A stretch of 64,000 bases of DNA from NCBI RefSeq assembly GCF_030295325.1, contig NZ_AP027059.1:744001-808000 (forward strand), in the 5' to 3' direction. Below, piece after piece: positions 1 through 64,000 of the stretch. This DNA comes from Haliovirga abyssi. GTDB lineage: Bacteria > Fusobacteriota > Fusobacteriia > Fusobacteriales > Haliovirgaceae. The notes beneath the pieces are model-generated. The model was not told the DNA's origin. It made no database searches and saw only the letters and a program-made list of their open reading frames with translations. Positions within the stretch are counted from its first letter, which is position 1, and each line of letters begins with the position of its first letter. The translations under genes were made by a program, and so were the position numbers.

Positions 1-1
1 T

Positions 2-739
2 TCACCAGTGCTGTTTCCATTTGTGGGAGGATTAAAAGATAATAAATATTTTTATAAAAATAAAGAGTATAAAAGTGGAAGGCATGGTTTTGCAAGAGAT
101 AATGAGTTCAATATTTTTGCACAAGATGAAAATAGCATAACATTTATATTTAGTTCAAATGAGGAGACTTTAATAAAATATCCATTTGAATTTGATTTTT
201 TTGTAAAATATGTACTTGAAAAAAATAAAATAATATTAGAATATAAGGTTATTAATAAAACTGATGGGGAAATCTATTTTTCATTAGGAGGGCATCCAGC
301 ATTTGCAACTCCTACTTCAGATGAAATAAAATTTGAAGACTATTATTTAGAATTTGAAAAAGAAGAAACATCAAAATTATTAGTATTAGATGGGATGTAT
401 GTATCAGATAAACAATTGAACTATTTTAATAATGAAAAAATTATAAATTTAAAAAGAGATATGTTTGATAATGATGCTTTAATATTTGAAGGGTTAAATT
501 CTACAAAAGTGTCTTTGAAAAATAAAATTAATAATAGAAAGATAGTTTTTGATTTTGAAGGATTTCCATTTATTGCATTTTGGTCTGCTCCAGGAGCTGA
601 TTATATATGTATAGAGCCTTGGCATGGAATAGCAGATACAATAAATCATAATGGAAATATAGAGGAGAAAAAAGGGATAGAGAAACTTGAAAAGGGAGAA
701 TCTTTTGAGACATCATTTTCAATAGAATTAGAAGCATAA
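2..739 (+). CDS. aldose 1-epimerase family protein, LacX-like (5' end cut by window)
   Basis: The frame is open to the left edge, so the N-terminus lies outside the window. Visible residues begin with a PVLFPFVGG-type stretch followed by RHGFARD, then LGGHPAF in the middle and CIEPWHGIAD near the end. These conserved His and Glu positions are typical of the galactose-mutarotase fold, especially the LacX/YeaD-like branch. The family interconverts sugar anomers or phosphosugar anomers in the cytoplasm; the substrate here cannot be read from sequence. It ends 28 bases before dnaJ with no terminator between, so the two may be cotranscribed. An internal GTG at 8 is probably not the real start, because the family motif continues upstream of it. 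Confidence 0.85.
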   Translation, partial: SPVLFPFVGGLKDNKYFYKNKEYKSGRHGFARDNEFNIFAQDENSITFIFSSNEETLIKYPFEFDFFVKYVLEKNKIILEYKVINKTDGEIYFSLGGHPAFATPTSDEIKFEDYYLEFEKEETSKLLVLDGMYVSDKQLNYFNNEKIINLKRDMFDNDALIFEGLNSTKVSLKNKINNRKIVFDFEGFPFIAFWSAPGADYICIEPWHGIADTINHNGNIEEKKGIEKLEKGESFETSFSIELEA

Positions 740-767
740 CTTTATATAGAAAGGAGTAGTGAGAAAA

Positions 768-1910
768 TTGTCTAAAAGAGATTATTATGAAATACTAGGT
801 GTCGAAAAGGGAGCTAGTCAAGATGAAATAAAAAAAGCTTATAGAAAATTAGCAATGAAACATCATCCAGATAGAAATGCAGGCAATAGTGAGGCAGAAG
901 AAAAATTTAAAGAAGCAAGTGAAGCTTATCAAATACTATCTGATCCTGAAAAAAGATCTAAATATGATAGATTTGGAAGTTCAGCATTTGATGGTAATGC
1001 AGGTGGAGGAGGCTTCAATTATAATAATTTTGGAGACTTTGGAGATTTAGGAGATATATTTGGAAGCTTTTTTGGTGGAGGATTTGGTGGAGGTAGAAAC
1101 AGCAGATCTAGAAGTAGAGCTAGAAAAGGATCAGATTTAAGATATAATATGGAAATAACTTTAGAAGAATCTGCTGAAGGAGTAGAAAAAGAGGTTTCTT
1201 ATACAAGAGAAGCAAAATGTTCTACTTGTAATGGAACTGGAGCAGAACCTGGAAGTAAGATGAAAACATGTCCAAAATGTAATGGAACTGGAGAAATAAA
1301 ACAAATTTCAAGAAGTTTATTTGGACAATTTGAAAATATAGAAGAGTGTGATAATTGTAATGGAACTGGAAAAGTACCAGAAAAAAAATGTCATACTTGT
1401 GGTGGAACAGGGGTAGTTAAAGAAAAAGTTAAAAAGAAAGTAAAAATACCAGCAGGAATAGAGTCAGGGCAAAGAGTAAGAGTTAGTGGCTTTGGTGAAG
1501 TTGGAGAAAATGGTGGACCGTACGGGGATCTATATATTTATGTATTTATAAAAGAACATGAAATATTTGAAAGAGTGGATAATAACATAGTTTGTGAAAT
1601 GCCAATAAGTTTTACAACGGCAACTTTAGGAGGAGAAATAGAAGTACCTACTCTTACTGGAACAATAAAAATGAAAATACCATCAGGAACACAAACAGGA
1701 AAAGTATTTAGATTGAGAGAAAAAGGAATTCCTTATATTAGAGGATATGGCAAAGGTGATGAAATGGTAAAAGTTATAGTAGAGATACCTACAAATTTAT
1801 CAGAAAAGCAAAAAGATTTATTAAAAGAATTTGATTCGGCGCTGCATGAAAAGAATAATTCTATGGCAAAATCTTTTTTTGATAAAATAGCTAAGAAATT
1901 TAAAAAATAA
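768..1910 (+). CDS. dnaJ: chaperone protein DnaJ
   Basis: Type I Hsp40 co-chaperone that stimulates DnaK ATPase and delivers unfolded clients. From the TTG at 768 it has 380 residues: a J domain (about 1-70) with the HPD tripeptide, a Gly/Phe-rich linker (about 75-120), four CxxCxGxG zinc-binding repeats (about 150-218) and the C-terminal substrate-binding domains. A GTG lies in frame at 759, but the AAGGAG at 751-756 is only 2 bases from it. It sits 11 bases from the TTG, which also gives the family-standard [10 protein letters not shown] start. I therefore prefer 768. DnaK and GrpE are not in the window. Confidence 0.96.
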
Positions 1911-1911
1911 T

Positions 1912-1957
1912 AAAACCAACTCTTCTTTATATTTATGAAGAGTTGGTTTTATTATTT
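1912..1957 (+). terminator. intrinsic terminator of dnaJ
   Basis: A perfect 14-bp stem (1912-1925 with 1937-1950, built on AACCAACTCTTC) is followed by a T-rich run. It begins just after the dnaJ stop. Confidence 0.85.
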
Positions 1958-1960
1958 TTA

Positions 1961-2161
1961 TTTTAAATTAGGAGTAAAAAAACATAATATAGATCATCAA
2001 ATAATTTTGATATAATTTTAAATATGGATTTTGTAATTATACTATATTAGTAAAAAATTTAAAATATAAAATTTTCGAGCAATTAGTTTTTAGAATTCCT
2101 GAGCTGCTATTTCTAATACAGAATAAAGTGACTGCATATAAAACTAGAGACAGGTTTTTCG
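1961..2161. other. AT-rich spacer upstream of the LRR cassette
   Basis: This part of the dnaJ to LRR gap has no ORF of note. An isolated TGATATAAT extended -10-like box is at 2008-2016 with no gene close downstream. Nothing else is recognisable before the promoter at 2162. Confidence 0.4.
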
Positions 2162-2190
2162 TTTACAAGCATGAATTTTTATGATATAAT
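2162..2190 (+). promoter_or_regulatory. sigma-70-type promoter of the LRR cassette
   Basis: TTTACA at 2162-2167 and TATAAT at 2185-2190 are separated by 17 bases, and a TG precedes the -10 box. The Shine-Dalgarno AGGAGGT of the first LRR gene follows at 2216-2222. Confidence 0.75.
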
Positions 2191-2229
2191 ATATTCTTAA
2201 CAAAATTAAAAAATTAGGAGGTAATATTA

Positions 2230-4422
2230 TTGAAAAAGAGAGTAATAATATTAATGTTATTCATTGTAATATTTTCTGAATTTAGTTTTTCACAAGGAGA
2301 AATATTTAATTCTAAAAATAAAAGTAAAAAGAATATAAATTTACTAAATTTTGAATACAAAGAAGATAATGGTGGAATTATAATAACAAAGTATATAGGA
2401 AAATCAAAAGAGATAAAAATACCGAGAGAAATAGATGATAAACCAGTGCTAAAGATAGGGAAACTAGCTTTTAATAATAAAAAAATAAGGAAAGTAGAAC
2501 TACCTAATACAATAATTGAGATAGGAGAAGAAGCATTTTCATATAATCAACTAAAAGAGATATTAATTCCAAACTCAGTAAAGAAAATAGGAGAATCAGC
2601 ATTTCTTGTTAATGAATTAAAAAGTTTAGTAATTCCAGATTCAGTACTAGAAATAAAGGCGGAAGCTTTTGGAAATAACAATTTAGAAAGAGTAAAACTT
2701 CCAAAGAGATTAAAAGTAATAGAACATAGTGTTTTTTACAACAATAGATTAGAAGAGGTATTAATTCCAAAAACAGTAACTAAAATAGGGTATGGTGCAT
2801 TTTTAGTTAACAAGTTAAAAGAGATATCTATACCAGATGGGGTAACAGAAATAGGAGCATATAGTTTTGGAAATAATAAATTAACAAGTGTATATATACC
2901 AGATACAGTAAAAAAAATGGGCAATGGTGTATTTGTGGAGAATAAATTAAAAAAAGTAAGAATATCAAATTCTTTATCAATAATAAGATGGAGAGCTTTT
3001 GCAGAAAATGAACTAACAAATGTAAAGATCCCAAATTCAGTAAAAGTGATAAGAGGAAGTGCTTTTAAAGAGAATAAATTAGAAGAGATAGTAATTCCAG
3101 ATTCAGTAGAAGAGATAAGAGGAAATGCATTTTCAAAAAATGAATTAAAAAAAGTAGTTTTATCAAAATCATTAAAAAAAATAGGATATAGAGTTTTTGG
3201 AGAAAATAAATTAACAAGTATATATATTCCTAGTTCAGTAGAAGATATAGGGAAAGAGGCTTTTTATAGAAATAAATTAATAAGACTAAAAATTCCAGAT
3301 ACAGTAAAAAAAATAGGAGAAGGTGCTTTTACAAGCAACAATTTAATTAGTGTAGAATTTCCAAAGTTTATAGAGAAAATAGGAAAAATGGCTTTTGAGA
3401 GAAATAAATTAACAAGATTAATAATTCCAAGTTCAGTAAAAGAGATAGGAATATTTGCATTTTCAAATAATAAATTAGAAAAAGTAGTTTTACCAAAATC
3501 ACTAAAAAAAATAGAAGGCAAAGTTTTTTCAGGAAATAATTTAACGAGTATATATATTCCAAGTTCAGTAAAAGAGATAGAAGGTGGTGCTTTTGAATAT
3601 AATAATTTAAAAAAAATAGTAATACCAGATTCAGTTGAAGAGATAGTATGGGAGGCATTTGCACATAATAATTTAAGTGAATTAAAAATAGGGAAGTCAG
3701 TAAAAAAAATAGGAGGAAGAGTATTTTCTCATAACAAACTAAGTAGAATAACAATTCCTAATACAGTAAAAGAGATAGGAGAAGAAGCATTTTCTCACAA
3801 CAAACTAAATAGAGTAACAATTCCTAATTCAGTAAAAAAAATAGGAGAAGGAGCATTTTCTTACAACAAACTAAGTAGAGTAACAATTCCTAATTCAATA
3901 AAAATAATTGATAAAGATGCATTTTTAGGGAATGATTTCAAAAAATTAGAAGACATTAAATTAGGGGAAGGGTATAAAAGTTATTGGGTTTTTAACAAGT
4001 CAAAAGGAGAATTAGATGGAATTATAGGATTACCAAGAAATTATGATTTAGTAATTCCTAAAAAAATAGATAATACTCCTGTAAAAAGCATAGGAGAAGA
4101 TGCTTTTGTATATTCGAAGTTAAAAAGTGTGATTATTCCAAATTCAGTAGAAAAAATAGGAGGAGGAGCTTTTATGGAAAATAACTTAACTAGCATAGTA
4201 ATTCCTAATGGTATAGAAAGAATAGAAAGTTATACTTTTCAAGATAATAGATTAAAAACTATAGTAATTCCAAAATCTGTGACATATATAAGGTTTGATG
4301 CTTTTAGTGAACATTTAAAAGCAACAATTTATGGAGAACCTGGCTCAGAAGCAGAAGAGTATGCAAAAGATATGGGAGTAGAATTTAAACCTATAAAAGA
4401 ATTAAAGAAAGAAAAAAAGTAA
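2230..4422 (+). CDS. BspA-like leucine-rich-repeat secreted protein, copy 1
   Basis: A 730-residue exported protein starting with TTG, 7 bases after AGGAGGT. An N-terminal signal peptide (about residues 1-22, ending FSFSQ) is followed by consecutive LRR_5-type repeats of about 23 residues, with consensus IPnSVkkIGegAFsyNkLk. The tail (IYGEPGSEAEEYA, then GVEFKPI) is the usual end of BspA-type repeat regions. BspA-like proteins are surface or secreted adhesion and binding proteins; the ligand here is unknown. No LPXTG or type IX sorting domain is visible. It is the first gene of a duplicated two-gene cassette and nearly identical to the gene at 5679, except across roughly 3300-3930. Confidence 0.88.
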   Translation: MKKRVIILMLFIVIFSEFSFSQGEIFNSKNKSKKNINLLNFEYKEDNGGIIITKYIGKSKEIKIPREIDDKPVLKIGKLAFNNKKIRKVELPNTIIEIGEEAFSYNQLKEILIPNSVKKIGESAFLVNELKSLVIPDSVLEIKAEAFGNNNLERVKLPKRLKVIEHSVFYNNRLEEVLIPKTVTKIGYGAFLVNKLKEISIPDGVTEIGAYSFGNNKLTSVYIPDTVKKMGNGVFVENKLKKVRISNSLSIIRWRAFAENELTNVKIPNSVKVIRGSAFKENKLEEIVIPDSVEEIRGNAFSKNELKKVVLSKSLKKIGYRVFGENKLTSIYIPSSVEDIGKEAFYRNKLIRLKIPDTVKKIGEGAFTSNNLISVEFPKFIEKIGKMAFERNKLTRLIIPSSVKEIGIFAFSNNKLEKVVLPKSLKKIEGKVFSGNNLTSIYIPSSVKEIEGGAFEYNNLKKIVIPDSVEEIVWEAFAHNNLSELKIGKSVKKIGGRVFSHNKLSRITIPNTVKEIGEEAFSHNKLNRVTIPNSVKKIGEGAFSYNKLSRVTIPNSIKIIDKDAFLGNDFKKLEDIKLGEGYKSYWVFNKSKGELDGIIGLPRNYDLVIPKKIDNTPVKSIGEDAFVYSKLKSVIIPNSVEKIGGGAFMENNLTSIVIPNGIERIESYTFQDNRLKTIVIPKSVTYIRFDAFSEHLKATIYGEPGSEAEEYAKDMGVEFKPIKELKKEKK

Positions 4423-4464
4423 ATGTAAATATATTTGAATAATAGAAATTAGGAGGTAATATTA

Positions 4465-5631
4465 TTGAAAAAGAGATTAATTTTATGGATGGTATTATTA
4501 ATTATGCTATCATTTAATTTATATTCACAGGTAGAAAAAATAGATCCAAAATTATATAATACAGTTTGGGAAAGAGAGTTTTTAAATTATACCAGTGATA
4601 AAATATCTTATTACTTATTAGATACAGGAGAAGTTGTAGTTTCTCAGTATTATAAGGTAGATAAAAATAATGAACATAGAGATTTGATTGACCTAAAAAA
4701 AGATATGTTGTTTTATTCAGGAAAAGAAATCAAAAAAGAATATTTTGAGAATAAATTAAGAAAACGAATAGTTATTCCTAAAACTACAGAAGAGTCTTAT
4801 AATGTTAGCTCAGGGGAAAAAGAGAAAGAATACTCTAAAATTGTATATGATAACTTAGGAAATAAATATAGATGGGTAAATGGTTTGGCAGTATATTATG
4901 ATAAAAGATACGAAGATAATAAAAAATATATAATTGATAAGATAGCAATTAATAGAAGTAGAATTAACGGAACATATTTTTCAGATTTAAAGAGGTTTTC
5001 GTCGGTTTTAGATAAATGTGTAATAGTACTTGAAAAATTAAATGAAAATAATAAAATATTGTGGCAAAAAGTTTATTTTTATAATTTGCCAATATGGAGA
5101 TCGTATTTTGATAGAGCAGAGATAGAATATGATTATTATTTTTATTATTTAAGACGAGGGTATATAACTCTATTAAATGCAGATAATATATTTTTGAATT
5201 TTCCTGGGACGAAAATGATATATAGAGTGGATAAAAATGGAAATCCAGTTACGCAAGATAAAAATGTGATAGTATTAGATTATAAAAATTATGTAAAATT
5301 TTATGAAAGTGAATATAATAGGTTAAATATTAAATATCTGATGGAAGATGAAGAAGGAGTTGATTTTAATCCGATTGATTACGAGGTGTTTGATTATGAT
5401 TATATAGGAGAGAGACTTTTGAAGAAGTATAAATTTAATTTAAATGATAAGAAAATTATAGACAGTATAAATGAACATCCTTCTGTGAAACATCTAATGA
5501 AAATTTATAAATTAATGGATGAGTATTATAAAAAAGAGGTGGGAATAGATAAAAATAATTTTTATCCAGTATTTTTAGAAAGAAGATGGAATCTAAGTGT
5601 TATAGAGACAGAAAAGTGGAGTGAAAAATAA
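4465..5631 (+). CDS. exported protein of unknown function, cassette gene copy 1
   Basis: A 388-residue product from TTG at 4465 with AGGAGGT just upstream. A signal peptide of about 22 residues (MKKRLILWMVLLIML, then a YSQ cleavage region) precedes a Tyr-, Lys- and Asn-rich body. I recognise no domain and see no lipobox or further membrane segment, so it is probably periplasmic or secreted. It lies 42 bases after the LRR gene with no terminator, so the two are likely cotranscribed; a joint role at the surface is inference. The paralogue at 7914 differs mainly around residues 165-215 and is cut short at the C-terminus. Confidence 0.75.
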   Translation: MKKRLILWMVLLIMLSFNLYSQVEKIDPKLYNTVWEREFLNYTSDKISYYLLDTGEVVVSQYYKVDKNNEHRDLIDLKKDMLFYSGKEIKKEYFENKLRKRIVIPKTTEESYNVSSGEKEKEYSKIVYDNLGNKYRWVNGLAVYYDKRYEDNKKYIIDKIAINRSRINGTYFSDLKRFSSVLDKCVIVLEKLNENNKILWQKVYFYNLPIWRSYFDRAEIEYDYYFYYLRRGYITLLNADNIFLNFPGTKMIYRVDKNGNPVTQDKNVIVLDYKNYVKFYESEYNRLNIKYLMEDEEGVDFNPIDYEVFDYDYIGERLLKKYKFNLNDKKIIDSINEHPSVKHLMKIYKLMDEYYKKEVGIDKNNFYPVFLERRWNLSVIETEKWSEK

Positions 5632-5678
5632 AATAATAGATAGTTGTAAAAATAAAATAAAATTAGGAGGTAATATTA

Positions 5679-7871
5679 TTGAAAAAGAGAGTAATAGTAT
5701 TAATGCTATTCATTGTAATATTTTCTGAATTTAGTTTTTCACAAGGAGAAATATTTAATTCTAAAAATAAAAGTAAAAAGAATATAAATTTACTAAACTT
5801 TGAATATAAAGAATATAATGGTGGAATTATAATAACAAAGTATATAGGAAAATCAAAAGAGATAAAAATACCGAGAGAAATAGATGATAAACCAGTGCTA
5901 AAGATAGGGAAACTAGCTTTTAATAATAAAAAAATAAGGAAAGTAGAACTACCTAATACAATAATTGAGATAGGAGAAGAAGCATTTTCATATAATCAAC
6001 TAAAAGAGATATTAATTCCAAACTCAGTAAAGAAAATAGGAGAATCAGCATTTCTTGTTAATGAATTAAAAAGTTTAGTAATTCCAGATTCAGTACTAGA
6101 AATAAAGGCGGAAGCTTTTGGAAATAACAATTTAGAAAGAGTAAAACTTCCAAAGAGATTAAAAGTAATAGAACATAGTGTTTTTTACAACAATAGATTA
6201 GAAGAGGTATCAATTCCAAAAACAGTAACTAAAATAGGGTATGGTGCATTTTTAGTTAACAAGTTAAAAGAGATATCTATACCAGATGGGGTAACTGAAA
6301 TAGGAGCATATAGTTTTGGAAATAATAAATTAACAAGTGTATATATACCAGATACAGTAAAAAAAATGGGCAATGGTGTATTTGTGGAGAATAAATTAAA
6401 AAAAGTAAGAATATCAAATTCTTTATCAATAATAAGATGGAGAGCTTTTGCAGAAAATGAACTAACAAATGTAAAGATCCCAAATTCAGTAAAAGTGATA
6501 AGAGGAAGTGCTTTTAAAGAGAATAAATTAGAAGAGATAGTAATTCCAGATTCAGTAGAAGAGATAAGAGGAAATGCATTTTCAAAAAATGAATTAAAAA
6601 AAGTAGTTTTATCAAAATCATTAAAAAAAATAGGATATAGAGTTTTTGGAGAAAATAAATTAACAAGTATATATATTCCTAGTTCAGTAGAAGATATAGG
6701 GAAAGAGGCTTTTTATAGAAATAAATTAATAAGACTAAAAATTCCAGATTCAGTAAAAAAAATAGGAGAAGGTGCTTTTCAAAGCAACAATTTAATTAGT
6801 GTAGCACTCCCAACTTCATTAGAAGAGATAGATAAAGATGCTTTCTATAGAAATAAATTAAAAAGATTAATAATTCCAAATTCAGTAAAAGAGATAGGAG
6901 AATTTGCATTTTCAAAGAATAAATTAGAAAAAGTAGTTTTACCAAAATCACTAAAAAAAATAGAAGGTAATGTTTTTTCAGGAAATAATTTAACGAGTAT
7001 ATACATCCCAAGTTCAGTAAAAGAGATAGGAGGTGGTGCTTTTGCATATAATAATTTAAAAAAAATAGTAATACCAGATTCAGTTGAAGGTATAGTAATA
7101 GAGGCATTTGCATATAATAATTTAAGCGAATTAAAAATAGGGGAGTCAGTAAAAAAAATAGGAGCAGGAGTCTTTTCTCATAACAAACTAAGTAGAATAA
7201 CAATTCCTAATACAGTAAAAGAGATAGGAGCATTTGCATTTTCTCACAACAAACTAAATAGAGTAACAATTCCTAATTCAGTAAAAAAAATAGGAGAAGG
7301 AGCATTTTCTTACAACAAACTAAGTAGAGTAATAATTCCTAATTCAGTAAAAAAAATAGGAGAAGGAGCATTTTCATTGAATGATTTCAAAAAATTAGAA
7401 GACATTAAATTAGGAGAAGGGTATAAAAGTTATTGGGTTTTTAACAAGTCAAAAGGAGAATTAGATGGAATTATAGGATTACCAAGAAATTATGATTTAG
7501 TAATCCCTAAAAAAATAGATAATACACCTGTAAGAAGCATAGGAGAAGATGCTTTTGGAGATTCGAAGTTAAAAAGTGTGATTATTCCAAATTCAGTAAA
7601 AGAAATAGGAGGAGGAGCTTTTATGGGAAATAACTTAACTAGCATAGTAATTCCTAATGGTATAGAAAGAATAGAAAGCTATACTTTTCAAGATAATAAA
7701 TTAAAAACTATAGTAATTCCAAAATCTGTGACATATATAAGAGTTGATGCTTTTAGTGAAGATTTAAAAGCAATAATTTATGGAGAACCTGGCTCACGAG
7801 CAGAAAATCAGGCAAAATATATGGGAGTGGAATTTAAACCTATAAAAGAATTAGAGAAGGAAAAAAAGTAA
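5679..7871 (+). CDS. BspA-like leucine-rich-repeat secreted protein, copy 2
   Basis: Second copy of the 730-residue LRR protein, with the same TTG start and signal peptide. Over residues 1 to about 357 I see only a handful of changes against copy 1 (for example Asp46 to Tyr and Leu178 to Ser). From there to about residue 565 many substitutions fall within the repeats while the repeat register is kept, for instance DAFYRNKLK against MAFERNKLT. The C-terminal section is again almost the same. The clustering suggests diversification of a binding face or repeat-by-repeat recombination. Function is inferred from the LRR_5 repeats only. Confidence 0.88.
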   Translation: MKKRVIVLMLFIVIFSEFSFSQGEIFNSKNKSKKNINLLNFEYKEYNGGIIITKYIGKSKEIKIPREIDDKPVLKIGKLAFNNKKIRKVELPNTIIEIGEEAFSYNQLKEILIPNSVKKIGESAFLVNELKSLVIPDSVLEIKAEAFGNNNLERVKLPKRLKVIEHSVFYNNRLEEVSIPKTVTKIGYGAFLVNKLKEISIPDGVTEIGAYSFGNNKLTSVYIPDTVKKMGNGVFVENKLKKVRISNSLSIIRWRAFAENELTNVKIPNSVKVIRGSAFKENKLEEIVIPDSVEEIRGNAFSKNELKKVVLSKSLKKIGYRVFGENKLTSIYIPSSVEDIGKEAFYRNKLIRLKIPDSVKKIGEGAFQSNNLISVALPTSLEEIDKDAFYRNKLKRLIIPNSVKEIGEFAFSKNKLEKVVLPKSLKKIEGNVFSGNNLTSIYIPSSVKEIGGGAFAYNNLKKIVIPDSVEGIVIEAFAYNNLSELKIGESVKKIGAGVFSHNKLSRITIPNTVKEIGAFAFSHNKLNRVTIPNSVKKIGEGAFSYNKLSRVIIPNSVKKIGEGAFSLNDFKKLEDIKLGEGYKSYWVFNKSKGELDGIIGLPRNYDLVIPKKIDNTPVRSIGEDAFGDSKLKSVIIPNSVKEIGGGAFMGNNLTSIVIPNGIERIESYTFQDNKLKTIVIPKSVTYIRVDAFSEDLKAIIYGEPGSRAENQAKYMGVEFKPIKELEKEKK

Positions 7872-7913
7872 ATGTAAATATATTTGAATAATAGAAATTA
7901 GGAGGTAATATTA

Positions 7914-8984
7914 TTGAAAAAGAGATTAGTGCTATGGATGGTATTATTAATTATGCTATCATTTAATTTATATTCACAGGTAGAAAAAATAGATCCGAAA
8001 TTATATAATACAGTTTGGCAAAGAGAGTTTTTAAATTATACCAGTGATAAAATATCTTATTACTTATTAGATACAGGAGAAGTTGTAGTTTCTCAGTATT
8101 ATAAGGTAGATAAAAATAATGAATATAGAGATTTGATTGACCTTAAAAAGGATATGTTGTTTTATTCAGGAAAAGAAATCAAAAAGGAATATTTTGAGAA
8201 TAAATTAAAAAAACGAATAGTTGTTCCTAAAACTACAGAAGAGTCTTATAATGTTAGCTCAGGGGAAAAAGAGAAAGAATATTCTAAAATTGTATATGAT
8301 AACTTAGGAAATAAATATAGATGGGTAAATGGTTTGGCAGTATATTATGATAAAAGATACGAAGATAATAAAAAATATATAATTGATAAGATAGCAATTA
8401 ATGACAGTGTTACTACTGAAGCGTATTCTTCAGAAATTTTATACCAATATGTAATAGTATTAGAAAAGCTAGATAAAAAGAACAAAATATTGTGGCAAAA
8501 AGTTTATTTTTATAATTTACCAGTATGGAGATCGCAGTGGTCTGGAGAAGAGCAGGAATACATATATTATTTTAGTTATTTAAGGAGAGGATATATAACT
8601 ATATTGAATGCAGATAATATATTTTTGAATTTTCCTGGGATAAAAATGATATATAGATTGGATAAAAATGGGAATCTGGTCACACAAGATAAAGATGTAG
8701 TAGTATTAGATTATAAAAAATATGTAAAATTTTATGAAAGTACATATAGCAGATTAAATATGAAATATATGATTGAAGATGAAGTAGGGGTTAAATTTAC
8801 TCAATTTAATGGTGCAGTAGGCTATGATTATATAGGCGAGAGATTTTTAAAGAAATATAAATTTGATTTAAATGATAAGAGGATTATAGATAGTATAAAT
8901 GAGCATCCTTCAATAAAAGTCTTAATGAAAAGTTATAAATTAATAGATAAGTATTATAAAGAAGAGATTGGAACTGATAAATAG
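7914..8984 (+). CDS. exported protein of unknown function, cassette gene copy 2 (C-terminally truncated)
   Basis: A 356-residue paralogue of the 4465 product with the same TTG start, Shine-Dalgarno and signal peptide. Much of the sequence matches copy 1; a variable block lies around residues 165-210. It ends at a TAG (8982-8984) about 30 residues before the copy 1 terminus. The span between GATAAA and AGAAAG is 23 bases in copy 1 and 13 here, a net loss of 10 bases that shifts the frame and leaves the old 3' end untranslated. Whether the shortened protein still works is unknown. It probably ends the cassette operon. Confidence 0.75.
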   Translation: MKKRLVLWMVLLIMLSFNLYSQVEKIDPKLYNTVWQREFLNYTSDKISYYLLDTGEVVVSQYYKVDKNNEYRDLIDLKKDMLFYSGKEIKKEYFENKLKKRIVVPKTTEESYNVSSGEKEKEYSKIVYDNLGNKYRWVNGLAVYYDKRYEDNKKYIIDKIAINDSVTTEAYSSEILYQYVIVLEKLDKKNKILWQKVYFYNLPVWRSQWSGEEQEYIYYFSYLRRGYITILNADNIFLNFPGIKMIYRLDKNGNLVTQDKDVVVLDYKKYVKFYESTYSRLNMKYMIEDEVGVKFTQFNGAVGYDYIGERFLKKYKFDLNDKRIIDSINEHPSIKVLMKSYKLIDKYYKEEIGTDK

Positions 8985-9048
8985 ATTTTTTTTTAGAAAG
9001 AAGATGGAATCTAAGTGTTATAGAGACAGAAAAGTGGAGTGAAAGATA
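8985..9048 (+). pseudogene. frameshifted 3' relict of the cassette unknown gene
   Basis: Positions 8996-9048 match the last 53 bases of the intact gene (ending at 5631) with one change near the stop, but lie outside the open frame of the 7914 gene. The relict shows that copy 2 was once full length. Confidence 0.8.
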
Positions 9049-9081
9049 AACAAAAATAAAATAAAAAAAGGAGAGAAAAAG

Positions 9082-9675
9082 ATGAAAAGAATATTAATTG
9101 GAGTAATAATGGTAATGACAGTTTTAAATTTTGGAGGATGTTTTTCTAATAAAAGCGATACAAATAGTGTAGTAGCCAAAACGATAGAATGGGAAAAAAA
9201 TGACAATGGAGAATTAGAATTTTATACAAATGATACAGATTATAAAAATGCGAGTTATTGGTTTGTTTTGAATTCTCCTTATGAAGATCCAATGAAGTCA
9301 TTTGAAGTGTACGCTAAAAAGGTATCAGGATATAAAGATGGTGGATATGGTATAATATTTGGAGTTCAAGATAATAGTAATTTTTATAGATTATTAATTA
9401 CAGAAACAGGGTTCTATCAAGTTTCAAAGAAAGTTCAAGATGAAAATACAGTTATTTTAAACTGGAATAGAGGAAATAATTTACAAACTGGATATGGAGT
9501 ATATAATAAAATTAAAGTAACTTATAATGCGGGAGAATTTAAGATATATTTTAATGATAAATTTGAAAATAATTTTACAGATTATCAATTTACTAAAGGA
9601 AAATATGGCATGTATTTAGGAGTTTTTGATGAAAATTTTCCAAAAGAAAGTGTTGATATTTTGTTTGCGAGATAA
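9082..9675 (+). CDS. lipoprotein with a concanavalin-like lectin/glucanase-type domain
   Basis: A 197-residue protein from ATG with AAGGAG upstream. The N-terminus is a lipoprotein signal with the lipobox LNFGGC at about residue 19. The rest has the pattern of jelly-roll (LamG or DUF1080-like) domains: a Gly-rich GGYGIIFGVQDNSNFYRLL stretch, then YNKIKVTYNAGEFKIYFND and a final GKYGMYLGVF. Such domains bind or, less often, hydrolyse glycans at the cell surface; no catalytic pair is obvious. It follows the duplicated cassette by about 30 bases, but no terminator ends the cassette, so read-through is possible. Confidence 0.65.
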   Translation: MKRILIGVIMVMTVLNFGGCFSNKSDTNSVVAKTIEWEKNDNGELEFYTNDTDYKNASYWFVLNSPYEDPMKSFEVYAKKVSGYKDGGYGIIFGVQDNSNFYRLLITETGFYQVSKKVQDENTVILNWNRGNNLQTGYGVYNKIKVTYNAGEFKIYFNDKFENNFTDYQFTKGKYGMYLGVFDENFPKESVDILFAR

Positions 9676-9783
9676 GAAGAATGGGGGAATCAATGGAAAA
9701 AGTGTGTAGTAATAGTAGAAAATTGGGAAAAGTTTAAAAAGAGTATAACAGTAACTGCATCAAAGAAAAATTTTAAAAAATAA

Positions 9784-9812
9784 TTGAAAAAAACGGGTGG
9801 ATATGATATACT
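9784..9812 (+). promoter_or_regulatory. sigma-70-type promoter of yajC
   Basis: TTGAAA (9784-9789) and TATACT (9807-9812) are separated by 17 bases, with a TG just upstream of the -10 box. Transcription should start near 9819, at the left edge of the repeat at 9817, so that repeat would form most of the leader. In the rest of this 315-base gap (9676-9783) I see nothing specific. Confidence 0.65.
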
Positions 9813-9816
9813 TAGG

Positions 9817-9960
9817 AAAAGTTTAAAAATAACATTCCAATTTTGTTTTTAAAGGCTCAAGGTTCTTTTATGAAAATTACATAAAAAACTACGTCCAACG
9901 GATGCAATGTTTCAAGCATTTTTATAACAAAAGATAAGAAAATTATTTTTTAAACTTTTT
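9817..9960 (+). repeat. family A inverted-repeat element, copy 1
   Basis: Terminal inverted repeats AAAAGTTTAAAAATAA (9817-9832) and TTATTTTTTAAACTTTTT (9943-9960) enclose ATTTTGTT/AACAAAA inner arms and a central ATGC-loop-GCAT hairpin (about 9902-9920). This copy carries about 45 extra bases in the middle compared with the copies at 55750 and 61921. It ends 18 bases before the yajC Shine-Dalgarno. Confidence 0.75.
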
Positions 9961-9990
9961 TTAAAGTAATAAAATTAGGAGGTAGAAGAG

Positions 9991-10308
9991 ATGTTTTCAA
10001 ATATATTATATGCAGCAGGAGCAGCGACAGCACCAACTAGCACAAATGGTATAGTTACACTAGTAATAACAGTAGTTCTTTGGGGTGGGATATTTTATCT
10101 ATTGCTAGTAAGACCACAAAAGAAAAGAACGGCAGCACATAAGCAATTAATGGATTCGTTAAAACCAGGAGATGTTGTATTTACCACTGGAGGAATTAAA
10201 GGAGAAATAATTTCTAAAAATGATGAATTTATAGAATTAAGAGTAGATAAAGGTGTGAAATTAACTGTTAAAAAGAATGTTATTTCATCTATATATAAGA
10301 ACAAATAA
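9991..10308 (+). CDS. yajC: preprotein translocase accessory subunit YajC
   Basis: A 105-residue single-span membrane protein associated with SecDF-SecYEG. It has a hydrophobic segment at about residues 14-36, the family-typical LVRPQKKRTAAHKQLMDSL after it, and a small cytoplasmic domain with LKPGDVVFTTGGIKGEI. ATG follows AGGAGGT at 9978-9984. SecD and SecF, often next to yajC, are absent here; an amidase gene follows after a terminator. Confidence 0.93.
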   Translation: MFSNILYAAGAATAPTSTNGIVTLVITVVLWGGIFYLLLVRPQKKRTAAHKQLMDSLKPGDVVFTTGGIKGEIISKNDEFIELRVDKGVKLTVKKNVISSIYKNK

Positions 10309-10336
10309 GCGACGATTTTTAATTGTCGCTTTTTTC
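10307..10336 (+). terminator. intrinsic terminator of yajC
   Basis: AAGCGAC (10307-10313) pairs with GTCGCTT (10325-10331) and is followed by a T run. It overlaps the yajC stop codon. Confidence 0.75.
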
Positions 10337-10353
10337 AAAAGAGGGGTGTATTA

Positions 10354-11385
10354 ATGAAGAGATATAGTTTAGCTCTCTTTTTTTTAATATATATAATTAG
10401 TTTTGGAACGACTACTAATAAAATAGAAAAATATAGTTTTAATTCTAATAGCATAATTTTTAATATTTCTGGAAACAGTTTCCCTAAATATTTATCAAAT
10501 TATGATTCCGAAAGTAAAATTATTTTTTTAGAATTTAGTAATACTACTCCAAATAAAAATATTAAAAATAAGATTTTAAATGGAAATTATATATCAAAAA
10601 TAGAGACAGTGAGTTTTGATAAAACAACAGATTTTTTTATAACTTTAAAAAGCGGAGTAGAATTTTTAGAGAAAAAATTAAAAAATCCTAATAGATTTCA
10701 AATTATTTTTAGCAAAAAAACAGTTAAAAATAGATATACTATTGTTATAGATCCAGGACATGGTGGTAAAGATCCAGGTGCAACAGGATATAGAGGATTA
10801 CATGAAAAAGATATAGTATTAAAAGTGGGAAAATTATTAAAAAAAAAGTTATCTAAAGTTAAAAAATTTAATGTTATTATGACAAGGAATAAAGATGTTT
10901 TTATACCACTTGGAAAAAGAGCTGATATTGGGAATAAAAACAGTTGTGACCTATTTATAAGTATTCATGCAAATGCAAATAAAAAAAAGAGTGCTAATGG
11001 AGTAGAAGTATTTTATTTTTCTAAAAAATCATCTAAATATGCACAAAATATAGCTAATTTTGAAAATAGTGTAGATGATAAATATGGGATAAAGTCTGAT
11101 TATGCAAAATTAATAGTGAATGATATATTTTATCATATGAATCAAGAAAAAAGTATTGATTTATCAAGTAGAATAGAAAATAAGATAAATAAATTAACAG
11201 GACTACCAAAGAGGGGAACATTTGGAGCAAATTTTGCAGTATTAAGGCTTTCAAATTCTCCAGCATTATTAGTAGAGCTTGGATTTATAACAAATAAAAG
11301 TGATGCTTTAAAATTAAAAAATTCAAGATATCAAGTAGCATTAGCTAATGCAATATATTATTCAATAGTAAATTATTTTAATTAA
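10354..11385 (+). CDS. N-acetylmuramoyl-L-alanine amidase (AmiC type)
   Basis: A 343-residue exported peptidoglycan hydrolase. An N-terminal signal (about 1-18) leads into a beta-rich region resembling an AMIN domain (about 25-115) and a C-terminal Amidase_3 domain (about 128-343). Candidate zinc and catalytic residues are visible: His136 in DPGHGG, Glu151 in HEKD, His205 in SIHANA and Glu308 in LVELGF. It cleaves the bond between MurNAc and the stem peptide during cell separation. The next gene begins 10 bases on, with its Shine-Dalgarno overlapping this stop, so the two are coupled. Confidence 0.92.
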   Translation: MKRYSLALFFLIYIISFGTTTNKIEKYSFNSNSIIFNISGNSFPKYLSNYDSESKIIFLEFSNTTPNKNIKNKILNGNYISKIETVSFDKTTDFFITLKSGVEFLEKKLKNPNRFQIIFSKKTVKNRYTIVIDPGHGGKDPGATGYRGLHEKDIVLKVGKLLKKKLSKVKKFNVIMTRNKDVFIPLGKRADIGNKNSCDLFISIHANANKKKSANGVEVFYFSKKSSKYAQNIANFENSVDDKYGIKSDYAKLIVNDIFYHMNQEKSIDLSSRIENKINKLTGLPKRGTFGANFAVLRLSNSPALLVELGFITNKSDALKLKNSRYQVALANAIYYSIVNYFN

Positions 11386-11395
11386 GGAGTTCTTT

Positions 11396-11914
11396 ATGAA
11401 AAAAGCAATTTTGATAATATTTTTAGTTTTAGATATAATAATGTTTTTTCTATATTATAAATATTATATAAAAACTCCCGAAATTATAAAATATAATGCT
11501 AAAACAGTGTCTAATATTGAAAAGAATAAAAAGGAAACAATGAAAATATATATACCAGATGATAAATATAAATATTTGAAAGGGATAGATGTAGAAATTC
11601 CATATTACAAGGATAAAGAAAAGAAAATAAAAGCAATATTAGAGAAGATTTTACCTTTTGAAGTAAAAGTGTTAAATATATATATAGAAAAAGAAAATTT
11701 ATATATAAATTTAAATAGTAAATTTAAAGAGATAGTTAATGATAGTGAAAAAGAATTATATATAGTTTATTCAATAGTTAATACAGTAACGCAAGTAGAA
11801 AATATAAAAAAAGTTAAAATACTTATTGACAATGAGGAGATAAAAACTGTTACAGGATATTTAAATTATAACAAGTTTTTTAAACAAGATGATTTGTTAA
11901 TAGAAGGAGAATAA
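11396..11914 (+). CDS. GerMN-domain protein
   Basis: A 172-residue protein with an N-terminal membrane anchor (about 3-22) and a domain matching the GerMN pattern: ENLYINLNSKFKEI followed by ELYIVYSIVNTVTQVENIKK and VKILIDNEEI. GerMN domains occur in spore germination proteins and in many non-sporulating bacteria, often beside cell-wall amidases as here. An envelope role with the upstream amidase is inference. It is followed 4 bases later by the TPR gene, so all three form one operon. Confidence 0.75.
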   Translation: MKKAILIIFLVLDIIMFFLYYKYYIKTPEIIKYNAKTVSNIEKNKKETMKIYIPDDKYKYLKGIDVEIPYYKDKEKKIKAILEKILPFEVKVLNIYIEKENLYINLNSKFKEIVNDSEKELYIVYSIVNTVTQVENIKKVKILIDNEEIKTVTGYLNYNKFFKQDDLLIEGE

Positions 11915-11918
11915 ATAT

Positions 11919-13259
11919 ATGATTATTTTTATTGTTTTTATATTATTAATAATAGGTATAGGAATATTTTTATATATGTATTATAGTAGAGAAAGTAAAC
12001 TAGCAGAAGGAATTGCATATTATGATAATGATGATTATGAAAAAGCATTAGAGGTTTTAAAGTCTTATATAGTAGCAAAACCATATGATATAAGAGCTAG
12101 AAAATATTTGGCAGAACTGTATTTAAAACAAAATGAATATATATTAGCTTTAAAAGAGTGCATAGCGATAACAGTTAGTAGTTATGCAACATTTAAAGAG
12201 AAAGCAGATGCTTATGCAAAAATGGCAGAAATATATATTGAGCAAGGGATATTAGATAAAGCTACAAAAGTAGCTGTAAAAGGATTTAAGTTAGAACCTA
12301 AAAATGCGGAAATTCATTATAGTTTAGGAAAAATATATTTATTAACAGATAAATTAAATAGTGCAATAAAAGAATTTAATTTGGTATTATCAGTAGATAG
12401 AACTCATATTCCAGCAAGGCTAAAATTAGCAGAAATACATTTTAAGAATAGAAATGATATTAAGGCAATATTTCAGTATAAAAAAATAATAGAATTAGAG
12501 CCAAATAATAAAGAGGCTCATTTTGAATTAGCAAAACTTTATTATGAAAATGGTGAATATGAAAATGCTAAAAATGAGATAGAAAAGATAAAAGATAGAA
12601 AAGGTATAGAAATTGATTGCGATTATATACTTGTAAATTATTATTTAAAAGTAAAAAACAAGGAAAAAGCAAAGGAAATAATGGAGAAAGCTATATTAGG
12701 AAATGATATTAAAAATGAAAAGCTAACATCTTTAAGATATGAACTTGGAGTGATTTATGAAGAAGAAGGGAATTTTGAAGGGGCTTACGAGCTATATGAA
12801 AAAATAAAATTAGATATATTGAGATATAGGGATATAGAAAAAAGAATGCAAAAAATAAAAAAAGTTCTTTTTCCAGAAGAACATGCAAAGATGGTTCAAC
12901 AAATAGATTATAATAAATTGCCAACATTGGAATTTGAAGATCTATTTTATAAAGTTATAGATTCATTAGGATATAAAGAAGCAAAATTAATAAAGAAAAA
13001 TAGAAATTTAATATCTATTATTGCTGTAGAAAAGTTTAAAACTTTATTACAGGGAAAATATTTAATAGAGATGGGAAGAAATTTTGAAAGTGTAAGTAGA
13101 CATGAAGTAGAAAAGTTTTTAATTAAAATAAAAGATGAAGGAGCAAAGAAAGGAATACTTATATCAACATCTACTTTTAATGATGCAGCTATAAAACTTT
13201 TGGAAGAAGTTAGTAATTTAGAATTGGTTGATAAAGTGAATATTTATGAATTAGCATAG
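11919..13259 (+). CDS. membrane-anchored TPR protein with a C-terminal Mrr-like restriction-endonuclease-fold domain
   Basis: 446 residues. A hydrophobic N-terminal segment (about 1-20) is followed by tetratricopeptide repeats (about 35-300; for example NNKEAHFELAKLYYENGEYE). The tail (about 335-446) follows the Mrr/restriction endonuclease type IV pattern: FEDLFYKVIDSLGY at the start, and EGAKKGILISTSTFNDAAIKL then LVDKVNIYEL at the end. The expected catalytic D...(Q/E)xK signature is not obvious, so the domain may be inactive. Third gene of the amidase-GerMN operon. The TPR call is firm; the tail assignment is from pattern only. Confidence 0.75.
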   Translation: MIIFIVFILLIIGIGIFLYMYYSRESKLAEGIAYYDNDDYEKALEVLKSYIVAKPYDIRARKYLAELYLKQNEYILALKECIAITVSSYATFKEKADAYAKMAEIYIEQGILDKATKVAVKGFKLEPKNAEIHYSLGKIYLLTDKLNSAIKEFNLVLSVDRTHIPARLKLAEIHFKNRNDIKAIFQYKKIIELEPNNKEAHFELAKLYYENGEYENAKNEIEKIKDRKGIEIDCDYILVNYYLKVKNKEKAKEIMEKAILGNDIKNEKLTSLRYELGVIYEEEGNFEGAYELYEKIKLDILRYRDIEKRMQKIKKVLFPEEHAKMVQQIDYNKLPTLEFEDLFYKVIDSLGYKEAKLIKKNRNLISIIAVEKFKTLLQGKYLIEMGRNFESVSRHEVEKFLIKIKDEGAKKGILISTSTFNDAAIKLLEEVSNLELVDKVNIYELA

Positions 13260-13307
13260 GTTTGCATAGAAGAGTAACCATTTTTTATCAAAATAGGAGG
13301 AGAAATC

Positions 13308-13742
13308 ATGGGAGATAGATATCATGGACATTTTGGAGATACAAAAATATTAAAAGATGAATTTTCAAAACTATTAGATGATTTTTTTGATTTAAAAAAA
13401 GAGGGGCTTCAAGAATATGATTTTTTGCCTGCTATGGATGTTTATGAAGCTGAAAGTAATGTTGTAATAGAAATAGAACTTCCAGGAGTAAAAAGAGAGA
13501 ATATAGATATTGAATTTAATAATGGTATAATAACTATTAGTGGAATAAAAGAATCTAAAAAGGTTAATGAAAATGCTTTATTTCACAGAATAGAAAGAAA
13601 TTATGGTAAATTTCAAAGAAATATTAAAGTTGAAAGTAAAATTATTGAAGATAAAATTGATGCAAAATTAGAAAATGGTATTTTAATGGTATTTTTGCCA
13701 AAAAAAGAAGATAATAAGATAATAATTAATTTGAATGATTAA
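13308..13742 (+). CDS. small heat-shock protein, Hsp20/alpha-crystallin family
   Basis: A 144-residue ATP-independent holdase. The alpha-crystallin domain spans about residues 42-140, with LPAMDVYEAESNVVIEIELP at its start, GVKRENIDIEF, and GILMVFLPKK near the end, close to the conserved GxLxxxLPK. ATG follows AGGAGGAG by 7 bases. No CIRCE-type operator is seen in the 48-base upstream gap. A terminator follows immediately. Confidence 0.92.
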   Translation: MGDRYHGHFGDTKILKDEFSKLLDDFFDLKKEGLQEYDFLPAMDVYEAESNVVIEIELPGVKRENIDIEFNNGIITISGIKESKKVNENALFHRIERNYGKFQRNIKVESKIIEDKIDAKLENGILMVFLPKKEDNKIIINLND

Positions 13743-13772
13743 CCGGAAAAACTATTTTTCCGGTATTTTTTT
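13742..13772 (+). terminator. intrinsic terminator of the Hsp20 gene
   Basis: Perfect 10-bp stem ACCGGAAAAA/TTTTTCCGGT (13742-13751 with 13755-13764), 3-base loop, then a T run. Confidence 0.85.
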
Positions 13773-13856
13773 GAGATAAAATCAAATCTTTAATATGAAA
13801 ATGAGAAAAATTAAACATAATTATAATTTTATAAAATTTATAAAGGAGAGTGAATA

Positions 13857-16800
13857 ATGGCAAAGAGAACAGATATTAAAAAAATTCTAGTAATAGGTGC
13901 AGGACCTATCGTTATAGGACAGGCATGTGAATTCGATTATTCTGGGACACAAGCTTGTAAAGCTTTAAAAGAGGAAGGATATGAAATTGTATTAATAAAT
14001 TCAAATCCAGCAACTATAATGACAGATCCAGAAATGGCAGATGCTACTTATATTGAACCAATAAGAGCAGACATAATTGAAAAAATTATAGCTAAAGAGA
14101 GACCTGATGCAATCTTACCAACTATTGGAGGACAAACTGCACTTAATATGGCAGTAGAACTTGCAGAAAAAGGGATATTGGAAAAATATAATGTAGAATT
14201 AATAGGAGCAAAATTAGAAACAATAAATAAAGCAGAAGATAGAGAACTATTTAAGGAAGCTATGGAAAAATTAGGATATAAAATGCCAAAATCAGGATTT
14301 GCAAATAATTTGGATATGGCACATAAATTATTAGAGATGGTAGGATTTCCGGCAATTATTAGACCTTCATTTACATTAGGGGGAACAGGTGGTGGAATAG
14401 CATATAATATAGATGAATTTAATGAAATAGTTTTGGATGGAATTGACTCAAGTCCAATAAATCAAGTCTTAATAGATCAATCTATATTAGGATGGAAAGA
14501 ATATGAACTTGAGATGATGAGAGATAAAAATGATAATGTAGTGGTAATATGTTCTATTGAAAATATAGATCCAATGGGAGTGCATACAGGAGATAGTATT
14601 ACTGTTGCACCAGCACAAACATTAACAGATAAAGAATATCAAAATTTAAGAAATATGTCTATTGAGATTTTAAGAGAGATAGGAGTAGATACTGGTGGTT
14701 GTAATGTTCAATTTTCTGTAAATCCTGAAAATGGAGAAGTTATGATAGTAGAAATGAACCCTCGTGTTTCGAGATCATCAGCACTTGCCTCAAAAGCGAC
14801 AGGATTCCCTATTGCAAAGATAGCAGCAAAATTAGCTGTTGGATATACTCTTGATGAGATAAAAAATGATATAACAAAAGAAACTTATGCGGCATTTGAA
14901 CCAACAATAGATTACGTTGTAACTAAAATACCAAGATGGGCATTTGAAAAATTTAAAGGTGCTAATGAGATATTAACTACAAAAATGAAATCTGTTGGAG
15001 AAGTAATGGCAATAGGTAGAACATTTAAAGAATCATTACAAAAAGCTTTAAGAGGCCTTGAAATAGGAAGATTTGGGTTAGGAGCAGATGGAAAAGATGT
15101 TATTCCTACTGAAAGTGAATTGGTAGAAAATTTAGTAGTGCCTAATAAAGATAGAATTTTTTATTTGAGATATGGATTTAAATTTTTTAATAAAACAGTA
15201 GAAGATCTGTATAATCTTACAAAAATAGATAGATGGTATTTATATCAAATTAGAGATATAGTTAGATTAGAAGAAGAGATAGAAAAGTTTGATTTGGATA
15301 ATATGTCTGTAGAATTAATGAGAAAAGCAAAAGAATATGGATTTTCAGATGTACAATTGGCATATTTATTAGAAACAGATGAAGATAAAGTTAGAGCTAA
15401 AAGAAAAGATATGAAGATAGATGTAACTTATAAAATGGTAGATACTTGTGCAGCAGAATTTAAAGCATATACTCCATATTTATATTCAAGTTATGAAAGT
15501 GAATGTGAGGCTAATCCAACAAAAAATAAAAAAATAATGATTTTAGGTGGAGGGCCAAATAGAATTGGACAAGGTATAGAATTTGATTATTGTTGTTGTC
15601 ATGCTTCATTTGCATTACAAGAAGATGGATATGAAACTATAATGGTAAATTCAAATCCAGAGACAGTTTCAACTGATTATGATACATCAGATAGATTGTA
15701 TTTTGAGCCATTAACAAAAGAAGATGTACTTAATATAATAGAAACAGAAAAACCAGATGGAATAATTGTACAATTTGGGGGACAAACTCCATTAAATTTA
15801 TCAGGAAAAATAAATGATATATCTGGAGTTAAAATAATAGGGACTTCGCCTGATAGTATTGATATGGCAGAAGATAGAGATAGATTTGGAGAAATGTTAA
15901 ATAAATTGGGAGTATTACAACCTAAAAATGGTATTGCAAAATCAGTAAGAGAAGCAGAAAATGTAGCTGGTATAATAGGATTTCCGATTATAGTTAGGCC
16001 ATCATATGTATTGGGTGGAAGAGCAATGCAAGTAGTGTATGATATGAGTTCTTTGAGACACTATATGGAAACAGCAGTTTCAGTATCGCCAGAGCATCCA
16101 GTATTGATAGATAGTTTTTTAGAGGGAGCAATAGAAGTTGATGTTGATGCTTTATGTGATGGAGATGATGTAGTTATTGGTGGAATAATGGAACATATAG
16201 AAGAAGCTGGAATACATTCTGGAGATAGTGCTTGTATGTTGCCAACTCAAAATTTAACTGAAAATGTTTTAGATACAATTAAAGATTATACAAAAAAAAT
16301 GGCATTAGAATTAAACGTAGTTGGGCTTATGAATGTACAATATGCAGTGAAAGATGAAAAAGTATATGTATTGGAAGTAAATCCAAGAGCAAGTAGAACA
16401 GTACCATTTGTAAGTAAAGCCACAGGAAGACCTTTAGCTAAAATAGCTTCAAGATTAATGGTAGGGAAAAAATTAAAAGAATTAGGGATTACAGAAGAGA
16501 TTATTCCAAAACATGTAGCAGTAAAAGAAGCAGTTTTTCCATTTGTAAAATTCCCAGAAGTTGATCCTAAATTAGGGCCTGAAATGAGATCTACAGGAGA
16601 AGTAATGGGAATTGATCTAAGTGTAGGAAGAAGTTTTTATAAAGCACAATATGCAATTAATGAAAATTTTCCACTTAGTGGTTCTGTATATGTCAGTGTA
16701 GCTGATGAAGATAAAGCAGGAATATTAGAAGTAGTTAAACAGTTTTCGGCACTTAATTTTAAAATATATGCTTCAAGAGGAACAGCTAGATATTTAATAG

Positions 16801-17078
16801 AAAATGGAATAAATAAGCTTGAAGTTATAAATAAATTAAAAGAAGGAAGACCAAATATAGTAGATTATATTAAAAATAATAAAATTAATTTAATAATAAA
16901 CACAACAAAAGGTAAAAATGCAAGAGGAGATGGAGAAATAATTAGAAAAAATGCTGTTACAAATGGAATTTTTTATGCAACAACAATAGCAGGAGCGAAA
17001 GAAACAATTGATGCTATAAAAGAAAAAGTTGAAAAAGGGATAAATGTATTTTCGCTACAAGAATATTATAAGAGATAA
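13857..17078 (+). CDS. carB: carbamoyl-phosphate synthase large subunit
   Basis: 1073 residues, normal family length. It makes carbamoyl phosphate from bicarbonate, ammonia and two ATP for pyrimidines and arginine. Two homologous halves each carry an ATP-grasp domain: the first opens [20 protein letters not shown], the second [18 protein letters not shown] from about residue 560. An oligomerisation domain lies between them and an MGS-like allosteric domain covers about 940-1073. AAGGAGAG precedes the ATG. No carA (glutaminase subunit) lies on either side, which is unusual. No PyrR-type leader is evident upstream. Confidence 0.97.
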
Positions 17079-17095
17079 AGATAAAAAAATAAATA

Positions 17096-17132
17096 AAAAG
17101 AGCAATTCGTGATGGAATTGCTCTTTTGTTTG
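17096..17132 (+). terminator. intrinsic terminator of carB
   Basis: A 13-bp perfect stem (AAAAGAGCAATTC at 17096-17108 with its complement at 17115-17127), 6-base loop, then a short T-rich tail. Confidence 0.85.
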
Positions 17133-17203
17133 TAATTTAATATTAAAAAATAAATTTATTTTTTATAAATGATAGTGTAAAATAATTGTAGGGAAAAAAG
17201 ATA

Positions 17204-17346
17204 TTCAACGCAGAGTCACAGAGAACGCAAAGCTACGCAGAGATATTTATAAGAGAATGTATATGAATTTGAATAAAAGATTTTTTTATTATCAATTATT
17301 ATATTTCTCTGCGAACCTCTGGTTACTCTACCGGCTCTGCGTTGCA
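17204..17346. repeat. CGCAGAG-type palindromic intergenic element
   Basis: Outer arms CAACGCAGAG (17206-17215) and CTCTGCGTTG (17335-17344) and inner arms CGCAGAGA (17236-17243) and TCTCTGCG (17306-17313) form a nested palindrome. It is far more GC-rich than its surroundings. No ORF lies inside. It fills most of the gap between carB and the next gene (17079-17431); the remainder is featureless AT-rich sequence. Similar CGCAGAG-rich repeats are, from general knowledge, scattered through many unrelated bacterial genomes. Confidence 0.7.
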
Positions 17347-17431
17347 ATTTTTTATAAATTTTAAGGTTGACTTTAATATTATAATATGCTAATATATATT
17401 CATAATAAAAGTTGACTAAGGAGGTAAAGAA

Positions 17432-19351
17432 ATGAAAAAGTATGATGTTACAGAAAAATGTATAGGGTGTAGGGCTTGTTTAGGAGTTGCAGAATTAAAT
17501 TTCGATATAAATGATAAGAACAAAGCATTTATATTAAAACAGCCAGATTCAAAAGATGAAGAAGAAAAATGTGAAAAGGCAAAAAATATATGTCCAGTAG
17601 ATGCAATAATAGAAAAAATAAAGGAAAATAAAGAGGAAGTAAGAAATTTAGAAAAGAATGATTTAGTATTTGCTAATGCAAATATTAAAGAGACTTTAGA
17701 TAAATATCCAGAGTTAAAAAGAGTTTTAGTTAAATTATCTCCCAAATTTAAAAGAATGCAAAATCCAATTATGTATAATACATTAGCAAGATTTGCTACT
17801 TTTAAAGATGCGTCTAAAATAACAGGAGTATCCATTTGTGAAATTTTACATACTATAAATGAATATTTAGGAATAGAGAAAAAATTAGTAGAAAATATGC
17901 CTGAATGTGTGGCTGCAATGAAAGAGGATAATGGATTTGAAAAAGAAAGTAGTCCGATAAACTGGGAAGAGAGTAATGAAAGATATATTTATAATAACAA
18001 TTCTATTGAAGAATTAATAGATAAAGTATCAAAATTAAAACCTCAAGAAAATATTGTTATGTTATCAGTAGAATTACCTTTGGAACTATTAAAATTAGTT
18101 GTTGGATTAAAATTTAAATATAACATTGAAAAAAATAGAGAATATAGATTATCTATTTTTAATTCTAAATCTGAAGAAATAGTAGATTGGAAAGATAGAA
18201 AAGATGAATTTGAGATTTTAGATGTAAGGACAATGGAAAGTGACCCATTTGATATAATAATAAAAAAAGCTTATTCTTTGGAGGAAGATAGTGGATTTAT
18301 ATTAATTCAAAAGTTTAATCCTATACCTATGATAAATATGTTAAATGAAATGGGATTTGAAAGTATTGTAGATGAAAAAAGAAGAAATGAAGTATGGATA
18401 TACTTTCATAAAAAAGTATTAATCGAAGAAGAAAAAACTGCAATAGAGGATAAAATAGATGTGGTAATACAATCAGCAACACCAGTTGCGTATCCTGTAA
18501 TGATGAGATTATTGCAATCGAAAAAGATAAGAAAATCTGTGAATATAAAAGAATTAAAAGTATGGGAAGAAACAGAAAAGCATTTAGGGTGGATTGTTAA
18601 TGGAAAGGCGGATATAAGTTTTTCTGCATTAATTACATCTGGTAAATTAAAAAATAGTGATGTAAAAATACCAGCTTTATTTGTGTGGGATAATTTTGTG
18701 ATACTTACAAGATATAAAGCTAATGGATTGGAAGATATAAAAGGAAAAGAGATATATGCTCCGTTATTTGAAGATGCTCCACCAGCAAAAATAACTAAAT
18801 ATTTAATACAAGCAAGTGGATTTGATATAGATGATTTTAAATTTAAATATGGAGAACCTTTTGGAAGGCCAGAAAAAATATATTCAGATTTTGTAACTGG
18901 AAAGGCTGATACTGTTATATTAAGAGAACCAGAAGCTGCATATGCAATAAAAGCAATGAAAGATAGAGGAGAAAAGATTTCTATTATATCATATAATAAA
19001 ATTTGGAATGAAATTAATAAAGGGTTTGGAAGTTTTCCAAATGCAGGGATATTATTAAAAGGAGAATTTACAAGAAAATATCCAGAATTAACAAAAGTTT
19101 TGTTAGAAGAATTAAAAGAAGCTATAAATTGGGTAAATAATAATAGAAAAGCAGCAGCAGAATTATCATTTGATATGATGAGACAACCTGTTGATAGAAT
19201 AGAAGAATTCTTGGATAGAGTTAATTTTAAATATGTTGAAGGAGATGAACTTGTAGATAAAGTGAAACAATATTTTGATATTCTGGTTAAAGAAGATATA
19301 GTAAATGATGTTGTAGATGATAAATTTTTAAATATGTTTAAGTTAGATTAA
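17432..19351 (+). CDS. ferredoxin-DUF1858-DUF2249-solute-binding domain fusion protein
   Basis: 639 residues without a signal peptide, so probably cytoplasmic. Visible parts in order: a 4Fe-4S segment with Cys10, Cys13, Cys16 and Cys54 (CIGCRAC, ICPVDAI); a DUF1858-like helical region (about 80-140, YPELKRVLVKLSPKFKRMQN); a DUF2249-like alpha/beta domain (about 255-330, FEILDVRTMESDPFDIIIKK); and an SsuA/NMT1-type periplasmic-binding-protein fold (about 338-620, with GKADISFSALITSGKL and EPEAAYAIKAM). No ABC permease or ATPase gene is adjacent. A ligand-sensing or redox-linked role is inference; the substrate is unknown. AAGGAGGT precedes the ATG. Confidence 0.7.
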   Translation: MKKYDVTEKCIGCRACLGVAELNFDINDKNKAFILKQPDSKDEEEKCEKAKNICPVDAIIEKIKENKEEVRNLEKNDLVFANANIKETLDKYPELKRVLVKLSPKFKRMQNPIMYNTLARFATFKDASKITGVSICEILHTINEYLGIEKKLVENMPECVAAMKEDNGFEKESSPINWEESNERYIYNNNSIEELIDKVSKLKPQENIVMLSVELPLELLKLVVGLKFKYNIEKNREYRLSIFNSKSEEIVDWKDRKDEFEILDVRTMESDPFDIIIKKAYSLEEDSGFILIQKFNPIPMINMLNEMGFESIVDEKRRNEVWIYFHKKVLIEEEKTAIEDKIDVVIQSATPVAYPVMMRLLQSKKIRKSVNIKELKVWEETEKHLGWIVNGKADISFSALITSGKLKNSDVKIPALFVWDNFVILTRYKANGLEDIKGKEIYAPLFEDAPPAKITKYLIQASGFDIDDFKFKYGEPFGRPEKIYSDFVTGKADTVILREPEAAYAIKAMKDRGEKISIISYNKIWNEINKGFGSFPNAGILLKGEFTRKYPELTKVLLEELKEAINWVNNNRKAAAELSFDMMRQPVDRIEEFLDRVNFKYVEGDELVDKVKQYFDILVKEDIVNDVVDDKFLNMFKLD

Positions 19352-19376
19352 AAACTCCCGAAAGGGAGTTTTTTTA
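19351..19376 (+). terminator. intrinsic terminator with GAAA tetraloop
   Basis: AAAACTCCC (19351-19359) and GGGAGTTTT (19364-19372) close a GAAA loop, followed by T residues. It overlaps the stop codon of the fusion gene. Confidence 0.9.
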
Positions 19377-19388
19377 ATTTACTAGAGA

Positions 19389-19525
19389 AGTATAAATTTA
19401 TTCAGAAAATAAGTTACGCCGTTTTTTGAAATATGCGATTTTTCAAAATAAAATTTTTCATAAGCCAAAATCGCAGAAAAATATTTATATTTTATGAGAT
19501 GAAGCGTAGCTTATTTTTTTTATAA
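19389..19525. repeat. family B inverted-repeat element, copy 1
   Basis: AAAATAAGTTACGC (19406-19419) pairs with GCGTAGCTTATTTT (19504-19517, one G-T). Inside, TGCGATTTT pairs with AAAATCGCA. The left flank AGTATAAATTTATTCAG is shared with the copies at 47050 and 55408. It lies between a terminator and the promoter of the next gene. Confidence 0.75.
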
Positions 19526-19529
19526 AAAA

Positions 19530-19559
19530 TTGTCATAACAATTTAAAATGTGGTATAAT
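19530..19559 (+). promoter_or_regulatory. sigma-70-type promoter of the Maf/GT9 operon
   Basis: TTGTCA (19530-19535) and TATAAT (19554-19559) with an 18-base spacer. It sits immediately downstream of the family B repeat. Confidence 0.65.
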
Positions 19560-19596
19560 TAAACCAAGGTATAAATTTATTTTGTTGGAGGAAGCA

Positions 19597-20220
19597 ATGG
19601 AAATTTTAGAAGAAAAAGCAAAAAATGGACAAAATACATATATAATAGAAAATAATAGTAAAAAAATATATTTATATAGTAAATATGACCCGAATAAAGA
19701 TGTAGAAAGAGCTATAAAAAATATTGATTTTAATGAGGAGCAGATATTTATATTATTAGGGTTTGGGAAATATCATATAGAAAAAATAAAAAAAAACATG
19801 ACAGAAAATTCTAATTTGATAATATTTGATTTGGAAGAAAATATAAAAAAATTAAAAAAATATTATATGAAGGATGAAAAGGTATTTTCTGAAAAAAATT
19901 TTAATGAAATTTTAAAATATGTATCTTTAAATTCAAAAAAAACTTATACATTTATAAAAGTAAACTCTTTATACAGAATAAATAGAGCAACTTATGATAC
20001 AGTACAAAATGAAATAGAAAAACTGTTTAATTTATATAGAAAAGTGCCAGATGATTTTCTAAAGGAATATAATGGCAATTTTTTAGAGAATTGTAAATTA
20101 TCTGAAGCTAAAATTAATTATGAATTTAAAGATTATATGTATCTTTTAACTAAGGAGATATTAGTTACATATACAAGGAGAGATAATAATTATGGGAATA
20201 AAAAAAGTAATATTAGTTAG
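19597..20220 (+). CDS. short protein resembling the N-terminal domain of Maf motility-associated glycosyltransferases
   Basis: 207 residues from the ATG at 19597, placed 5 bases after GGAGG; in-frame TTG codons at 19582 and 19585 lie upstream of or within the Shine-Dalgarno and are rejected. The sequence IYLYSKYDPNKDVERAI, then EEQIFILLGFGKYHIEKI and SNLIIFDLEENIK, follows the start of the Maf family, which glycosylates flagellin with nonulosonic acids. Maf proteins are usually about 600 residues with a central catalytic domain, which is absent here. The next gene, a GT9 enzyme, starts 29 bases before this stop. It may be a decayed or minimal Maf; the assignment is tentative. Confidence 0.5.
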   Translation: MEILEEKAKNGQNTYIIENNSKKIYLYSKYDPNKDVERAIKNIDFNEEQIFILLGFGKYHIEKIKKNMTENSNLIIFDLEENIKKLKKYYMKDEKVFSEKNFNEILKYVSLNSKKTYTFIKVNSLYRINRATYDTVQNEIEKLFNLYRKVPDDFLKEYNGNFLENCKLSEAKINYEFKDYMYLLTKEILVTYTRRDNNYGNKKSNIS

Positions 20221-21346
20221 AATGGGAGCTTTAGGAGATTTAATAAAAATAACTCCAATTATAGAAAGATTTTATGAATTAGGGATAAAAGTAGATGTGA
20301 TAACAGATAGTGAATATAGTATAGTTTTATCAGAATATTCTAAGATAAATAAAATTTATTCAATAGATAGAAAAGATATTAGAGATATTTTTAATAAAAA
20401 TGATAATTTAATATATTATGAAATGTATGATAAGTTATATAAAATTTTTCAAGAAATAAATAGTTCTGAATACGATTTGGTTATAAATTTGGGAGTTGCA
20501 AAATATCCGATAATTATAGCAAGTATGATCAAAGCAAAAGATAGAAAAGGTATATTTTTAAAAGGAAAAGATTTATTAGAATTTTATGGAGATGAAAAAG
20601 GGTATTTTGCTTATAAAACTCAATCAACTCCTAGTGAAAATTTAAAATTAAATAGAAAAGAAAATATCTGCGATTATTTTTTTGATGTAGCAGGTATAAA
20701 AAATAATTTTCATAGTGTGAGTATAGAAATTAAAAAAAATATAGAGATAAATAGCAATAATTTAATAGGAATACATATTGGGGCAGGTTGGAAAACAAAA
20801 AAATATATTTTAGAAAAATGGGGAAATGTTTGTAGTGGATTATTGGAAAGAGGATTTGATATATTATTAAATGGAGTAGAACAAGAAAAAGATGAAATTG
20901 AATTTTTAAGGAAAAGCGTATTGGAGAAAAGAGAAAAAAATTTAAAAAACAGAGGAGAACTCTTTGTAAATTATAATATGAGCGAATTTGACAAATTTGT
21001 AACATTAAAAAATATAAAATTATTAATTAGCACAGATAGTGGGCCTGCATCAGTTGCGGCAGCATTAGGGAAACCAGTTATAACTTTATTTGGAGCTACA
21101 GATATGTATAATGTAGCACCATATTCTGAAAATAGTTTTATAATAAATTCAAAAGAGAGATGCACTCCTTGTCTCAAAGAAACTTGTGATAAAAATATGG
21201 AATGTATGAGAAATATAAGTGGAGAATTAATTTTAGAAACAGTGGAATATATATTAGAAGGAAAGAGAAAGAAGATTAATAGCAAAGATGTTTATAGATG
21301 TAAATTTAATAAAGAGAGCAGGTTGGAAATAGTTAGTATGTATTGA
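20192..21346 (+). CDS. glycosyltransferase family 9 (heptosyltransferase-like)
   Basis: 384 residues with a GT-B fold. The N-terminal half opens KVILVRMGALGDLIKITPII, and the C-terminal half carries ISTDSGPASVAAALGKPVIT and LFGATDMYNVAPYS, the nucleotide-sugar region of ADP-heptose:LPS heptosyltransferases. A Cys-rich RCTPCLKETC segment follows, as is common in this family. It likely adds a sugar during LPS core or other surface glycan assembly at the inner face of the inner membrane; donor and acceptor are unknown. ATG follows AAGGAG by 11 bases and overlaps the previous gene by 29 bases, so translation is coupled. Confidence 0.85.
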   Translation: MGIKKVILVRMGALGDLIKITPIIERFYELGIKVDVITDSEYSIVLSEYSKINKIYSIDRKDIRDIFNKNDNLIYYEMYDKLYKIFQEINSSEYDLVINLGVAKYPIIIASMIKAKDRKGIFLKGKDLLEFYGDEKGYFAYKTQSTPSENLKLNRKENICDYFFDVAGIKNNFHSVSIEIKKNIEINSNNLIGIHIGAGWKTKKYILEKWGNVCSGLLERGFDILLNGVEQEKDEIEFLRKSVLEKREKNLKNRGELFVNYNMSEFDKFVTLKNIKLLISTDSGPASVAAALGKPVITLFGATDMYNVAPYSENSFIINSKERCTPCLKETCDKNMECMRNISGELILETVEYILEGKRKKINSKDVYRCKFNKESRLEIVSMY

Positions 21347-21394
21347 AAAAATTAAAAAACTAGATGGTTAATTCTATGAAAAGAGGGGAATATT

Positions 21395-22594
21395 ATGTTA
21401 GTTAAACTTGCATTTAGGAATATTTTCAGGAAAAAAACTAGAACAATTTTAACTTTAACAGTTTTAATTTTTGGAGTATATCTTGCTATATTTTATGATG
21501 GAATTTTAAAAGGATATACACGAGAAATGATAAATACATATATTAATACTGATATTGGAGAATTTAAAATTTATAAAAAAGGATATTATAAAAATAAAGA
21601 TGATGATGAACGGTTGAAATATTTGATAGATAAAAAAGAGGTTGAAAAAGATTTAGATAAATTAAATATTGATAGATATTCTAGCCGATTACTATTTGAT
21701 GGAACTATTGCAATTGATGAAAATGAATTGCCAATAAAAATTTTAGGAATAAATCCTAAAGTAGAAAATAAAATTTTTAAAAGAGATAAAGCAACAGTAT
21801 CAGGAAATTTTTTAAGTGGTAATAAAGGAATAGTAATTGGGATTGGATTAGCTAAAGCTTTAAAATTAAAAGTTGGAGATATTGTAACTATTTTAGCAAG
21901 AGGAGTAGAGAAAACTATTAATGCAGATGATTTGAAAATAGTTGGAATAATTGAAACTAAAAATAATATATTAGATGAAAGTTCATGTTTTATAAATTTA
22001 AATTATGCGCAAAACTTTGTAAATACAAAAAAAATAAATGATATAGTTATAATGAATAAATTAAATAGAAAAGATATTAAAATTTTAGGAAAAAACTATG
22101 ATGTAATATCTTGGAAAAAAGATTTAGGAAATTTAATAGAATTAATGGAATTTAAAGCAAAAGCTTCAAATCAAGTTGTATTTTTGATATTGATAATGGC
22201 AGGAGTAGGTATAGCAAGTACAATGTTAATGTCAATGTTAGAGAGAAAAAAAGAGATTGGAATAATGCTTGCAGATGGAATGAAGAGGAAAAATATTTTG
22301 TTACTTTTTTTAATAGAAGGTGGATTTATAGGAGTAATAGGAAGTTTTATAGGAGCTGTTTTAGGAGTGATAACAAATTATTTTTTGCATATTTATGGGA
22401 TACCTCTTCCAATAGAAACATATAAAAAAATGCAGTTAAATATGGTTATACCTGAAAAAATGCATGCAGATTTGGATATGAAAACTGTTTTATTATTTTT
22501 TTTATTGGGAATTTTAATTGCATTGATTTCTTCTTTTTATACAGCATATGAGGCATCTAAAAGTAATCCTGTAGAAGCTTTAAAAAATATGTAA
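21395..22594 (+). CDS. FtsX/MacB-type ABC transporter permease, copy 1
   Basis: 399 residues. One N-terminal membrane span (about 16-36, after AFRNIFRKKTRTILTLTV) precedes a large periplasmic MacB_PCD-like domain and three C-terminal spans (about 255-280, 305-330, 360-385). LERKKEIGIMLADGMKRKNI is the coupling region. Relatives are LolC/LolE and MacB, which move lipoproteins or peptides out of the inner membrane. No ATP-binding subunit is encoded nearby. Its neighbour at 26167 is a second protein of the same type on the far side of a kinase gene. Confidence 0.88.
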   Translation: MLVKLAFRNIFRKKTRTILTLTVLIFGVYLAIFYDGILKGYTREMINTYINTDIGEFKIYKKGYYKNKDDDERLKYLIDKKEVEKDLDKLNIDRYSSRLLFDGTIAIDENELPIKILGINPKVENKIFKRDKATVSGNFLSGNKGIVIGIGLAKALKLKVGDIVTILARGVEKTINADDLKIVGIIETKNNILDESSCFINLNYAQNFVNTKKINDIVIMNKLNRKDIKILGKNYDVISWKKDLGNLIELMEFKAKASNQVVFLILIMAGVGIASTMLMSMLERKKEIGIMLADGMKRKNILLLFLIEGGFIGVIGSFIGAVLGVITNYFLHIYGIPLPIETYKKMQLNMVIPEKMHADLDMKTVLLFFLLGILIALISSFYTAYEASKSNPVEALKNM

Positions 22595-22658
22595 AAAATA
22601 GATTAAATGGTGGATCATATTTGTAAGAGTATAAAAGGATGATTAGGAGGGAATTTTT

Positions 22659-25600
22659 ATGAAAAATAAAGGGATATCTATAAAAAGAGAGATAATATAT
22701 ATAACTACTTTTTTAACAATATTTATTTTAGTAGTTTTTGGAGCATTTTTCTTTTATAAATTTTGGGAATTGAATTTAGATAAAGCAAAAAATATAATAA
22801 AAGGAAAAAATAGAGAAATATCCATATTTACAGAAAGTTTTTTTAATAACATATTTAAAGATATAGATATTATTGTTAAAGATGAAAATACCTCATTAGC
22901 ATTTAAAAATAAAAAATATAAAAAGAAAGTTTTGAAACTATTAAAAAATATATCAGAAACAGATAAATATATATCATATGTATATATAGGATACAAAAAT
23001 AAAAAAATGATAATAAATAATTGGGAACCACCAAAAGGATTTGATTTGACTAAAAGACCTTGGTATATTTCAGCAAAAAAGAGTGCATATAAGATTTCAA
23101 TAGGAAATCCATATAAGGAGATAAAAACAAAAGAATGGCTACTTTCTCAGTCGATTGCATTAAAAGATAAAGAAAATAAATTTGTTGGAGTCTTATCAAT
23201 TGATTGCAATATAGAAAATATTGTAAAATCATTAGCTAGAGATAAAGAATATAAAACTCAAAGGACATATATAATAGATGAAAGTGGAAAAATTTTAATT
23301 CATCCAGATAAATTTTATATAAATAAATTTTATCCCAACATTAGAAAAAAACTTTTAAAAAATAATGGATATATTAATTATAGTTTAAGTGGAAATAGAA
23401 AAGTTATGGGGTATTATAGTAAGATAAAATCAACTGATTGGTATATAGTAACCTCAATAGATAGCAAAGAAATAGTTGATCCAATAATTTATAATATGGC
23501 ATTAGATTTTATAATAATGATATTAATGGCGTTGTTAATAGGAAATATATTTAATATTATATTTTATAAAAGATTTGCAAAACCAATAATAGAATTAGAG
23601 GATAGAGTGTTAAAGATATTAAATGAGGAAAAAATAGAAAAAGGAGATTATAAAAATTCAAACAAAGAGATTATTAGGATAATAGAAGCGATAGAAACTA
23701 TGACATCTAATTCATTAAAAGAGAAAAATAAAGAGTTAGAGGCTATAATAGAATCAACAAATAGAGGAATTGTAGTTGTAGATAAAGATGGGAAATCATT
23801 TTATATAAATAATAATTTTAAAAAAATTTGGGGAGAAGATTTAGAGTTAGGAAAATTAAATTCAAAAAATATACAAAAGATAGTATTTAGTAAAGTAAAA
23901 AGTGAAAAAATAGAAGAAGCTAAACAAAGATTTTTAAAATTTTTAAAAGAGAATAAAAGTTCTAAAGATATAATAGAATTAAATGATGGGAGAAGTATTG
24001 AGGTTTATTTTACAAATATAGATAACAATAGTAAAAGAGTTTGGAGTTTTAGTGATATAACAGAAGATAAAATGAAAGAATTGGAATTAAATATTGCTAA
24101 AGAAAAAGCAGAAGCAGCCAATAAGGCAAAATCAGAATTTTTAGCAAATATGAGTCATGAGATAAGAACACCATTAAATGGAATAATAGGATTTACAGAG
24201 TTAGTATCCAAAACACCTTTAAATAAATTACAGTTACAATATTTAGAAAATATAAAAGTTTCAGGAGAGGCATTACTTGGAATAATAAATGATATATTAG
24301 ATTTTTCAAAAATAGAAGCTGGGAAATTGGAATTAGAATTTATAGAAGGAGATATAATAGATTTATCAGAAGCAGCAACAGAGATAACAAAATACAATGC
24401 AGATAAAAAGAATTTGGAAATATTATTAAATATAAAACCAGATGTACCAAGATATGCTAAGATAGATGTTGTAAGATTAAAACAGATACTAATAAATTTA
24501 TTAGGAAATGCAATTAAATTTACAGAAAAGGGAGAAGTTGAATTAGAGCTAAAATTTATGCCAAAAGATAAAAAAATTGGATTTTTTACATTTTCAATAA
24601 GAGATACAGGAATAGGGATAACAGAAGAACAGCAGAAAAAACTTTTTAAAGCATTTTCACAAGCGGATAGTTCTACAACAAGAAAATTTGGAGGTACAGG
24701 ATTAGGATTAATAATCTCAAATATGTTAGCAAAAAAAATGGGAGGGAAAATAGAGTTAGAGAGTAAATCTGGTAAAGGAACAAAATTTTATTTTACAATA
24801 GAAACAGAGTATGAAGAGGAGAATGATTTATTATTAAGAGATATATCAAAAGAGATAAAAAGGGTAATGATAGTAGATGATAATAAAAAAAATAGAGAGA
24901 TACTAAGTGAAAATTTAAAATATTTCGGGATAGAGAGTAGAGGAATATCAAATGGATATGACGCAATAGAAATTTTAAAAGATGGTTATAAAGTAGATTT
25001 GGTAATAATGGATTATCATATGCCAAAATTAGATGGGTTGTCAACGATAAAGGAGATAAGAAAACTATTTAGTAAAGAAAAGTTACCAATAATATTATTA
25101 CATAGTTCATCAGATGATTTTAAATTAAATGAGAAGTGTAAAGAGTTAGGAGTAAGATTTAATTTGCAAAAACCAATAAACTCACGAGAGCTAATTAGTT
25201 ATTTGAAAAATATAAAAATGGAACAAGTATATAATAAACCTAAAACAGAAGATAAAAGAGGGAAGAGGCAAGAAGATATAATAACAAAAGATAAAGTAAC
25301 CATATTAATAGCAGAGGATGTGGAGATAAATATGCTATTAATAGAAACAATGGTAACAATGTATATACCAAATTCTAATATATTAAAAGCTAAAAATGGA
25401 GAAGAGGTATTAGAAATAGTAAAAAATAATAAAGTGGATTTAATATTAATGGATGTGCATATGCCTGAAAAAGATGGGATAGAAGCAACAATAGAAATAA
25501 GAAAAAGGGAAAAAGATAGTGAACATATTTTTATAATAGCATTAACAGCAGGAGGAACAACTGAAGATAGGGAAAAGGCTCTATCTGCAGGAATGGATGA

Positions 25601-26042
25601 CTTTATAACAAAGCCTATAGATAAAGATGAGTTAAAATCTACTTTAGGTAAATATTTAAATAAAATTATGAAAGAAAAAATGGAAAAAGATGAAAATAAT
25701 TATCCAACCTATATAGAGGGAGTAGATATAAAAAGTGGAGTAGAGAGGATATTAGGAAATAAAGAGCTCTATTTTAAATTTATTTATGATTTTATTGATA
25801 AAAGTCAGAAGTATGTTGAAGAGATTAAAGGGTATCTATATAAAAATGATATTGAAAACGCAAGAAAAGTAGCACATGCTTTAAAAGGAGTATCTGGTAA
25901 TTTATCAGCAAAAGATATTCAAGAAAAATCAACTAAATTAGAAAAAATATTGAAAGATAATGGCGATTATAAAGAAGAATTAGTTGAATTAGAAAAAGTT
26001 GTTGGAATCTTTGTGCATTCAGCTAATGAAAATAAAAAGTAA
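22659..26042 (+). CDS. hybrid sensor histidine kinase with Cache sensor, PAS, two receivers and HPt
   Basis: 1127 residues. Order: membrane span (about 13-33), extracytoplasmic Cache-type sensor (about 34-275, with [20 protein letters not shown]), second span (about 278-300), PAS region (about 355-470), HisKA with His500 in [10 protein letters not shown], HATPase with GNAIKF and TGLGLI, receiver 1 with Asp785 (IMDYHMPK), receiver 2 with Asp932 ([11 protein letters not shown]), and an HPt domain with His1073 ([10 protein letters not shown]). All phosphorelay residues are present, so a His-Asp-Asp-His relay is possible. No output regulator lies next door; the target is unknown. Cache domains usually bind small metabolites. 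AGGAGGG precedes the ATG. Confidence 0.92.
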
Positions 26043-26098
26043 TATGTTTTAATAGAAATAGTTCAAGATAGAAGCTTTTGACTCGTAAAAAAAGGGAT

Positions 26099-26136
26099 AT
26101 TTAAGATATCAGAATCTTAAATAAATCTTTTATCTT
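26099..26136 (+). terminator. possible weak terminator after the hybrid kinase gene
   Basis: ATTTAAGAT (26099-26107) pairs with ATCTTAAAT (26114-26122). The stem is AT-only and the following T-rich stretch is short, so termination would be inefficient. Confidence 0.3.
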
Positions 26137-26166
26137 TAAAGTATAACTTATAAAGAGGTGATAAAT

Positions 26167-27351
26167 ATGATTAAGATGGCTTTTAGAAATATTTTTAGAA
26201 ATAAAAAAAGAACTGTACTTGCTATTATTTCAGTTGCTCTTGGAATAGGTGGGTTGATTTTTGGACTTAGTTACATAAAGGGACTTGAACTGTTATTTCA
26301 AAAAGAAAATACTAAAGTAATGGGAGAAGTTAGAGTTACTGTGAAAAATTATGAACTAAAATCTAAACTTATGGATGTATCATCATCTATTTCAGTAAAT
26401 TTAAAAAAGAAAATATTAAAAATTGAGGGAGTAAAAAGAGTAGATGGAATAATAAACTTTGGAGCATATATTTTTTCTGATAATGATGATTCAAAAGGTC
26501 TTGGATTTGGAGTTGAAAAAAACAGTTATATAAAAGATAAAGTATATAGAGGAAAATTTCTCACAAAAATTGGAGATATAGTTGTAGGGAAAAAAATACA
26601 AGAAAAATTAAATTTAAAAATTGGAGATAAAATAACTGTACTTACTGCAACAAAAGGAGCTTCAACTTTTGCGTTAAATTATAAAATAAGTGGATTTTAT
26701 AATATTGGTGGACCTTTAAATAACAGTTTTTCAATATTATTAAATGATGCAATGTATCTTTTGGATATGGAGGGAGAAGTTACAGAATTACATGTATATG
26801 GAGAAAATATAAAGTTGGCAAATACAATAAAACTAAAACTAATGGATATATTAAAAACAGATAATGTTGAGATAAAAAAATGGGATGAAATTGGAGCAGC
26901 TTCTATTACTCAAGTATGGAACGCTACAAAAGCAGTTATGATAATAATTTTAGGATTACTCTCTGCAGTAGTAATTGTTAATACAATGGTAATGTCAGTT
27001 TTTGAAAGGAAAAAAGAGATAGGTGTAATGAAAGCATTTGGAATGAGTCGTATAAAAATAATAAAATTAATTTGTACAGAAGGGTTATTTATGGGAGTAA
27101 TTGGAAGCTTATTAGGAATTTTAATAGGTGGCTTTGCAGGATATTATTTTTCTGTTAATGGAATTTTTTTGGGAAGTTCTATGAATGGAGTAATGGGAAA
27201 TATAGATATTGGAGATACACTATACACAAAATTAGCAATATCTGATATAATAGTTAGCGGAATAACTGGAATTATAGTTGGAATATTTGCAAGTTTTATA
27301 CCTGCGGTAATTGAAATAAGAAAAAGAGTTGTACGAAATTTATACGAATGA
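26167..27351 (+). CDS. FtsX/MacB-type ABC transporter permease, copy 2
   Basis: 394 residues from the ATG at 26167; an in-frame GTG at 26158 lies inside the Shine-Dalgarno GAGGTG and is rejected. Same plan as the 21395 gene: KMAFRNIFRNKKRTVLAIIS leads into one span, then a periplasmic domain and three C-terminal spans, with VFERKKEIGVMKAFGMSRIK as the coupling region. The two are clearly homologous but only moderately similar. They could form a LolC/LolE-like heterodimer, with the ATPase encoded elsewhere. An element of repeat family C follows the stop. Confidence 0.88.
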   Translation: MIKMAFRNIFRNKKRTVLAIISVALGIGGLIFGLSYIKGLELLFQKENTKVMGEVRVTVKNYELKSKLMDVSSSISVNLKKKILKIEGVKRVDGIINFGAYIFSDNDDSKGLGFGVEKNSYIKDKVYRGKFLTKIGDIVVGKKIQEKLNLKIGDKITVLTATKGASTFALNYKISGFYNIGGPLNNSFSILLNDAMYLLDMEGEVTELHVYGENIKLANTIKLKLMDILKTDNVEIKKWDEIGAASITQVWNATKAVMIIILGLLSAVVIVNTMVMSVFERKKEIGVMKAFGMSRIKIIKLICTEGLFMGVIGSLLGILIGGFAGYYFSVNGIFLGSSMNGVMGNIDIGDTLYTKLAISDIIVSGITGIIVGIFASFIPAVIEIRKRVVRNLYE

Positions 27352-27378
27352 TTAAAACAGTATTAATATTAATGATTA

Positions 27379-27488
27379 GACCCCAAAAAGGTAGTTTTCT
27401 AAAATCATACCACTACATATAGTTTCGTAAAAGCTTTCGAACACTATATGTAGTGGTATGAAGAAAACTAAATACCTTTTTGTGGGTC
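27379..27488. repeat. family C structured hairpin element, copy 1
   Basis: A near-complete 110-base palindrome. Outer stem: GACCC and AAAAAGGTA with TACCTTTTT and GGGTC. Next: GTTTTC (27394-27399) with GAAAAC (27463-27468), plus an unpaired TAAA on the 3' side. Then a 6/2-base internal loop, a perfect 17-bp stem (27406-27422 with 27444-27460), one bulged C, and a TTCG/CGAA cap around a 10-base loop. Copy 2 upstream of fliM keeps the bulges, cap and GTTTTC/GAAAAC but has different long stems. Confidence 0.8.
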
Positions 27489-27538
27489 AAACATATTAAT
27501 AAAAAAAGTTAAATATAGGCATACAAATGGAGGTAAAA

Positions 27539-29092
27539 ATGAAAGAATTTAATATAACAGGAACTTGTATTCCAGAAGAGCATTATATGGTAGATACGTC
27601 TTTAAAATTAAATAAAATAATGAAATTAATAGAAAAAAGAAACTATTTCACAATAAATAGGCCAAGACAATATGGAAAAACAACAACGATGTATTTGTTA
27701 GATAAAAGATTGAAAAATAATAAAGAATATTTATTAATAAGAATTAGCTTTGAAGGAATAGGGGATGAATCTTTTGGAAATGAAGAAAGTTTGTCAGAAG
27801 TTTTCATTAGCTTAATAGAAAGAGAGATTAAATTCAAAAAAGAAAAACAATTGTTAGAATTTATCAAAAAAAATAAAAAGTTAAGAAAATTTAGAGAATT
27901 AGATGAATTTATAACAGATTTAATATTAGAAACAAATAAAAAGTTAATATTAATGATAGATGAAGTGGATAAAAGTAGTAATAATCAATTATTTTTAAAT
28001 TTTATAGGAATACTTAGAGATAAATATTTGAGAAGAAATGAAGGGAGAGACTATACATTTCATAGTGTGATATTGGCAGGAGTACATGATGTTAAAAATC
28101 TAAAGCTAAAATTAAGAGCAGATGAAAATAGAACTTTAAATAGTCCGTGGAATATAGCAGTGAAATTTAATATAGATATGAGCTTTAATCCAGAAGAGAT
28201 ATCAACAATGTTAATAGAATATGAATCAGATGCAAAGACAGGTATGGATATAAAAAATATGTCAGAAAAAATATATATGTATACGAATGGCTATCCTTTT
28301 TTGGTAAGTTGTTTATGCAAAATAATAGATGAAGAATTAGATAGAAATTTCACTGAGAAAGGATTAGAAGAAGCAATAAAAATATTATTGAATGAAGAAA
28401 ATACACTATTTGATGACATAATAAAAAATATAGAAAATAATAGAGATTTTTATAAATTTATAGAAAAAGTTATATTAGGAAATGATAAAGTTGATTATGT
28501 ACATACAGATATAATGGCTTCATTAGGTAAGATGTATGGAATAATAAAAGAAAAAAATAAGAAAGTAGAGATAGATAATAAAATATTTGAAATATTACTT
28601 TATAATCATATGATAGCAAAACGAGAAAGAGTAAAAGGAGTAGTGCTAACTTATGAATTTAGGACAAAATTTATAGATAATAATGGGAATTTAGATATGG
28701 AATTGGTATTAACTAAATTTCAAGAACTAATGAAAGCAGAATATAGAAAAATAGATGAAAAATTTGTAGAGAGAGAAGGACGGCTTCTATTTTTAGCATT
28801 TTTGAAACCAATAATAAATGGGACAGGATTTTATTTTGTAGAATCGGAAACACGAGAATCCAATAGAATGGATATAGTTGTTACATATAATATGAAAAAA
28901 TTTGTAATAGAATTAAAAATATGGCGTGGTGGACAATATGAGCAAGAAGGAAGAGAACAGTTGTGTAGATATTTAGAAGCACAAAATTTAAATAAAGGTT
29001 ATATGGTATTTTACAATTTTAATAAGGGAAAAGAATATGTAAAGGATAGCGTTATGGTTGAAGGAAAAGAAATTTTTGAGATAATTGTTTAG
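27539..29092 (+). CDS. AAA-like ATPase with C-terminal PD-(D/E)XK nuclease-like domain
   Basis: 517 residues from the ATG at 27539, 5 bases after GGAGG; the in-frame ATG at 27527 overlaps that site. The N-terminal part is the AAA-like domain found with DUF1703-type nuclease domains: ITGTCIPEEHYMVDTSLKL, Walker A in RPRQYGKTT, Walker B in LILMIDEVDK. The C-terminus (about 420-517) has RMDIVVTYNMKKFVIELKIW, matching the D...ExK core of PD-(D/E)XK enzymes. Members are abundant in gut and anaerobic bacteria, and their role is not established; a defence or mobile-element link is speculation. Both Walker and nuclease motifs look intact. It appears to be a single-gene unit. Confidence 0.85.
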   Translation: MKEFNITGTCIPEEHYMVDTSLKLNKIMKLIEKRNYFTINRPRQYGKTTTMYLLDKRLKNNKEYLLIRISFEGIGDESFGNEESLSEVFISLIEREIKFKKEKQLLEFIKKNKKLRKFRELDEFITDLILETNKKLILMIDEVDKSSNNQLFLNFIGILRDKYLRRNEGRDYTFHSVILAGVHDVKNLKLKLRADENRTLNSPWNIAVKFNIDMSFNPEEISTMLIEYESDAKTGMDIKNMSEKIYMYTNGYPFLVSCLCKIIDEELDRNFTEKGLEEAIKILLNEENTLFDDIIKNIENNRDFYKFIEKVILGNDKVDYVHTDIMASLGKMYGIIKEKNKKVEIDNKIFEILLYNHMIAKRERVKGVVLTYEFRTKFIDNNGNLDMELVLTKFQELMKAEYRKIDEKFVEREGRLLFLAFLKPIINGTGFYFVESETRESNRMDIVVTYNMKKFVIELKIWRGGQYEQEGREQLCRYLEAQNLNKGYMVFYNFNKGKEYVKDSVMVEGKEIFEIIV

Positions 29093-29195
29093 GAGAGATA
29101 AAATATAATGTTTTGACACTAAAAATGTAAAGAACTGCAAAAAGAAGAATAGTTATAGAGTTTATGAGATGAATTAAACGATTCAAGGAGGAGAA

Positions 29196-30302
29196 ATGGA
29201 AAAAATTAGTAATATAACATTTTCAAATTTAATAGATTTTTTTCCTGAAATGATTTTTATTTTTAATAAATCTGGAGAGATAATATTTAAAAATAAAAGT
29301 ATAAATGATATACTTGAAAAAAATTATGATTCAGTTTATATATTAAACAAAGATAAAATAGTGAATCATTGTAAACTGAATTTAGGAAGCAAAATAAAAA
29401 ACAGCAAAGATATTATATTTTATAGAGACTGTTTTTTAAATGAAATTGTAGAGGATGTTTTTGAAAAAAAGGAGAATATTCATAATTTAGAGGGAGAAAT
29501 GAAATTATTTGTAGGAGAACAGGAAGAAAAACTTGATATTATTTTAAATGTAGTTTATTTTACAGATAATAACAAAGAATATGTATTGGTTTCTATTAGA
29601 AATATAACTGATGTAAAAGAATTTGAAAGAAGAAAAATAGCAGAATATGAAAAATTAGCTTTAATAGGCTCAACGGTAGCATCTATAATACATGATTTGA
29701 GAAATCCACTAACTGGAATATCTGGATATAATTATATATTAAGTACAAAAGCTAAAAATGAAAAAGAAGAAAAAATGTTTAAAAGAATAGATAGAAATAT
29801 TAATAAAATAAATAATATGTTAGAAGAAGTTATGAGCTTTGCAAACGGGAAAGAAAAAATAGAAATAATTAAAAACAGAGTAAAAGTTCATGATTTTATA
29901 AATTATGTTTTAGAAGATTTTCATTTTAATGATATTGAAATAGAGTTTGATTTAGGAGATATAAATATAGAAATTGAAATAGATGAAAATAAGATGCAAC
30001 ATGTATTTTGGAATTTAATAAAAAATGCAAGTGAAGCTATAGTAGATAGTGGATATATTAAAATAAAATTTAGAGAAACAGAAGATAAATATATATTTGA
30101 AGTAGAAGACAATGGAAAAGGGATTCCTGAAAATTTAAAAGATAAATTATTTACACCAGGAGCTACATTTGGTAAAAAAAATGGTAATGGATTTGGTTTG
30201 TTAAGTTGCAAAACAATAGTACATAGTCACAATGGAGAAATTTATTTTGAGAGTGAAGAAAAAAAAGGCACTAAATTTATAATAGAGTTGCCCAAGAAAT
30301 AA
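29196..30302 (+). CDS. sensor histidine kinase (PAS, HisKA, HATPase), soluble
   Basis: 368 residues with no membrane span. A PAS-like sensor occupies about 1-145. The dimerisation box has His166 in IIHDLRNPLTG, and the ATPase domain shows WNLIKNASEAI (N box), DNGKGI and GNGFGLLSCK (G boxes). The DLRNPL form of the H box resembles NtrB-type cytoplasmic kinases. It autophosphorylates in response to an internal signal; no partner receiver is adjacent, so the target is unknown. GGAGGAG precedes the ATG. The PHP gene follows 25 bases later, possibly cotranscribed. Confidence 0.88.
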   Translation: MEKISNITFSNLIDFFPEMIFIFNKSGEIIFKNKSINDILEKNYDSVYILNKDKIVNHCKLNLGSKIKNSKDIIFYRDCFLNEIVEDVFEKKENIHNLEGEMKLFVGEQEEKLDIILNVVYFTDNNKEYVLVSIRNITDVKEFERRKIAEYEKLALIGSTVASIIHDLRNPLTGISGYNYILSTKAKNEKEEKMFKRIDRNINKINNMLEEVMSFANGKEKIEIIKNRVKVHDFINYVLEDFHFNDIEIEFDLGDINIEIEIDENKMQHVFWNLIKNASEAIVDSGYIKIKFRETEDKYIFEVEDNGKGIPENLKDKLFTPGATFGKKNGNGFGLLSCKTIVHSHNGEIYFESEEKKGTKFIIELPKK

Positions 30303-30327
30303 TATATTTTAGGAAGGAAGTTAAAAA

Positions 30328-31212
30328 ATGATTGATTTACATATTCATACTACATGTTCTGATGGAACTTATACTCCAGAGGAAGTTGTAGAATTATGCA
30401 AAGAAAAAAACATAGAGGTTATGGCAATAACGGACCATGACACAGTAGAAGGGTTAAAAGAAGGGAGAAAAAAAGCTGAAGAGTTAGGGATAACATTTAT
30501 AAATGGAATAGAATTTTCAACAGATTATTATGGAAAAGAAGTTCATATACTAGGGTATTTTTTAAATATTGAAGATGAGGCTTTTTTAAAAGAAATAAAA
30601 TTATTAGGAGAAGAAAGAGAAAAAAGAACAGAATTAATGTTAGAAAAATTAAAAAGATATGGAATAAATATAACAATGGAAGATGTACTAGAAGAAGTAA
30701 AAGGAAATCTTATAAGCAGAACTCATATAGCAGGAGCAATGTATAAAAAAGGTTATATAAGAAGTAGAAAAGAGGCTTTTATTAATTATATAGGAAGTGG
30801 AAAAGGAGCTTATATTCCAAAAGAAAATTTATCCCCAGCAAGAGCAGTAAAGTTAATAAAAGATAATGGTGGATTAGCATTTGTAGCACATCCCAAATTA
30901 ATATCATTAGGAGAAAAAAGAACCTTGGAATTATTAGATATATTGCAAGAAGTGGGGCTAGATGGATTAGAAATATATTATCCAAGTTTTTCATCTATAG
31001 ATATTGCATATTATAGTAGAATAGCAAAAGAGAGAGGGTTAATTGCCAGCGGAGGCTCTGATTTTCATGGAGGGAATAGAATTGAAATTTCTATTGGAGT
31101 ATCTAATGTAAAGAATGATATTTATGAAGCAATGCTAGAGAGACTAGAAAGTCAAAAAAATGAAAAAGTGAGGAGAAATAATGAAAAAGTTAACAAAATT
31201 TTTAAAAAATAA
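30328..31212 (+). CDS. PHP-domain phosphoesterase (TrpH/RNase AM-like)
   Basis: 294 residues. The N-terminus has the metal-binding PHP signature DLHIHTTCSDG, then AITDHDTVEG; later motifs are NGIEFSTDYYGKEVHILGYF, LAFVAHPKL and ASGGSDFHGG. This is the YciV/TrpH group, whose E. coli member acts on nucleoside 3',5'-bisphosphates and 5' ends of short RNA; that activity is inferred here. It begins an operon with the DUF502 and O-antigen-ligase-like genes, overlapping the next gene by 32 bases. Confidence 0.88.
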   Translation: MIDLHIHTTCSDGTYTPEEVVELCKEKNIEVMAITDHDTVEGLKEGRKKAEELGITFINGIEFSTDYYGKEVHILGYFLNIEDEAFLKEIKLLGEEREKRTELMLEKLKRYGINITMEDVLEEVKGNLISRTHIAGAMYKKGYIRSRKEAFINYIGSGKGAYIPKENLSPARAVKLIKDNGGLAFVAHPKLISLGEKRTLELLDILQEVGLDGLEIYYPSFSSIDIAYYSRIAKERGLIASGGSDFHGGNRIEISIGVSNVKNDIYEAMLERLESQKNEKVRRNNEKVNKIFKK

Positions 31213-31804
31213 TATTATAAGTGGATTTTTAGTGTTTTTACCAATAGGAATAATAATATTTGTTTTTAAATTTGCATATAATTCAATATATAATTTAGTA
31301 TTACCATTGGCAACAACTATTTCAAAAACTTCAAAAATACAGACAAGTTTTTCGGTTATTATAACAATAACATTAATATTAGCAGTTTGTTTAATAATAG
31401 GTATAATAGTTCAGACAAGTATAGGAGAAATTTTTAGAGAAAGAATAGAAAATAGAATATTAAAAAAAATACCTGGATATAATGTAGTGAATGAAACAAT
31501 AAAACAGATATTTCAAGGAGAAGAAACGCCATTTTCAAAAGTAGCATTAGCAGATGTATATTCAAAAGGAGCTTATTCAACATGCTTTATAACTGATGAG
31601 ACAGACAATATGGTAACAGTATTTGTACCAGCAGCATTAAATCCAACATCAGGGAATATATTTCATTTGCCAAAAGATAGAGTTACAATTTTGGATGTAT
31701 CAATAGATGATGCAATGAGGTCAATAATAGGATGTGGAATAGGTTCTGATAAATTAATAAAAGAGTTTGAAAAAAATAAAATTGAATACAAGGAGAGAAT
31801 ATAG
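31181..31804 (+). CDS. DUF502 family membrane protein
   Basis: 207 residues. Two N-terminal membrane spans (about 13-35 and 55-78) are followed by a soluble domain with FVPAALNPTSGNIFHLPKDR and DVSIDDAMRSIIGCGI, which match DUF502. The family's biochemical function is unknown to me. The ATG at 31181 follows AGGAG and lies inside the end of the PHP gene, so translation is coupled. The stop is followed 2 bases later by the next ATG. Confidence 0.85.
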   Translation: MKKLTKFLKNNIISGFLVFLPIGIIIFVFKFAYNSIYNLVLPLATTISKTSKIQTSFSVIITITLILAVCLIIGIIVQTSIGEIFRERIENRILKKIPGYNVVNETIKQIFQGEETPFSKVALADVYSKGAYSTCFITDETDNMVTVFVPAALNPTSGNIFHLPKDRVTILDVSIDDAMRSIIGCGIGSDKLIKEFEKNKIEYKERI

Positions 31805-31806
31805 TA

Positions 31807-34663
<2,857 letters not shown>

Positions 34664-34754
34664 ACAATAAGTGATAAATAACAATTGCTAGTGATAGGTG
34701 GTTTCAAAAGTTTATGAAAGCTATAATGTAAATTTTGATGATAATTTATTTTGA

Positions 34755-35004
34755 CAGACCTCATTTCTTGTTGTCGTTTTCTCCTAACTTAGGAGAAAAC
34801 TATAGCGTGGATATTTGGTTTGTTGTTTTACGTCCTTGAGCAGGGTCAATGTCATCAAGCTAAGAACTGGGCTTGCCAACGGCAAGCCCCTACAGTATTA
34901 ATTTATTTTATAATGTAGGGGTTTTGCCGTTGGCAAACCCGATATAAAATTATAAATTATCGTTAACTTGACGACATTGGGAGAAGGGTTGGGGATGAGG
35001 TCTG
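34755..35004. repeat. 250-base nested palindromic element
   Basis: Three nested arm pairs: CAGACCTCAT (34755-34764) with ATGAGGTCTG (34995-35004); AATGTCATCAAG (34848-34859) with CTTGACGACATT (34967-34978); and a central stem based on TTGCCAACGGCAA (34869-34894 with 34914-34940). It is more GC-rich than its surroundings. No coding potential is seen, so it may be a non-autonomous mobile element or a relict of one. It occupies much of the 512-base gap 34664-35175; the remainder is AT-rich with one short inverted pair, GTCAAATA (35081-35088) and TATTTGAC (35140-35147). Confidence 0.75.
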
Positions 35005-35175
35005 AAAAGTATTTAAAATTACATTAGAAATTATTGTATAGAAATAAAATTTAGCATTAAATAGTCATTTTGGATAAGGAGTCAAATATAACGTGCAAAT
35101 ATAATGAATGTAAAGGATAGTGACTTAAAAAGGCAACTTTATTTGACACTACCCCTAAAAAAGAGGAGAATATAG

Positions 35176-35499
35176 ATGAGTTTAGAAATTATATATAATA
35201 AATTAATAAGGGATAATATACCTAAAATAATAGAAAAAAGCGGAGTTGAATATAAGGTTCATATTGCAGAAGAAAAAGAATATATTGAAAAATTAATTGA
35301 AAAAGTTTCCGAGGAGTTAGAAGAGTTTGTAGAAAAACCTTGTGAAGAAGAAATGGCGGATATTTTAGAAGTTTTAGAAACGTTATCAAAGGTATATAAA
35401 TTAGATGAACAAAAAATAATTGATATTAAAAAAGATAAAAAGAACAAACGTGGAGGCTTTTTAGAAAGAATAATTTTAGAAAAAACAATTAAAAAATAA
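35176..35499 (+). CDS. MazG-like / phosphoribosyl-ATP pyrophosphohydrolase-like protein
   Basis: 107 residues. NKLIRDNIPKIIEKSG, EKVSEELEEFVEKPCEEEMA and DILEVLETL give the EExx(E)...ExxD metal-binding arrangement of the all-alpha NTP pyrophosphatase superfamily (COG4997-type). KRGGFLERIIL at the C-terminus is also typical of this branch. Members probably remove non-canonical nucleotides, though substrates are poorly known. It stands alone between repeat-rich spacers. AAGAGGAG precedes the ATG. Confidence 0.8.
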   Translation: MSLEIIYNKLIRDNIPKIIEKSGVEYKVHIAEEKEYIEKLIEKVSEELEEFVEKPCEEEMADILEVLETLSKVYKLDEQKIIDIKKDKKNKRGGFLERIILEKTIKK

Positions 35500-35521
35500 T
35501 GTTGTAATTGGAGTAAAGTGA

Positions 35522-35638
35522 ATGAATAATATAAAAGTTTCTAATGATGAATTATGGAATTTAGTTCCTACAACAAGAGAAATAAACAGTAGTAAAAGTG
35601 ACAGATTACCGAATTCAGATATTTTTATTATTGGATAA
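35522..35638 (+). pseudogene. C-terminal remnant of an HNH endonuclease-type gene
   Basis: A 38-codon frame from ATG at 35522 encodes DELWNLVPTTREINSSKSDR followed by LPNSDIF. This matches the segment after the catalytic core in some HNH endonucleases (pattern LWNLxPTxxxxNxSKSxxLP). The HNH histidines are absent and the frame stops early, so it looks like debris of a larger gene. A GGAG stands upstream, so expression as a small peptide is possible but unlikely to be functional. Confidence 0.45.
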
Positions 35639-35646
35639 AACAACTT

Positions 35647-35679
35647 AAAGAATCTACATTTTTTGTAGATTCTTTTTTA
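35647..35679 (+). terminator. intrinsic terminator
   Basis: AAAGAATCTACA (35647-35658) pairs perfectly with its complement at 35664-35675 around a five-T loop, then a T run. Confidence 0.85.
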
Positions 35680-35744
35680 TGCTTGACTAAAAAAACATAC
35701 AAAATTCTCAAGCAATATAAAAACTAATTAAAAATTAAAATAAA

Positions 35745-35773
35745 TTGATTGAATATTCTCTTAAAAGTATGAT
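35745..35773 (+). promoter_or_regulatory. probable promoter of the radical SAM operon
   Basis: TTGATT (35745-35750) and TATGAT (35768-35773) with a 17-base spacer. The AAGGAG of the radical SAM gene begins at 35801. Confidence 0.55.
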
Positions 35774-35815
35774 AAAATGTATTAATAAATAGAGAAATCG
35801 AAGGAGAGACTAATA

Positions 35816-37591
35816 ATGGTAAACATAGAAAAATATTTATTAAAAGCAGAAAAACCAGCACAATATCTTGGAAATGAATTAAATGTAGCATACAAAGATG
35901 ATTATGATTTTCATATGTGCTTAATATATCCTGATTTATATGAAATAGGGATGTCAAGTATAGGAATACAAATATTATATTTTTTATTAAATGAACAAAA
36001 AGGAGTTTATTTAGAAAGAGCATTTGCTCCTAATATAGATATGGAAAAAGTTATGAGAGAAAACAGTGTTCCTATGTTCTCATTAGAAAGTAAAACGGCA
36101 TTAAAAGATTTTGATATTATAGCATTTTCATTATCATATGAAATGACATACACAAATGTTTTAAATATAATAAATTTATCTCAAATAGAGATTGAAAGAG
36201 AAAAAAGAGGAGAAGCAGACCCGATTATATTAGCAGGTGGAACTGGCTCATATAATCCAAAAGTTTTAGAAAAATTCATTGATGTTTTTGCAGTTGGAGA
36301 AGGAGAGGATGTCTCTGTAGAAATAGCAAATCTAATGAAGAAATTAAAAGGAAAAACAAAAGATGAAAAATTAGAAGCACTATCTAAAATAGAAGGAGTT
36401 TACGTTCCTAAATTTTATAATGGTGGAAAAATAAAAAAAAGAGTAGTTAAAGATTTAAATAATTCATATTTTCCAGAGAAATGGCTTGTACCATATATTA
36501 GAACTGTACATCATAGATTAAGTGTGGAGATTCAAAGAGGTTGTACAAGAGGATGTAGATTTTGTCAAGCGGGAATGATTTATAGATCAGTTAGAGAAAG
36601 AAGTTTGGAGAATAATTTTAATTTAATAAAAAATTGTTTGGATAAAACAGGGTTTGGAGAAGTTTCGTTATCTTCGTTAAGCAGTAGTGATTATACACAA
36701 ATAGAAGGATTAGTTGATAAATTACAAGAAGAATATAAAGATGAAAATTTAGCAGTAGCACTTCCTTCTTTAAGAATAGATAAATTTTCGTTAAATTTAG
36801 CAAAGAAAATAGAACAAGTTAGAAAAACTGGATTTACATTCGCACCAGAAGCAGGGTCTCAAAGAATGAGAGATGTAATAAATAAAGGGATTAATGAAGA
36901 AGATATTATAGAAACTGCAAAAGGAGCATTTCAAGCAGGATGGAGACACATAAAGTTTTATTTTATGATAGGATTGCCATTTGAAACAGATGAAGATGTA
37001 AAAGAGATATATAATTTAACTAAAAGAGTGTTGTTAGAAGGTCTAAAAATAAGAAGAGATATAGAAATCACTGTAAGTGTTTCGAATTATGTACCTAAAT
37101 CTCATACACCATTTCAAGGGATGGAACAAATGGGAATAGAAGAGATGATTAGGAAACATAATATATTAAGGGGAGCATTTTATAAAGAGAAAAAATTAAA
37201 ATTGAAAATACATAGAAGAGAGCTATCTTATCTTGAAGGCTTTTTATCAAGAGGAGATGAAAAAATAGGGGATTTAATAAAATTAGCTTGGGAAAAAGGG
37301 GCTAAATTTGATGGATGGAAAGAGCATTTTAATTTCGAGGCTTGGAAAGAAGCAATAAGTGAGTTAGGGATAAATGAAAATGATTATTTTAAAGAAAAAA
37401 GTTTAGATGACAAATTTTCTTGGGATTTAATAGATGCAGGAATAGAAAAAGAATATTTTAAAACAGAACTAGAAAAAGCAAAAAATAAAGCATTAACAAA
37501 AGATTGTAGAGAAGGCTGTACAAATTGTGGGGTTTGTTGGAATTTAGGTGTTAAAATGGAGATAGAGAAAAGAGGTAATAAAAATGGTTAA
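35816..37591 (+). CDS. TIGR03960-type B12-binding/radical SAM protein
   Basis: 591 residues. A B12-binding-like N-terminal region (YPDLYEIGMSSIGIQILYFL) precedes a radical SAM domain. The cluster cysteines are Cys243, Cys247 and Cys250 in CTRGCRFCQAG, and GFTFAPEAGSQRMRDVINKG lies further on. The C-terminus carries CREGCTNCGVC, a Cys-rich tail seen in this subfamily. The reaction is not established; genomes often pair it with a DUF2344 protein, which is not adjacent here. It overlaps the antiporter gene by 8 bases, giving a three-gene operon with mnmA. Confidence 0.88.
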   Translation: MVNIEKYLLKAEKPAQYLGNELNVAYKDDYDFHMCLIYPDLYEIGMSSIGIQILYFLLNEQKGVYLERAFAPNIDMEKVMRENSVPMFSLESKTALKDFDIIAFSLSYEMTYTNVLNIINLSQIEIEREKRGEADPIILAGGTGSYNPKVLEKFIDVFAVGEGEDVSVEIANLMKKLKGKTKDEKLEALSKIEGVYVPKFYNGGKIKKRVVKDLNNSYFPEKWLVPYIRTVHHRLSVEIQRGCTRGCRFCQAGMIYRSVRERSLENNFNLIKNCLDKTGFGEVSLSSLSSSDYTQIEGLVDKLQEEYKDENLAVALPSLRIDKFSLNLAKKIEQVRKTGFTFAPEAGSQRMRDVINKGINEEDIIETAKGAFQAGWRHIKFYFMIGLPFETDEDVKEIYNLTKRVLLEGLKIRRDIEITVSVSNYVPKSHTPFQGMEQMGIEEMIRKHNILRGAFYKEKKLKLKIHRRELSYLEGFLSRGDEKIGDLIKLAWEKGAKFDGWKEHFNFEAWKEAISELGINENDYFKEKSLDDKFSWDLIDAGIEKEYFKTELEKAKNKALTKDCREGCTNCGVCWNLGVKMEIEKRGNKNG

Positions 37592-38543
37592 TATAATTTT
37601 ATTAGTAATTGGTTTTATTTTATTAATAAAAGGTGCTGATTTACTTGTTGATGGTTCTGTAAAAATTTCTAGAAAATTAAGTATACCAGAATTAATAATA
37701 GGATTAACATTGGTATCGGCTGGAACAAGTGCACCAGAATTAGTAGTTAGCATATTAGCTTCAGTTAGAGGAGATGGCGGAATTGCTATAAGTAATGTTT
37801 TAGGGAGCAATATTGCTAATATATCATTAGTAATGGGGATATCATTGGTTTTGGCAACAATAACAATTGGAATATCAACATTAAAATATGAAATACCATT
37901 TTTATTAGTAATATCAATGTCATTATTGGCAATGTTAAGAAATAATAGTGGGACAATAACGAAATATGATGGATTTGTATTATTAGGATTTTTGACAATA
38001 TTTGTGTCTTATCTTTTTGCATTGTCTAAATCTAATAAAGATATGGAAAAACAAATTTTAAGTGAACTTGAAGAGATAGAAAAAAATGAAAGTAGCTGGA
38101 GAGATATAATTATATTTACTGGAATAGGGTTAGTAATTCTTTCTATAGGAGGAGAATTAACAGTTAGTAATGCTGTTGCAATAGCAAAAAAACTTGGAGT
38201 TTCTCAAGTATTAATTGGAGCAACAATTGTAGCACTTGGGACATCGCTTCCAGAATTAGTTACTTCGATAATTGCTGCAAAAAAAGGAAGTGCAGATATG
38301 ATGGTTGGTAATATTATCGGCTCAAATATATTTAATATATTAACAGTTTTAGGGATATCTTCTCTTTTTAATAATTTAGTACCAGATAGAGCTCCATATT
38401 TTGATTCCATTTATGGAATTTCTATTATAATTTTGGTATATATTTTATCAAAATTAAGAAAATCTAAATTAGGGATAGGAACAGGGATATTATTATTAAT
38501 AAGCTATGTTGTGTATGTATATATAGGAGTGAAAATTGGATGA
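37584..38543 (+). CDS. calcium/sodium antiporter, CaCA family (YrbG-like)
   Basis: 319 residues with about ten membrane spans in two inverted halves. The two alpha-repeat signatures are LVSAGTSAPELVVSILASV with NVLGSNIANI, and IVALGTSLPELVTSIIA with NIIGSNIFNI. It exchanges cations across the inner membrane; ion specificity cannot be read from sequence. It overlaps both neighbours by a few bases, so it is translationally coupled in the radical SAM-antiporter-mnmA operon. Confidence 0.92.
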   Translation: MVNIILLVIGFILLIKGADLLVDGSVKISRKLSIPELIIGLTLVSAGTSAPELVVSILASVRGDGGIAISNVLGSNIANISLVMGISLVLATITIGISTLKYEIPFLLVISMSLLAMLRNNSGTITKYDGFVLLGFLTIFVSYLFALSKSNKDMEKQILSELEEIEKNESSWRDIIIFTGIGLVILSIGGELTVSNAVAIAKKLGVSQVLIGATIVALGTSLPELVTSIIAAKKGSADMMVGNIIGSNIFNILTVLGISSLFNNLVPDRAPYFDSIYGISIIILVYILSKLRKSKLGIGTGILLLISYVVYVYIGVKIG

Positions 38544-39613
38544 TCAAAAACGAAAAAATAGTAATAGGAATGAGTGGCGGTGTTGATAGCAGTGTAGCAG
38601 CATTTTTATTAAAAGAACAAGGTTATGAAGTTATAGGAGTAACAATAAAATTATGGGAAAATTCAGGTTTGGAAAGTAAAGAAAAAGTATGTTGTTCATT
38701 AGAAGATGTGTATGATGCTAAAAGAATATGTGATAAACTTGACATACCTCATTATACAGTTAATTTTAAAAATGATTTTCAAAAAGAAGTGATTGATTAT
38801 TTTATAACGGAATATAGATTAGGTAACACACCTTCACCTTGTATAATGTGTAATGAAAAAATAAAATTTGGGAAATTATTGGAATTTGCGAAAAGTATAG
38901 GAGCTGATTATATTGCCAGTGGTCATTACTCTAAAGTGAAATATTTAGAAAAACAGAACAAATATGTATTAGAAAAAGGTGTAGATGAAAAAAAAGACCA
39001 AACTTATATGTTATACAGACTTTCAAGCGAGCAATTGAAATATTGCAAGTTTCCACTTGAAAATTATAAAAAAGATGAGATTAGAGAAATTGCAAAAAAT
39101 AATAATTTGATAACTTATAATAAAAAAGATAGTCAGGGGATATGTTTTGCTCCAGAAGGATATTATAAATTTTTAGAAAATAATTTAAAGAATGAAATAT
39201 CAAAGGGAAATATTAAAGATGAAAATGGAGAAATATTAGGAGAACATAATGGATATCAATTGTATACAATTGGGCAAAGGAGAAACTTGGGACTAAATTT
39301 AGGGAAGCCATATTTTATAATAGATATTTTGCCAGATAAAAACGAGATTATCGTTGGGAAATTTGAGAAATTATTTAAAAAAGAGGTAGAAGTGATTAAT
39401 TATAAATTCATATATTTATCTGAAAATGAGATAGATGGAAAAGCTGTTATTGCAAGACCTAGATTTTCAAGTAAAGGTCATATAGCTAAATTGAAAAAAG
39501 AAGGAGGAAGATTATTTTTAATATATGAAAGTGAAAATGCTGAAAATAGTAGAGGACAGCATATAGTTTTTTATGATAAAAATTTAGTAATAGGTGGCGG
39601 AATAATTTTTTAA
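38540..39613 (+). CDS. mnmA: tRNA-specific 2-thiouridylase MnmA
   Basis: 357 residues. The PP-loop GMSGGVDSSVAAFLL binds ATP, and the two catalytic cysteines are Cys101 in CIMCNEKIKFG and Cys202 in GICFAPEG. DQTYMLYRLS and YTIGQRRNLGL are further family blocks. It thiolates U34 in the wobble position of Lys, Glu and Gln tRNAs. The start overlaps the antiporter stop by 4 bases (ATGA). The downstream gap holds repeats, a promoter and a terminator. Confidence 0.95.
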   Translation: MIKNEKIVIGMSGGVDSSVAAFLLKEQGYEVIGVTIKLWENSGLESKEKVCCSLEDVYDAKRICDKLDIPHYTVNFKNDFQKEVIDYFITEYRLGNTPSPCIMCNEKIKFGKLLEFAKSIGADYIASGHYSKVKYLEKQNKYVLEKGVDEKKDQTYMLYRLSSEQLKYCKFPLENYKKDEIREIAKNNNLITYNKKDSQGICFAPEGYYKFLENNLKNEISKGNIKDENGEILGEHNGYQLYTIGQRRNLGLNLGKPYFIIDILPDKNEIIVGKFEKLFKKEVEVINYKFIYLSENEIDGKAVIARPRFSSKGHIAKLKKEGGRLFLIYESENAENSRGQHIVFYDKNLVIGGGIIF

Positions 39614-39637
39614 AAAAAATTAAATTTGTGGTTTCAA

Positions 39638-39700
39638 GCCGGAATAGTATCTGTTTAGGCAGCAAAAGTATCTTTATAGGTCGGAATAGTATCTGTTCAG
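39638..39700. repeat. three degenerate 21-base tandem repeats
   Basis: Units start at 39638, 39659 and 39680. Units 1 and 3 share CGGAATAGTATCTGTT; unit 2 is diverged but keeps AGTATCT and the final ATAG. They end just before a consensus promoter. Confidence 0.7.
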
Positions 39701-39714
39701 GCCAAAAAACTGGT

Positions 39715-39743
39715 TTGACATAGGAGAATGAAAAGAGTATAAT
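39715..39743 (+). promoter_or_regulatory. consensus sigma-70 promoter
   Basis: TTGACA (39715-39720) and TATAAT (39738-39743) with a 17-base spacer, a perfect consensus. Only about 30 bases separate the expected start from a terminator hairpin. Confidence 0.8.
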
Positions 39744-39780
39744 CCAATTATTCCATTTCTTCTTAAATCTCTTTTTATAA

Positions 39781-39825
39781 TAAAAGACACAGGTTCTCAA
39801 TTCTGCCTGTGTCTTTTATTATGTT
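39781..39825 (+). terminator. intrinsic terminator or attenuator hairpin
   Basis: A 13-bp perfect stem (TAAAAGACACAGG at 39781-39793 with 39806-39818) is followed by TTATGTT. It would end transcripts from mnmA, or attenuate those from the promoter at 39715. Confidence 0.75.
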
Positions 39826-39869
39826 AATTTCTGGATATATCATAAAAATAAAAAAATAGGAGGAGTAAA

Positions 39870-41639
39870 GTGAAAAACAAAATTTATATTTTATTAGTAA
39901 TAGTTATGATGATTTTAGGAGGTTGTAAAAGCAATAAGATAACAGAGGTATCGAAAATAGTTATATCATCAAATAAATCAAATATTAGAGCAGATGGAAT
40001 AGAAGAGGTGACATTTAATGTTAAGTTTTATAATAAAAATGATGAAGATTTAGATGAAAATAAAGCTGATATATATATTAATGGAAAAAAAATATCTAAT
40101 AATATATTTAAAACCTCAGAAGTTGGAGACTATGTTGTTCAAGCAAAATTTGAAAGTAAGGATAGCAATAAAATAATTATAAAAGCTGATGGAAAAAATA
40201 AAAAAGTTTTTATGGTTTATCTAACAGGAGATAGTAATTTAAACGGCGAAGAGACAGATGATAATGGAAACAATTATTATAGTAGTAGCAGTGATGATGT
40301 GACAAGAGATCTTGAGGAGATAAAAAGTAGCATAATAGATAAAAACAATATAGATGTTTATGTTTATATAGATACAAAATATAGTGAAAGCGGATATAGT
40401 GAAGGAATTTATCATAAAGAGGGAAATGAGTTAATAAAGAAAAAAACTTTATCAGAAGTGAATACAGGCGATGAGGAATCATTAAAGGGGTTTATTAATT
40501 TTGTTTTTGATAATACCAATGGAATGACATATATTTTAGATGTCTGGGGTCACGGTTCTGGATGGTGGGATGATAAATTTGGAAATGAGAATAATACAAG
40601 AGCAATAGGATATGATGATAGTTCTGATGGAGATAGTTTAGATTTGTGGGAATTAGAAAGAGCGATAAAAAATAGTAAAATAAAGAAGGTCGATATTTTA
40701 TATTTTGATGCTTGTTTAATGGGAAGCATTGAAGTTGGATATCAATTAAAAGATGTTAGTAACTATATAGTTGGTTCTCCAGAATTAACACCTGGAAGAG
40801 GTGGAGCATATAAAGAGATTATAGAAAGCGTATCAAATAGTGGAAGTGATTTAAAAGAGGTTTCTAAAGATATAGCGATAATAAATTTAAATAGCTATAA
40901 AATTGGTGGATCTCAATATGAAAATTTTAAAAACAGTGTAGTTTTTTCAGCGTATGATGAAAAAGAAGTAGAAGGATTAGTTAATAAGTTAAATGATATA
41001 TCGTTGATATTAAGCGAAAATACAGGATTACTAAAACAAATTGCAGATGAACTAAAAGAAAAAGTTATAAATTATATAAATCAGAATTTTAATGTAGATG
41101 CTAATTTTAATTTAGTAGAAAGTAGTAATAAGTTTGATTTTGGTTTAACTAGTTATGGTTCTGGAGATTTGTGGATATATGATGAAAATGAAAAATATTT
41201 AGGAAATGGATCAATTGATTTTTTACCAACAAGTTATATTGATTTAGGAAATTTATTGGAAAAAATAGAAAAATCTTCAAATTGTCCATTAGAGTTAAAA
41301 AATAAAATAGATGATTTTTTAATTACATATAAAAAATATGTATATTATGTTGGGGACCAAGATGGAGAAGATAATGATATAATGTCAGATATAGAAAGAT
41401 ATAGTACTGGAATGTCAATATTTTTAAATCTATATAATGATAAGGATGTAATATTGAGCCAAAAAAATACAGGAAATTATATTGGAGTTTTTTTATCGGG
41501 TTATGCTACCCAAATAAGTGGATTTAATAAGAATGATGAAATAGATACAAATTCTGTATTAGAAGAATACAAAACAGCATCAAAATTTGGTCAAACGGAT
41601 TGGGTAAAAGTTTTAGATTCGTATGGGAATAATAAATAA
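39870..41639 (+). CDS. clostripain-family (C11) cysteine peptidase, lipoprotein
   Basis: 589 residues from a GTG after AGGAGGAG. A lipoprotein signal with lipobox ILGGC (about residues 15-20) is followed by an Ig-like region (about 30-110) and a C11 peptidase domain. The likely catalytic pair is His228 in DVWGHGSGW and Cys282 in YFDACLMGSIE. It probably cleaves after basic residues at the cell surface, by analogy with clostripain. A consensus promoter and hairpin precede it. A terminator follows, so it is monocistronic. Confidence 0.9.
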   Translation: MKNKIYILLVIVMMILGGCKSNKITEVSKIVISSNKSNIRADGIEEVTFNVKFYNKNDEDLDENKADIYINGKKISNNIFKTSEVGDYVVQAKFESKDSNKIIIKADGKNKKVFMVYLTGDSNLNGEETDDNGNNYYSSSSDDVTRDLEEIKSSIIDKNNIDVYVYIDTKYSESGYSEGIYHKEGNELIKKKTLSEVNTGDEESLKGFINFVFDNTNGMTYILDVWGHGSGWWDDKFGNENNTRAIGYDDSSDGDSLDLWELERAIKNSKIKKVDILYFDACLMGSIEVGYQLKDVSNYIVGSPELTPGRGGAYKEIIESVSNSGSDLKEVSKDIAIINLNSYKIGGSQYENFKNSVVFSAYDEKEVEGLVNKLNDISLILSENTGLLKQIADELKEKVINYINQNFNVDANFNLVESSNKFDFGLTSYGSGDLWIYDENEKYLGNGSIDFLPTSYIDLGNLLEKIEKSSNCPLELKNKIDDFLITYKKYVYYVGDQDGEDNDIMSDIERYSTGMSIFLNLYNDKDVILSQKNTGNYIGVFLSGYATQISGFNKNDEIDTNSVLEEYKTASKFGQTDWVKVLDSYGNNK

Positions 41640-41668
41640 TAGATTAAATTTTTTATAGTAATTTAAAC

Positions 41669-41699
41669 AAAAAAATCGGAATATTTTCCGATTTTTTTG
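41669..41699 (+). terminator. intrinsic terminator of the clostripain gene
   Basis: AAAAAAATCGGAA (41669-41681) with its perfect complement (41686-41698) around a 4-base loop; the 3' arm ends in T residues. It could act in both directions. Confidence 0.85.
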
Positions 41700-41751
41700 T
41701 TTTATAAATCAAAATAAAAATTTTAAATTTATAGAAATATTGATATAGATA

Positions 41752-41760
41752 TGATATAAT
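41752..41760 (+). promoter_or_regulatory. extended -10 promoter candidate for the HAD gene
   Basis: TGATATAAT is an extended -10 box about 80 bases before the start codon. No convincing -35 stands at the right distance. Confidence 0.45.
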
Positions 41761-41841
41761 GATTTGATATTAAAAAAAATCGATTATTTTTTAGAGACTA
41801 ATATATAAATTAAAATCAATCTTAGATAGAAGGAGATATTT

Positions 41842-42636
41842 ATGAAAATAGAAGCGGTTGCTATAGATTTAGATGGGACATTATTAAATTCCAATCACGA
41901 AATAAGTGATTTTACTAAAAAAACTTTATTTAAAGTAAGAAAAAAAGGAATAAAATTATATATTGCAACAGGTAGATTATATAAATCTTTATATAGATAT
42001 AAAGAAGAATTGAAAATAGATACTCCTGTAATTTGTTATAATGGAGCAATGGCTGTAGATGGGAAAACAGATGAAAAAATATTTGAAATACCATTAAAAA
42101 ATTCTGTTGTGAATAGATTAATAGAGATATCTAGAGAAAAAGAAGTACATTTAAACTTATTTAGTGATGAAAAGTGGTATGTAGAATGTACTGGTGGAGA
42201 ACTAGAAAGATATGAAAAAAGTTCAGGATTAAGATCACATTTAGTTAATTTTGATAAAATAAAAGAATTGAAAATAACAAAAGGTATGTATGTTGGAGAA
42301 AATAAAGAATTATTAGAAATAGATAGTATGTTAGAAAAAGAGTTTGACAAAAAAATTTATAAAGCTTTTTCAAAACCATATTTTTTAGAAATTTTAAATG
42401 AAAATGTATCAAAAGGAGATACGTTAATAAAAATTTTAGAAAAAGAAGGAATTGATCCACAAAAAACAGTAGCTTTTGGAGATGGATTTAATGATTTGGA
42501 AATGATTAATTTAGTTGGAATTGGAGTTGCAATGGAAAATGCTCCGGAAGAATTAAAAAGTAAGGTTGATAATATAACAGTATCAAATGATGAAGATGGA
42601 GTAGCAAAATTTTTAATTGATTTATTGAAAATATAA
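41842..42636 (+). CDS. Cof-type HAD-superfamily hydrolase
   Basis: 264 residues. Motif I AIDLDGTLLNS carries the nucleophile Asp; ATGR is motif II, KGDTLIKILEKEGI holds the motif III Lys, and FGDGFNDLEMI is motif IV. The C2B-type cap lies between about residues 85 and 185. The Cof/YidA group dephosphorylates sugar phosphates, FMN or similar small molecules; the substrate here is unknown. AAGGAG precedes the ATG. It seems monocistronic. Confidence 0.92.
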   Translation: MKIEAVAIDLDGTLLNSNHEISDFTKKTLFKVRKKGIKLYIATGRLYKSLYRYKEELKIDTPVICYNGAMAVDGKTDEKIFEIPLKNSVVNRLIEISREKEVHLNLFSDEKWYVECTGGELERYEKSSGLRSHLVNFDKIKELKITKGMYVGENKELLEIDSMLEKEFDKKIYKAFSKPYFLEILNENVSKGDTLIKILEKEGIDPQKTVAFGDGFNDLEMINLVGIGVAMENAPEELKSKVDNITVSNDEDGVAKFLIDLLKI

Positions 42637-42671
42637 TAGATAGTTGCAAAAATAAAAAGGAAAAAGATTGA

Positions 42672-42745
42672 AACCACGAATGAAACGAGTGTAAACGAAT
42701 TAGGAAAAATACTGTATTCGAGGTAATTTGAATATATTTGTGGTT
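42672..42745. repeat. short ACCACGAAT-type inverted repeat
   Basis: AACCACGAAT (42672-42681) pairs 9/10 with ATTTGTGGTT (42736-42745), enclosing ACGAAT/ATTCG. It may be a relict of a dispersed palindromic element. The rest of this gap before era is featureless. Confidence 0.45.
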
Positions 42746-42867
42746 AAAAAGATATAAATATAGTGAAGCGGTGGGATAGTCAAAAAACATATTAATTTAA
42801 CTCAATAAAAATAAGGGTTGCAGAGTTATGCAATTGACTAATTGGAAATATAATTTTAGGAGGAAAA

Positions 42868-43758
42868 ATGAGGTCAGGATTTATAGCGTTAGTAGGACGT
42901 CCAAATGTTGGGAAATCAACATTAATGAATTGGATTGTAAAAGAAAAAGTTGCAATAGTTTCAAGTAAAGCACAAACGACAAGAGATAGAATAAAAGGTA
43001 TTTTAACCAAAACTGATACACAGTATATATTTGTAGATACGCCTGGTATACATAAGCCGCAACATTTATTAGGTGAGTATATGACTAAAACTGCTATTGA
43101 TACATTAAAAGAGGTAGATTTAATAGTTATGGTTATTGATGGAAAAGCGGAAATTGGAAAAGGAGATAAGTTTGTACGTGAAAGAATAGAAGAAGCTGGA
43201 GGTACTCCTAGAGTAGCTGTAATTAATAAAATAGATGATTTGACAGATGAGGATATTGAGAAGAAAAAAATAGAAATAAAAGAGAAACTTGGGAAATTTA
43301 ATGAAATATATACAATTTCCGGAGAATATGGAATAAATGTAGATGAATTTCTAAAAGGAATAAAAAAATATTTAGAAGATGGAGTTATGTATTATCCAGA
43401 AGATATGTATACAGATATGCCAATGTATAAAGTTATTACAGAGATAGTAAGAGAAAAAATACTTTGGAATACTAGAGAAGAAATTCCGCATAGTGTAGCA
43501 ATTGAGATTACAGATGTAAAGCGTAGAGAGAATGGAAAGGATTGTTATAATATAAATATTTATGTAGAAAGAGATTCTCAAAAAGGCATAATAATTGGGA
43601 ATAAAGGTAAAATGTTAAAAAAAATAGGGATAGAAGCTAGAAAAGATATAGAACAAGTATTAGAAAGAGGTATATATTTAAATTTATGGGTTAAAGTAAA
43701 AGATAAATGGAGAAAAAAGAAACCATTTTTAAAGGAGATGGGATATATTATAGAATAA
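42868..43758 (+). CDS. era: GTPase Era
   Basis: 296 residues, normal length. Ras-like GTPase domain with G1 GRPNVGKST, switch TTRDRIKG, G3 DTPGI and G4 NKID, then a C-terminal KH domain with IIIGNKGKMLKKIG. It binds the 3' end of 16S rRNA and helps mature the 30S subunit. AGGAGG precedes the ATG. mgtE follows after 16 bases and may be cotranscribed. Confidence 0.96.
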   Translation: MRSGFIALVGRPNVGKSTLMNWIVKEKVAIVSSKAQTTRDRIKGILTKTDTQYIFVDTPGIHKPQHLLGEYMTKTAIDTLKEVDLIVMVIDGKAEIGKGDKFVRERIEEAGGTPRVAVINKIDDLTDEDIEKKKIEIKEKLGKFNEIYTISGEYGINVDEFLKGIKKYLEDGVMYYPEDMYTDMPMYKVITEIVREKILWNTREEIPHSVAIEITDVKRRENGKDCYNINIYVERDSQKGIIIGNKGKMLKKIGIEARKDIEQVLERGIYLNLWVKVKDKWRKKKPFLKEMGYIIE

Positions 43759-43774
43759 AATGTGAGGTGATAAT

Positions 43775-45127
43775 ATGATGAAGAGTATAATATTGATAAA
43801 ACTTATAAAAGAATTTGTGAAAAATGAAAATTATAAAAAATTAAAAGAGCTTTTAGGAACAATGCATGTACCAGATATTGCAGATATATTAGAAAAATTA
43901 GATATTGTAGATAGAAAAATGATTTATGAAAATATGGATGTAGAAGATGTTGCAATTTTAATAACTGAAATAAATTCTGAATATCAAGAAGAGATGATTA
44001 CTCTTTTAGAAAATCACAGATTAAAAGAAGTATTGGAAAATATGTCAAATGATGATATTGCTGATATATTTGGAGAAGTTTCAGAAGAAGAAGTGAAACA
44101 TTTGATGAAATTAATGGATGATGAAGATCGGGAAGAGGTAAAAAAATTAGTGAAACATGAAAGTGATAGTGCAGGTGGTCTTATGACTACAGAGTATTTC
44201 ACTGTTTTTACTGGAGTTAAAATAAAAGAGGTAATTGCTCAGTTAAAAAGAAAAGGGGAAGATGCAGAACTTATTTATTATATTTACATAATAGATAAAT
44301 CAAATAAGTTAAAAGGTGTTGTTTCTTTAAGAGATATCATTATAAATAATGGGGATATTGTAATTGATAAAATTATGAAGAAAAATTTAATATCAGTTAA
44401 TGTAGAAACTGACCAAGAAGATGTAGCTTCAATTTTTTCGAAGTATGATCTTTTTGCTGTACCAGTTGTAGATGAAGGAAATAAATTAATTGGAATAATA
44501 ACAGTAGATGATATTATAGACGTTATGGAAGAGGAAGCAACAGAAGATTTATATGCTATGGCAGGTCTTACAGAAAATGAAAGCGAAAAAAATAACATTA
44601 TTTCATCTGTAAAAATAAGATTCCCATGGTTAATGGTAAGTCTTTTTGGAGAACTTATATCAGCGACTATTATGCAAGAATTTGGATACGCATTAAATAA
44701 AATAGTTGCTTTAGCATTTTTTATACCGCTTATAATGGCAATGGGTGGAAATTCGGGAAGTCAGTCATCTGCTATGATGGTTAGAAAAATAGCACTTGGA
44801 GAAGATGAAAAAAGTAAATTATTAAAACATATTTGGAAAGAAACTGTAGCTGGAGTAATAGTGGGAATAATATCAGGAGTCTTAGTAGGAATAATTTCAT
44901 ATTTATGGCAAGGGAATATTTTATTAAGTTTCATAATATCTTTTTCATTGTTTGTAGCAATGACTTGGGCTGCTTGGTTTGGATCAATAATACCATTAAC
45001 ATTTGAGAAATTTAAAATAGATCCTGCAGTTGCTTCAGGTCCGTTTATAACAACTGCTAATGATGTTGGAGGAATATTAATATATTTTGGATTGGCGACT
45101 GTTTTAATGAAGGTGTTAAAAGTTTGA
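43775..45127 (+). CDS. mgtE: magnesium transporter MgtE
   Basis: 450 residues. An N-terminal MgtE_N helical domain (about 20-125) with repeated MSNDDIADIF and LMDDEDREEV motifs senses magnesium. Two CBS domains (about 130-255) and five membrane spans (about 285-450) follow, with AMGGNSGSQSSAMMVR in the pore region. It is a Mg2+ channel gated by cytosolic Mg2+. A second ATG lies directly after the first. No M-box riboswitch fits in the 16-base gap after era. A terminator follows. Confidence 0.95.
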   Translation: MMKSIILIKLIKEFVKNENYKKLKELLGTMHVPDIADILEKLDIVDRKMIYENMDVEDVAILITEINSEYQEEMITLLENHRLKEVLENMSNDDIADIFGEVSEEEVKHLMKLMDDEDREEVKKLVKHESDSAGGLMTTEYFTVFTGVKIKEVIAQLKRKGEDAELIYYIYIIDKSNKLKGVVSLRDIIINNGDIVIDKIMKKNLISVNVETDQEDVASIFSKYDLFAVPVVDEGNKLIGIITVDDIIDVMEEEATEDLYAMAGLTENESEKNNIISSVKIRFPWLMVSLFGELISATIMQEFGYALNKIVALAFFIPLIMAMGGNSGSQSSAMMVRKIALGEDEKSKLLKHIWKETVAGVIVGIISGVLVGIISYLWQGNILLSFIISFSLFVAMTWAAWFGSIIPLTFEKFKIDPAVASGPFITTANDVGGILIYFGLATVLMKVLKV

Positions 45128-45144
45128 ATATTGATAAAAATGAT

Positions 45145-45172
45145 AAGGGTGGACAATAGTCCGCCTTTATTT
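45145..45172 (+). terminator. intrinsic terminator of mgtE
   Basis: A 10-bp stem with two G-T pairs (45145-45154 with 45159-45168), loop AATA, then a weakly T-rich tail. Confidence 0.7.
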
Positions 45173-45221
45173 AATAAAAAAGTATAAATTGAATAAAATA
45201 AAAAAGAGGGGAATTAAAAAA

Positions 45222-45941
45222 ATGAAAAAAACAGTTAGTTTAATATTTTTATTACTTTTTACACATATGTTTAGTTATGAATTTAATTATGAAAAAAAAA
45301 TGGTTAATTATGATTATAATAAGCTGAAGAGTATTAATTTGAAATTAGATAAAAAATTAGTATATACAAGTGGTGGTGTTTTAGCTGGAAGTTTTCTTTT
45401 GGATGAAACAATTAGAAGAGTGGTGAAAAAAAATAAAAATAGTTTTTCGGATAACTATTTTGAAACAATGAATATTTTTGGTGGGGATTACGCAATTCTT
45501 TTATTAATGGGAACCTATGGAAGTTCTATTTTAACACAGGATGAAAAATTAAGAAAAACAAGTTTTACCTCAATAGAATCACTAACAGTTGCAGGAACTT
45601 TAACATTAGGAGTTAAAATGTTATTAGGAAGAGCTAGACCATATATGGATAAAGGTGCTTTTGAATTTAAATCAATTTTAAATTTTGGAACAGATTATTG
45701 GGCTTTTCCATCAGGACATAGTACTGTAGCTTGGGCAATATTTACTCCTTATGCAGAAGAATATAGTAAATGGATATATATTATTCCAGCATCTGTTTCA
45801 TTAGCTAGAGTTTATAAAGATCGTCATTGGAGTTCAGATGTAATAGCAGGTGGATTAATAGGATTTTCTGTTGGATATATATTGCATAAGTGGAATAATA
45901 ATATTAAATTTACAGGCAATGGAATTAAAATAGAATTTTAA
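45222..45941 (+). CDS. PAP2-family phosphatase, exported
   Basis: 239 residues from the ATG at 45222; an in-frame TTG at 45189 would put a charged tail before the signal peptide. The signal (MKKTVSLIFLLLF) is cleaved around residue 18-20. The three PAP2 motifs are present: KMLLGRARP, PSGHST and SLARVYKDRHWSSD. Relatives dephosphorylate undecaprenyl pyrophosphate, lipid A or phosphatidate on the periplasmic side; the substrate is not determined. Membrane spans are weak, so it may be a soluble or outer-membrane-associated variant. Confidence 0.9.
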   Translation: MKKTVSLIFLLLFTHMFSYEFNYEKKMVNYDYNKLKSINLKLDKKLVYTSGGVLAGSFLLDETIRRVVKKNKNSFSDNYFETMNIFGGDYAILLLMGTYGSSILTQDEKLRKTSFTSIESLTVAGTLTLGVKMLLGRARPYMDKGAFEFKSILNFGTDYWAFPSGHSTVAWAIFTPYAEEYSKWIYIIPASVSLARVYKDRHWSSDVIAGGLIGFSVGYILHKWNNNIKFTGNGIKIEF

Positions 45942-46051
45942 ATCAACAATAATCAAATACAGGACACTTTTTCATGGTATGTTCTATTTAAGGGCCTAAC
46001 GCTTTGATTGCGAAGTGTAGTGACTTTTTTGGAGTTTTTCTCAAAAAAAAA

Positions 46052-46080
46052 TTGACAAATGTAAAAAAATAGGTTATAAT
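46052..46080 (+). promoter_or_regulatory. consensus sigma-70 promoter of the amylase-pair operon
   Basis: TTGACA (46052-46057) and TATAAT (46075-46080) with a 17-base spacer, about 65 bases before the start codon. A match this close to consensus suggests strong basal expression. Confidence 0.85.
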
Positions 46081-46144
46081 TTCATAGTAGAAAGTATAGA
46101 ACTGAATTAGTACATATATTTCAAAAAGAGGAGGTAGTTAAGTA

Positions 46145-46975
46145 ATGAAAAGATTATTAGTAGTGTCTACTTTGGTAGCTGGAATTTTATTAGCTGGAGG
46201 TTGCGGAAAAACTGCATCACCTGCTGGAGGGACTAAAGTAGTTAAAGCAGCAAAATCAGCAGTGTTATTTTCAAAAGAAGATGTAGCAGGGGATGATACG
46301 GGAGCAGGAACATATGTATATCCTACAGATAAGGTGTTTGTTCCAGGAGCATTTGATTTGTTAGGAGTAACAGTTAAAGATGCAGGGGATTCATATGCCA
46401 TTTCTTTAAAAATAGCAACAGATTTTAAAAATGATTGGAAAAGTGCTGGTGGATGGGATGTACAAATGTTTGACGTATATTTCAACTTAGGGACAGGAAA
46501 ACATCACCAAACTATTTCAGGAAGACATGTAAAAATAGCTGAAGGATGGGACGTAGCTGTTATGGTTGGGCCTGATAAACCAACAAGAATGAGAAAAGAA
46601 ATAGATGATAAAAACAGTGATGTAGCTGATGATGTATCAGATCCAGAAAATTTAGTTGATGATGTGTTAATTCCTGATGAAATATCAATAGAAGGGGATA
46701 CATTAACAGCAAAAATATCAAAAGATAAAATAGGAGATTTATCTAAATTAAATGGAGTTCAAGCATTTGTATTAGGTGCAGAAGGATATCCTTCAAAAGA
46801 AGATACATATAATAGAGTAGTAAATGAATATGCTGCACAATATAGATTTGGTGGAGGTTCTGATTATTTTGGAGATCCTAATGTAATGGATATTTTAGGA
46901 GATAATTCAAAACTTGCTGATTATAAATCAGATGAAGGAACAAGCGAATATCCAACTGTAGATTTAGTAAAATAA
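46145..46975 (+). CDS. lipoprotein with a glucodextranase C-terminal-like (carbohydrate-binding) domain
   Basis: 276 residues from ATG after GAGGAGGT. Lipobox LAGGC is at about residues 16-20. The rest follows the Glucodextran_C pattern: a DDTGAGTYVYPTDKVFVPGA opening, FDLLGVTVKDAGDSYAISLK, GWDVQMFDVYFNL and RFGGGSDYFGDPNVMDIL near the end. This module is usually attached to the C-terminus of amylases and pullulanases; here it is a separate surface lipoprotein beside a GH13 enzyme. It likely binds starch-type glucans. A terminator follows, so it can be made in excess of the enzyme. Confidence 0.8.
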   Translation: MKRLLVVSTLVAGILLAGGCGKTASPAGGTKVVKAAKSAVLFSKEDVAGDDTGAGTYVYPTDKVFVPGAFDLLGVTVKDAGDSYAISLKIATDFKNDWKSAGGWDVQMFDVYFNLGTGKHHQTISGRHVKIAEGWDVAVMVGPDKPTRMRKEIDDKNSDVADDVSDPENLVDDVLIPDEISIEGDTLTAKISKDKIGDLSKLNGVQAFVLGAEGYPSKEDTYNRVVNEYAAQYRFGGGSDYFGDPNVMDILGDNSKLADYKSDEGTSEYPTVDLVK

Positions 46976-47001
46976 AAAAATGATTTTAATAAAATGAAAA
47001 T

Positions 47002-47030
47002 AAAGCTCGCATATTGCGGGCTTTGTTTTT
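47002..47030 (+). terminator. intrinsic terminator between the binding lipoprotein and amylase genes
   Basis: AAAGCTCGCA (47002-47011) pairs with TGCGGGCTTT (47015-47024) with one G-T pair, then GTTTTT. Confidence 0.8.
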
Positions 47031-47049
47031 GGAATGTTATTTGTTAGGA

Positions 47050-47089
47050 AAGTATAAATTTATTCAGAAAATAAGCTACGCCGTTTTTT
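47050..47089. repeat. family B element, truncated copy 2
   Basis: Only the left 40 bases of the family B element are present (AGTATAAATTTATTCAG, then AAAATAAGCTACGCCGTTTT). The right arm is missing, and the amylase Shine-Dalgarno follows about 18 bases later. Confidence 0.7.
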
Positions 47090-47118
47090 TTAATTAAATT
47101 AAAACTAGGGAGGGAATT

Positions 47119-49722
47119 GTGAAAAAAATTATTTTAGTAATGGCAACAATTAGTTTTTTAATAGCAGGTTGTAATTTTACGGTTAAAAAAGAGAAAAAAA
47201 TCACAAAAATAGCAAAAAGACCATCTAGGCCTGCAAAAGGGGATTCTTATATTTTTATAAGAAGATTAGAACATAAGCCTAATAATGATTTTGTTGTAGT
47301 GAATAATGAAAAAAATATTAGAATAATGTTAAAATCTAGATCGAATGACGTAGAAAAAGTAAGTATAGTTTATGGAAATAAAGAAAAGGAAATGACAACT
47401 TTAGGTGCAGCCGGAATGTATGAGCATTATTATGTAAATATAGATCTAGATTCACCTGATATAAGTTATTATTTTAAATTAATTGATGGAAATGAAACTT
47501 ATTATTATGGCAAAAAAAGTGGAAATTCTAAAGATAAAGTTACTAATTTTAAATATCATTTAAATAAAGATATGGTTCCAGCAATGCCAGAATGGGCAAA
47601 AAAAGTTGTTTGGTATCAAATATTTGCGGATAGATTTAGAAATGGTAATCCAGATAATGACCCTATTTATAATGAGTATGGACCACAAAGTTTTGAAAAA
47701 CCAACAGGTGAGTTATCTGATGGGACTGCAAAAGCATCTTTGATTCCAGAAGAGAGATGGAATTCGAGAGCTGATGGGTGGAATGCAGGACAATTTACTA
47801 TAAACAAATGGACATCTAATTGGAATAGTGATGAACCATGGGAAGTTAAAGGAAGAGAAAAATATGATTGGGATCATGGGAATACAAGACATTATGGTGG
47901 AGATTTACAAGGTGTAATAGAAAAATTAGATTATTTGAAATCTTTAGGAGTAACAGCTATATGGTTTAATCCAGTCTTTTATGCAGAGTCAGACCATAAA
48001 TATGATGCAGCTGATTTTAGACATATTGCTCCATCATTTGGAGTTATAGAAGAAACAGGAGAAAAATATGGAATAGAAGTTAATAAGGATAATAAATACG
48101 GAGCAAAATTAAGTAACAAAAAAGGCAATAGTGAATATAAATTATTGAGTTATGATATAAAAACTGGTAAAAATGGATTAGGAGAAACAAGTGATCCATC
48201 AACATGGGTTTGGACAGAGTCCGATATTATAGCAGCAAAAATGATAAAAGAAGCTCATAAAAGAGGAATGAGAGTAATTTTTGATGGAGTATTTAATCAT
48301 ACTGGAAATGAATTCTGGGCATTTACTCAAGCTATAATAGAGGGGCCTACATCAAAATATGCCAGTTGGTATAAATTTACAGATTGGTCAAAAGTGAAAG
48401 AATATACAAAAGAAAATGTTGAAAAATGGAATCCAGGTGTAAAATATAATGGAAAATCTAAAATTGGAGTTTATGAAAAAGATAATATAAAATATAGAAC
48501 TCGTTGGGTAGCAACTCCTAAAAATGCAACGCCAAAAGAAAAATGGGAAATTTATTTATGGAATAAAGATAATGTTAATTATAATTCTTGGTGGGGATTT
48601 AGATCGTTACCTAAATTAGATCATTTTAATAAAGAAGTTGGAAAACATATTATAAATATTAGTAAAAAATGGTTGTTAGGTCCAGATGGAAAAGTATCTT
48701 CAGATTTTAAGAATGATGATGGAATAGATGGATTTAGATTAGATGTACCGTTAGATATAGAAGATCAAAGTTTTTGGTTAAGATGGAAAAAAGCTATTAG
48801 AGAAGTTAAGAGTGATGTATATACGTCTGCAGAGATATGGGGTCAAGCAAGAGACCATGTATATGGTAAAAAATTTGATGCTGTGATGAATTATGAATTT
48901 GCGAAGTATTTATTAAACTATGTAGTTGATACAGGTAAAAGAAATAAATTAAAAGCATCTGAATTTAAAGCATCTGAAAATACTCTATTTTTAGGATATG
49001 CAGATTCTACTGCTAGAGGTATGCAAAATTTAATGGATTCTCATGACACAGATAGATTGTTCTCAATGATAATAAATCCTAATAGAGAATATGATAGAAA
49101 TAATAGAATAAATGAAAATAGAAGTTATAGAGCTGTAAGACCTGATCTTTACGATACTATGGCAATAAATAAATTAAAATTAATATCATTAATACAGATG
49201 ACATATGAAGGATCCCCTATGATATACTATGGAGATGAAGTTGGAATATGGGGACCAGATGATCCTATGGATAGAAAGCCTATGTTGTGGAAAGACTATA
49301 TGCCGTATGAAAAAGAAACTGATGAGTATGGAAAATATAAAAAGAAAAACATACAATTTAGTAAAGATGTTGAAATTGATGAGGCAAATAATGTTATAAA
49401 ATATAATGTTAAAATAAATAAAGATATATATAATTGGTATAAAAAACTTATGAATATTAGAGATGAAAATGTAGATTTATTTGGATTGGGAGAATTAAAA
49501 TATATTTTGAGTGATGATTCGAATGATTCAATAGCATATGTTAGAAGCTATAAAAAGAAAAAAGCAATAGTTGTTGTTAATAATAGTTCTAAGGAAGAAA
49601 CTTTAAAGCTAAAAATAGATGGAAAATATAAAGATTTGATTAATGGGAAAATGGTGGAAGATATTGATGGGATTTTAGAAATAAAATTACCAGCTAAAAC
49701 TGGAACAATTTTAATGAAATAA
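47119..49722 (+). CDS. GH13 alpha-amylase/neopullulanase-type glycosidase, lipoprotein
   Basis: 867 residues from GTG after GGGAGGG. A lipobox IAGC (about residues 15-18) anchors it. An N-terminal beta-sandwich (about 40-150) precedes the TIM barrel. GH13 regions are clear: GVTAIWFNPVF, GMRVIFDGVFNHTG, GFRLDVPLD with nucleophile Asp542, TSAEIWG with acid/base Glu572, and SHDTDRL with Asp643. A C-terminal beta domain ends the protein. It cuts alpha-1,4 (perhaps also alpha-1,6) glucans, probably at the surface or in the periplasm. Inserts around the barrel make it longer than typical amylases. Confidence 0.93.
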   Translation: MKKIILVMATISFLIAGCNFTVKKEKKITKIAKRPSRPAKGDSYIFIRRLEHKPNNDFVVVNNEKNIRIMLKSRSNDVEKVSIVYGNKEKEMTTLGAAGMYEHYYVNIDLDSPDISYYFKLIDGNETYYYGKKSGNSKDKVTNFKYHLNKDMVPAMPEWAKKVVWYQIFADRFRNGNPDNDPIYNEYGPQSFEKPTGELSDGTAKASLIPEERWNSRADGWNAGQFTINKWTSNWNSDEPWEVKGREKYDWDHGNTRHYGGDLQGVIEKLDYLKSLGVTAIWFNPVFYAESDHKYDAADFRHIAPSFGVIEETGEKYGIEVNKDNKYGAKLSNKKGNSEYKLLSYDIKTGKNGLGETSDPSTWVWTESDIIAAKMIKEAHKRGMRVIFDGVFNHTGNEFWAFTQAIIEGPTSKYASWYKFTDWSKVKEYTKENVEKWNPGVKYNGKSKIGVYEKDNIKYRTRWVATPKNATPKEKWEIYLWNKDNVNYNSWWGFRSLPKLDHFNKEVGKHIINISKKWLLGPDGKVSSDFKNDDGIDGFRLDVPLDIEDQSFWLRWKKAIREVKSDVYTSAEIWGQARDHVYGKKFDAVMNYEFAKYLLNYVVDTGKRNKLKASEFKASENTLFLGYADSTARGMQNLMDSHDTDRLFSMIINPNREYDRNNRINENRSYRAVRPDLYDTMAINKLKLISLIQMTYEGSPMIYYGDEVGIWGPDDPMDRKPMLWKDYMPYEKETDEYGKYKKKNIQFSKDVEIDEANNVIKYNVKINKDIYNWYKKLMNIRDENVDLFGLGELKYILSDDSNDSIAYVRSYKKKKAIVVVNNSSKEETLKLKIDGKYKDLINGKMVEDIDGILEIKLPAKTGTILMK

Positions 49723-49736
49723 AAATATTATTTTTT

Positions 49737-49774
49737 AAAAGGTTTTTAAGTCGTATGGCTTAAAAACCTTTTTT
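49737..49774 (+). terminator. intrinsic terminator of the amylase gene
   Basis: A 14-bp perfect stem (AAAAGGTTTTTAAG at 49737-49750 with 49759-49772), 8-base loop, then T residues. Confidence 0.9.
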
Positions 49775-49814
49775 CATTCCTTATGAAATAAGTTGTTAAC
49801 TTTTTTAAATTATC

Positions 49815-49841
49815 TTAATAAAATCTATAAAATGTCGATAA
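49815..49841 (+). promoter_or_regulatory. possible sigma-28 (FliA)-type promoter of the flagellar cluster
   Basis: GTCGATAA (49834-49841) matches the flagellar sigma -10 consensus GCCGATAA at 7 of 8 positions. The segment at the expected -35 (49815-49822, TTAATAAA) is a poor match to TAAAGTTT. It lies 24 bases before fliK. Confidence 0.3.
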
Positions 49842-49864
49842 TAATGTGAAGAGGAGGTGGGAAA

Positions 49865-52477
49865 ATGGAGAAAACTATTGCAGCACAAAATGTTTTGCCA
49901 ATTAAAATTGGGAAAAACAGTATAAAAGGAGGTGTGAAAAACAAGGAAGTAGTTGTATCTAAGTTAAAACAATTTAAAGAAATATTAAATGAAAATATGA
50001 AAAAAGAGAAAAAAAGTTTTAATTTAGCTGAAAAAGATATAAAAGAAGGAAAAACAATTGATAAAAAAACAACTGAATTATTAAAAAAAGTAAAAAAAAG
50101 AGAGAAAAAATTAGATGTAAATTCAGAAATGGATTTAAAAGGGGTAATCTTCAGTTTAACAAAAGGAGAAATTTCGAAAGAAGATTTTGTTAATAGAGTA
50201 TCAAAATTATTAAATTCAGAAACGTCTAAAATAGGGGCAGAGGAACTATTAAAAGATGGGAACAAAAGAGATTTGTTAGGAAAAGAAGGAACTGTAAAAA
50301 ATGGTAATTTAAAAGTGAAAAAAACCAGATCAAAAAAACAGAATGAAACAAAGGTAAAAGCCAAAAATGTTAATATTGAAAGAGAAGATTTGTCTATTGA
50401 TCAAAAATTAAAAAGAGCATTAAAACTAGAAAAAATCAAAAAATCAAAGGATCAAATAAAAAATATTGATTTGAATCAAAAAGAAATAAAATTAAAAAAC
50501 GGCTTAATTCCAAAAGAAAAAGAGATAAAAACAACGAAGAAAACAAAACAAACAGTAATTGAAAAGAAAAAACCAGTTCAAAACGAAATAAAATTAAAAA
50601 GTGACTTAATTCCAAAAGAAAAAGAGATAAAAACAGCAAAGAAATCAAAACAAACAGTAATTGAAAATAAAAAACCAGTTCAAAACGAACTGAAATTAAA
50701 AAGCGGCTTAATTCCAAAAGAAAAAGAGATAAAAACAAAGAAGAAATTAGAACAAACAGTAATTGAAAAGAAAAAACCAGTTCAAAACGAACTGAAATTA
50801 AAAAGTGGCTTAATTCCAAAAGAAAAAGAAATAAAAACAAAGAAGAAATTAGAACAAACAGTAATTGAAAAGAAAAAACCAGTTCAAAAAGAAATAAAAT
50901 TAAAAAACAAATTAATTCCAAAAGAAAAAGAGATAAAAACAACAAAGAAACCAGAACAAGCAGTAATTGAAAAGAAAAAACCAGTTAAAAATGAAATAAA
51001 ATTAAAAAGTGACTTAATTCCAAAAGAAAAAGAGATAAAAACAACAAAGAAACCAAAACAAACAGTAATTGAAAAGAGAAAACCAGTTAAAAACGAAATA
51101 AAATTAAAAAGTGACTTAATTTCAAAAGAAAAAGAGATAAAAACAACAAAGAAACCAGAACAAGCAGTAATTGAAAAGAAAAAAACAGTTAAAAATGAAA
51201 TAAAATTAAAAAGTGACTTAATTCCAAAAGAAAAAGAGATAAAAACAACAAAGAAACCAAAACAAACAGTAATTGAAAAGAGAAAACCAGTTAAAAACGA
51301 AATAAAATTAAAAAGCGACTTAATTCCAAAAGAAAAAGAGATAAAAACAACAAAGAAACCAGAACAAACAGTAATTGAAAAGAAAAAACCAGTTAAAAAC
51401 GAAATAAAATTAAAAAGCGACTTAATTCCAAAAGAAAAAGAGATAAAAACAAAGAAGAAATTAGAACAAACAGTAATTGAAAAGAAAAAACCAGTTCAAA
51501 AAGAAATAACATCTGAAAAGATATTGGAAGATGTAAAAGGGATAAAAGAGGGATTTAAACAAAACAATGTATCAGTAGCAGAGAAAAAATCAAAAGAGTC
51601 GCCTATTGCTATAGAAAATTTAGAAGTAATAAAAGGGACAGCTAATGAATCGATTGTTTTGAAAAATAATATCAATAATAAAGGCAATAAATTGAAACAA
51701 AAAAAAGAAACATATAATGGTTTTTTGAATGGAGAAATTAAAGAAGATAAATTAAATGTGTTAAAAGAAAAAATATTGGAAAATCCAAAAATAAATAATG
51801 AAAAAGATTTGGAAGTTAAATTTTCTGATGATAAAATAGAAAACAGATCAAATAAAATAAAATTTGATAGAAAAGTTTTTAATGCAGATATAAAAAAAGT
51901 TACATTAAAAAAATATGGTTTTAAAAAGATAGAAAGAAAAAAAATAGAAACAGATAATATTATTTCAAGAGATAATACGAATATAATGAAAGATAACAAT
52001 ATAAAAGCAGAGCCTAAAAAAGTTATTCAACAAAATACAAAATTAAATTATACAAATATATTAGAACAGGTTGAAAATGGAATAAAAATGAATTTTAATT
52101 CTTCAACAAAAGAGATGAAGATAAAATTACATCCAGAAGAATTAGGAGAGTTAGAAATAAAAATAAGAATAGAACATAATATAATGAAAGCAGAATTTGT
52201 TGTGGATAATCAAAAAGTAAAAGAGATATTAGAAAATAATTTTAATAATTTGAGAAATAATTTGAATGATAAAGGCTTTTCAGGAGCAGAAATTAATGTA
52301 ACTATTTCTAATGGAAATTTTCAAGAGAATAGAAATGGAAAAAAAGAGAAAGTTAATGATTTTTTTAAGAAAAAAAATAAAATAAGTAGTTCAGAAATAG
52401 ATATAAATTCCGAAAATATAGATGTAAACTCGAAATATGATTATATTACAAACGAAGGAATAAGTATTTTAGCGTAG
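49865..52477 (+). CDS. fliK: flagellar hook-length control protein FliK
   Basis: 870 residues, about twice the usual FliK length. ATG follows GAGGAGGTG. The N-terminal part is charged and low-complexity; residues about 206-545 are ten tandem 34-residue repeats (consensus core IKLKSDLIPKEKEIKTTKK). The C-terminal Flg_hook domain (about 745-830) shows KIKLHPEELGELEIKIRI and LNDKGFSGAEINVTI. FliK acts as the hook ruler and switches export specificity through FlhB. The repeats would lengthen the ruler, and copy number could change by slippage. First gene of the flagellar cluster, directly upstream of flgD. Confidence 0.9.
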   Translation: MEKTIAAQNVLPIKIGKNSIKGGVKNKEVVVSKLKQFKEILNENMKKEKKSFNLAEKDIKEGKTIDKKTTELLKKVKKREKKLDVNSEMDLKGVIFSLTKGEISKEDFVNRVSKLLNSETSKIGAEELLKDGNKRDLLGKEGTVKNGNLKVKKTRSKKQNETKVKAKNVNIEREDLSIDQKLKRALKLEKIKKSKDQIKNIDLNQKEIKLKNGLIPKEKEIKTTKKTKQTVIEKKKPVQNEIKLKSDLIPKEKEIKTAKKSKQTVIENKKPVQNELKLKSGLIPKEKEIKTKKKLEQTVIEKKKPVQNELKLKSGLIPKEKEIKTKKKLEQTVIEKKKPVQKEIKLKNKLIPKEKEIKTTKKPEQAVIEKKKPVKNEIKLKSDLIPKEKEIKTTKKPKQTVIEKRKPVKNEIKLKSDLISKEKEIKTTKKPEQAVIEKKKTVKNEIKLKSDLIPKEKEIKTTKKPKQTVIEKRKPVKNEIKLKSDLIPKEKEIKTTKKPEQTVIEKKKPVKNEIKLKSDLIPKEKEIKTKKKLEQTVIEKKKPVQKEITSEKILEDVKGIKEGFKQNNVSVAEKKSKESPIAIENLEVIKGTANESIVLKNNINNKGNKLKQKKETYNGFLNGEIKEDKLNVLKEKILENPKINNEKDLEVKFSDDKIENRSNKIKFDRKVFNADIKKVTLKKYGFKKIERKKIETDNIISRDNTNIMKDNNIKAEPKKVIQQNTKLNYTNILEQVENGIKMNFNSSTKEMKIKLHPEELGELEIKIRIEHNIMKAEFVVDNQKVKEILENNFNNLRNNLNDKGFSGAEINVTISNGNFQENRNGKKEKVNDFFKKKNKISSSEIDINSENIDVNSKYDYITNEGISILA
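50480..51499 (+). repeat. ten in-frame 102-base tandem repeats in fliK
   Basis: Ten contiguous units of exactly 102 bases (34 codons). Some are almost identical (for example units 3 and 4, and 6 and 8) while others carry scattered substitutions; none breaks the frame. Confidence 0.95.
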
Positions 52478-52492
52478 GAAGGAGGTAAAGTT

Positions 52493-52924
52493 ATGGATGC
52501 TATAAGTGGAGCAGTAAAAACACAAGAACAGTATAAGGATACAAGGGAAATAAAAAATAATACACAAACTCTAGGAAAAGATGCATTTATGAAATTGTTA
52601 GTAGCTCAAATGCAAAATCAAGATCCATTGAACCCAATGTCAAATACAGATTCAATTGCACAATTAGCACAGTTTAGTTCGCTAGAGCAAATGACAACAT
52701 TGAATGAATCTTTTAATAGTTTGAGTACGAACCAAAAAATAGCGAATATATCAGCAGGTGCTCAATTTCTAGGAAAAGAAGTAGAAGGTTCGGCTGGAGA
52801 TGATCAGATACAAGGTAAAGTTGTAGGAGCATCTTTTAAAGATGGAAATCCTATATTAAGAGTAGATTTAGGAGACGGGAGTTATAAAAGCATTGCTATG
52901 CAAGATATTACAAGTGTAAAATAG
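52493..52924 (+). CDS. flgD: flagellar hook assembly scaffold FlgD (short form)
   Basis: 143 residues. The conserved N-terminal FlgD block is clear: LGKDAFMKLLVAQMQNQDPL, NPMSNTDSIAQLAQFSSLEQ and MTTLNESF. The capping protein guides hook subunit polymerisation outside the cell. Long FlgD proteins add Ig-like and tudor-like domains to about 220 residues or more; only a short version of the C-terminal part is present here, as in some Bacillus-type FlgD. GGAGGT precedes the ATG, 16 bases after fliK. Confidence 0.93.
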   Translation: MDAISGAVKTQEQYKDTREIKNNTQTLGKDAFMKLLVAQMQNQDPLNPMSNTDSIAQLAQFSSLEQMTTLNESFNSLSTNQKIANISAGAQFLGKEVEGSAGDDQIQGKVVGASFKDGNPILRVDLGDGSYKSIAMQDITSVK

Positions 52925-52947
52925 CCAAAATAGGCAGGTGATTAAAA

Positions 52948-53328
52948 ATGGCAAATTTGTTCATAAAAAATTATGGTTTCGATATAAATAATTTACGAAA
53001 AGATTTAAATAAAGAGATAGCTAATAAAAAACAAGTAGATAAAAGTTCTAAATTTAAAGATTTATTAAATGAGAATATTGTAAAGTTTTCCGCACATGCA
53101 CAAAAAAGACTACAAATGCGCAATATAAAAATTACGAATGAAGGAATAGATAAAATAAAAAATGGGATAGAAAAATTAAAAAATAAAGGTGGGAAAGATT
53201 CTGTGGTTATAATGGATGATAATGCCTTTGTAGTTAGTGTTAAGAATAATACGGTTATAACTGTAGTAGATGATAGAAATTTAAGAGAAAATGTTTTTAC
53301 GAATATTGATAGTATGATAATTTTATAA
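52948..53328 (+). CDS. flagellar operon protein, TIGR02530 family
   Basis: 126 residues. The conserved core is present: KFSAHAQKRLQMRNIKI, then SVVIMDDNAFVVSVKNNTVI and VFTNIDSMIIL. This family is encoded between flgD and flgE in many Firmicutes and related phyla, as here; its exact role in hook assembly is not established. It lies 24 bases after flgD with a modest Shine-Dalgarno. Confidence 0.88.
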   Translation: MANLFIKNYGFDINNLRKDLNKEIANKKQVDKSSKFKDLLNENIVKFSAHAQKRLQMRNIKITNEGIDKIKNGIEKLKNKGGKDSVVIMDDNAFVVSVKNNTVITVVDDRNLRENVFTNIDSMIIL

Positions 53329-53331
53329 TTT

Positions 53332-53378
53332 AGGCTGGACCGAAAGGGAGCCTCTTGCCATTGAATGATTGATATGGT
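53332..53378 (+). promoter_or_regulatory. two small GC-richer hairpins between the TIGR02530 gene and flgE
   Basis: AGGCT (53332-53336) with AGCCT (53349-53353), holding an inner CC-GAAA-GG loop, is followed by CCAT...ATGG (about 53358-53376). The stretch stands out against the AT background. It matches no riboswitch class I know. Confidence 0.3.
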
Positions 53379-53408
53379 GTAATAAATAAATTTAGGAGGG
53401 TGAAAAAA

Positions 53409-55322
53409 ATGATGCCATCGTTGTTTTCAGGAGTAACAGGGTTAAAAAATCATCAAGTGATGATGGATACAATAGGGAATAATATAGCGAATATAAATAC
53501 TGTAGGATATAAAAGATCGAGAGTGGCATTTCAAGATCTAATGAGTAATACGTTATCAAATGCAAGTGCTCCGCAAAGTGGAGAACTTGGAGGCAGAAAC
53601 CCTATTCAAGTTGGATTAGGAGCTAAAGTAGGGAGTATTGATACTATTTTTACAAATGGATCTCCACAGGTAACAGGAAGAGATTCTGATATAAGTATTG
53701 ATGGTGAAGGGATGTTTATGGTTGGAGAAGGAAAAAACACTTATTATACTAGAGCTGGAAATTTTGGGCTTGATTCAGATGGGTTTCTTGTGGCAAGTAA
53801 TGGAATGAAAGTTCAAGGTTGGCAAGCGACTAAAAAAAGTGATGGAACAACTGAAATAGCAGCAGGAGCTCCAATAGGAAATTTAGATATAAAATTAGGA
53901 GAAGTTTTACCTGCAAAAGCTACATCTGTTATAAGCTATGCTGGGAATTTAAATGCTGATGGTGGTCTTAGCGACATAAGACTTACAGTAGATGCAGATG
54001 GAAATGGTACAGGAACTAGCGATGTTGATGTGAGTATTAAGTTTACATATGATGTCGATAATGACAGATGGAATTGGAGTGCTAGTAATGCAGCTGGGAG
54101 TACATCGACACCTACAATATCTGGAAGTGGATATATGACATTAGATGCAGACGGGAATATAACTGGAAGTGTAACATCTGCTGAAATAAAAAATGATTCT
54201 AATGGAAAAGTATTGATTGATGTTCCTACTAATGGAAAGATAACTTTTAAAGAAAAAATAAAATCTGCAAATACTTCTACAAGTAAATTTGTCACAAATA
54301 AGATAGTTAATTCAAGTACTGTTTATGATTCGGAAGGAGCTACACATGCGTTAAGCATGGAATATACTAAAATTGATGAAAATATGTGGAAATTTAATGC
54401 TACAGAAGGAGATGGACTTGACGTAAATAATGGGAAAGGTTTTATGACTTTTGATTCATATGGACAGTTTAGAGGAGCGTATACATTTGCGGAAACAGAT
54501 AGTGCAGATTCTACAAAATTAGGAACAATTACAGATTCTGATGGAACAAGTATAAATAGTTATCCTTCTCAAACGGCTTTAGGAATTACTACAGACAGTT
54601 CTGTAAAAGCTAATTATCTATTAGAAGGGGAAGATGCCTCTTCTAAAACAGCTCCTTATTATTTGGATAATAGAGGAGTTATAAAATATAGAGGAGCTAC
54701 AGATTCTGATGGTAATGGAATACCGGATAAAGATAAATATGGAAATACAATTGATGAGATAACTTTAACATCGATTCCTGAAGAGGGAGAGATTATGAAT
54801 AATGCTTATTCTGGAAGTTTTAGTTTTGATCCTGGGAATGCAGGAGGAGCTTTACCGCCAGATGAAGGTGCGGAATTAGTAAGTATTCAACCTGATTTTA
54901 TTGGAGTAAATCAATTTCATTCAGATTATGGAGTTAAATTTACAGGACAAGATGGATATGGAATGGGAGAGTTATCAAATTTTAGATTTACAGATAATGG
55001 AGATATAATAGGAGAATATTCAAATGAATATAAACAAATAATAGGAAGAATTTCAATTGCAAAGTTTTTTAATCCAGCAGGATTGGCAAAAATAGGGAGT
55101 ACAATGTTTACACAAACATCAAATTCTGGAGAGGCTCAAGTTGTAAGGCCGGGGACCTCAGCATCTGGAACGTTAGCACCTGGAAAATTGGAGATGTCAA
55201 ATGTTGATTTAGCTCAAGAATTTACAGATATGATAATAGCTCAAAGAGGGTTTCAAGCTAATTCTAAAACTATTTCTACAGCGGATCAATTATTACAAGA
55301 TTTGATAAGTTTAAAAAGATAA
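53409..55322 (+). CDS. flgE: flagellar hook protein FlgE
   Basis: 638 residues from the ATG at 53409; GTG at 53400 is part of the AGGAGGGTG ribosome-binding region. The N-terminal rod-type segment is SLFSGVTGLKNHQVMMDTIG followed by NNIANINTVGYKRSR; the C-terminal heptad segment has NVDLAQEFTDMIIAQRGFQA. FlgE-specific mid regions (INGEGMF-like DGEGMFMV) and a long variable D2/D3 region lie between. It polymerises into the hook. It ends with a hairpin, so later flagellar genes may have their own promoter. Confidence 0.94.
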   Translation: MMPSLFSGVTGLKNHQVMMDTIGNNIANINTVGYKRSRVAFQDLMSNTLSNASAPQSGELGGRNPIQVGLGAKVGSIDTIFTNGSPQVTGRDSDISIDGEGMFMVGEGKNTYYTRAGNFGLDSDGFLVASNGMKVQGWQATKKSDGTTEIAAGAPIGNLDIKLGEVLPAKATSVISYAGNLNADGGLSDIRLTVDADGNGTGTSDVDVSIKFTYDVDNDRWNWSASNAAGSTSTPTISGSGYMTLDADGNITGSVTSAEIKNDSNGKVLIDVPTNGKITFKEKIKSANTSTSKFVTNKIVNSSTVYDSEGATHALSMEYTKIDENMWKFNATEGDGLDVNNGKGFMTFDSYGQFRGAYTFAETDSADSTKLGTITDSDGTSINSYPSQTALGITTDSSVKANYLLEGEDASSKTAPYYLDNRGVIKYRGATDSDGNGIPDKDKYGNTIDEITLTSIPEEGEIMNNAYSGSFSFDPGNAGGALPPDEGAELVSIQPDFIGVNQFHSDYGVKFTGQDGYGMGELSNFRFTDNGDIIGEYSNEYKQIIGRISIAKFFNPAGLAKIGSTMFTQTSNSGEAQVVRPGTSASGTLAPGKLEMSNVDLAQEFTDMIIAQRGFQANSKTISTADQLLQDLISLKR

Positions 55323-55328
55323 ATGATT

Positions 55329-55360
55329 AGGCGAGGATAAAAACCTCGCCTATATTAAAA
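55329..55360 (+). terminator. terminator-like hairpin after flgE
   Basis: AGGCGAGG (55329-55336) pairs with CCTCGCCT (55344-55351). The stem is strong but the following sequence TATATT is a poor T-tract. Confidence 0.55.
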
Positions 55361-55384
55361 AGTATAGATTTTTTTTTAGTTTAA

Positions 55385-55393
55385 TGATATAAT
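55385..55393 (+). promoter_or_regulatory. extended -10 promoter candidate before flbD
   Basis: TGATATAAT lies between the flgE hairpin and a family B repeat. No clear -35 is seen. Confidence 0.4.
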
Positions 55394-55407
55394 TTATTTA
55401 ATAGTAA

Positions 55408-55544
55408 AATATAAATTTATTCAGAAAATAAGCTACACTAATTTTTTTGAAATATGCGATTTTTCAAGTTGAAATTTTTCAGAAACCAAAAATTTAGAAA
55501 AATATTTATGTTTTACCATAGGAAGCGTAGCTTATTTTTTTATT
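55408..55544. repeat. family B inverted-repeat element, copy 3
   Basis: Left part TATAAATTTATTCAG with AAAATAAGCTAC, right part GCGTAGCTTATTTT (about 55524-55537). The core shares ATATGCGATTTTTCAA with copy 1, but the inner right arm has decayed (AATTTAGAA in place of ATCGCAGAA). It ends at the flbD Shine-Dalgarno. Confidence 0.75.
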
Positions 55545-55559
55545 ATGGAGGTATATAAT

Positions 55560-55748
55560 ATGATCATATTAAATACAGTAGGAAAAAATAGCAAGGAGAT
55601 AGTTGTTAATGCTGAGTTGATAGAAATAATAGAAGAGATTCCTGAAACTTTGATAACTTTAACAACAGGAAAAAAAATTTTAATTAAAGAAAAAAAAGAG
55701 GAAGTTATTAATTTTGTCGTAAATTATAAAAGAAGTATATTGATATAA
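55560..55748 (+). CDS. flbD: flagellar protein FlbD (SwrD-like)
   Basis: 62 residues from the ATG at 55560, after GGAGGT; the in-frame ATG at 55545 overlaps that site. The family pattern is MI-L-NGxxFxxNxxLIExIEExPDTxIxLxxGKKxxVxE; here IILNTVGKNSKEIVVNAELI and IEEIPETLITLTTGKK match well. SwrD raises motor power in Bacillus by affecting stator function. Its place just before motA/motB fits that role. Confidence 0.88.
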   Translation: MIILNTVGKNSKEIVVNAELIEIIEEIPETLITLTTGKKILIKEKKEEVINFVVNYKRSILI

Positions 55749-55749
55749 A

Positions 55750-55848
55750 GGAATGGCTTAAAAATAACATTTCCATTTTGTTTTAAAATACGCAATGTTT
55801 TAAGCGTTTTTATAACAAAATATGAGAACATTATTTTTTAAACGTTCC
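55750..55848. repeat. family A inverted-repeat element, copy 2
   Basis: Outer GGAA/TTCC (55750-55753, 55845-55848) and TTAAAAATAA/TTATTTTTTAA arms, inner ATTTTGTT/AACAAAAT, and a central ACGC-loop-GCGT hairpin (copy 1 has ATGC/GCAT at this place). It ends 28 bases before motA. Confidence 0.75.
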
Positions 55849-55876
55849 AAAGATATGTAGATAGGAGGTTTTTTAT

Positions 55877-56647
55877 ATGGATATAGCTACAGTCATTGGA
55901 TTTGTTGCTATTTTAATGTTAATGTTAATAGGGATGGGGTTTAATTTAGGGCCATTTGTAGATGTACAATCAGCAGCTATAGTTGTTGGTGGAACTGGCG
56001 GAGCACTTTTAATGTCATATCCATTGCCAGTTATATTAAAAATTGGTGGAATTATGAAAAATGCATTTTTTAATTCTTTGCCTGATACTGGAATAGTTAT
56101 AACTACATTGGTAAGTTTTTCAGAAAAGGCAAGAAGAGAGGGACTTTTAGCATTGGAAGCTGATGTAGAGTCATTAGAAGATGAATTTATGAAAAAAGGA
56201 ATTCAGTTAATAGTAGATGGAACAGATCCAGAATTGGTAAAAAGTATATTAGATACAGAAGTTTCGTTTGTGGATGAGAGGCATACTGTAGGGAAAGGAA
56301 TGATGGATACTGGTGCTAGTTTAGGGCCTGCTTTTGGTATGCTAGGAACGCTAATAGGACTTATACTTATGTTAGGGAATTTAAGTGATCCAGGTTCATT
56401 AGGGCCATCAATGGCAATCGCATTAATTACGACTTTGTATGGTTCTTTTATAGCAAATGTAGTTTTTACTCCAATAGCTAATAAGTTGGGATATTATAAT
56501 TCAAGAGAAGTTCTTAGTAAACAAATGGTAATAGAGGGGATTTTATCTATTCAAGCGGGAGATAATCCAAAAGTTTTAGAAGAAAAATTAAAATCATTTT
56601 TATCAGGTAGCGAAAGAGGAGCTGTTGCACCAAAAGAGGGGGAATAA
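55877..56647 (+). CDS. motA: flagellar stator protein MotA
   Basis: 256 residues with four membrane spans (about 5-25, 32-52, 150-170, 180-202). The cytoplasmic loop between spans 2 and 3 holds the charged EKARREGLLALE segment, and TGASLGPAFGMLGTLIGLI and MAIALITTLYGSFIANVVFT are family signatures. It couples ion flow to torque at the rotor; whether protons or sodium are used is not clear. AGGAGGT precedes the ATG by 10 bases. motB starts 2 bases after the stop. Confidence 0.95.
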   Translation: MDIATVIGFVAILMLMLIGMGFNLGPFVDVQSAAIVVGGTGGALLMSYPLPVILKIGGIMKNAFFNSLPDTGIVITTLVSFSEKARREGLLALEADVESLEDEFMKKGIQLIVDGTDPELVKSILDTEVSFVDERHTVGKGMMDTGASLGPAFGMLGTLIGLILMLGNLSDPGSLGPSMAIALITTLYGSFIANVVFTPIANKLGYYNSREVLSKQMVIEGILSIQAGDNPKVLEEKLKSFLSGSERGAVAPKEGE

Positions 56648-56649
56648 TC

Positions 56650-57435
56650 ATGGGTGAAAAAAAATGTCCAGAATGTAAAGAAGGTGCGCCAGAGTACATG
56701 AACACTTATGGGGATATGATGACCCTATTAATGTGTTTTTTTGTATTATTGTTTGCGTTTTCATCTTTAGATTCTCAAAAATTTCAAACTATGATGAAAG
56801 CTTTTCAAGGGGCATTAGGAGTTATGAAAGGTGGAAAGACTGTTAGCCCAGAAAAGCTAATAACTGACAGCAGGATACAAAATAAAGGAACTGAAATGAA
56901 ATTTGCAAAAATGGCAAAAGAGTTGCAAAAAGAATTACAAGATAGATTAAATGAAGAAAATAAAAAAACAGGAAAAAATAAAAAATTAAAAGATATTGCA
57001 GATATAAAATTAACTGAAAGAGGGCTGAAAATTAGTTTTGGAGATAGAGCTCTATTTGATATAGGAAAAGCAAAATTAAAAAAAGAATCAAAAGTGATGT
57101 TAGATAAGATAGCTGGATATATAGGGAGATTAGAAAATAATATAGTAGTGGAAGGTCATACTGATAATGTTCCAATACATAACAATGAGTTTCCGAGCAA
57201 CTGGGAGCTTTCAACAACAAGAGCAACTAATGTTTTAAGAAATTTATTGAAAAAATCTCCTTCGTTAAAAGGGAGAATTTCAGCTTCTGGATATGGAGAT
57301 ACAAGACCTATAGCTACTAATGATACAGTTTCAGGAAGAAAAAAAAATAGAAGAGTTGATATAATTATATTGAAAAGTAAAGATGAGATAGTTAGTGAAG
57401 AGTTATTGAAAAGAAGTTTACAAGGAGGAAAATAG
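56650..57435 (+). CDS. motB: flagellar stator protein MotB
   Basis: 261 residues. A short cytoplasmic tail with an unusual CPECKEGAPEYMNTYGDMMT start leads into one span (about 20-42) carrying the ion-binding Asp in TYGDMMTLLMCFFVLL. A plug and linker follow, then the OmpA-like peptidoglycan-binding domain (about 130-245) with VEGHTDNVPI and GRKKNRRVDI. It anchors the stator to the cell wall. The N-terminal CPEC pair is seen in other MotB proteins of this branch. Confidence 0.95.
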   Translation: MGEKKCPECKEGAPEYMNTYGDMMTLLMCFFVLLFAFSSLDSQKFQTMMKAFQGALGVMKGGKTVSPEKLITDSRIQNKGTEMKFAKMAKELQKELQDRLNEENKKTGKNKKLKDIADIKLTERGLKISFGDRALFDIGKAKLKKESKVMLDKIAGYIGRLENNIVVEGHTDNVPIHNNEFPSNWELSTTRATNVLRNLLKKSPSLKGRISASGYGDTRPIATNDTVSGRKKNRRVDIIILKSKDEIVSEELLKRSLQGGK

Positions 57436-57436
57436 T

Positions 57437-57955
57437 ATGCCAGATGAAGAGAAAAAAGAGATGCCTTTTATAACAAAAGCGTTAATTGTGGCGATATTAG
57501 CTGTTGTAATAATAATTTTAGCTGCAGGTATTTCATATTTTGTAGCTTCTAAAGCAATAAAAACTAGTTCTACAGCTCAAATTGAAGGTGGAGGAAAATC
57601 TAAAAAAGATTCAAAAAAAGATAAAGATAAAAATGTTTCTGGACCTATTGTTGATTTTGGAGGATTTACAGTAAATTTAAATGAGAAAGAAACAAGGTAT
57701 TTAGTTTGCAAGATACAATTTGAAATAGATCCAACAGGAAAAGACAAAGGGAAAAATGGTCAACTGGAGGTTCCGGAAAAATTGGTTATATTGCAAGATA
57801 GAGTTTTAACAATTTTGAGAAGTAAAAGCATTATGGATTTGGCACAAGATCCAAGTTTGAAAAATTTAAAAAAAGAGATTATAAATGCAGTGAATAAAGT
57901 TTTAGAAAAAAGTAAAATTAGTGGTGTATATTTTACAAGTTGGATAATTCAATAG
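57437..57955 (+). CDS. fliL: flagellar basal body-associated protein FliL
   Basis: 172 residues. One membrane span (about 12-36) is followed by a Lys/Asp-rich linker and the FliL domain (about 70-172): FGGFTVNLNEKETRYLVCKI, then ILQDRVLTILRSKSIMDL. FliL surrounds the stator and supports torque and stator stability. It starts 1 base after motB ends. A family C element fills the gap to fliM. Confidence 0.93.
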   Translation: MPDEEKKEMPFITKALIVAILAVVIIILAAGISYFVASKAIKTSSTAQIEGGGKSKKDSKKDKDKNVSGPIVDFGGFTVNLNEKETRYLVCKIQFEIDPTGKDKGKNGQLEVPEKLVILQDRVLTILRSKSIMDLAQDPSLKNLKKEIINAVNKVLEKSKISGVYFTSWIIQ

Positions 57956-58004
57956 AGAGTTAGATAGAAGATTAGAATGTAAAAAGATTTTTGAAATATT
58001 TAAA

Positions 58005-58186
58005 TAATATATATATAAATATGAAGAAAACTAAATACTGTTTTGAGAAACAAACAATAAATGATTTATTTCTCAAAAAGTAGTTTTCAAAAGTCACATT
58101 TATATATATAATTTCGTAGAGAGATTCGAACATTATATATATAAATATGAAGAAAACTAAACACTATTTTGAGAAACAAACAATAG
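58005..58186 (+). repeat. family C structured hairpin element, copy 2, with an extra upstream half
   Basis: The complete element is 58069-58145 and its 3' arm to 58176: outer TTTCTCAAAA (58069-58078) with TTTTGAGAAA (58167-58176), GTTTTC (58083-58088) with GAAAAC (58152-58157) plus the unpaired TAAA, a 6/2 internal loop, an 18-bp AT stem (58095-58112 with 58132-58149, one mismatch), bulged C, and a TTCG/CGAA cap. The 3' half also occurs once upstream (58005-58060) in direct orientation, so the 5' arm could pair with either copy. Confidence 0.8.
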
Positions 58187-58199
58187 GTGGTGATAAAAT

Positions 58200-59186
58200 A
58201 TGGCAGAAGTATTATCGCAGGACGAAATTGACGCACTGTTGTCAGCCATATCAACTGGAGAAGTAAATTTAGAAGAAGCAAAAAGTATAGAAGAAGAAAA
58301 AAAAGTAAAAGTTTATGACTTTAAAAGACCAGATAAATTATCTAAGGATCAGCTGAGAACAATTCAAATGATTCATGAAACTTTTGCTAGATTAAACACT
58401 ACAATGCTTTCTGCTCAACTTAGATCGGCTATTCAAATACAAGTTATTTCTGTTGACCAAATAACTTATGAGGAATTTATTCGTTCTATACCAGAATTTA
58501 CTATTTTAGGGATATTTGATGTTGGTAGTTTAGAGGGAAATGCTATATTAGAGATGAATCCCAATATAGTATATACAATAATAGATCGGTTATTTGGTGG
58601 ACCTGGAGAAATGATAGATCTGTCAAGGGAACTTACTGATATTGAATTAACTGTTATAGAAAGAGTTATTTTAAAATTATTAAATAATTTAAAAGAGTCA
58701 TGGTCAAATATAATAGAAGTTTCACCACGAATAGAACAAATAGAATCAAATCCACAATTTGTACAAGTAGTTGGGCCAAACGAAATGGTGGTGCTTGTAA
58801 CATTTGAAGTGAAAATTGGAAGTGTGGAAGGGATGATGAATATATGTCTTCCTTATCCAATGATAGATCCAATTGTTTCTAAATTATCAGCACAATATTG
58901 GTTTTCATCTGTAAGAAAAGAGATGACAAAAGAGAATTTAGGAGCTTTAAAAAGTAGATTGAATAAAGTTAATGTACCACTTATAGCTAATCTTGGTAAA
59001 GCTATAGTTTCTCTTAATGATTTATTGAAACTAAAACAAGGGGATGTATTAAAATTAAATCAAAGTGCAAATAAAAATTTGGATATATCTGTGGGTAATA
59101 AATTGAAATTTAAAGCTACCCCAGGGACAGTAGGAAAAAAAATGGCGATAACTATAAAAGAAGTTTTAGAGGAAGGAAGTGATTAA
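58200..59186 (+). CDS. fliM: flagellar motor switch protein FliM
   Basis: 328 residues. The N-terminal CheY-binding motif is VLSQDEIDALLSAI. The middle CheC-like domain (about 45-235) includes TIIDRLFGGPGE, and the C-terminal SpoA domain (about 250-325) has LKLKQGDVLKLNQ. It forms the C-ring with FliG and FliY. GGTGGTGATAAA precedes the ATG, directly after the family C element. fliY begins 2 bases after the stop. Confidence 0.95.
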   Translation: MAEVLSQDEIDALLSAISTGEVNLEEAKSIEEEKKVKVYDFKRPDKLSKDQLRTIQMIHETFARLNTTMLSAQLRSAIQIQVISVDQITYEEFIRSIPEFTILGIFDVGSLEGNAILEMNPNIVYTIIDRLFGGPGEMIDLSRELTDIELTVIERVILKLLNNLKESWSNIIEVSPRIEQIESNPQFVQVVGPNEMVVLVTFEVKIGSVEGMMNICLPYPMIDPIVSKLSAQYWFSSVRKEMTKENLGALKSRLNKVNVPLIANLGKAIVSLNDLLKLKQGDVLKLNQSANKNLDISVGNKLKFKATPGTVGKKMAITIKEVLEEGSD

Positions 59187-59188
59187 AC

Positions 59189-60406
59189 ATGGAGGGAATT
59201 TTATCTCAGGAGGAGATAGATGCTTTGCTTGGTGGGGGAGATTCTGCAGGAACAGAACCAGAGCCTAAAGAATCTAATTTTGAAAAAAAAATACATTTAA
59301 CTCAAGATGAAAAAGATGTTATAGGAGAGGTTGGGAATATCTCTTTAGGATCATCTTCAACAGCGTTATCAACGTTACTAGGGAAAAATGTTTCAATAAC
59401 AACTCCAAAAGTAGAAGTTTGGAATTTGGAGGAATTAAAATCTAAATTAGCTGGAGAAGAAAAAGTAGTTATTCAAATAGAATATAAAAGTGGTTTTAGT
59501 GGATTAAATATGCTGATAATGGAAAGTAAAAACGCACTTATAATAGGGGATTTGATGATGGGAAACGATGGTAGTAACCCGCCAGATAAATTAGAAGATT
59601 TATATTTAAGTGCAGTTGTAGAATCGATGAATCAAATGATGGGAAGTTCAGCAACTTCATTAGCTGGGATGTTTAAAAAAGAGATAGATATAAATCCACC
59701 TTCAGTATCAGTAAGTAATATAGATGAAATTAATTCAAAAACAGATTTTTTTAATAAAAATAATGAATTTGTAATTGTAATATTTGATATGAAAATAGAA
59801 GGATTAATAGATACTAATATTTATCAAATTTTAAGCGCAGAATTTGCAAGAGAAATGGTTTCTGAAATGCATAAAATGAGTGGGGAAGAAGAGGAGCCTC
59901 AACAACCACAACCACAAATGCAACAGCAAACTATTCAACAGAATCCACAAATGCAACAACCACAAATAAATCAAAATATGGGGATGCAAATGCCACCGAA
60001 TATGGGATGGCAACAACCACAAATGCAAAACATGGGAATGCCTCAACAGCCACAAATGATGGGAGGATATCAAAACTTTCAACAACCTGTAAATGTACAA
60101 CCAGTACAATTTGCATCTTTTGGAAATTCAATTCAGCAAGAAATGCCTTCAAACATAGATTTGATAATGGATGTTCCATTGCAAGTTACTGTAGAATTGG
60201 GAAGAACAAAAATGCAGATAAAAGAAATACTTGACTTAGGGCCAGGTTCTATAGTAGAATTAGATAAGTTAGCAGGAGAGCCACTAAATATACTAGTTAA
60301 TGGGAAATTGATTGCAAAAGGAGAAGTAGTTGTAATTGATGAAAGTTTTGGAGTTAGGGTAATAGATATTGTTAGTAAAATGGAAAGATTAAATAAAGTC
60401 CAATAA
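59189..60406 (+). CDS. fliY: flagellar motor switch protein FliY (FliN with CheC-like domain)
   Basis: 405 residues. A second CheY-binding-type motif, ILSQEEIDALLGG, opens the protein. A CheC-like phosphatase region (about 40-230) with DVIGEVGNISLGSSSTALST and ESMNQMMGSSA follows. After a long Gln/Pro/Met/Asn-rich linker (about 232-305) comes the FliN/SpoA domain (about 325-400; DVPLQVTVELGRTKMQIKEI). FliY is the FliN of Bacillus-type C-rings and can dephosphorylate CheY-P. The linker is longer than in B. subtilis as I recall it. Confidence 0.93.
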   Translation: MEGILSQEEIDALLGGGDSAGTEPEPKESNFEKKIHLTQDEKDVIGEVGNISLGSSSTALSTLLGKNVSITTPKVEVWNLEELKSKLAGEEKVVIQIEYKSGFSGLNMLIMESKNALIIGDLMMGNDGSNPPDKLEDLYLSAVVESMNQMMGSSATSLAGMFKKEIDINPPSVSVSNIDEINSKTDFFNKNNEFVIVIFDMKIEGLIDTNIYQILSAEFAREMVSEMHKMSGEEEEPQQPQPQMQQQTIQQNPQMQQPQINQNMGMQMPPNMGWQQPQMQNMGMPQQPQMMGGYQNFQQPVNVQPVQFASFGNSIQQEMPSNIDLIMDVPLQVTVELGRTKMQIKEILDLGPGSIVELDKLAGEPLNILVNGKLIAKGEVVVIDESFGVRVIDIVSKMERLNKVQ

Positions 60407-60425
60407 AAATAAGGAGGTATTATAA

Positions 60426-60791
60426 ATGGGAACTAAAGTATTGATTGTTGATGATGCGGCGTTTATGAGAATGATGATTAAAAACATTTTATCAAAAGCA
60501 GGGTATGAAATAGTTGGTGAAGCTGAAAATGGTGCTCAAGCGGTATCGAAATTTAAAGAGGCAAAACCAGATTTAGTTACTATGGATATTACTATGCCAG
60601 AAATGGATGGGATTACTGCAGTAAAAGAAATAATGAAAATGGATGGAACTGCAAAAATAATAATGTGTAGTGCAATGGGACAACAAGCAATGGTTATAGA
60701 TGCAATACAAGCAGGCGCAAAAGATTTTATAGTTAAACCATTCCAACCTAATAGAGTATTAGAAGCAGTAGGGAAAGTTGTAGGAAGTTAG
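60426..60791 (+). CDS. cheY: chemotaxis response regulator CheY
   Basis: 121 residues, a single receiver domain. The acidic pair is in VLIVDDAAFMRMMI, the phosphorylated Asp in DLVTMDITMPEMDG, the conserved Thr/Ser in MCSAMG, and the Lys in DFIVKPFQP. Phosphorylated CheY binds FliM and FliY to set rotation sense. AAGGAGGT precedes the ATG. It sits between the switch and export-gate genes, as in Bacillus and Thermotoga. Confidence 0.95.
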   Translation: MGTKVLIVDDAAFMRMMIKNILSKAGYEIVGEAENGAQAVSKFKEAKPDLVTMDITMPEMDGITAVKEIMKMDGTAKIIMCSAMGQQAMVIDAIQAGAKDFIVKPFQPNRVLEAVGKVVGS

Positions 60792-60793
60792 TT

Positions 60794-61183
60794 ATGGATA
60801 GATTACTTTTTCTTGAAATTTTTTCTTTTTTTGTTATTGCTATAATTTTAGCTGGAGCATTATATGTTTTAAGAGGAAAAAGAAAAAGTATATTTTTTAA
60901 AAATAGCAATATAGAAGAAATTGAGAGATTTTATTATATGCCTAAAGTATTTATTTCTATTGTAAAAATAGGAGAAAAATATTTTATGTTAGGAGTGACA
61001 GAAAATAGTATTAATAAGTTAGAAGAGATATTAAATATGGATGAAATTGAAGAATTGAAAAAAGTTTCAAGTAAAAATGAAATTGGAACTAAATTTAGTA
61101 GATTTTTTTCTGAAAGAAAAGATAATAATGTAGAAAATTTAAAAAGTAGATTGAAAAAAATGAGGCATGAAGATGAAGAGTAA
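60794..61183 (+). CDS. fliO: flagellar biosynthetic protein FliO
   Basis: 129 residues. An N-terminal span (about 5-27) is followed by a small cytoplasmic domain with KVFISIVKIGEKYFMLGVTE, the core of FliO-like proteins. FliO is an assembly factor for the FliP pore. Identification rests on this weak motif, the size and the position between cheY and fliP. The end overlaps the fliP start. Confidence 0.82.
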   Translation: MDRLLFLEIFSFFVIAIILAGALYVLRGKRKSIFFKNSNIEEIERFYYMPKVFISIVKIGEKYFMLGVTENSINKLEEILNMDEIEELKKVSSKNEIGTKFSRFFSERKDNNVENLKSRLKKMRHEDEE

Positions 61184-61919
61184 ATTAAAAGTTTTATTTT
61201 TTTTTATTATAATATCGTTTAGTTTGTATGCAGAGCAAAAAATTGCTATTCCAAAATTTAATTTTGGAATAGGTGCATCAAAGTCTCCAGACGATTTAGT
61301 TACAAGCTTGCAAATCTTAATGGGATTAACAATTTTAACAATTGCTCCATCTATAATAATAATGACTACTTCTTTTATAAGAATTATTATAGTATTACAT
61401 TTTGTAAGGCAGGCTTTAGGAGTGCAACAAATGCCCCCAAATCAAGTTTTGGTTGGGCTAGCACTTTTTCTTACTTTTTTTATAATGGAGCCAACAGCTA
61501 ACGATATTATGCAAAATGGAATTAATCCATATTTGAATAAAAAAATAAGTCAAGAGACACTATTTAAAAATATTGAGAATCCTCTTAAAAAATTTATGTT
61601 AAAGCAAACGAGAGTTAAGGATTTAGAATTATTTGTAAAACTATCTAAGACTAAAAAAGTAAAATCAAGAAAAGACTTGTCTGTATGGATAGTGACACCA
61701 GCATATATAATAAGCGAATTAACAAGAGGATTTGAAATTGGAATTTTAATTTTTATTCCTTTTATAATAATAGATATGATAGTGGCTACAGTTTTAATGT
61801 CTTTAGGGATGATGATGTTGCCGCCAGTTATGATATCTATCCCATTTAAGCTTCTGTTATTTGTAATGGTTGATGGGTGGAATTTAATAATTAATTCTTT
61901 AGTAAAAAGTTTTAATTAG
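61173..61919 (+). CDS. fliP: flagellar type III export protein FliP
   Basis: 248 residues from the ATG at 61173, 7 bases after GAGG; an in-frame ATG at 61167 is only 1 base from that site. A signal-like N-terminus (LKVLFFFIIISFSLYAEQ) is followed by the family blocks LTILTIAPSIIIMTTSFIRI, LRQALGVQ-like VRQALGVQQMPPNQVLVG, FIPFIIIDMIVATVLMSLGM and MLPPVMISIPFKLLLFV. FliP with FliQ and FliR forms the export gate. It overlaps fliO by 11 bases. Confidence 0.95.
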   Translation: MKSKLKVLFFFIIISFSLYAEQKIAIPKFNFGIGASKSPDDLVTSLQILMGLTILTIAPSIIIMTTSFIRIIIVLHFVRQALGVQQMPPNQVLVGLALFLTFFIMEPTANDIMQNGINPYLNKKISQETLFKNIENPLKKFMLKQTRVKDLELFVKLSKTKKVKSRKDLSVWIVTPAYIISELTRGFEIGILIFIPFIIIDMIVATVLMSLGMMMLPPVMISIPFKLLLFVMVDGWNLIINSLVKSFN

Positions 61920-61920
61920 G

Positions 61921-62027
61921 AATAGGTTAAAAATAACATTCCAATTTTGTTTTAAAACAACAAGATTCAACTGTTTTTATAATAAATTTTATAACAAAAT
62001 ATAACAAACTTATTTTTTAAATGTTAT
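61921..62027. repeat. family A inverted-repeat element, copy 3
   Basis: TTAAAAATAA (near 61927) pairs with TTATTTTTTAA (near 62010), with inner CCAATTTTGTT and ATAACAAAAT. The central hairpin is again different (ACA/TGT around 61958-61975). It begins 1 base after the fliP stop and ends at the fliQ Shine-Dalgarno AGGAG. Confidence 0.75.
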
Positions 62028-62042
62028 TTAGGAGAAAAAGAT

Positions 62043-62309
62043 ATGTCGGAAGAATTGATAATGAAATTAGTGACAGATGCATTGATGTTAATTTTGAAAA
62101 TAACTTTGCCAGTTTTAATAGTTGGTTTAACAGTTGGTTTAATGGTAGGGATTTTTCAAGCAACTACACAAATTCAAGAAATGACGCTAAGTTTTATTCC
62201 TAAAATAATAGCAGTGTTTTTAGTTATTTTTTTGTTGGGACATTGGATGTTAATTACAATTGTAGAATATACAAAAAATTTATTTGAACTTATTTCAACA
62301 CTAAGGTAG
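62043..62309 (+). CDS. fliQ: flagellar type III export protein FliQ
   Basis: 88 residues with two membrane spans (about 17-38 and 52-75). VTDALMLILKITLPVLIVGL and VGIFQATTQIQEMTLSFIPK are the conserved family blocks. It assembles around FliP and FliR in the export gate. The ATG at 62043 follows AGGAG by 7 bases. An unrelated overlapping frame at 62021 is a shadow. Confidence 0.95.
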   Translation: MSEELIMKLVTDALMLILKITLPVLIVGLTVGLMVGIFQATTQIQEMTLSFIPKIIAVFLVIFLLGHWMLITIVEYTKNLFELISTLR

Positions 62310-62317
62310 ATGAAAAT

Positions 62318-63097
62318 ATGAACTTTTTATATAATAATGTAATATTTTTTTTGTTGATTTTTTTAAGGCTAAGCGGAATACTTTTTTTTACTCCTGTTTA
62401 TAGCAGTAATAGTATAAACAGAAGAGTTAAGATAGGATTTCTTATTTTAATAGCTTTTTTAATTTATCCAGTTGTACCAAAAGATATATCTATTTTGAGA
62501 AATTTAACTTTTTTTAATTTGATACTAATAAGTATAAAAGAAGTTTTAATTGGCGCAATAATAGGTTTTTTTGTATTGTTGATTTTTTCTACAGTACAAA
62601 CAGCATCTCAAATATATAGTATGGATATGGGATTTGGAATGGTAAATATATTTGATCCTGTTTCACAAATACAGGCACCTGTATTAGGGCAGTTAAACTA
62701 TTTGTTTATATTGGGAATATTTTTAATAACTGGTGAATATAGAAGAATATTTGAAGTTTTAGTATCTACTTTTTATAAATATAAAATAGGCAATATTAGT
62801 TATCATTATGGTACTCTAGCTAAAAATATGGCAGATAGTTTTGCATATTATTTTATGGTTTCTGTGAAAATTGCATTACCTGTTTTAGGAATATTATTTA
62901 TTGTAGATGTTACATTGGGGGTTATGGCAAGAATAGCTCCACAAATGAATGTTTTTTTTATAGGTATGCCATTGAAAATTTTGGTGGGGCTTTTGTTTTT
63001 AATCACGTTTATTCCGTATTTATTTACATATCTGAATCACTTATTGAATAACGGATATATAAAATTATTATATATTATACAAAAGGTTGTGACTTAA
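62318..63097 (+). CDS. fliR: flagellar type III export protein FliR
   Basis: 259 residues with about six spans. FFLLIFLRLSGILFFTPVYS at the start, KEVLIGAIIGFFVLLIFSTV and LGVMARIAPQMNVFFIGMPL are conserved. It caps the FliP ring and contacts FlhB. It starts 8 bases after fliQ ends; flhB starts directly after its stop. Confidence 0.94.
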   Translation: MNFLYNNVIFFLLIFLRLSGILFFTPVYSSNSINRRVKIGFLILIAFLIYPVVPKDISILRNLTFFNLILISIKEVLIGAIIGFFVLLIFSTVQTASQIYSMDMGFGMVNIFDPVSQIQAPVLGQLNYLFILGIFLITGEYRRIFEVLVSTFYKYKIGNISYHYGTLAKNMADSFAYYFMVSVKIALPVLGILFIVDVTLGVMARIAPQMNVFFIGMPLKILVGLLFLITFIPYLFTYLNHLLNNGYIKLLYIIQKVVT

Positions 63098-64000
63098 TTG
63101 TTAGAGTATAAAATCGGTTATTCGATAAATTTACAGCTATTTGCGGAAGGCGAGAAAACAGAAGAAGCTACTCCAAGAAGAAGAGAAGAGTCTAGGAAAA
63201 AAGGGCAAGTCGCTAAAAGCCCAGATTTAGCTCAAACAGCAACATTATTAGTGGGTATAATTGTATTAAAAATAATGTTTAAATTTATGTATAAAATGTT
63301 ATATGTGAATTTTAAAAATAGTTTTTATAATATGGATATAACAAAATTTACAATAGAAAAGTTAGAAGAAATTTTTTTAAAAGATGCTTTACTATTTTTC
63401 ATAGTTATTTCTCCGATTTTATTAGCAATTTTAATATCTGGAGTTTTAGCTAATTATATTCAAGTTGGTTTTCTATTTACAACAGAACCTTTAAAACCTA
63501 GTTTTAGTAAGATAAATCCAATAAGTGGATTAAAAAACATGTTTTCATTAAAAAAACTAGTAGAACTAATAAAAACAATAATAAAATTAATAATAATAGG
63601 AATTTATGGATATTCAGTTGTTAAATCAAATTATAATAGCATTTTAAAAATACCGTTTTTAAATTTTTTCGACGGTTTTATATTAATTTTTAAAATAGTA
63701 TATGATGTTGTTTTAAAAATAGCTATGGCATTATTTGTATTAGCTGTTGTAGATTATTTCTATCAAAAATGGGAATATGACAAAAGTTTAAAAATGTCAA
63801 AACAAGAAATAAAAGAAGAGATGAAACAAACAGAAGGGAATCCACAATTAAAAGCTAAGATGAGAGCAATGCAAAGAGATATGATAAGAAGACGAATGAT
63901 AGAAGAGGTTCCAAAGGCTACTGTTATAATAACAAATCCAACACATTTGTCAGTAGCTTTAAAATATGATAATACAATGTCAGCACCAGTAGTAATTGCA
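63098..64000 (+). CDS. flhB: flagellar type III export protein FlhB (3' end outside window)
   Basis: The frame runs from TTG at 63098, directly after the fliR stop, to the window edge (301 codons, no stop). LFAEGEKTEEATPRRREESR and KKGQVAKSPDL are the FlhB N-terminal signature; four spans and a cytoplasmic domain follow. The self-cleavage NPTH lies in VIITNPTHLSVALKYD near 63930-63950. FlhB controls the switch from hook to filament export with FliK. A TTG start with AAAGG about 12 bases upstream suggests coupling to fliR translation. Confidence 0.93.
   Translation, partial: MLEYKIGYSINLQLFAEGEKTEEATPRRREESRKKGQVAKSPDLAQTATLLVGIIVLKIMFKFMYKMLYVNFKNSFYNMDITKFTIEKLEEIFLKDALLFFIVISPILLAILISGVLANYIQVGFLFTTEPLKPSFSKINPISGLKNMFSLKKLVELIKTIIKLIIIGIYGYSVVKSNYNSILKIPFLNFFDGFILIFKIVYDVVLKIAMALFVLAVVDYFYQKWEYDKSLKMSKQEIKEEMKQTEGNPQLKAKMRAMQRDMIRRRMIEEVPKATVIITNPTHLSVALKYDNTMSAPVVIA

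Follow-up and report, generated by a model that had tools for sequence, protein, structure and literature searches.

The window, a 64,000-nucleotide stretch of the Haliovirga abyssi genome, contains two full copies of a hairpin-forming element that very probably represents a family of palindromic MITEs, non-autonomous relatives of IS1182/DUF772-type IS that were moved in trans and then reshaped through their hairpin. The initial annotation did not recognise the family and suggested that it may be new. Its terminal repeats of the IS1182 type and the 7-bp duplications of its targets make it recognisable as a MITE; the family itself is new, whereas the kind of element was already known. Like other bacterial MITEs (palindromic, non-autonomous IS derivatives), it is short, dispersed, near-identical between copies and non-coding, with terminal inverted repeats and target duplications. 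Unlike bacterial MITEs generally, it combines fixed asymmetric bulges with stems that have changed in pairs between subfamilies, and it has given rise to deletion derivatives of 33 bp and ~50 bp.

The hairpin architecture reported for the two copies is real, and both fold far better than shuffled sequences whichever strand is read (z = -12.3 and -15.0 for the two strands of copy 1; z = -7.3 and -10.0 for copy 2). Their common asymmetric parts were found as described, namely GTTTTC/GAAAAC, a single bulged C and a TTCG/CGAA cap over a 10-base loop, but the loop, taken to be fixed, varies. The TAAA bulge is likewise present, TAAA(A) being unpaired on both sides. The boundaries originally drawn (27379-27488 and 58069-58176) were too narrow, since the element is 119 bp long at both places (Table 1). 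It was also too strong to say that the stems differ completely: a comparison of the copies shows 16 differing pairs out of 45, and the inner stems have about half of their letters in common. The arms remain complementary in part, with ten of the 16 differing pairs compensated and one changed on a single side yet still pairing, while five are broken. With 16 of 45 pairs differing and ten of these compensated, the two copies are related versions of one element and not unrelated stems.

Table 1. Parts of the two full copies and their surroundings, in window coordinates.
Feature	Position	Strand	Remarks
Left target-site duplication ATATTAAT	27366..27373	.	8 bp here, 7 bp typical of the family; read directly
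Full MITE copy, 119 bp (focal copy; G000:C1:771374-771492)	27374..27492	+	Covariance model match 1-119, E 1.2e-25
Left terminal repeat GATTAGACCCCAAAAAGG	27374..27391	+	15/18 identical to right terminal repeat of the C. bowmanii IS
33-bp left unit (GATT...AAAATC)	27374..27406	+	Also present by itself at other genomic sites, between 7-bp repeats
53-bp inner hairpin, TTCG/CGAA cap and bulged C	27407..27459	+	Folds
33-bp right unit (GAAGAAAACTAAATACC...)	27460..27492	+	
Right terminal repeat, read inward: GTTTGACCCACAAAAAGG in focal copy, GATTGACCCACAAAAAGG in most copies	27475..27492	-	
Right target-site duplication ATATTAAT	27493..27500	.	Read directly
Right part of second AT-type copy	58003..58055	+	Just upstream of the full AT-type copy; alignment
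7-bp left flank AATAAAT of AT-type copy	58056..58062	.	
AT-stem type full MITE copy, 119 bp	58063..58181	+	Between fliL and fliM; model match E 3.5e-16
7-bp right flank AATAGGT	58182..58188	.	5/7 matching left flank

The covariance-model search that the annotation had proposed was carried out with a model built from ten copies. It returned 16 separate full-model matches in the genome itself, where two copies had been known; these are dispersed, gene-free and ~119 bp long. Searching the complete genome at the DNA level identified seven copies at 97-100% identity (the focal element and six others), together with several older or partial ones; the near-identical set marks a recent burst. Neither the covariance-model search across the order, covering 95 other genomes (76 of good quality), nor a DNA search of the order relatives found any copies. 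Haliovirga abyssi, whose genome comprises 2.43 Mb and 0.30 Mb and includes flagellar genes, forms its own family of Fusobacteriales in the taxonomy, and a single genome represents that family in the order here.

Within the window (58003-58188), 7 bp separate the partial and the full AT-type copies between fliL and fliM, and the two appear to have once lain head to tail on one common 7-bp target. The flank repeat is longer at the copy on the second replicon (G000:C2:294360-294478), where a TAATCATTTAGTGCTTT-like sequence stands on either side; it looks as though a portion of the element was copied once more, past the target duplication. At two loci (L055 and L061) another repeated hairpin (GTAGGGGC...GTGTGT...GCCCCTAC) adjoins fragments of the 119-bp MITE. 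An apparent array of copies at 2.05-2.06 Mb was rejected: three of its matches fall in the coding sequence of repeated genes, and another is a MITE of the GGTT type described below. The region (L050; G000:C1:2059077-2065022) carries three similar genes ~3 kb apart, whose common gene-start region matched the MITE by chance. Separately, positions 2230-7871 of the window encode a pair of BspA-type leucine-rich repeat proteins of 730 aa each; similar stretches lie between the two and after the pair, and the arrangement resembles a tandem duplication.

Target-site duplication of constant length was found across the family. Comparison of the two 7-bp flanks in each of 26 elements showed matches at 142 of 182 positions; random pairing of flanks gave a mean of 115 and a maximum of 132, and none of 20,000 shuffles reached 142. 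Flank lengths of 5, 6, 8 and 9 bp showed no excess matching in the same 26 elements. The repeats extend outward from GATT...AATC (e.g. ATACAAT, ATAATAT, ATTTTAT and AAATTAT), and the targets seen directly in the flanks resemble ATnnnAT. Among the old copies, three (L025, L026 and L055) have flanks without a match. The matching flanks are consistent with a transposition step in which the element would insert at AT-rich, ATnnnAT-like sites and 7 bp would be duplicated.

The ends of the element connect it to a transposase. A scan for similar ends identified a second MITE subfamily (the GGTT type; L048, L050 and L093) whose interior is unrelated but whose ends, GGTTAGACCACAAG...TTTTTGTGGTTGAACC, are of the same kind and are bordered by 7-bp flanks. 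One end of this sister subfamily is identical at 18 of 18 positions to the end (GGTTCAACCACAAAAAGG) of an IS remnant at C1:2084126. The transposase gene just inside that end is disrupted by a frameshift and by stop codons; it is the sole DUF772 match in the genome and scores above the DUF772 cut-off. The main MITE matches the IS ends at 14-15 of 18 positions; the common form of its right repeat is 15/18 identical both to the end of the remnant and to the left end of an IS from Clostridium bowmanii. That IS (L109; 1802 bp, 63% identity, ends GATTATCCCACAAAAA and GATTAGACCACAAAAA) is one of three clostridial IS of ~1.8 kb and 61-63% identity that were the closest relatives of the remnant found in a collection of 84,980 species genomes. 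It is flanked by a perfect 7-bp duplication, ATGTCAT; the flanks of the other two are imperfect (5/7 for L108, fewer for L110). The clostridial proteins carry Pfam DUF772 and DDE_Tnp_1_6 above cut-offs, and their best NCBIfam model is NF033551 (IS1182; E ~1e-40). Because their 135-142 bits fall below the equivalog cut-off of 270, we call the partner IS1182-type, a distant branch rather than a core member. Plasmids yielded distant haloarchaeal transposases only, and a literature search found no paper on MITEs of IS1182-type IS.

The likely mobiliser is a transposase of the IS1182/DUF772 type: the only DUF772 match in the genome is a broken gene whose IS end agrees at all 18 positions with an end of the sister MITE, and the C. 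bowmanii relative resembles the family both in its kind of ends and in its 7-bp duplication, which is perfect. Such a transposase would recognise, in trans, the ~18-bp ends (GATTAGACC.CAAAAA...). The MITE and the C. bowmanii IS are alike in their terminal repeats GATTAKMCCACAAAAA and 7-bp target duplication; they differ in that the MITE is gene-free, only 119 bp long and built around an inner hairpin that was not seen at the IS ends. No intact transposase of this type, and hence no intact autonomous partner, was found in the genome, a point against this reading; we infer that mobilisation took place in trans before the IS was broken. With the genome's own IS copy broken, the family is probably a fossil or nearly so.

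The arms of the repeated family do change together, as the annotation had maintained. Seventeen pairs carry two-sided changes, compared with 6.5 in shuffles, a count exceeding all 500 shuffles and every slid control. The further proposal that the folded form has been selected is not established: in one older copy (L025) six of eight changed pairs are broken, deletion derivatives lacking the hairpin persist, and template switching offers another source of paired changes. Switching between the arms produces such changes in palindromic DNA and has been proposed even for RNA genes (PMC8794818). During replication of the MITE, arm-to-arm template switching would generate paired stem changes; in the AT-type copy the ten compensated pairs lie in clusters (five adjacent versus 2.0 expected, P 0.015), as multi-base switching events would leave them. 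Counting against this account, the asymmetric TAAA bulges have been kept, though template switching alone would tend to erase them. The paired changes fit either template switching or selection on the source elements.

Selection on source elements would follow if the hairpin itself were needed for transposition, with single-stranded or cruciform DNA being read by the transposase. This is unlikely, although the asymmetric core GTAGTTTTC/GAAAACTAAA and the bulges are fixed across copies while the arms covary in several lineages, and IS1272, a related IS type placed in the IS1182 family whose ends form stem-loops, is reported to act on target stem-loops (PMC5678879). The sister GGTT-type MITE, with the same ends and duplication, has a different and weaker fold, and no such inner hairpin was seen in those end sequences of the full-length IS that were read. 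IS1272 is moreover reported to replace inverted repeats without target duplication (PMC5678879), unlike the 119-bp MITE, which duplicates 7 bp. It is somewhat more doubtful still that hairpin and fixed bulges together form an active part of a folded-DNA transposition substrate, such that only sources with paired arms spread and covariation is explained. Our guess is that the fixed GTAGTTTTC/GAAAACTAAA core is a putative transposase binding site. The annotation rightly left open the option of a protein-recognised DNA element.

The genome also contains six solo left copies of 33 bp, four of them with 7-bp flanks matching at 6-7 of 7 positions, and two copies that are 49-50 bp long. The full element has AATCAT at position 30, with a second occurrence at its right end that takes in the target's first AT, and CTAAA at positions 26 and 95; the unpaired TAAA stretches noted earlier are these CTAAA direct repeats. 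Deletion from repeat to repeat yields exactly 33 bp (AATCAT) and 50 bp (CTAAA), and the short copies found in the genome agree with these predicted products at 28-32 of 33 and 42-44 of 50 positions. The short copies accordingly fit a process in which the strong hairpin would promote small deletions between direct repeats of the arms, across the palindrome. It is improbable that the solo units are instead mobile themselves by very short ends (GATTAGA/GATTTTAGA): the 7-bp repeats around four of the six would suit such mobility, but deletion in place across the AATCAT pair leaves the same 33 bp between the same flanks without it, and the CTAAA pair explains the ~50-bp copies likewise.

It is very unlikely that the element is a structured RNA (a ribozyme or regulatory element) maintained for its fold, its stems covarying and its loops fixed. 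The 17 two-sided pairs and the very good folding of both strands are what such an RNA might offer, but no Rfam match was found in the window, and the copies, almost all intergenic, are oriented about six each way relative to the neighbouring genes, which are unrelated. Near-identical copies bear 7-bp target duplications, older copies have lost pairs, deleted copies persist, and the element is absent from the rest of the order. The apparently RNA-like matching changes need no RNA function, and we found no evidence here of an RNA role. A single-strand hairpin element of the REP/IS200-IS605 or integron attC kind is scarcely credible: the long imperfect hairpin with fixed bulges recalls one, but 7-bp target duplications in the flanks and terminal inverted repeats common with DDE-type IS contradict it, and with these found the attC, REP and ribozyme readings were all dropped.

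The palindromic MITE described here is a clean case of mobile palindromic DNA that passes counts of covariation although no evidence points to an RNA role, and as such it is a warning for automated RNA discovery. For the Haliovirga lineage, a bacterial family represented here by one genome, the gain is a MITE family with a probable transposase type, a 7-bp target duplication and deletion derivatives.
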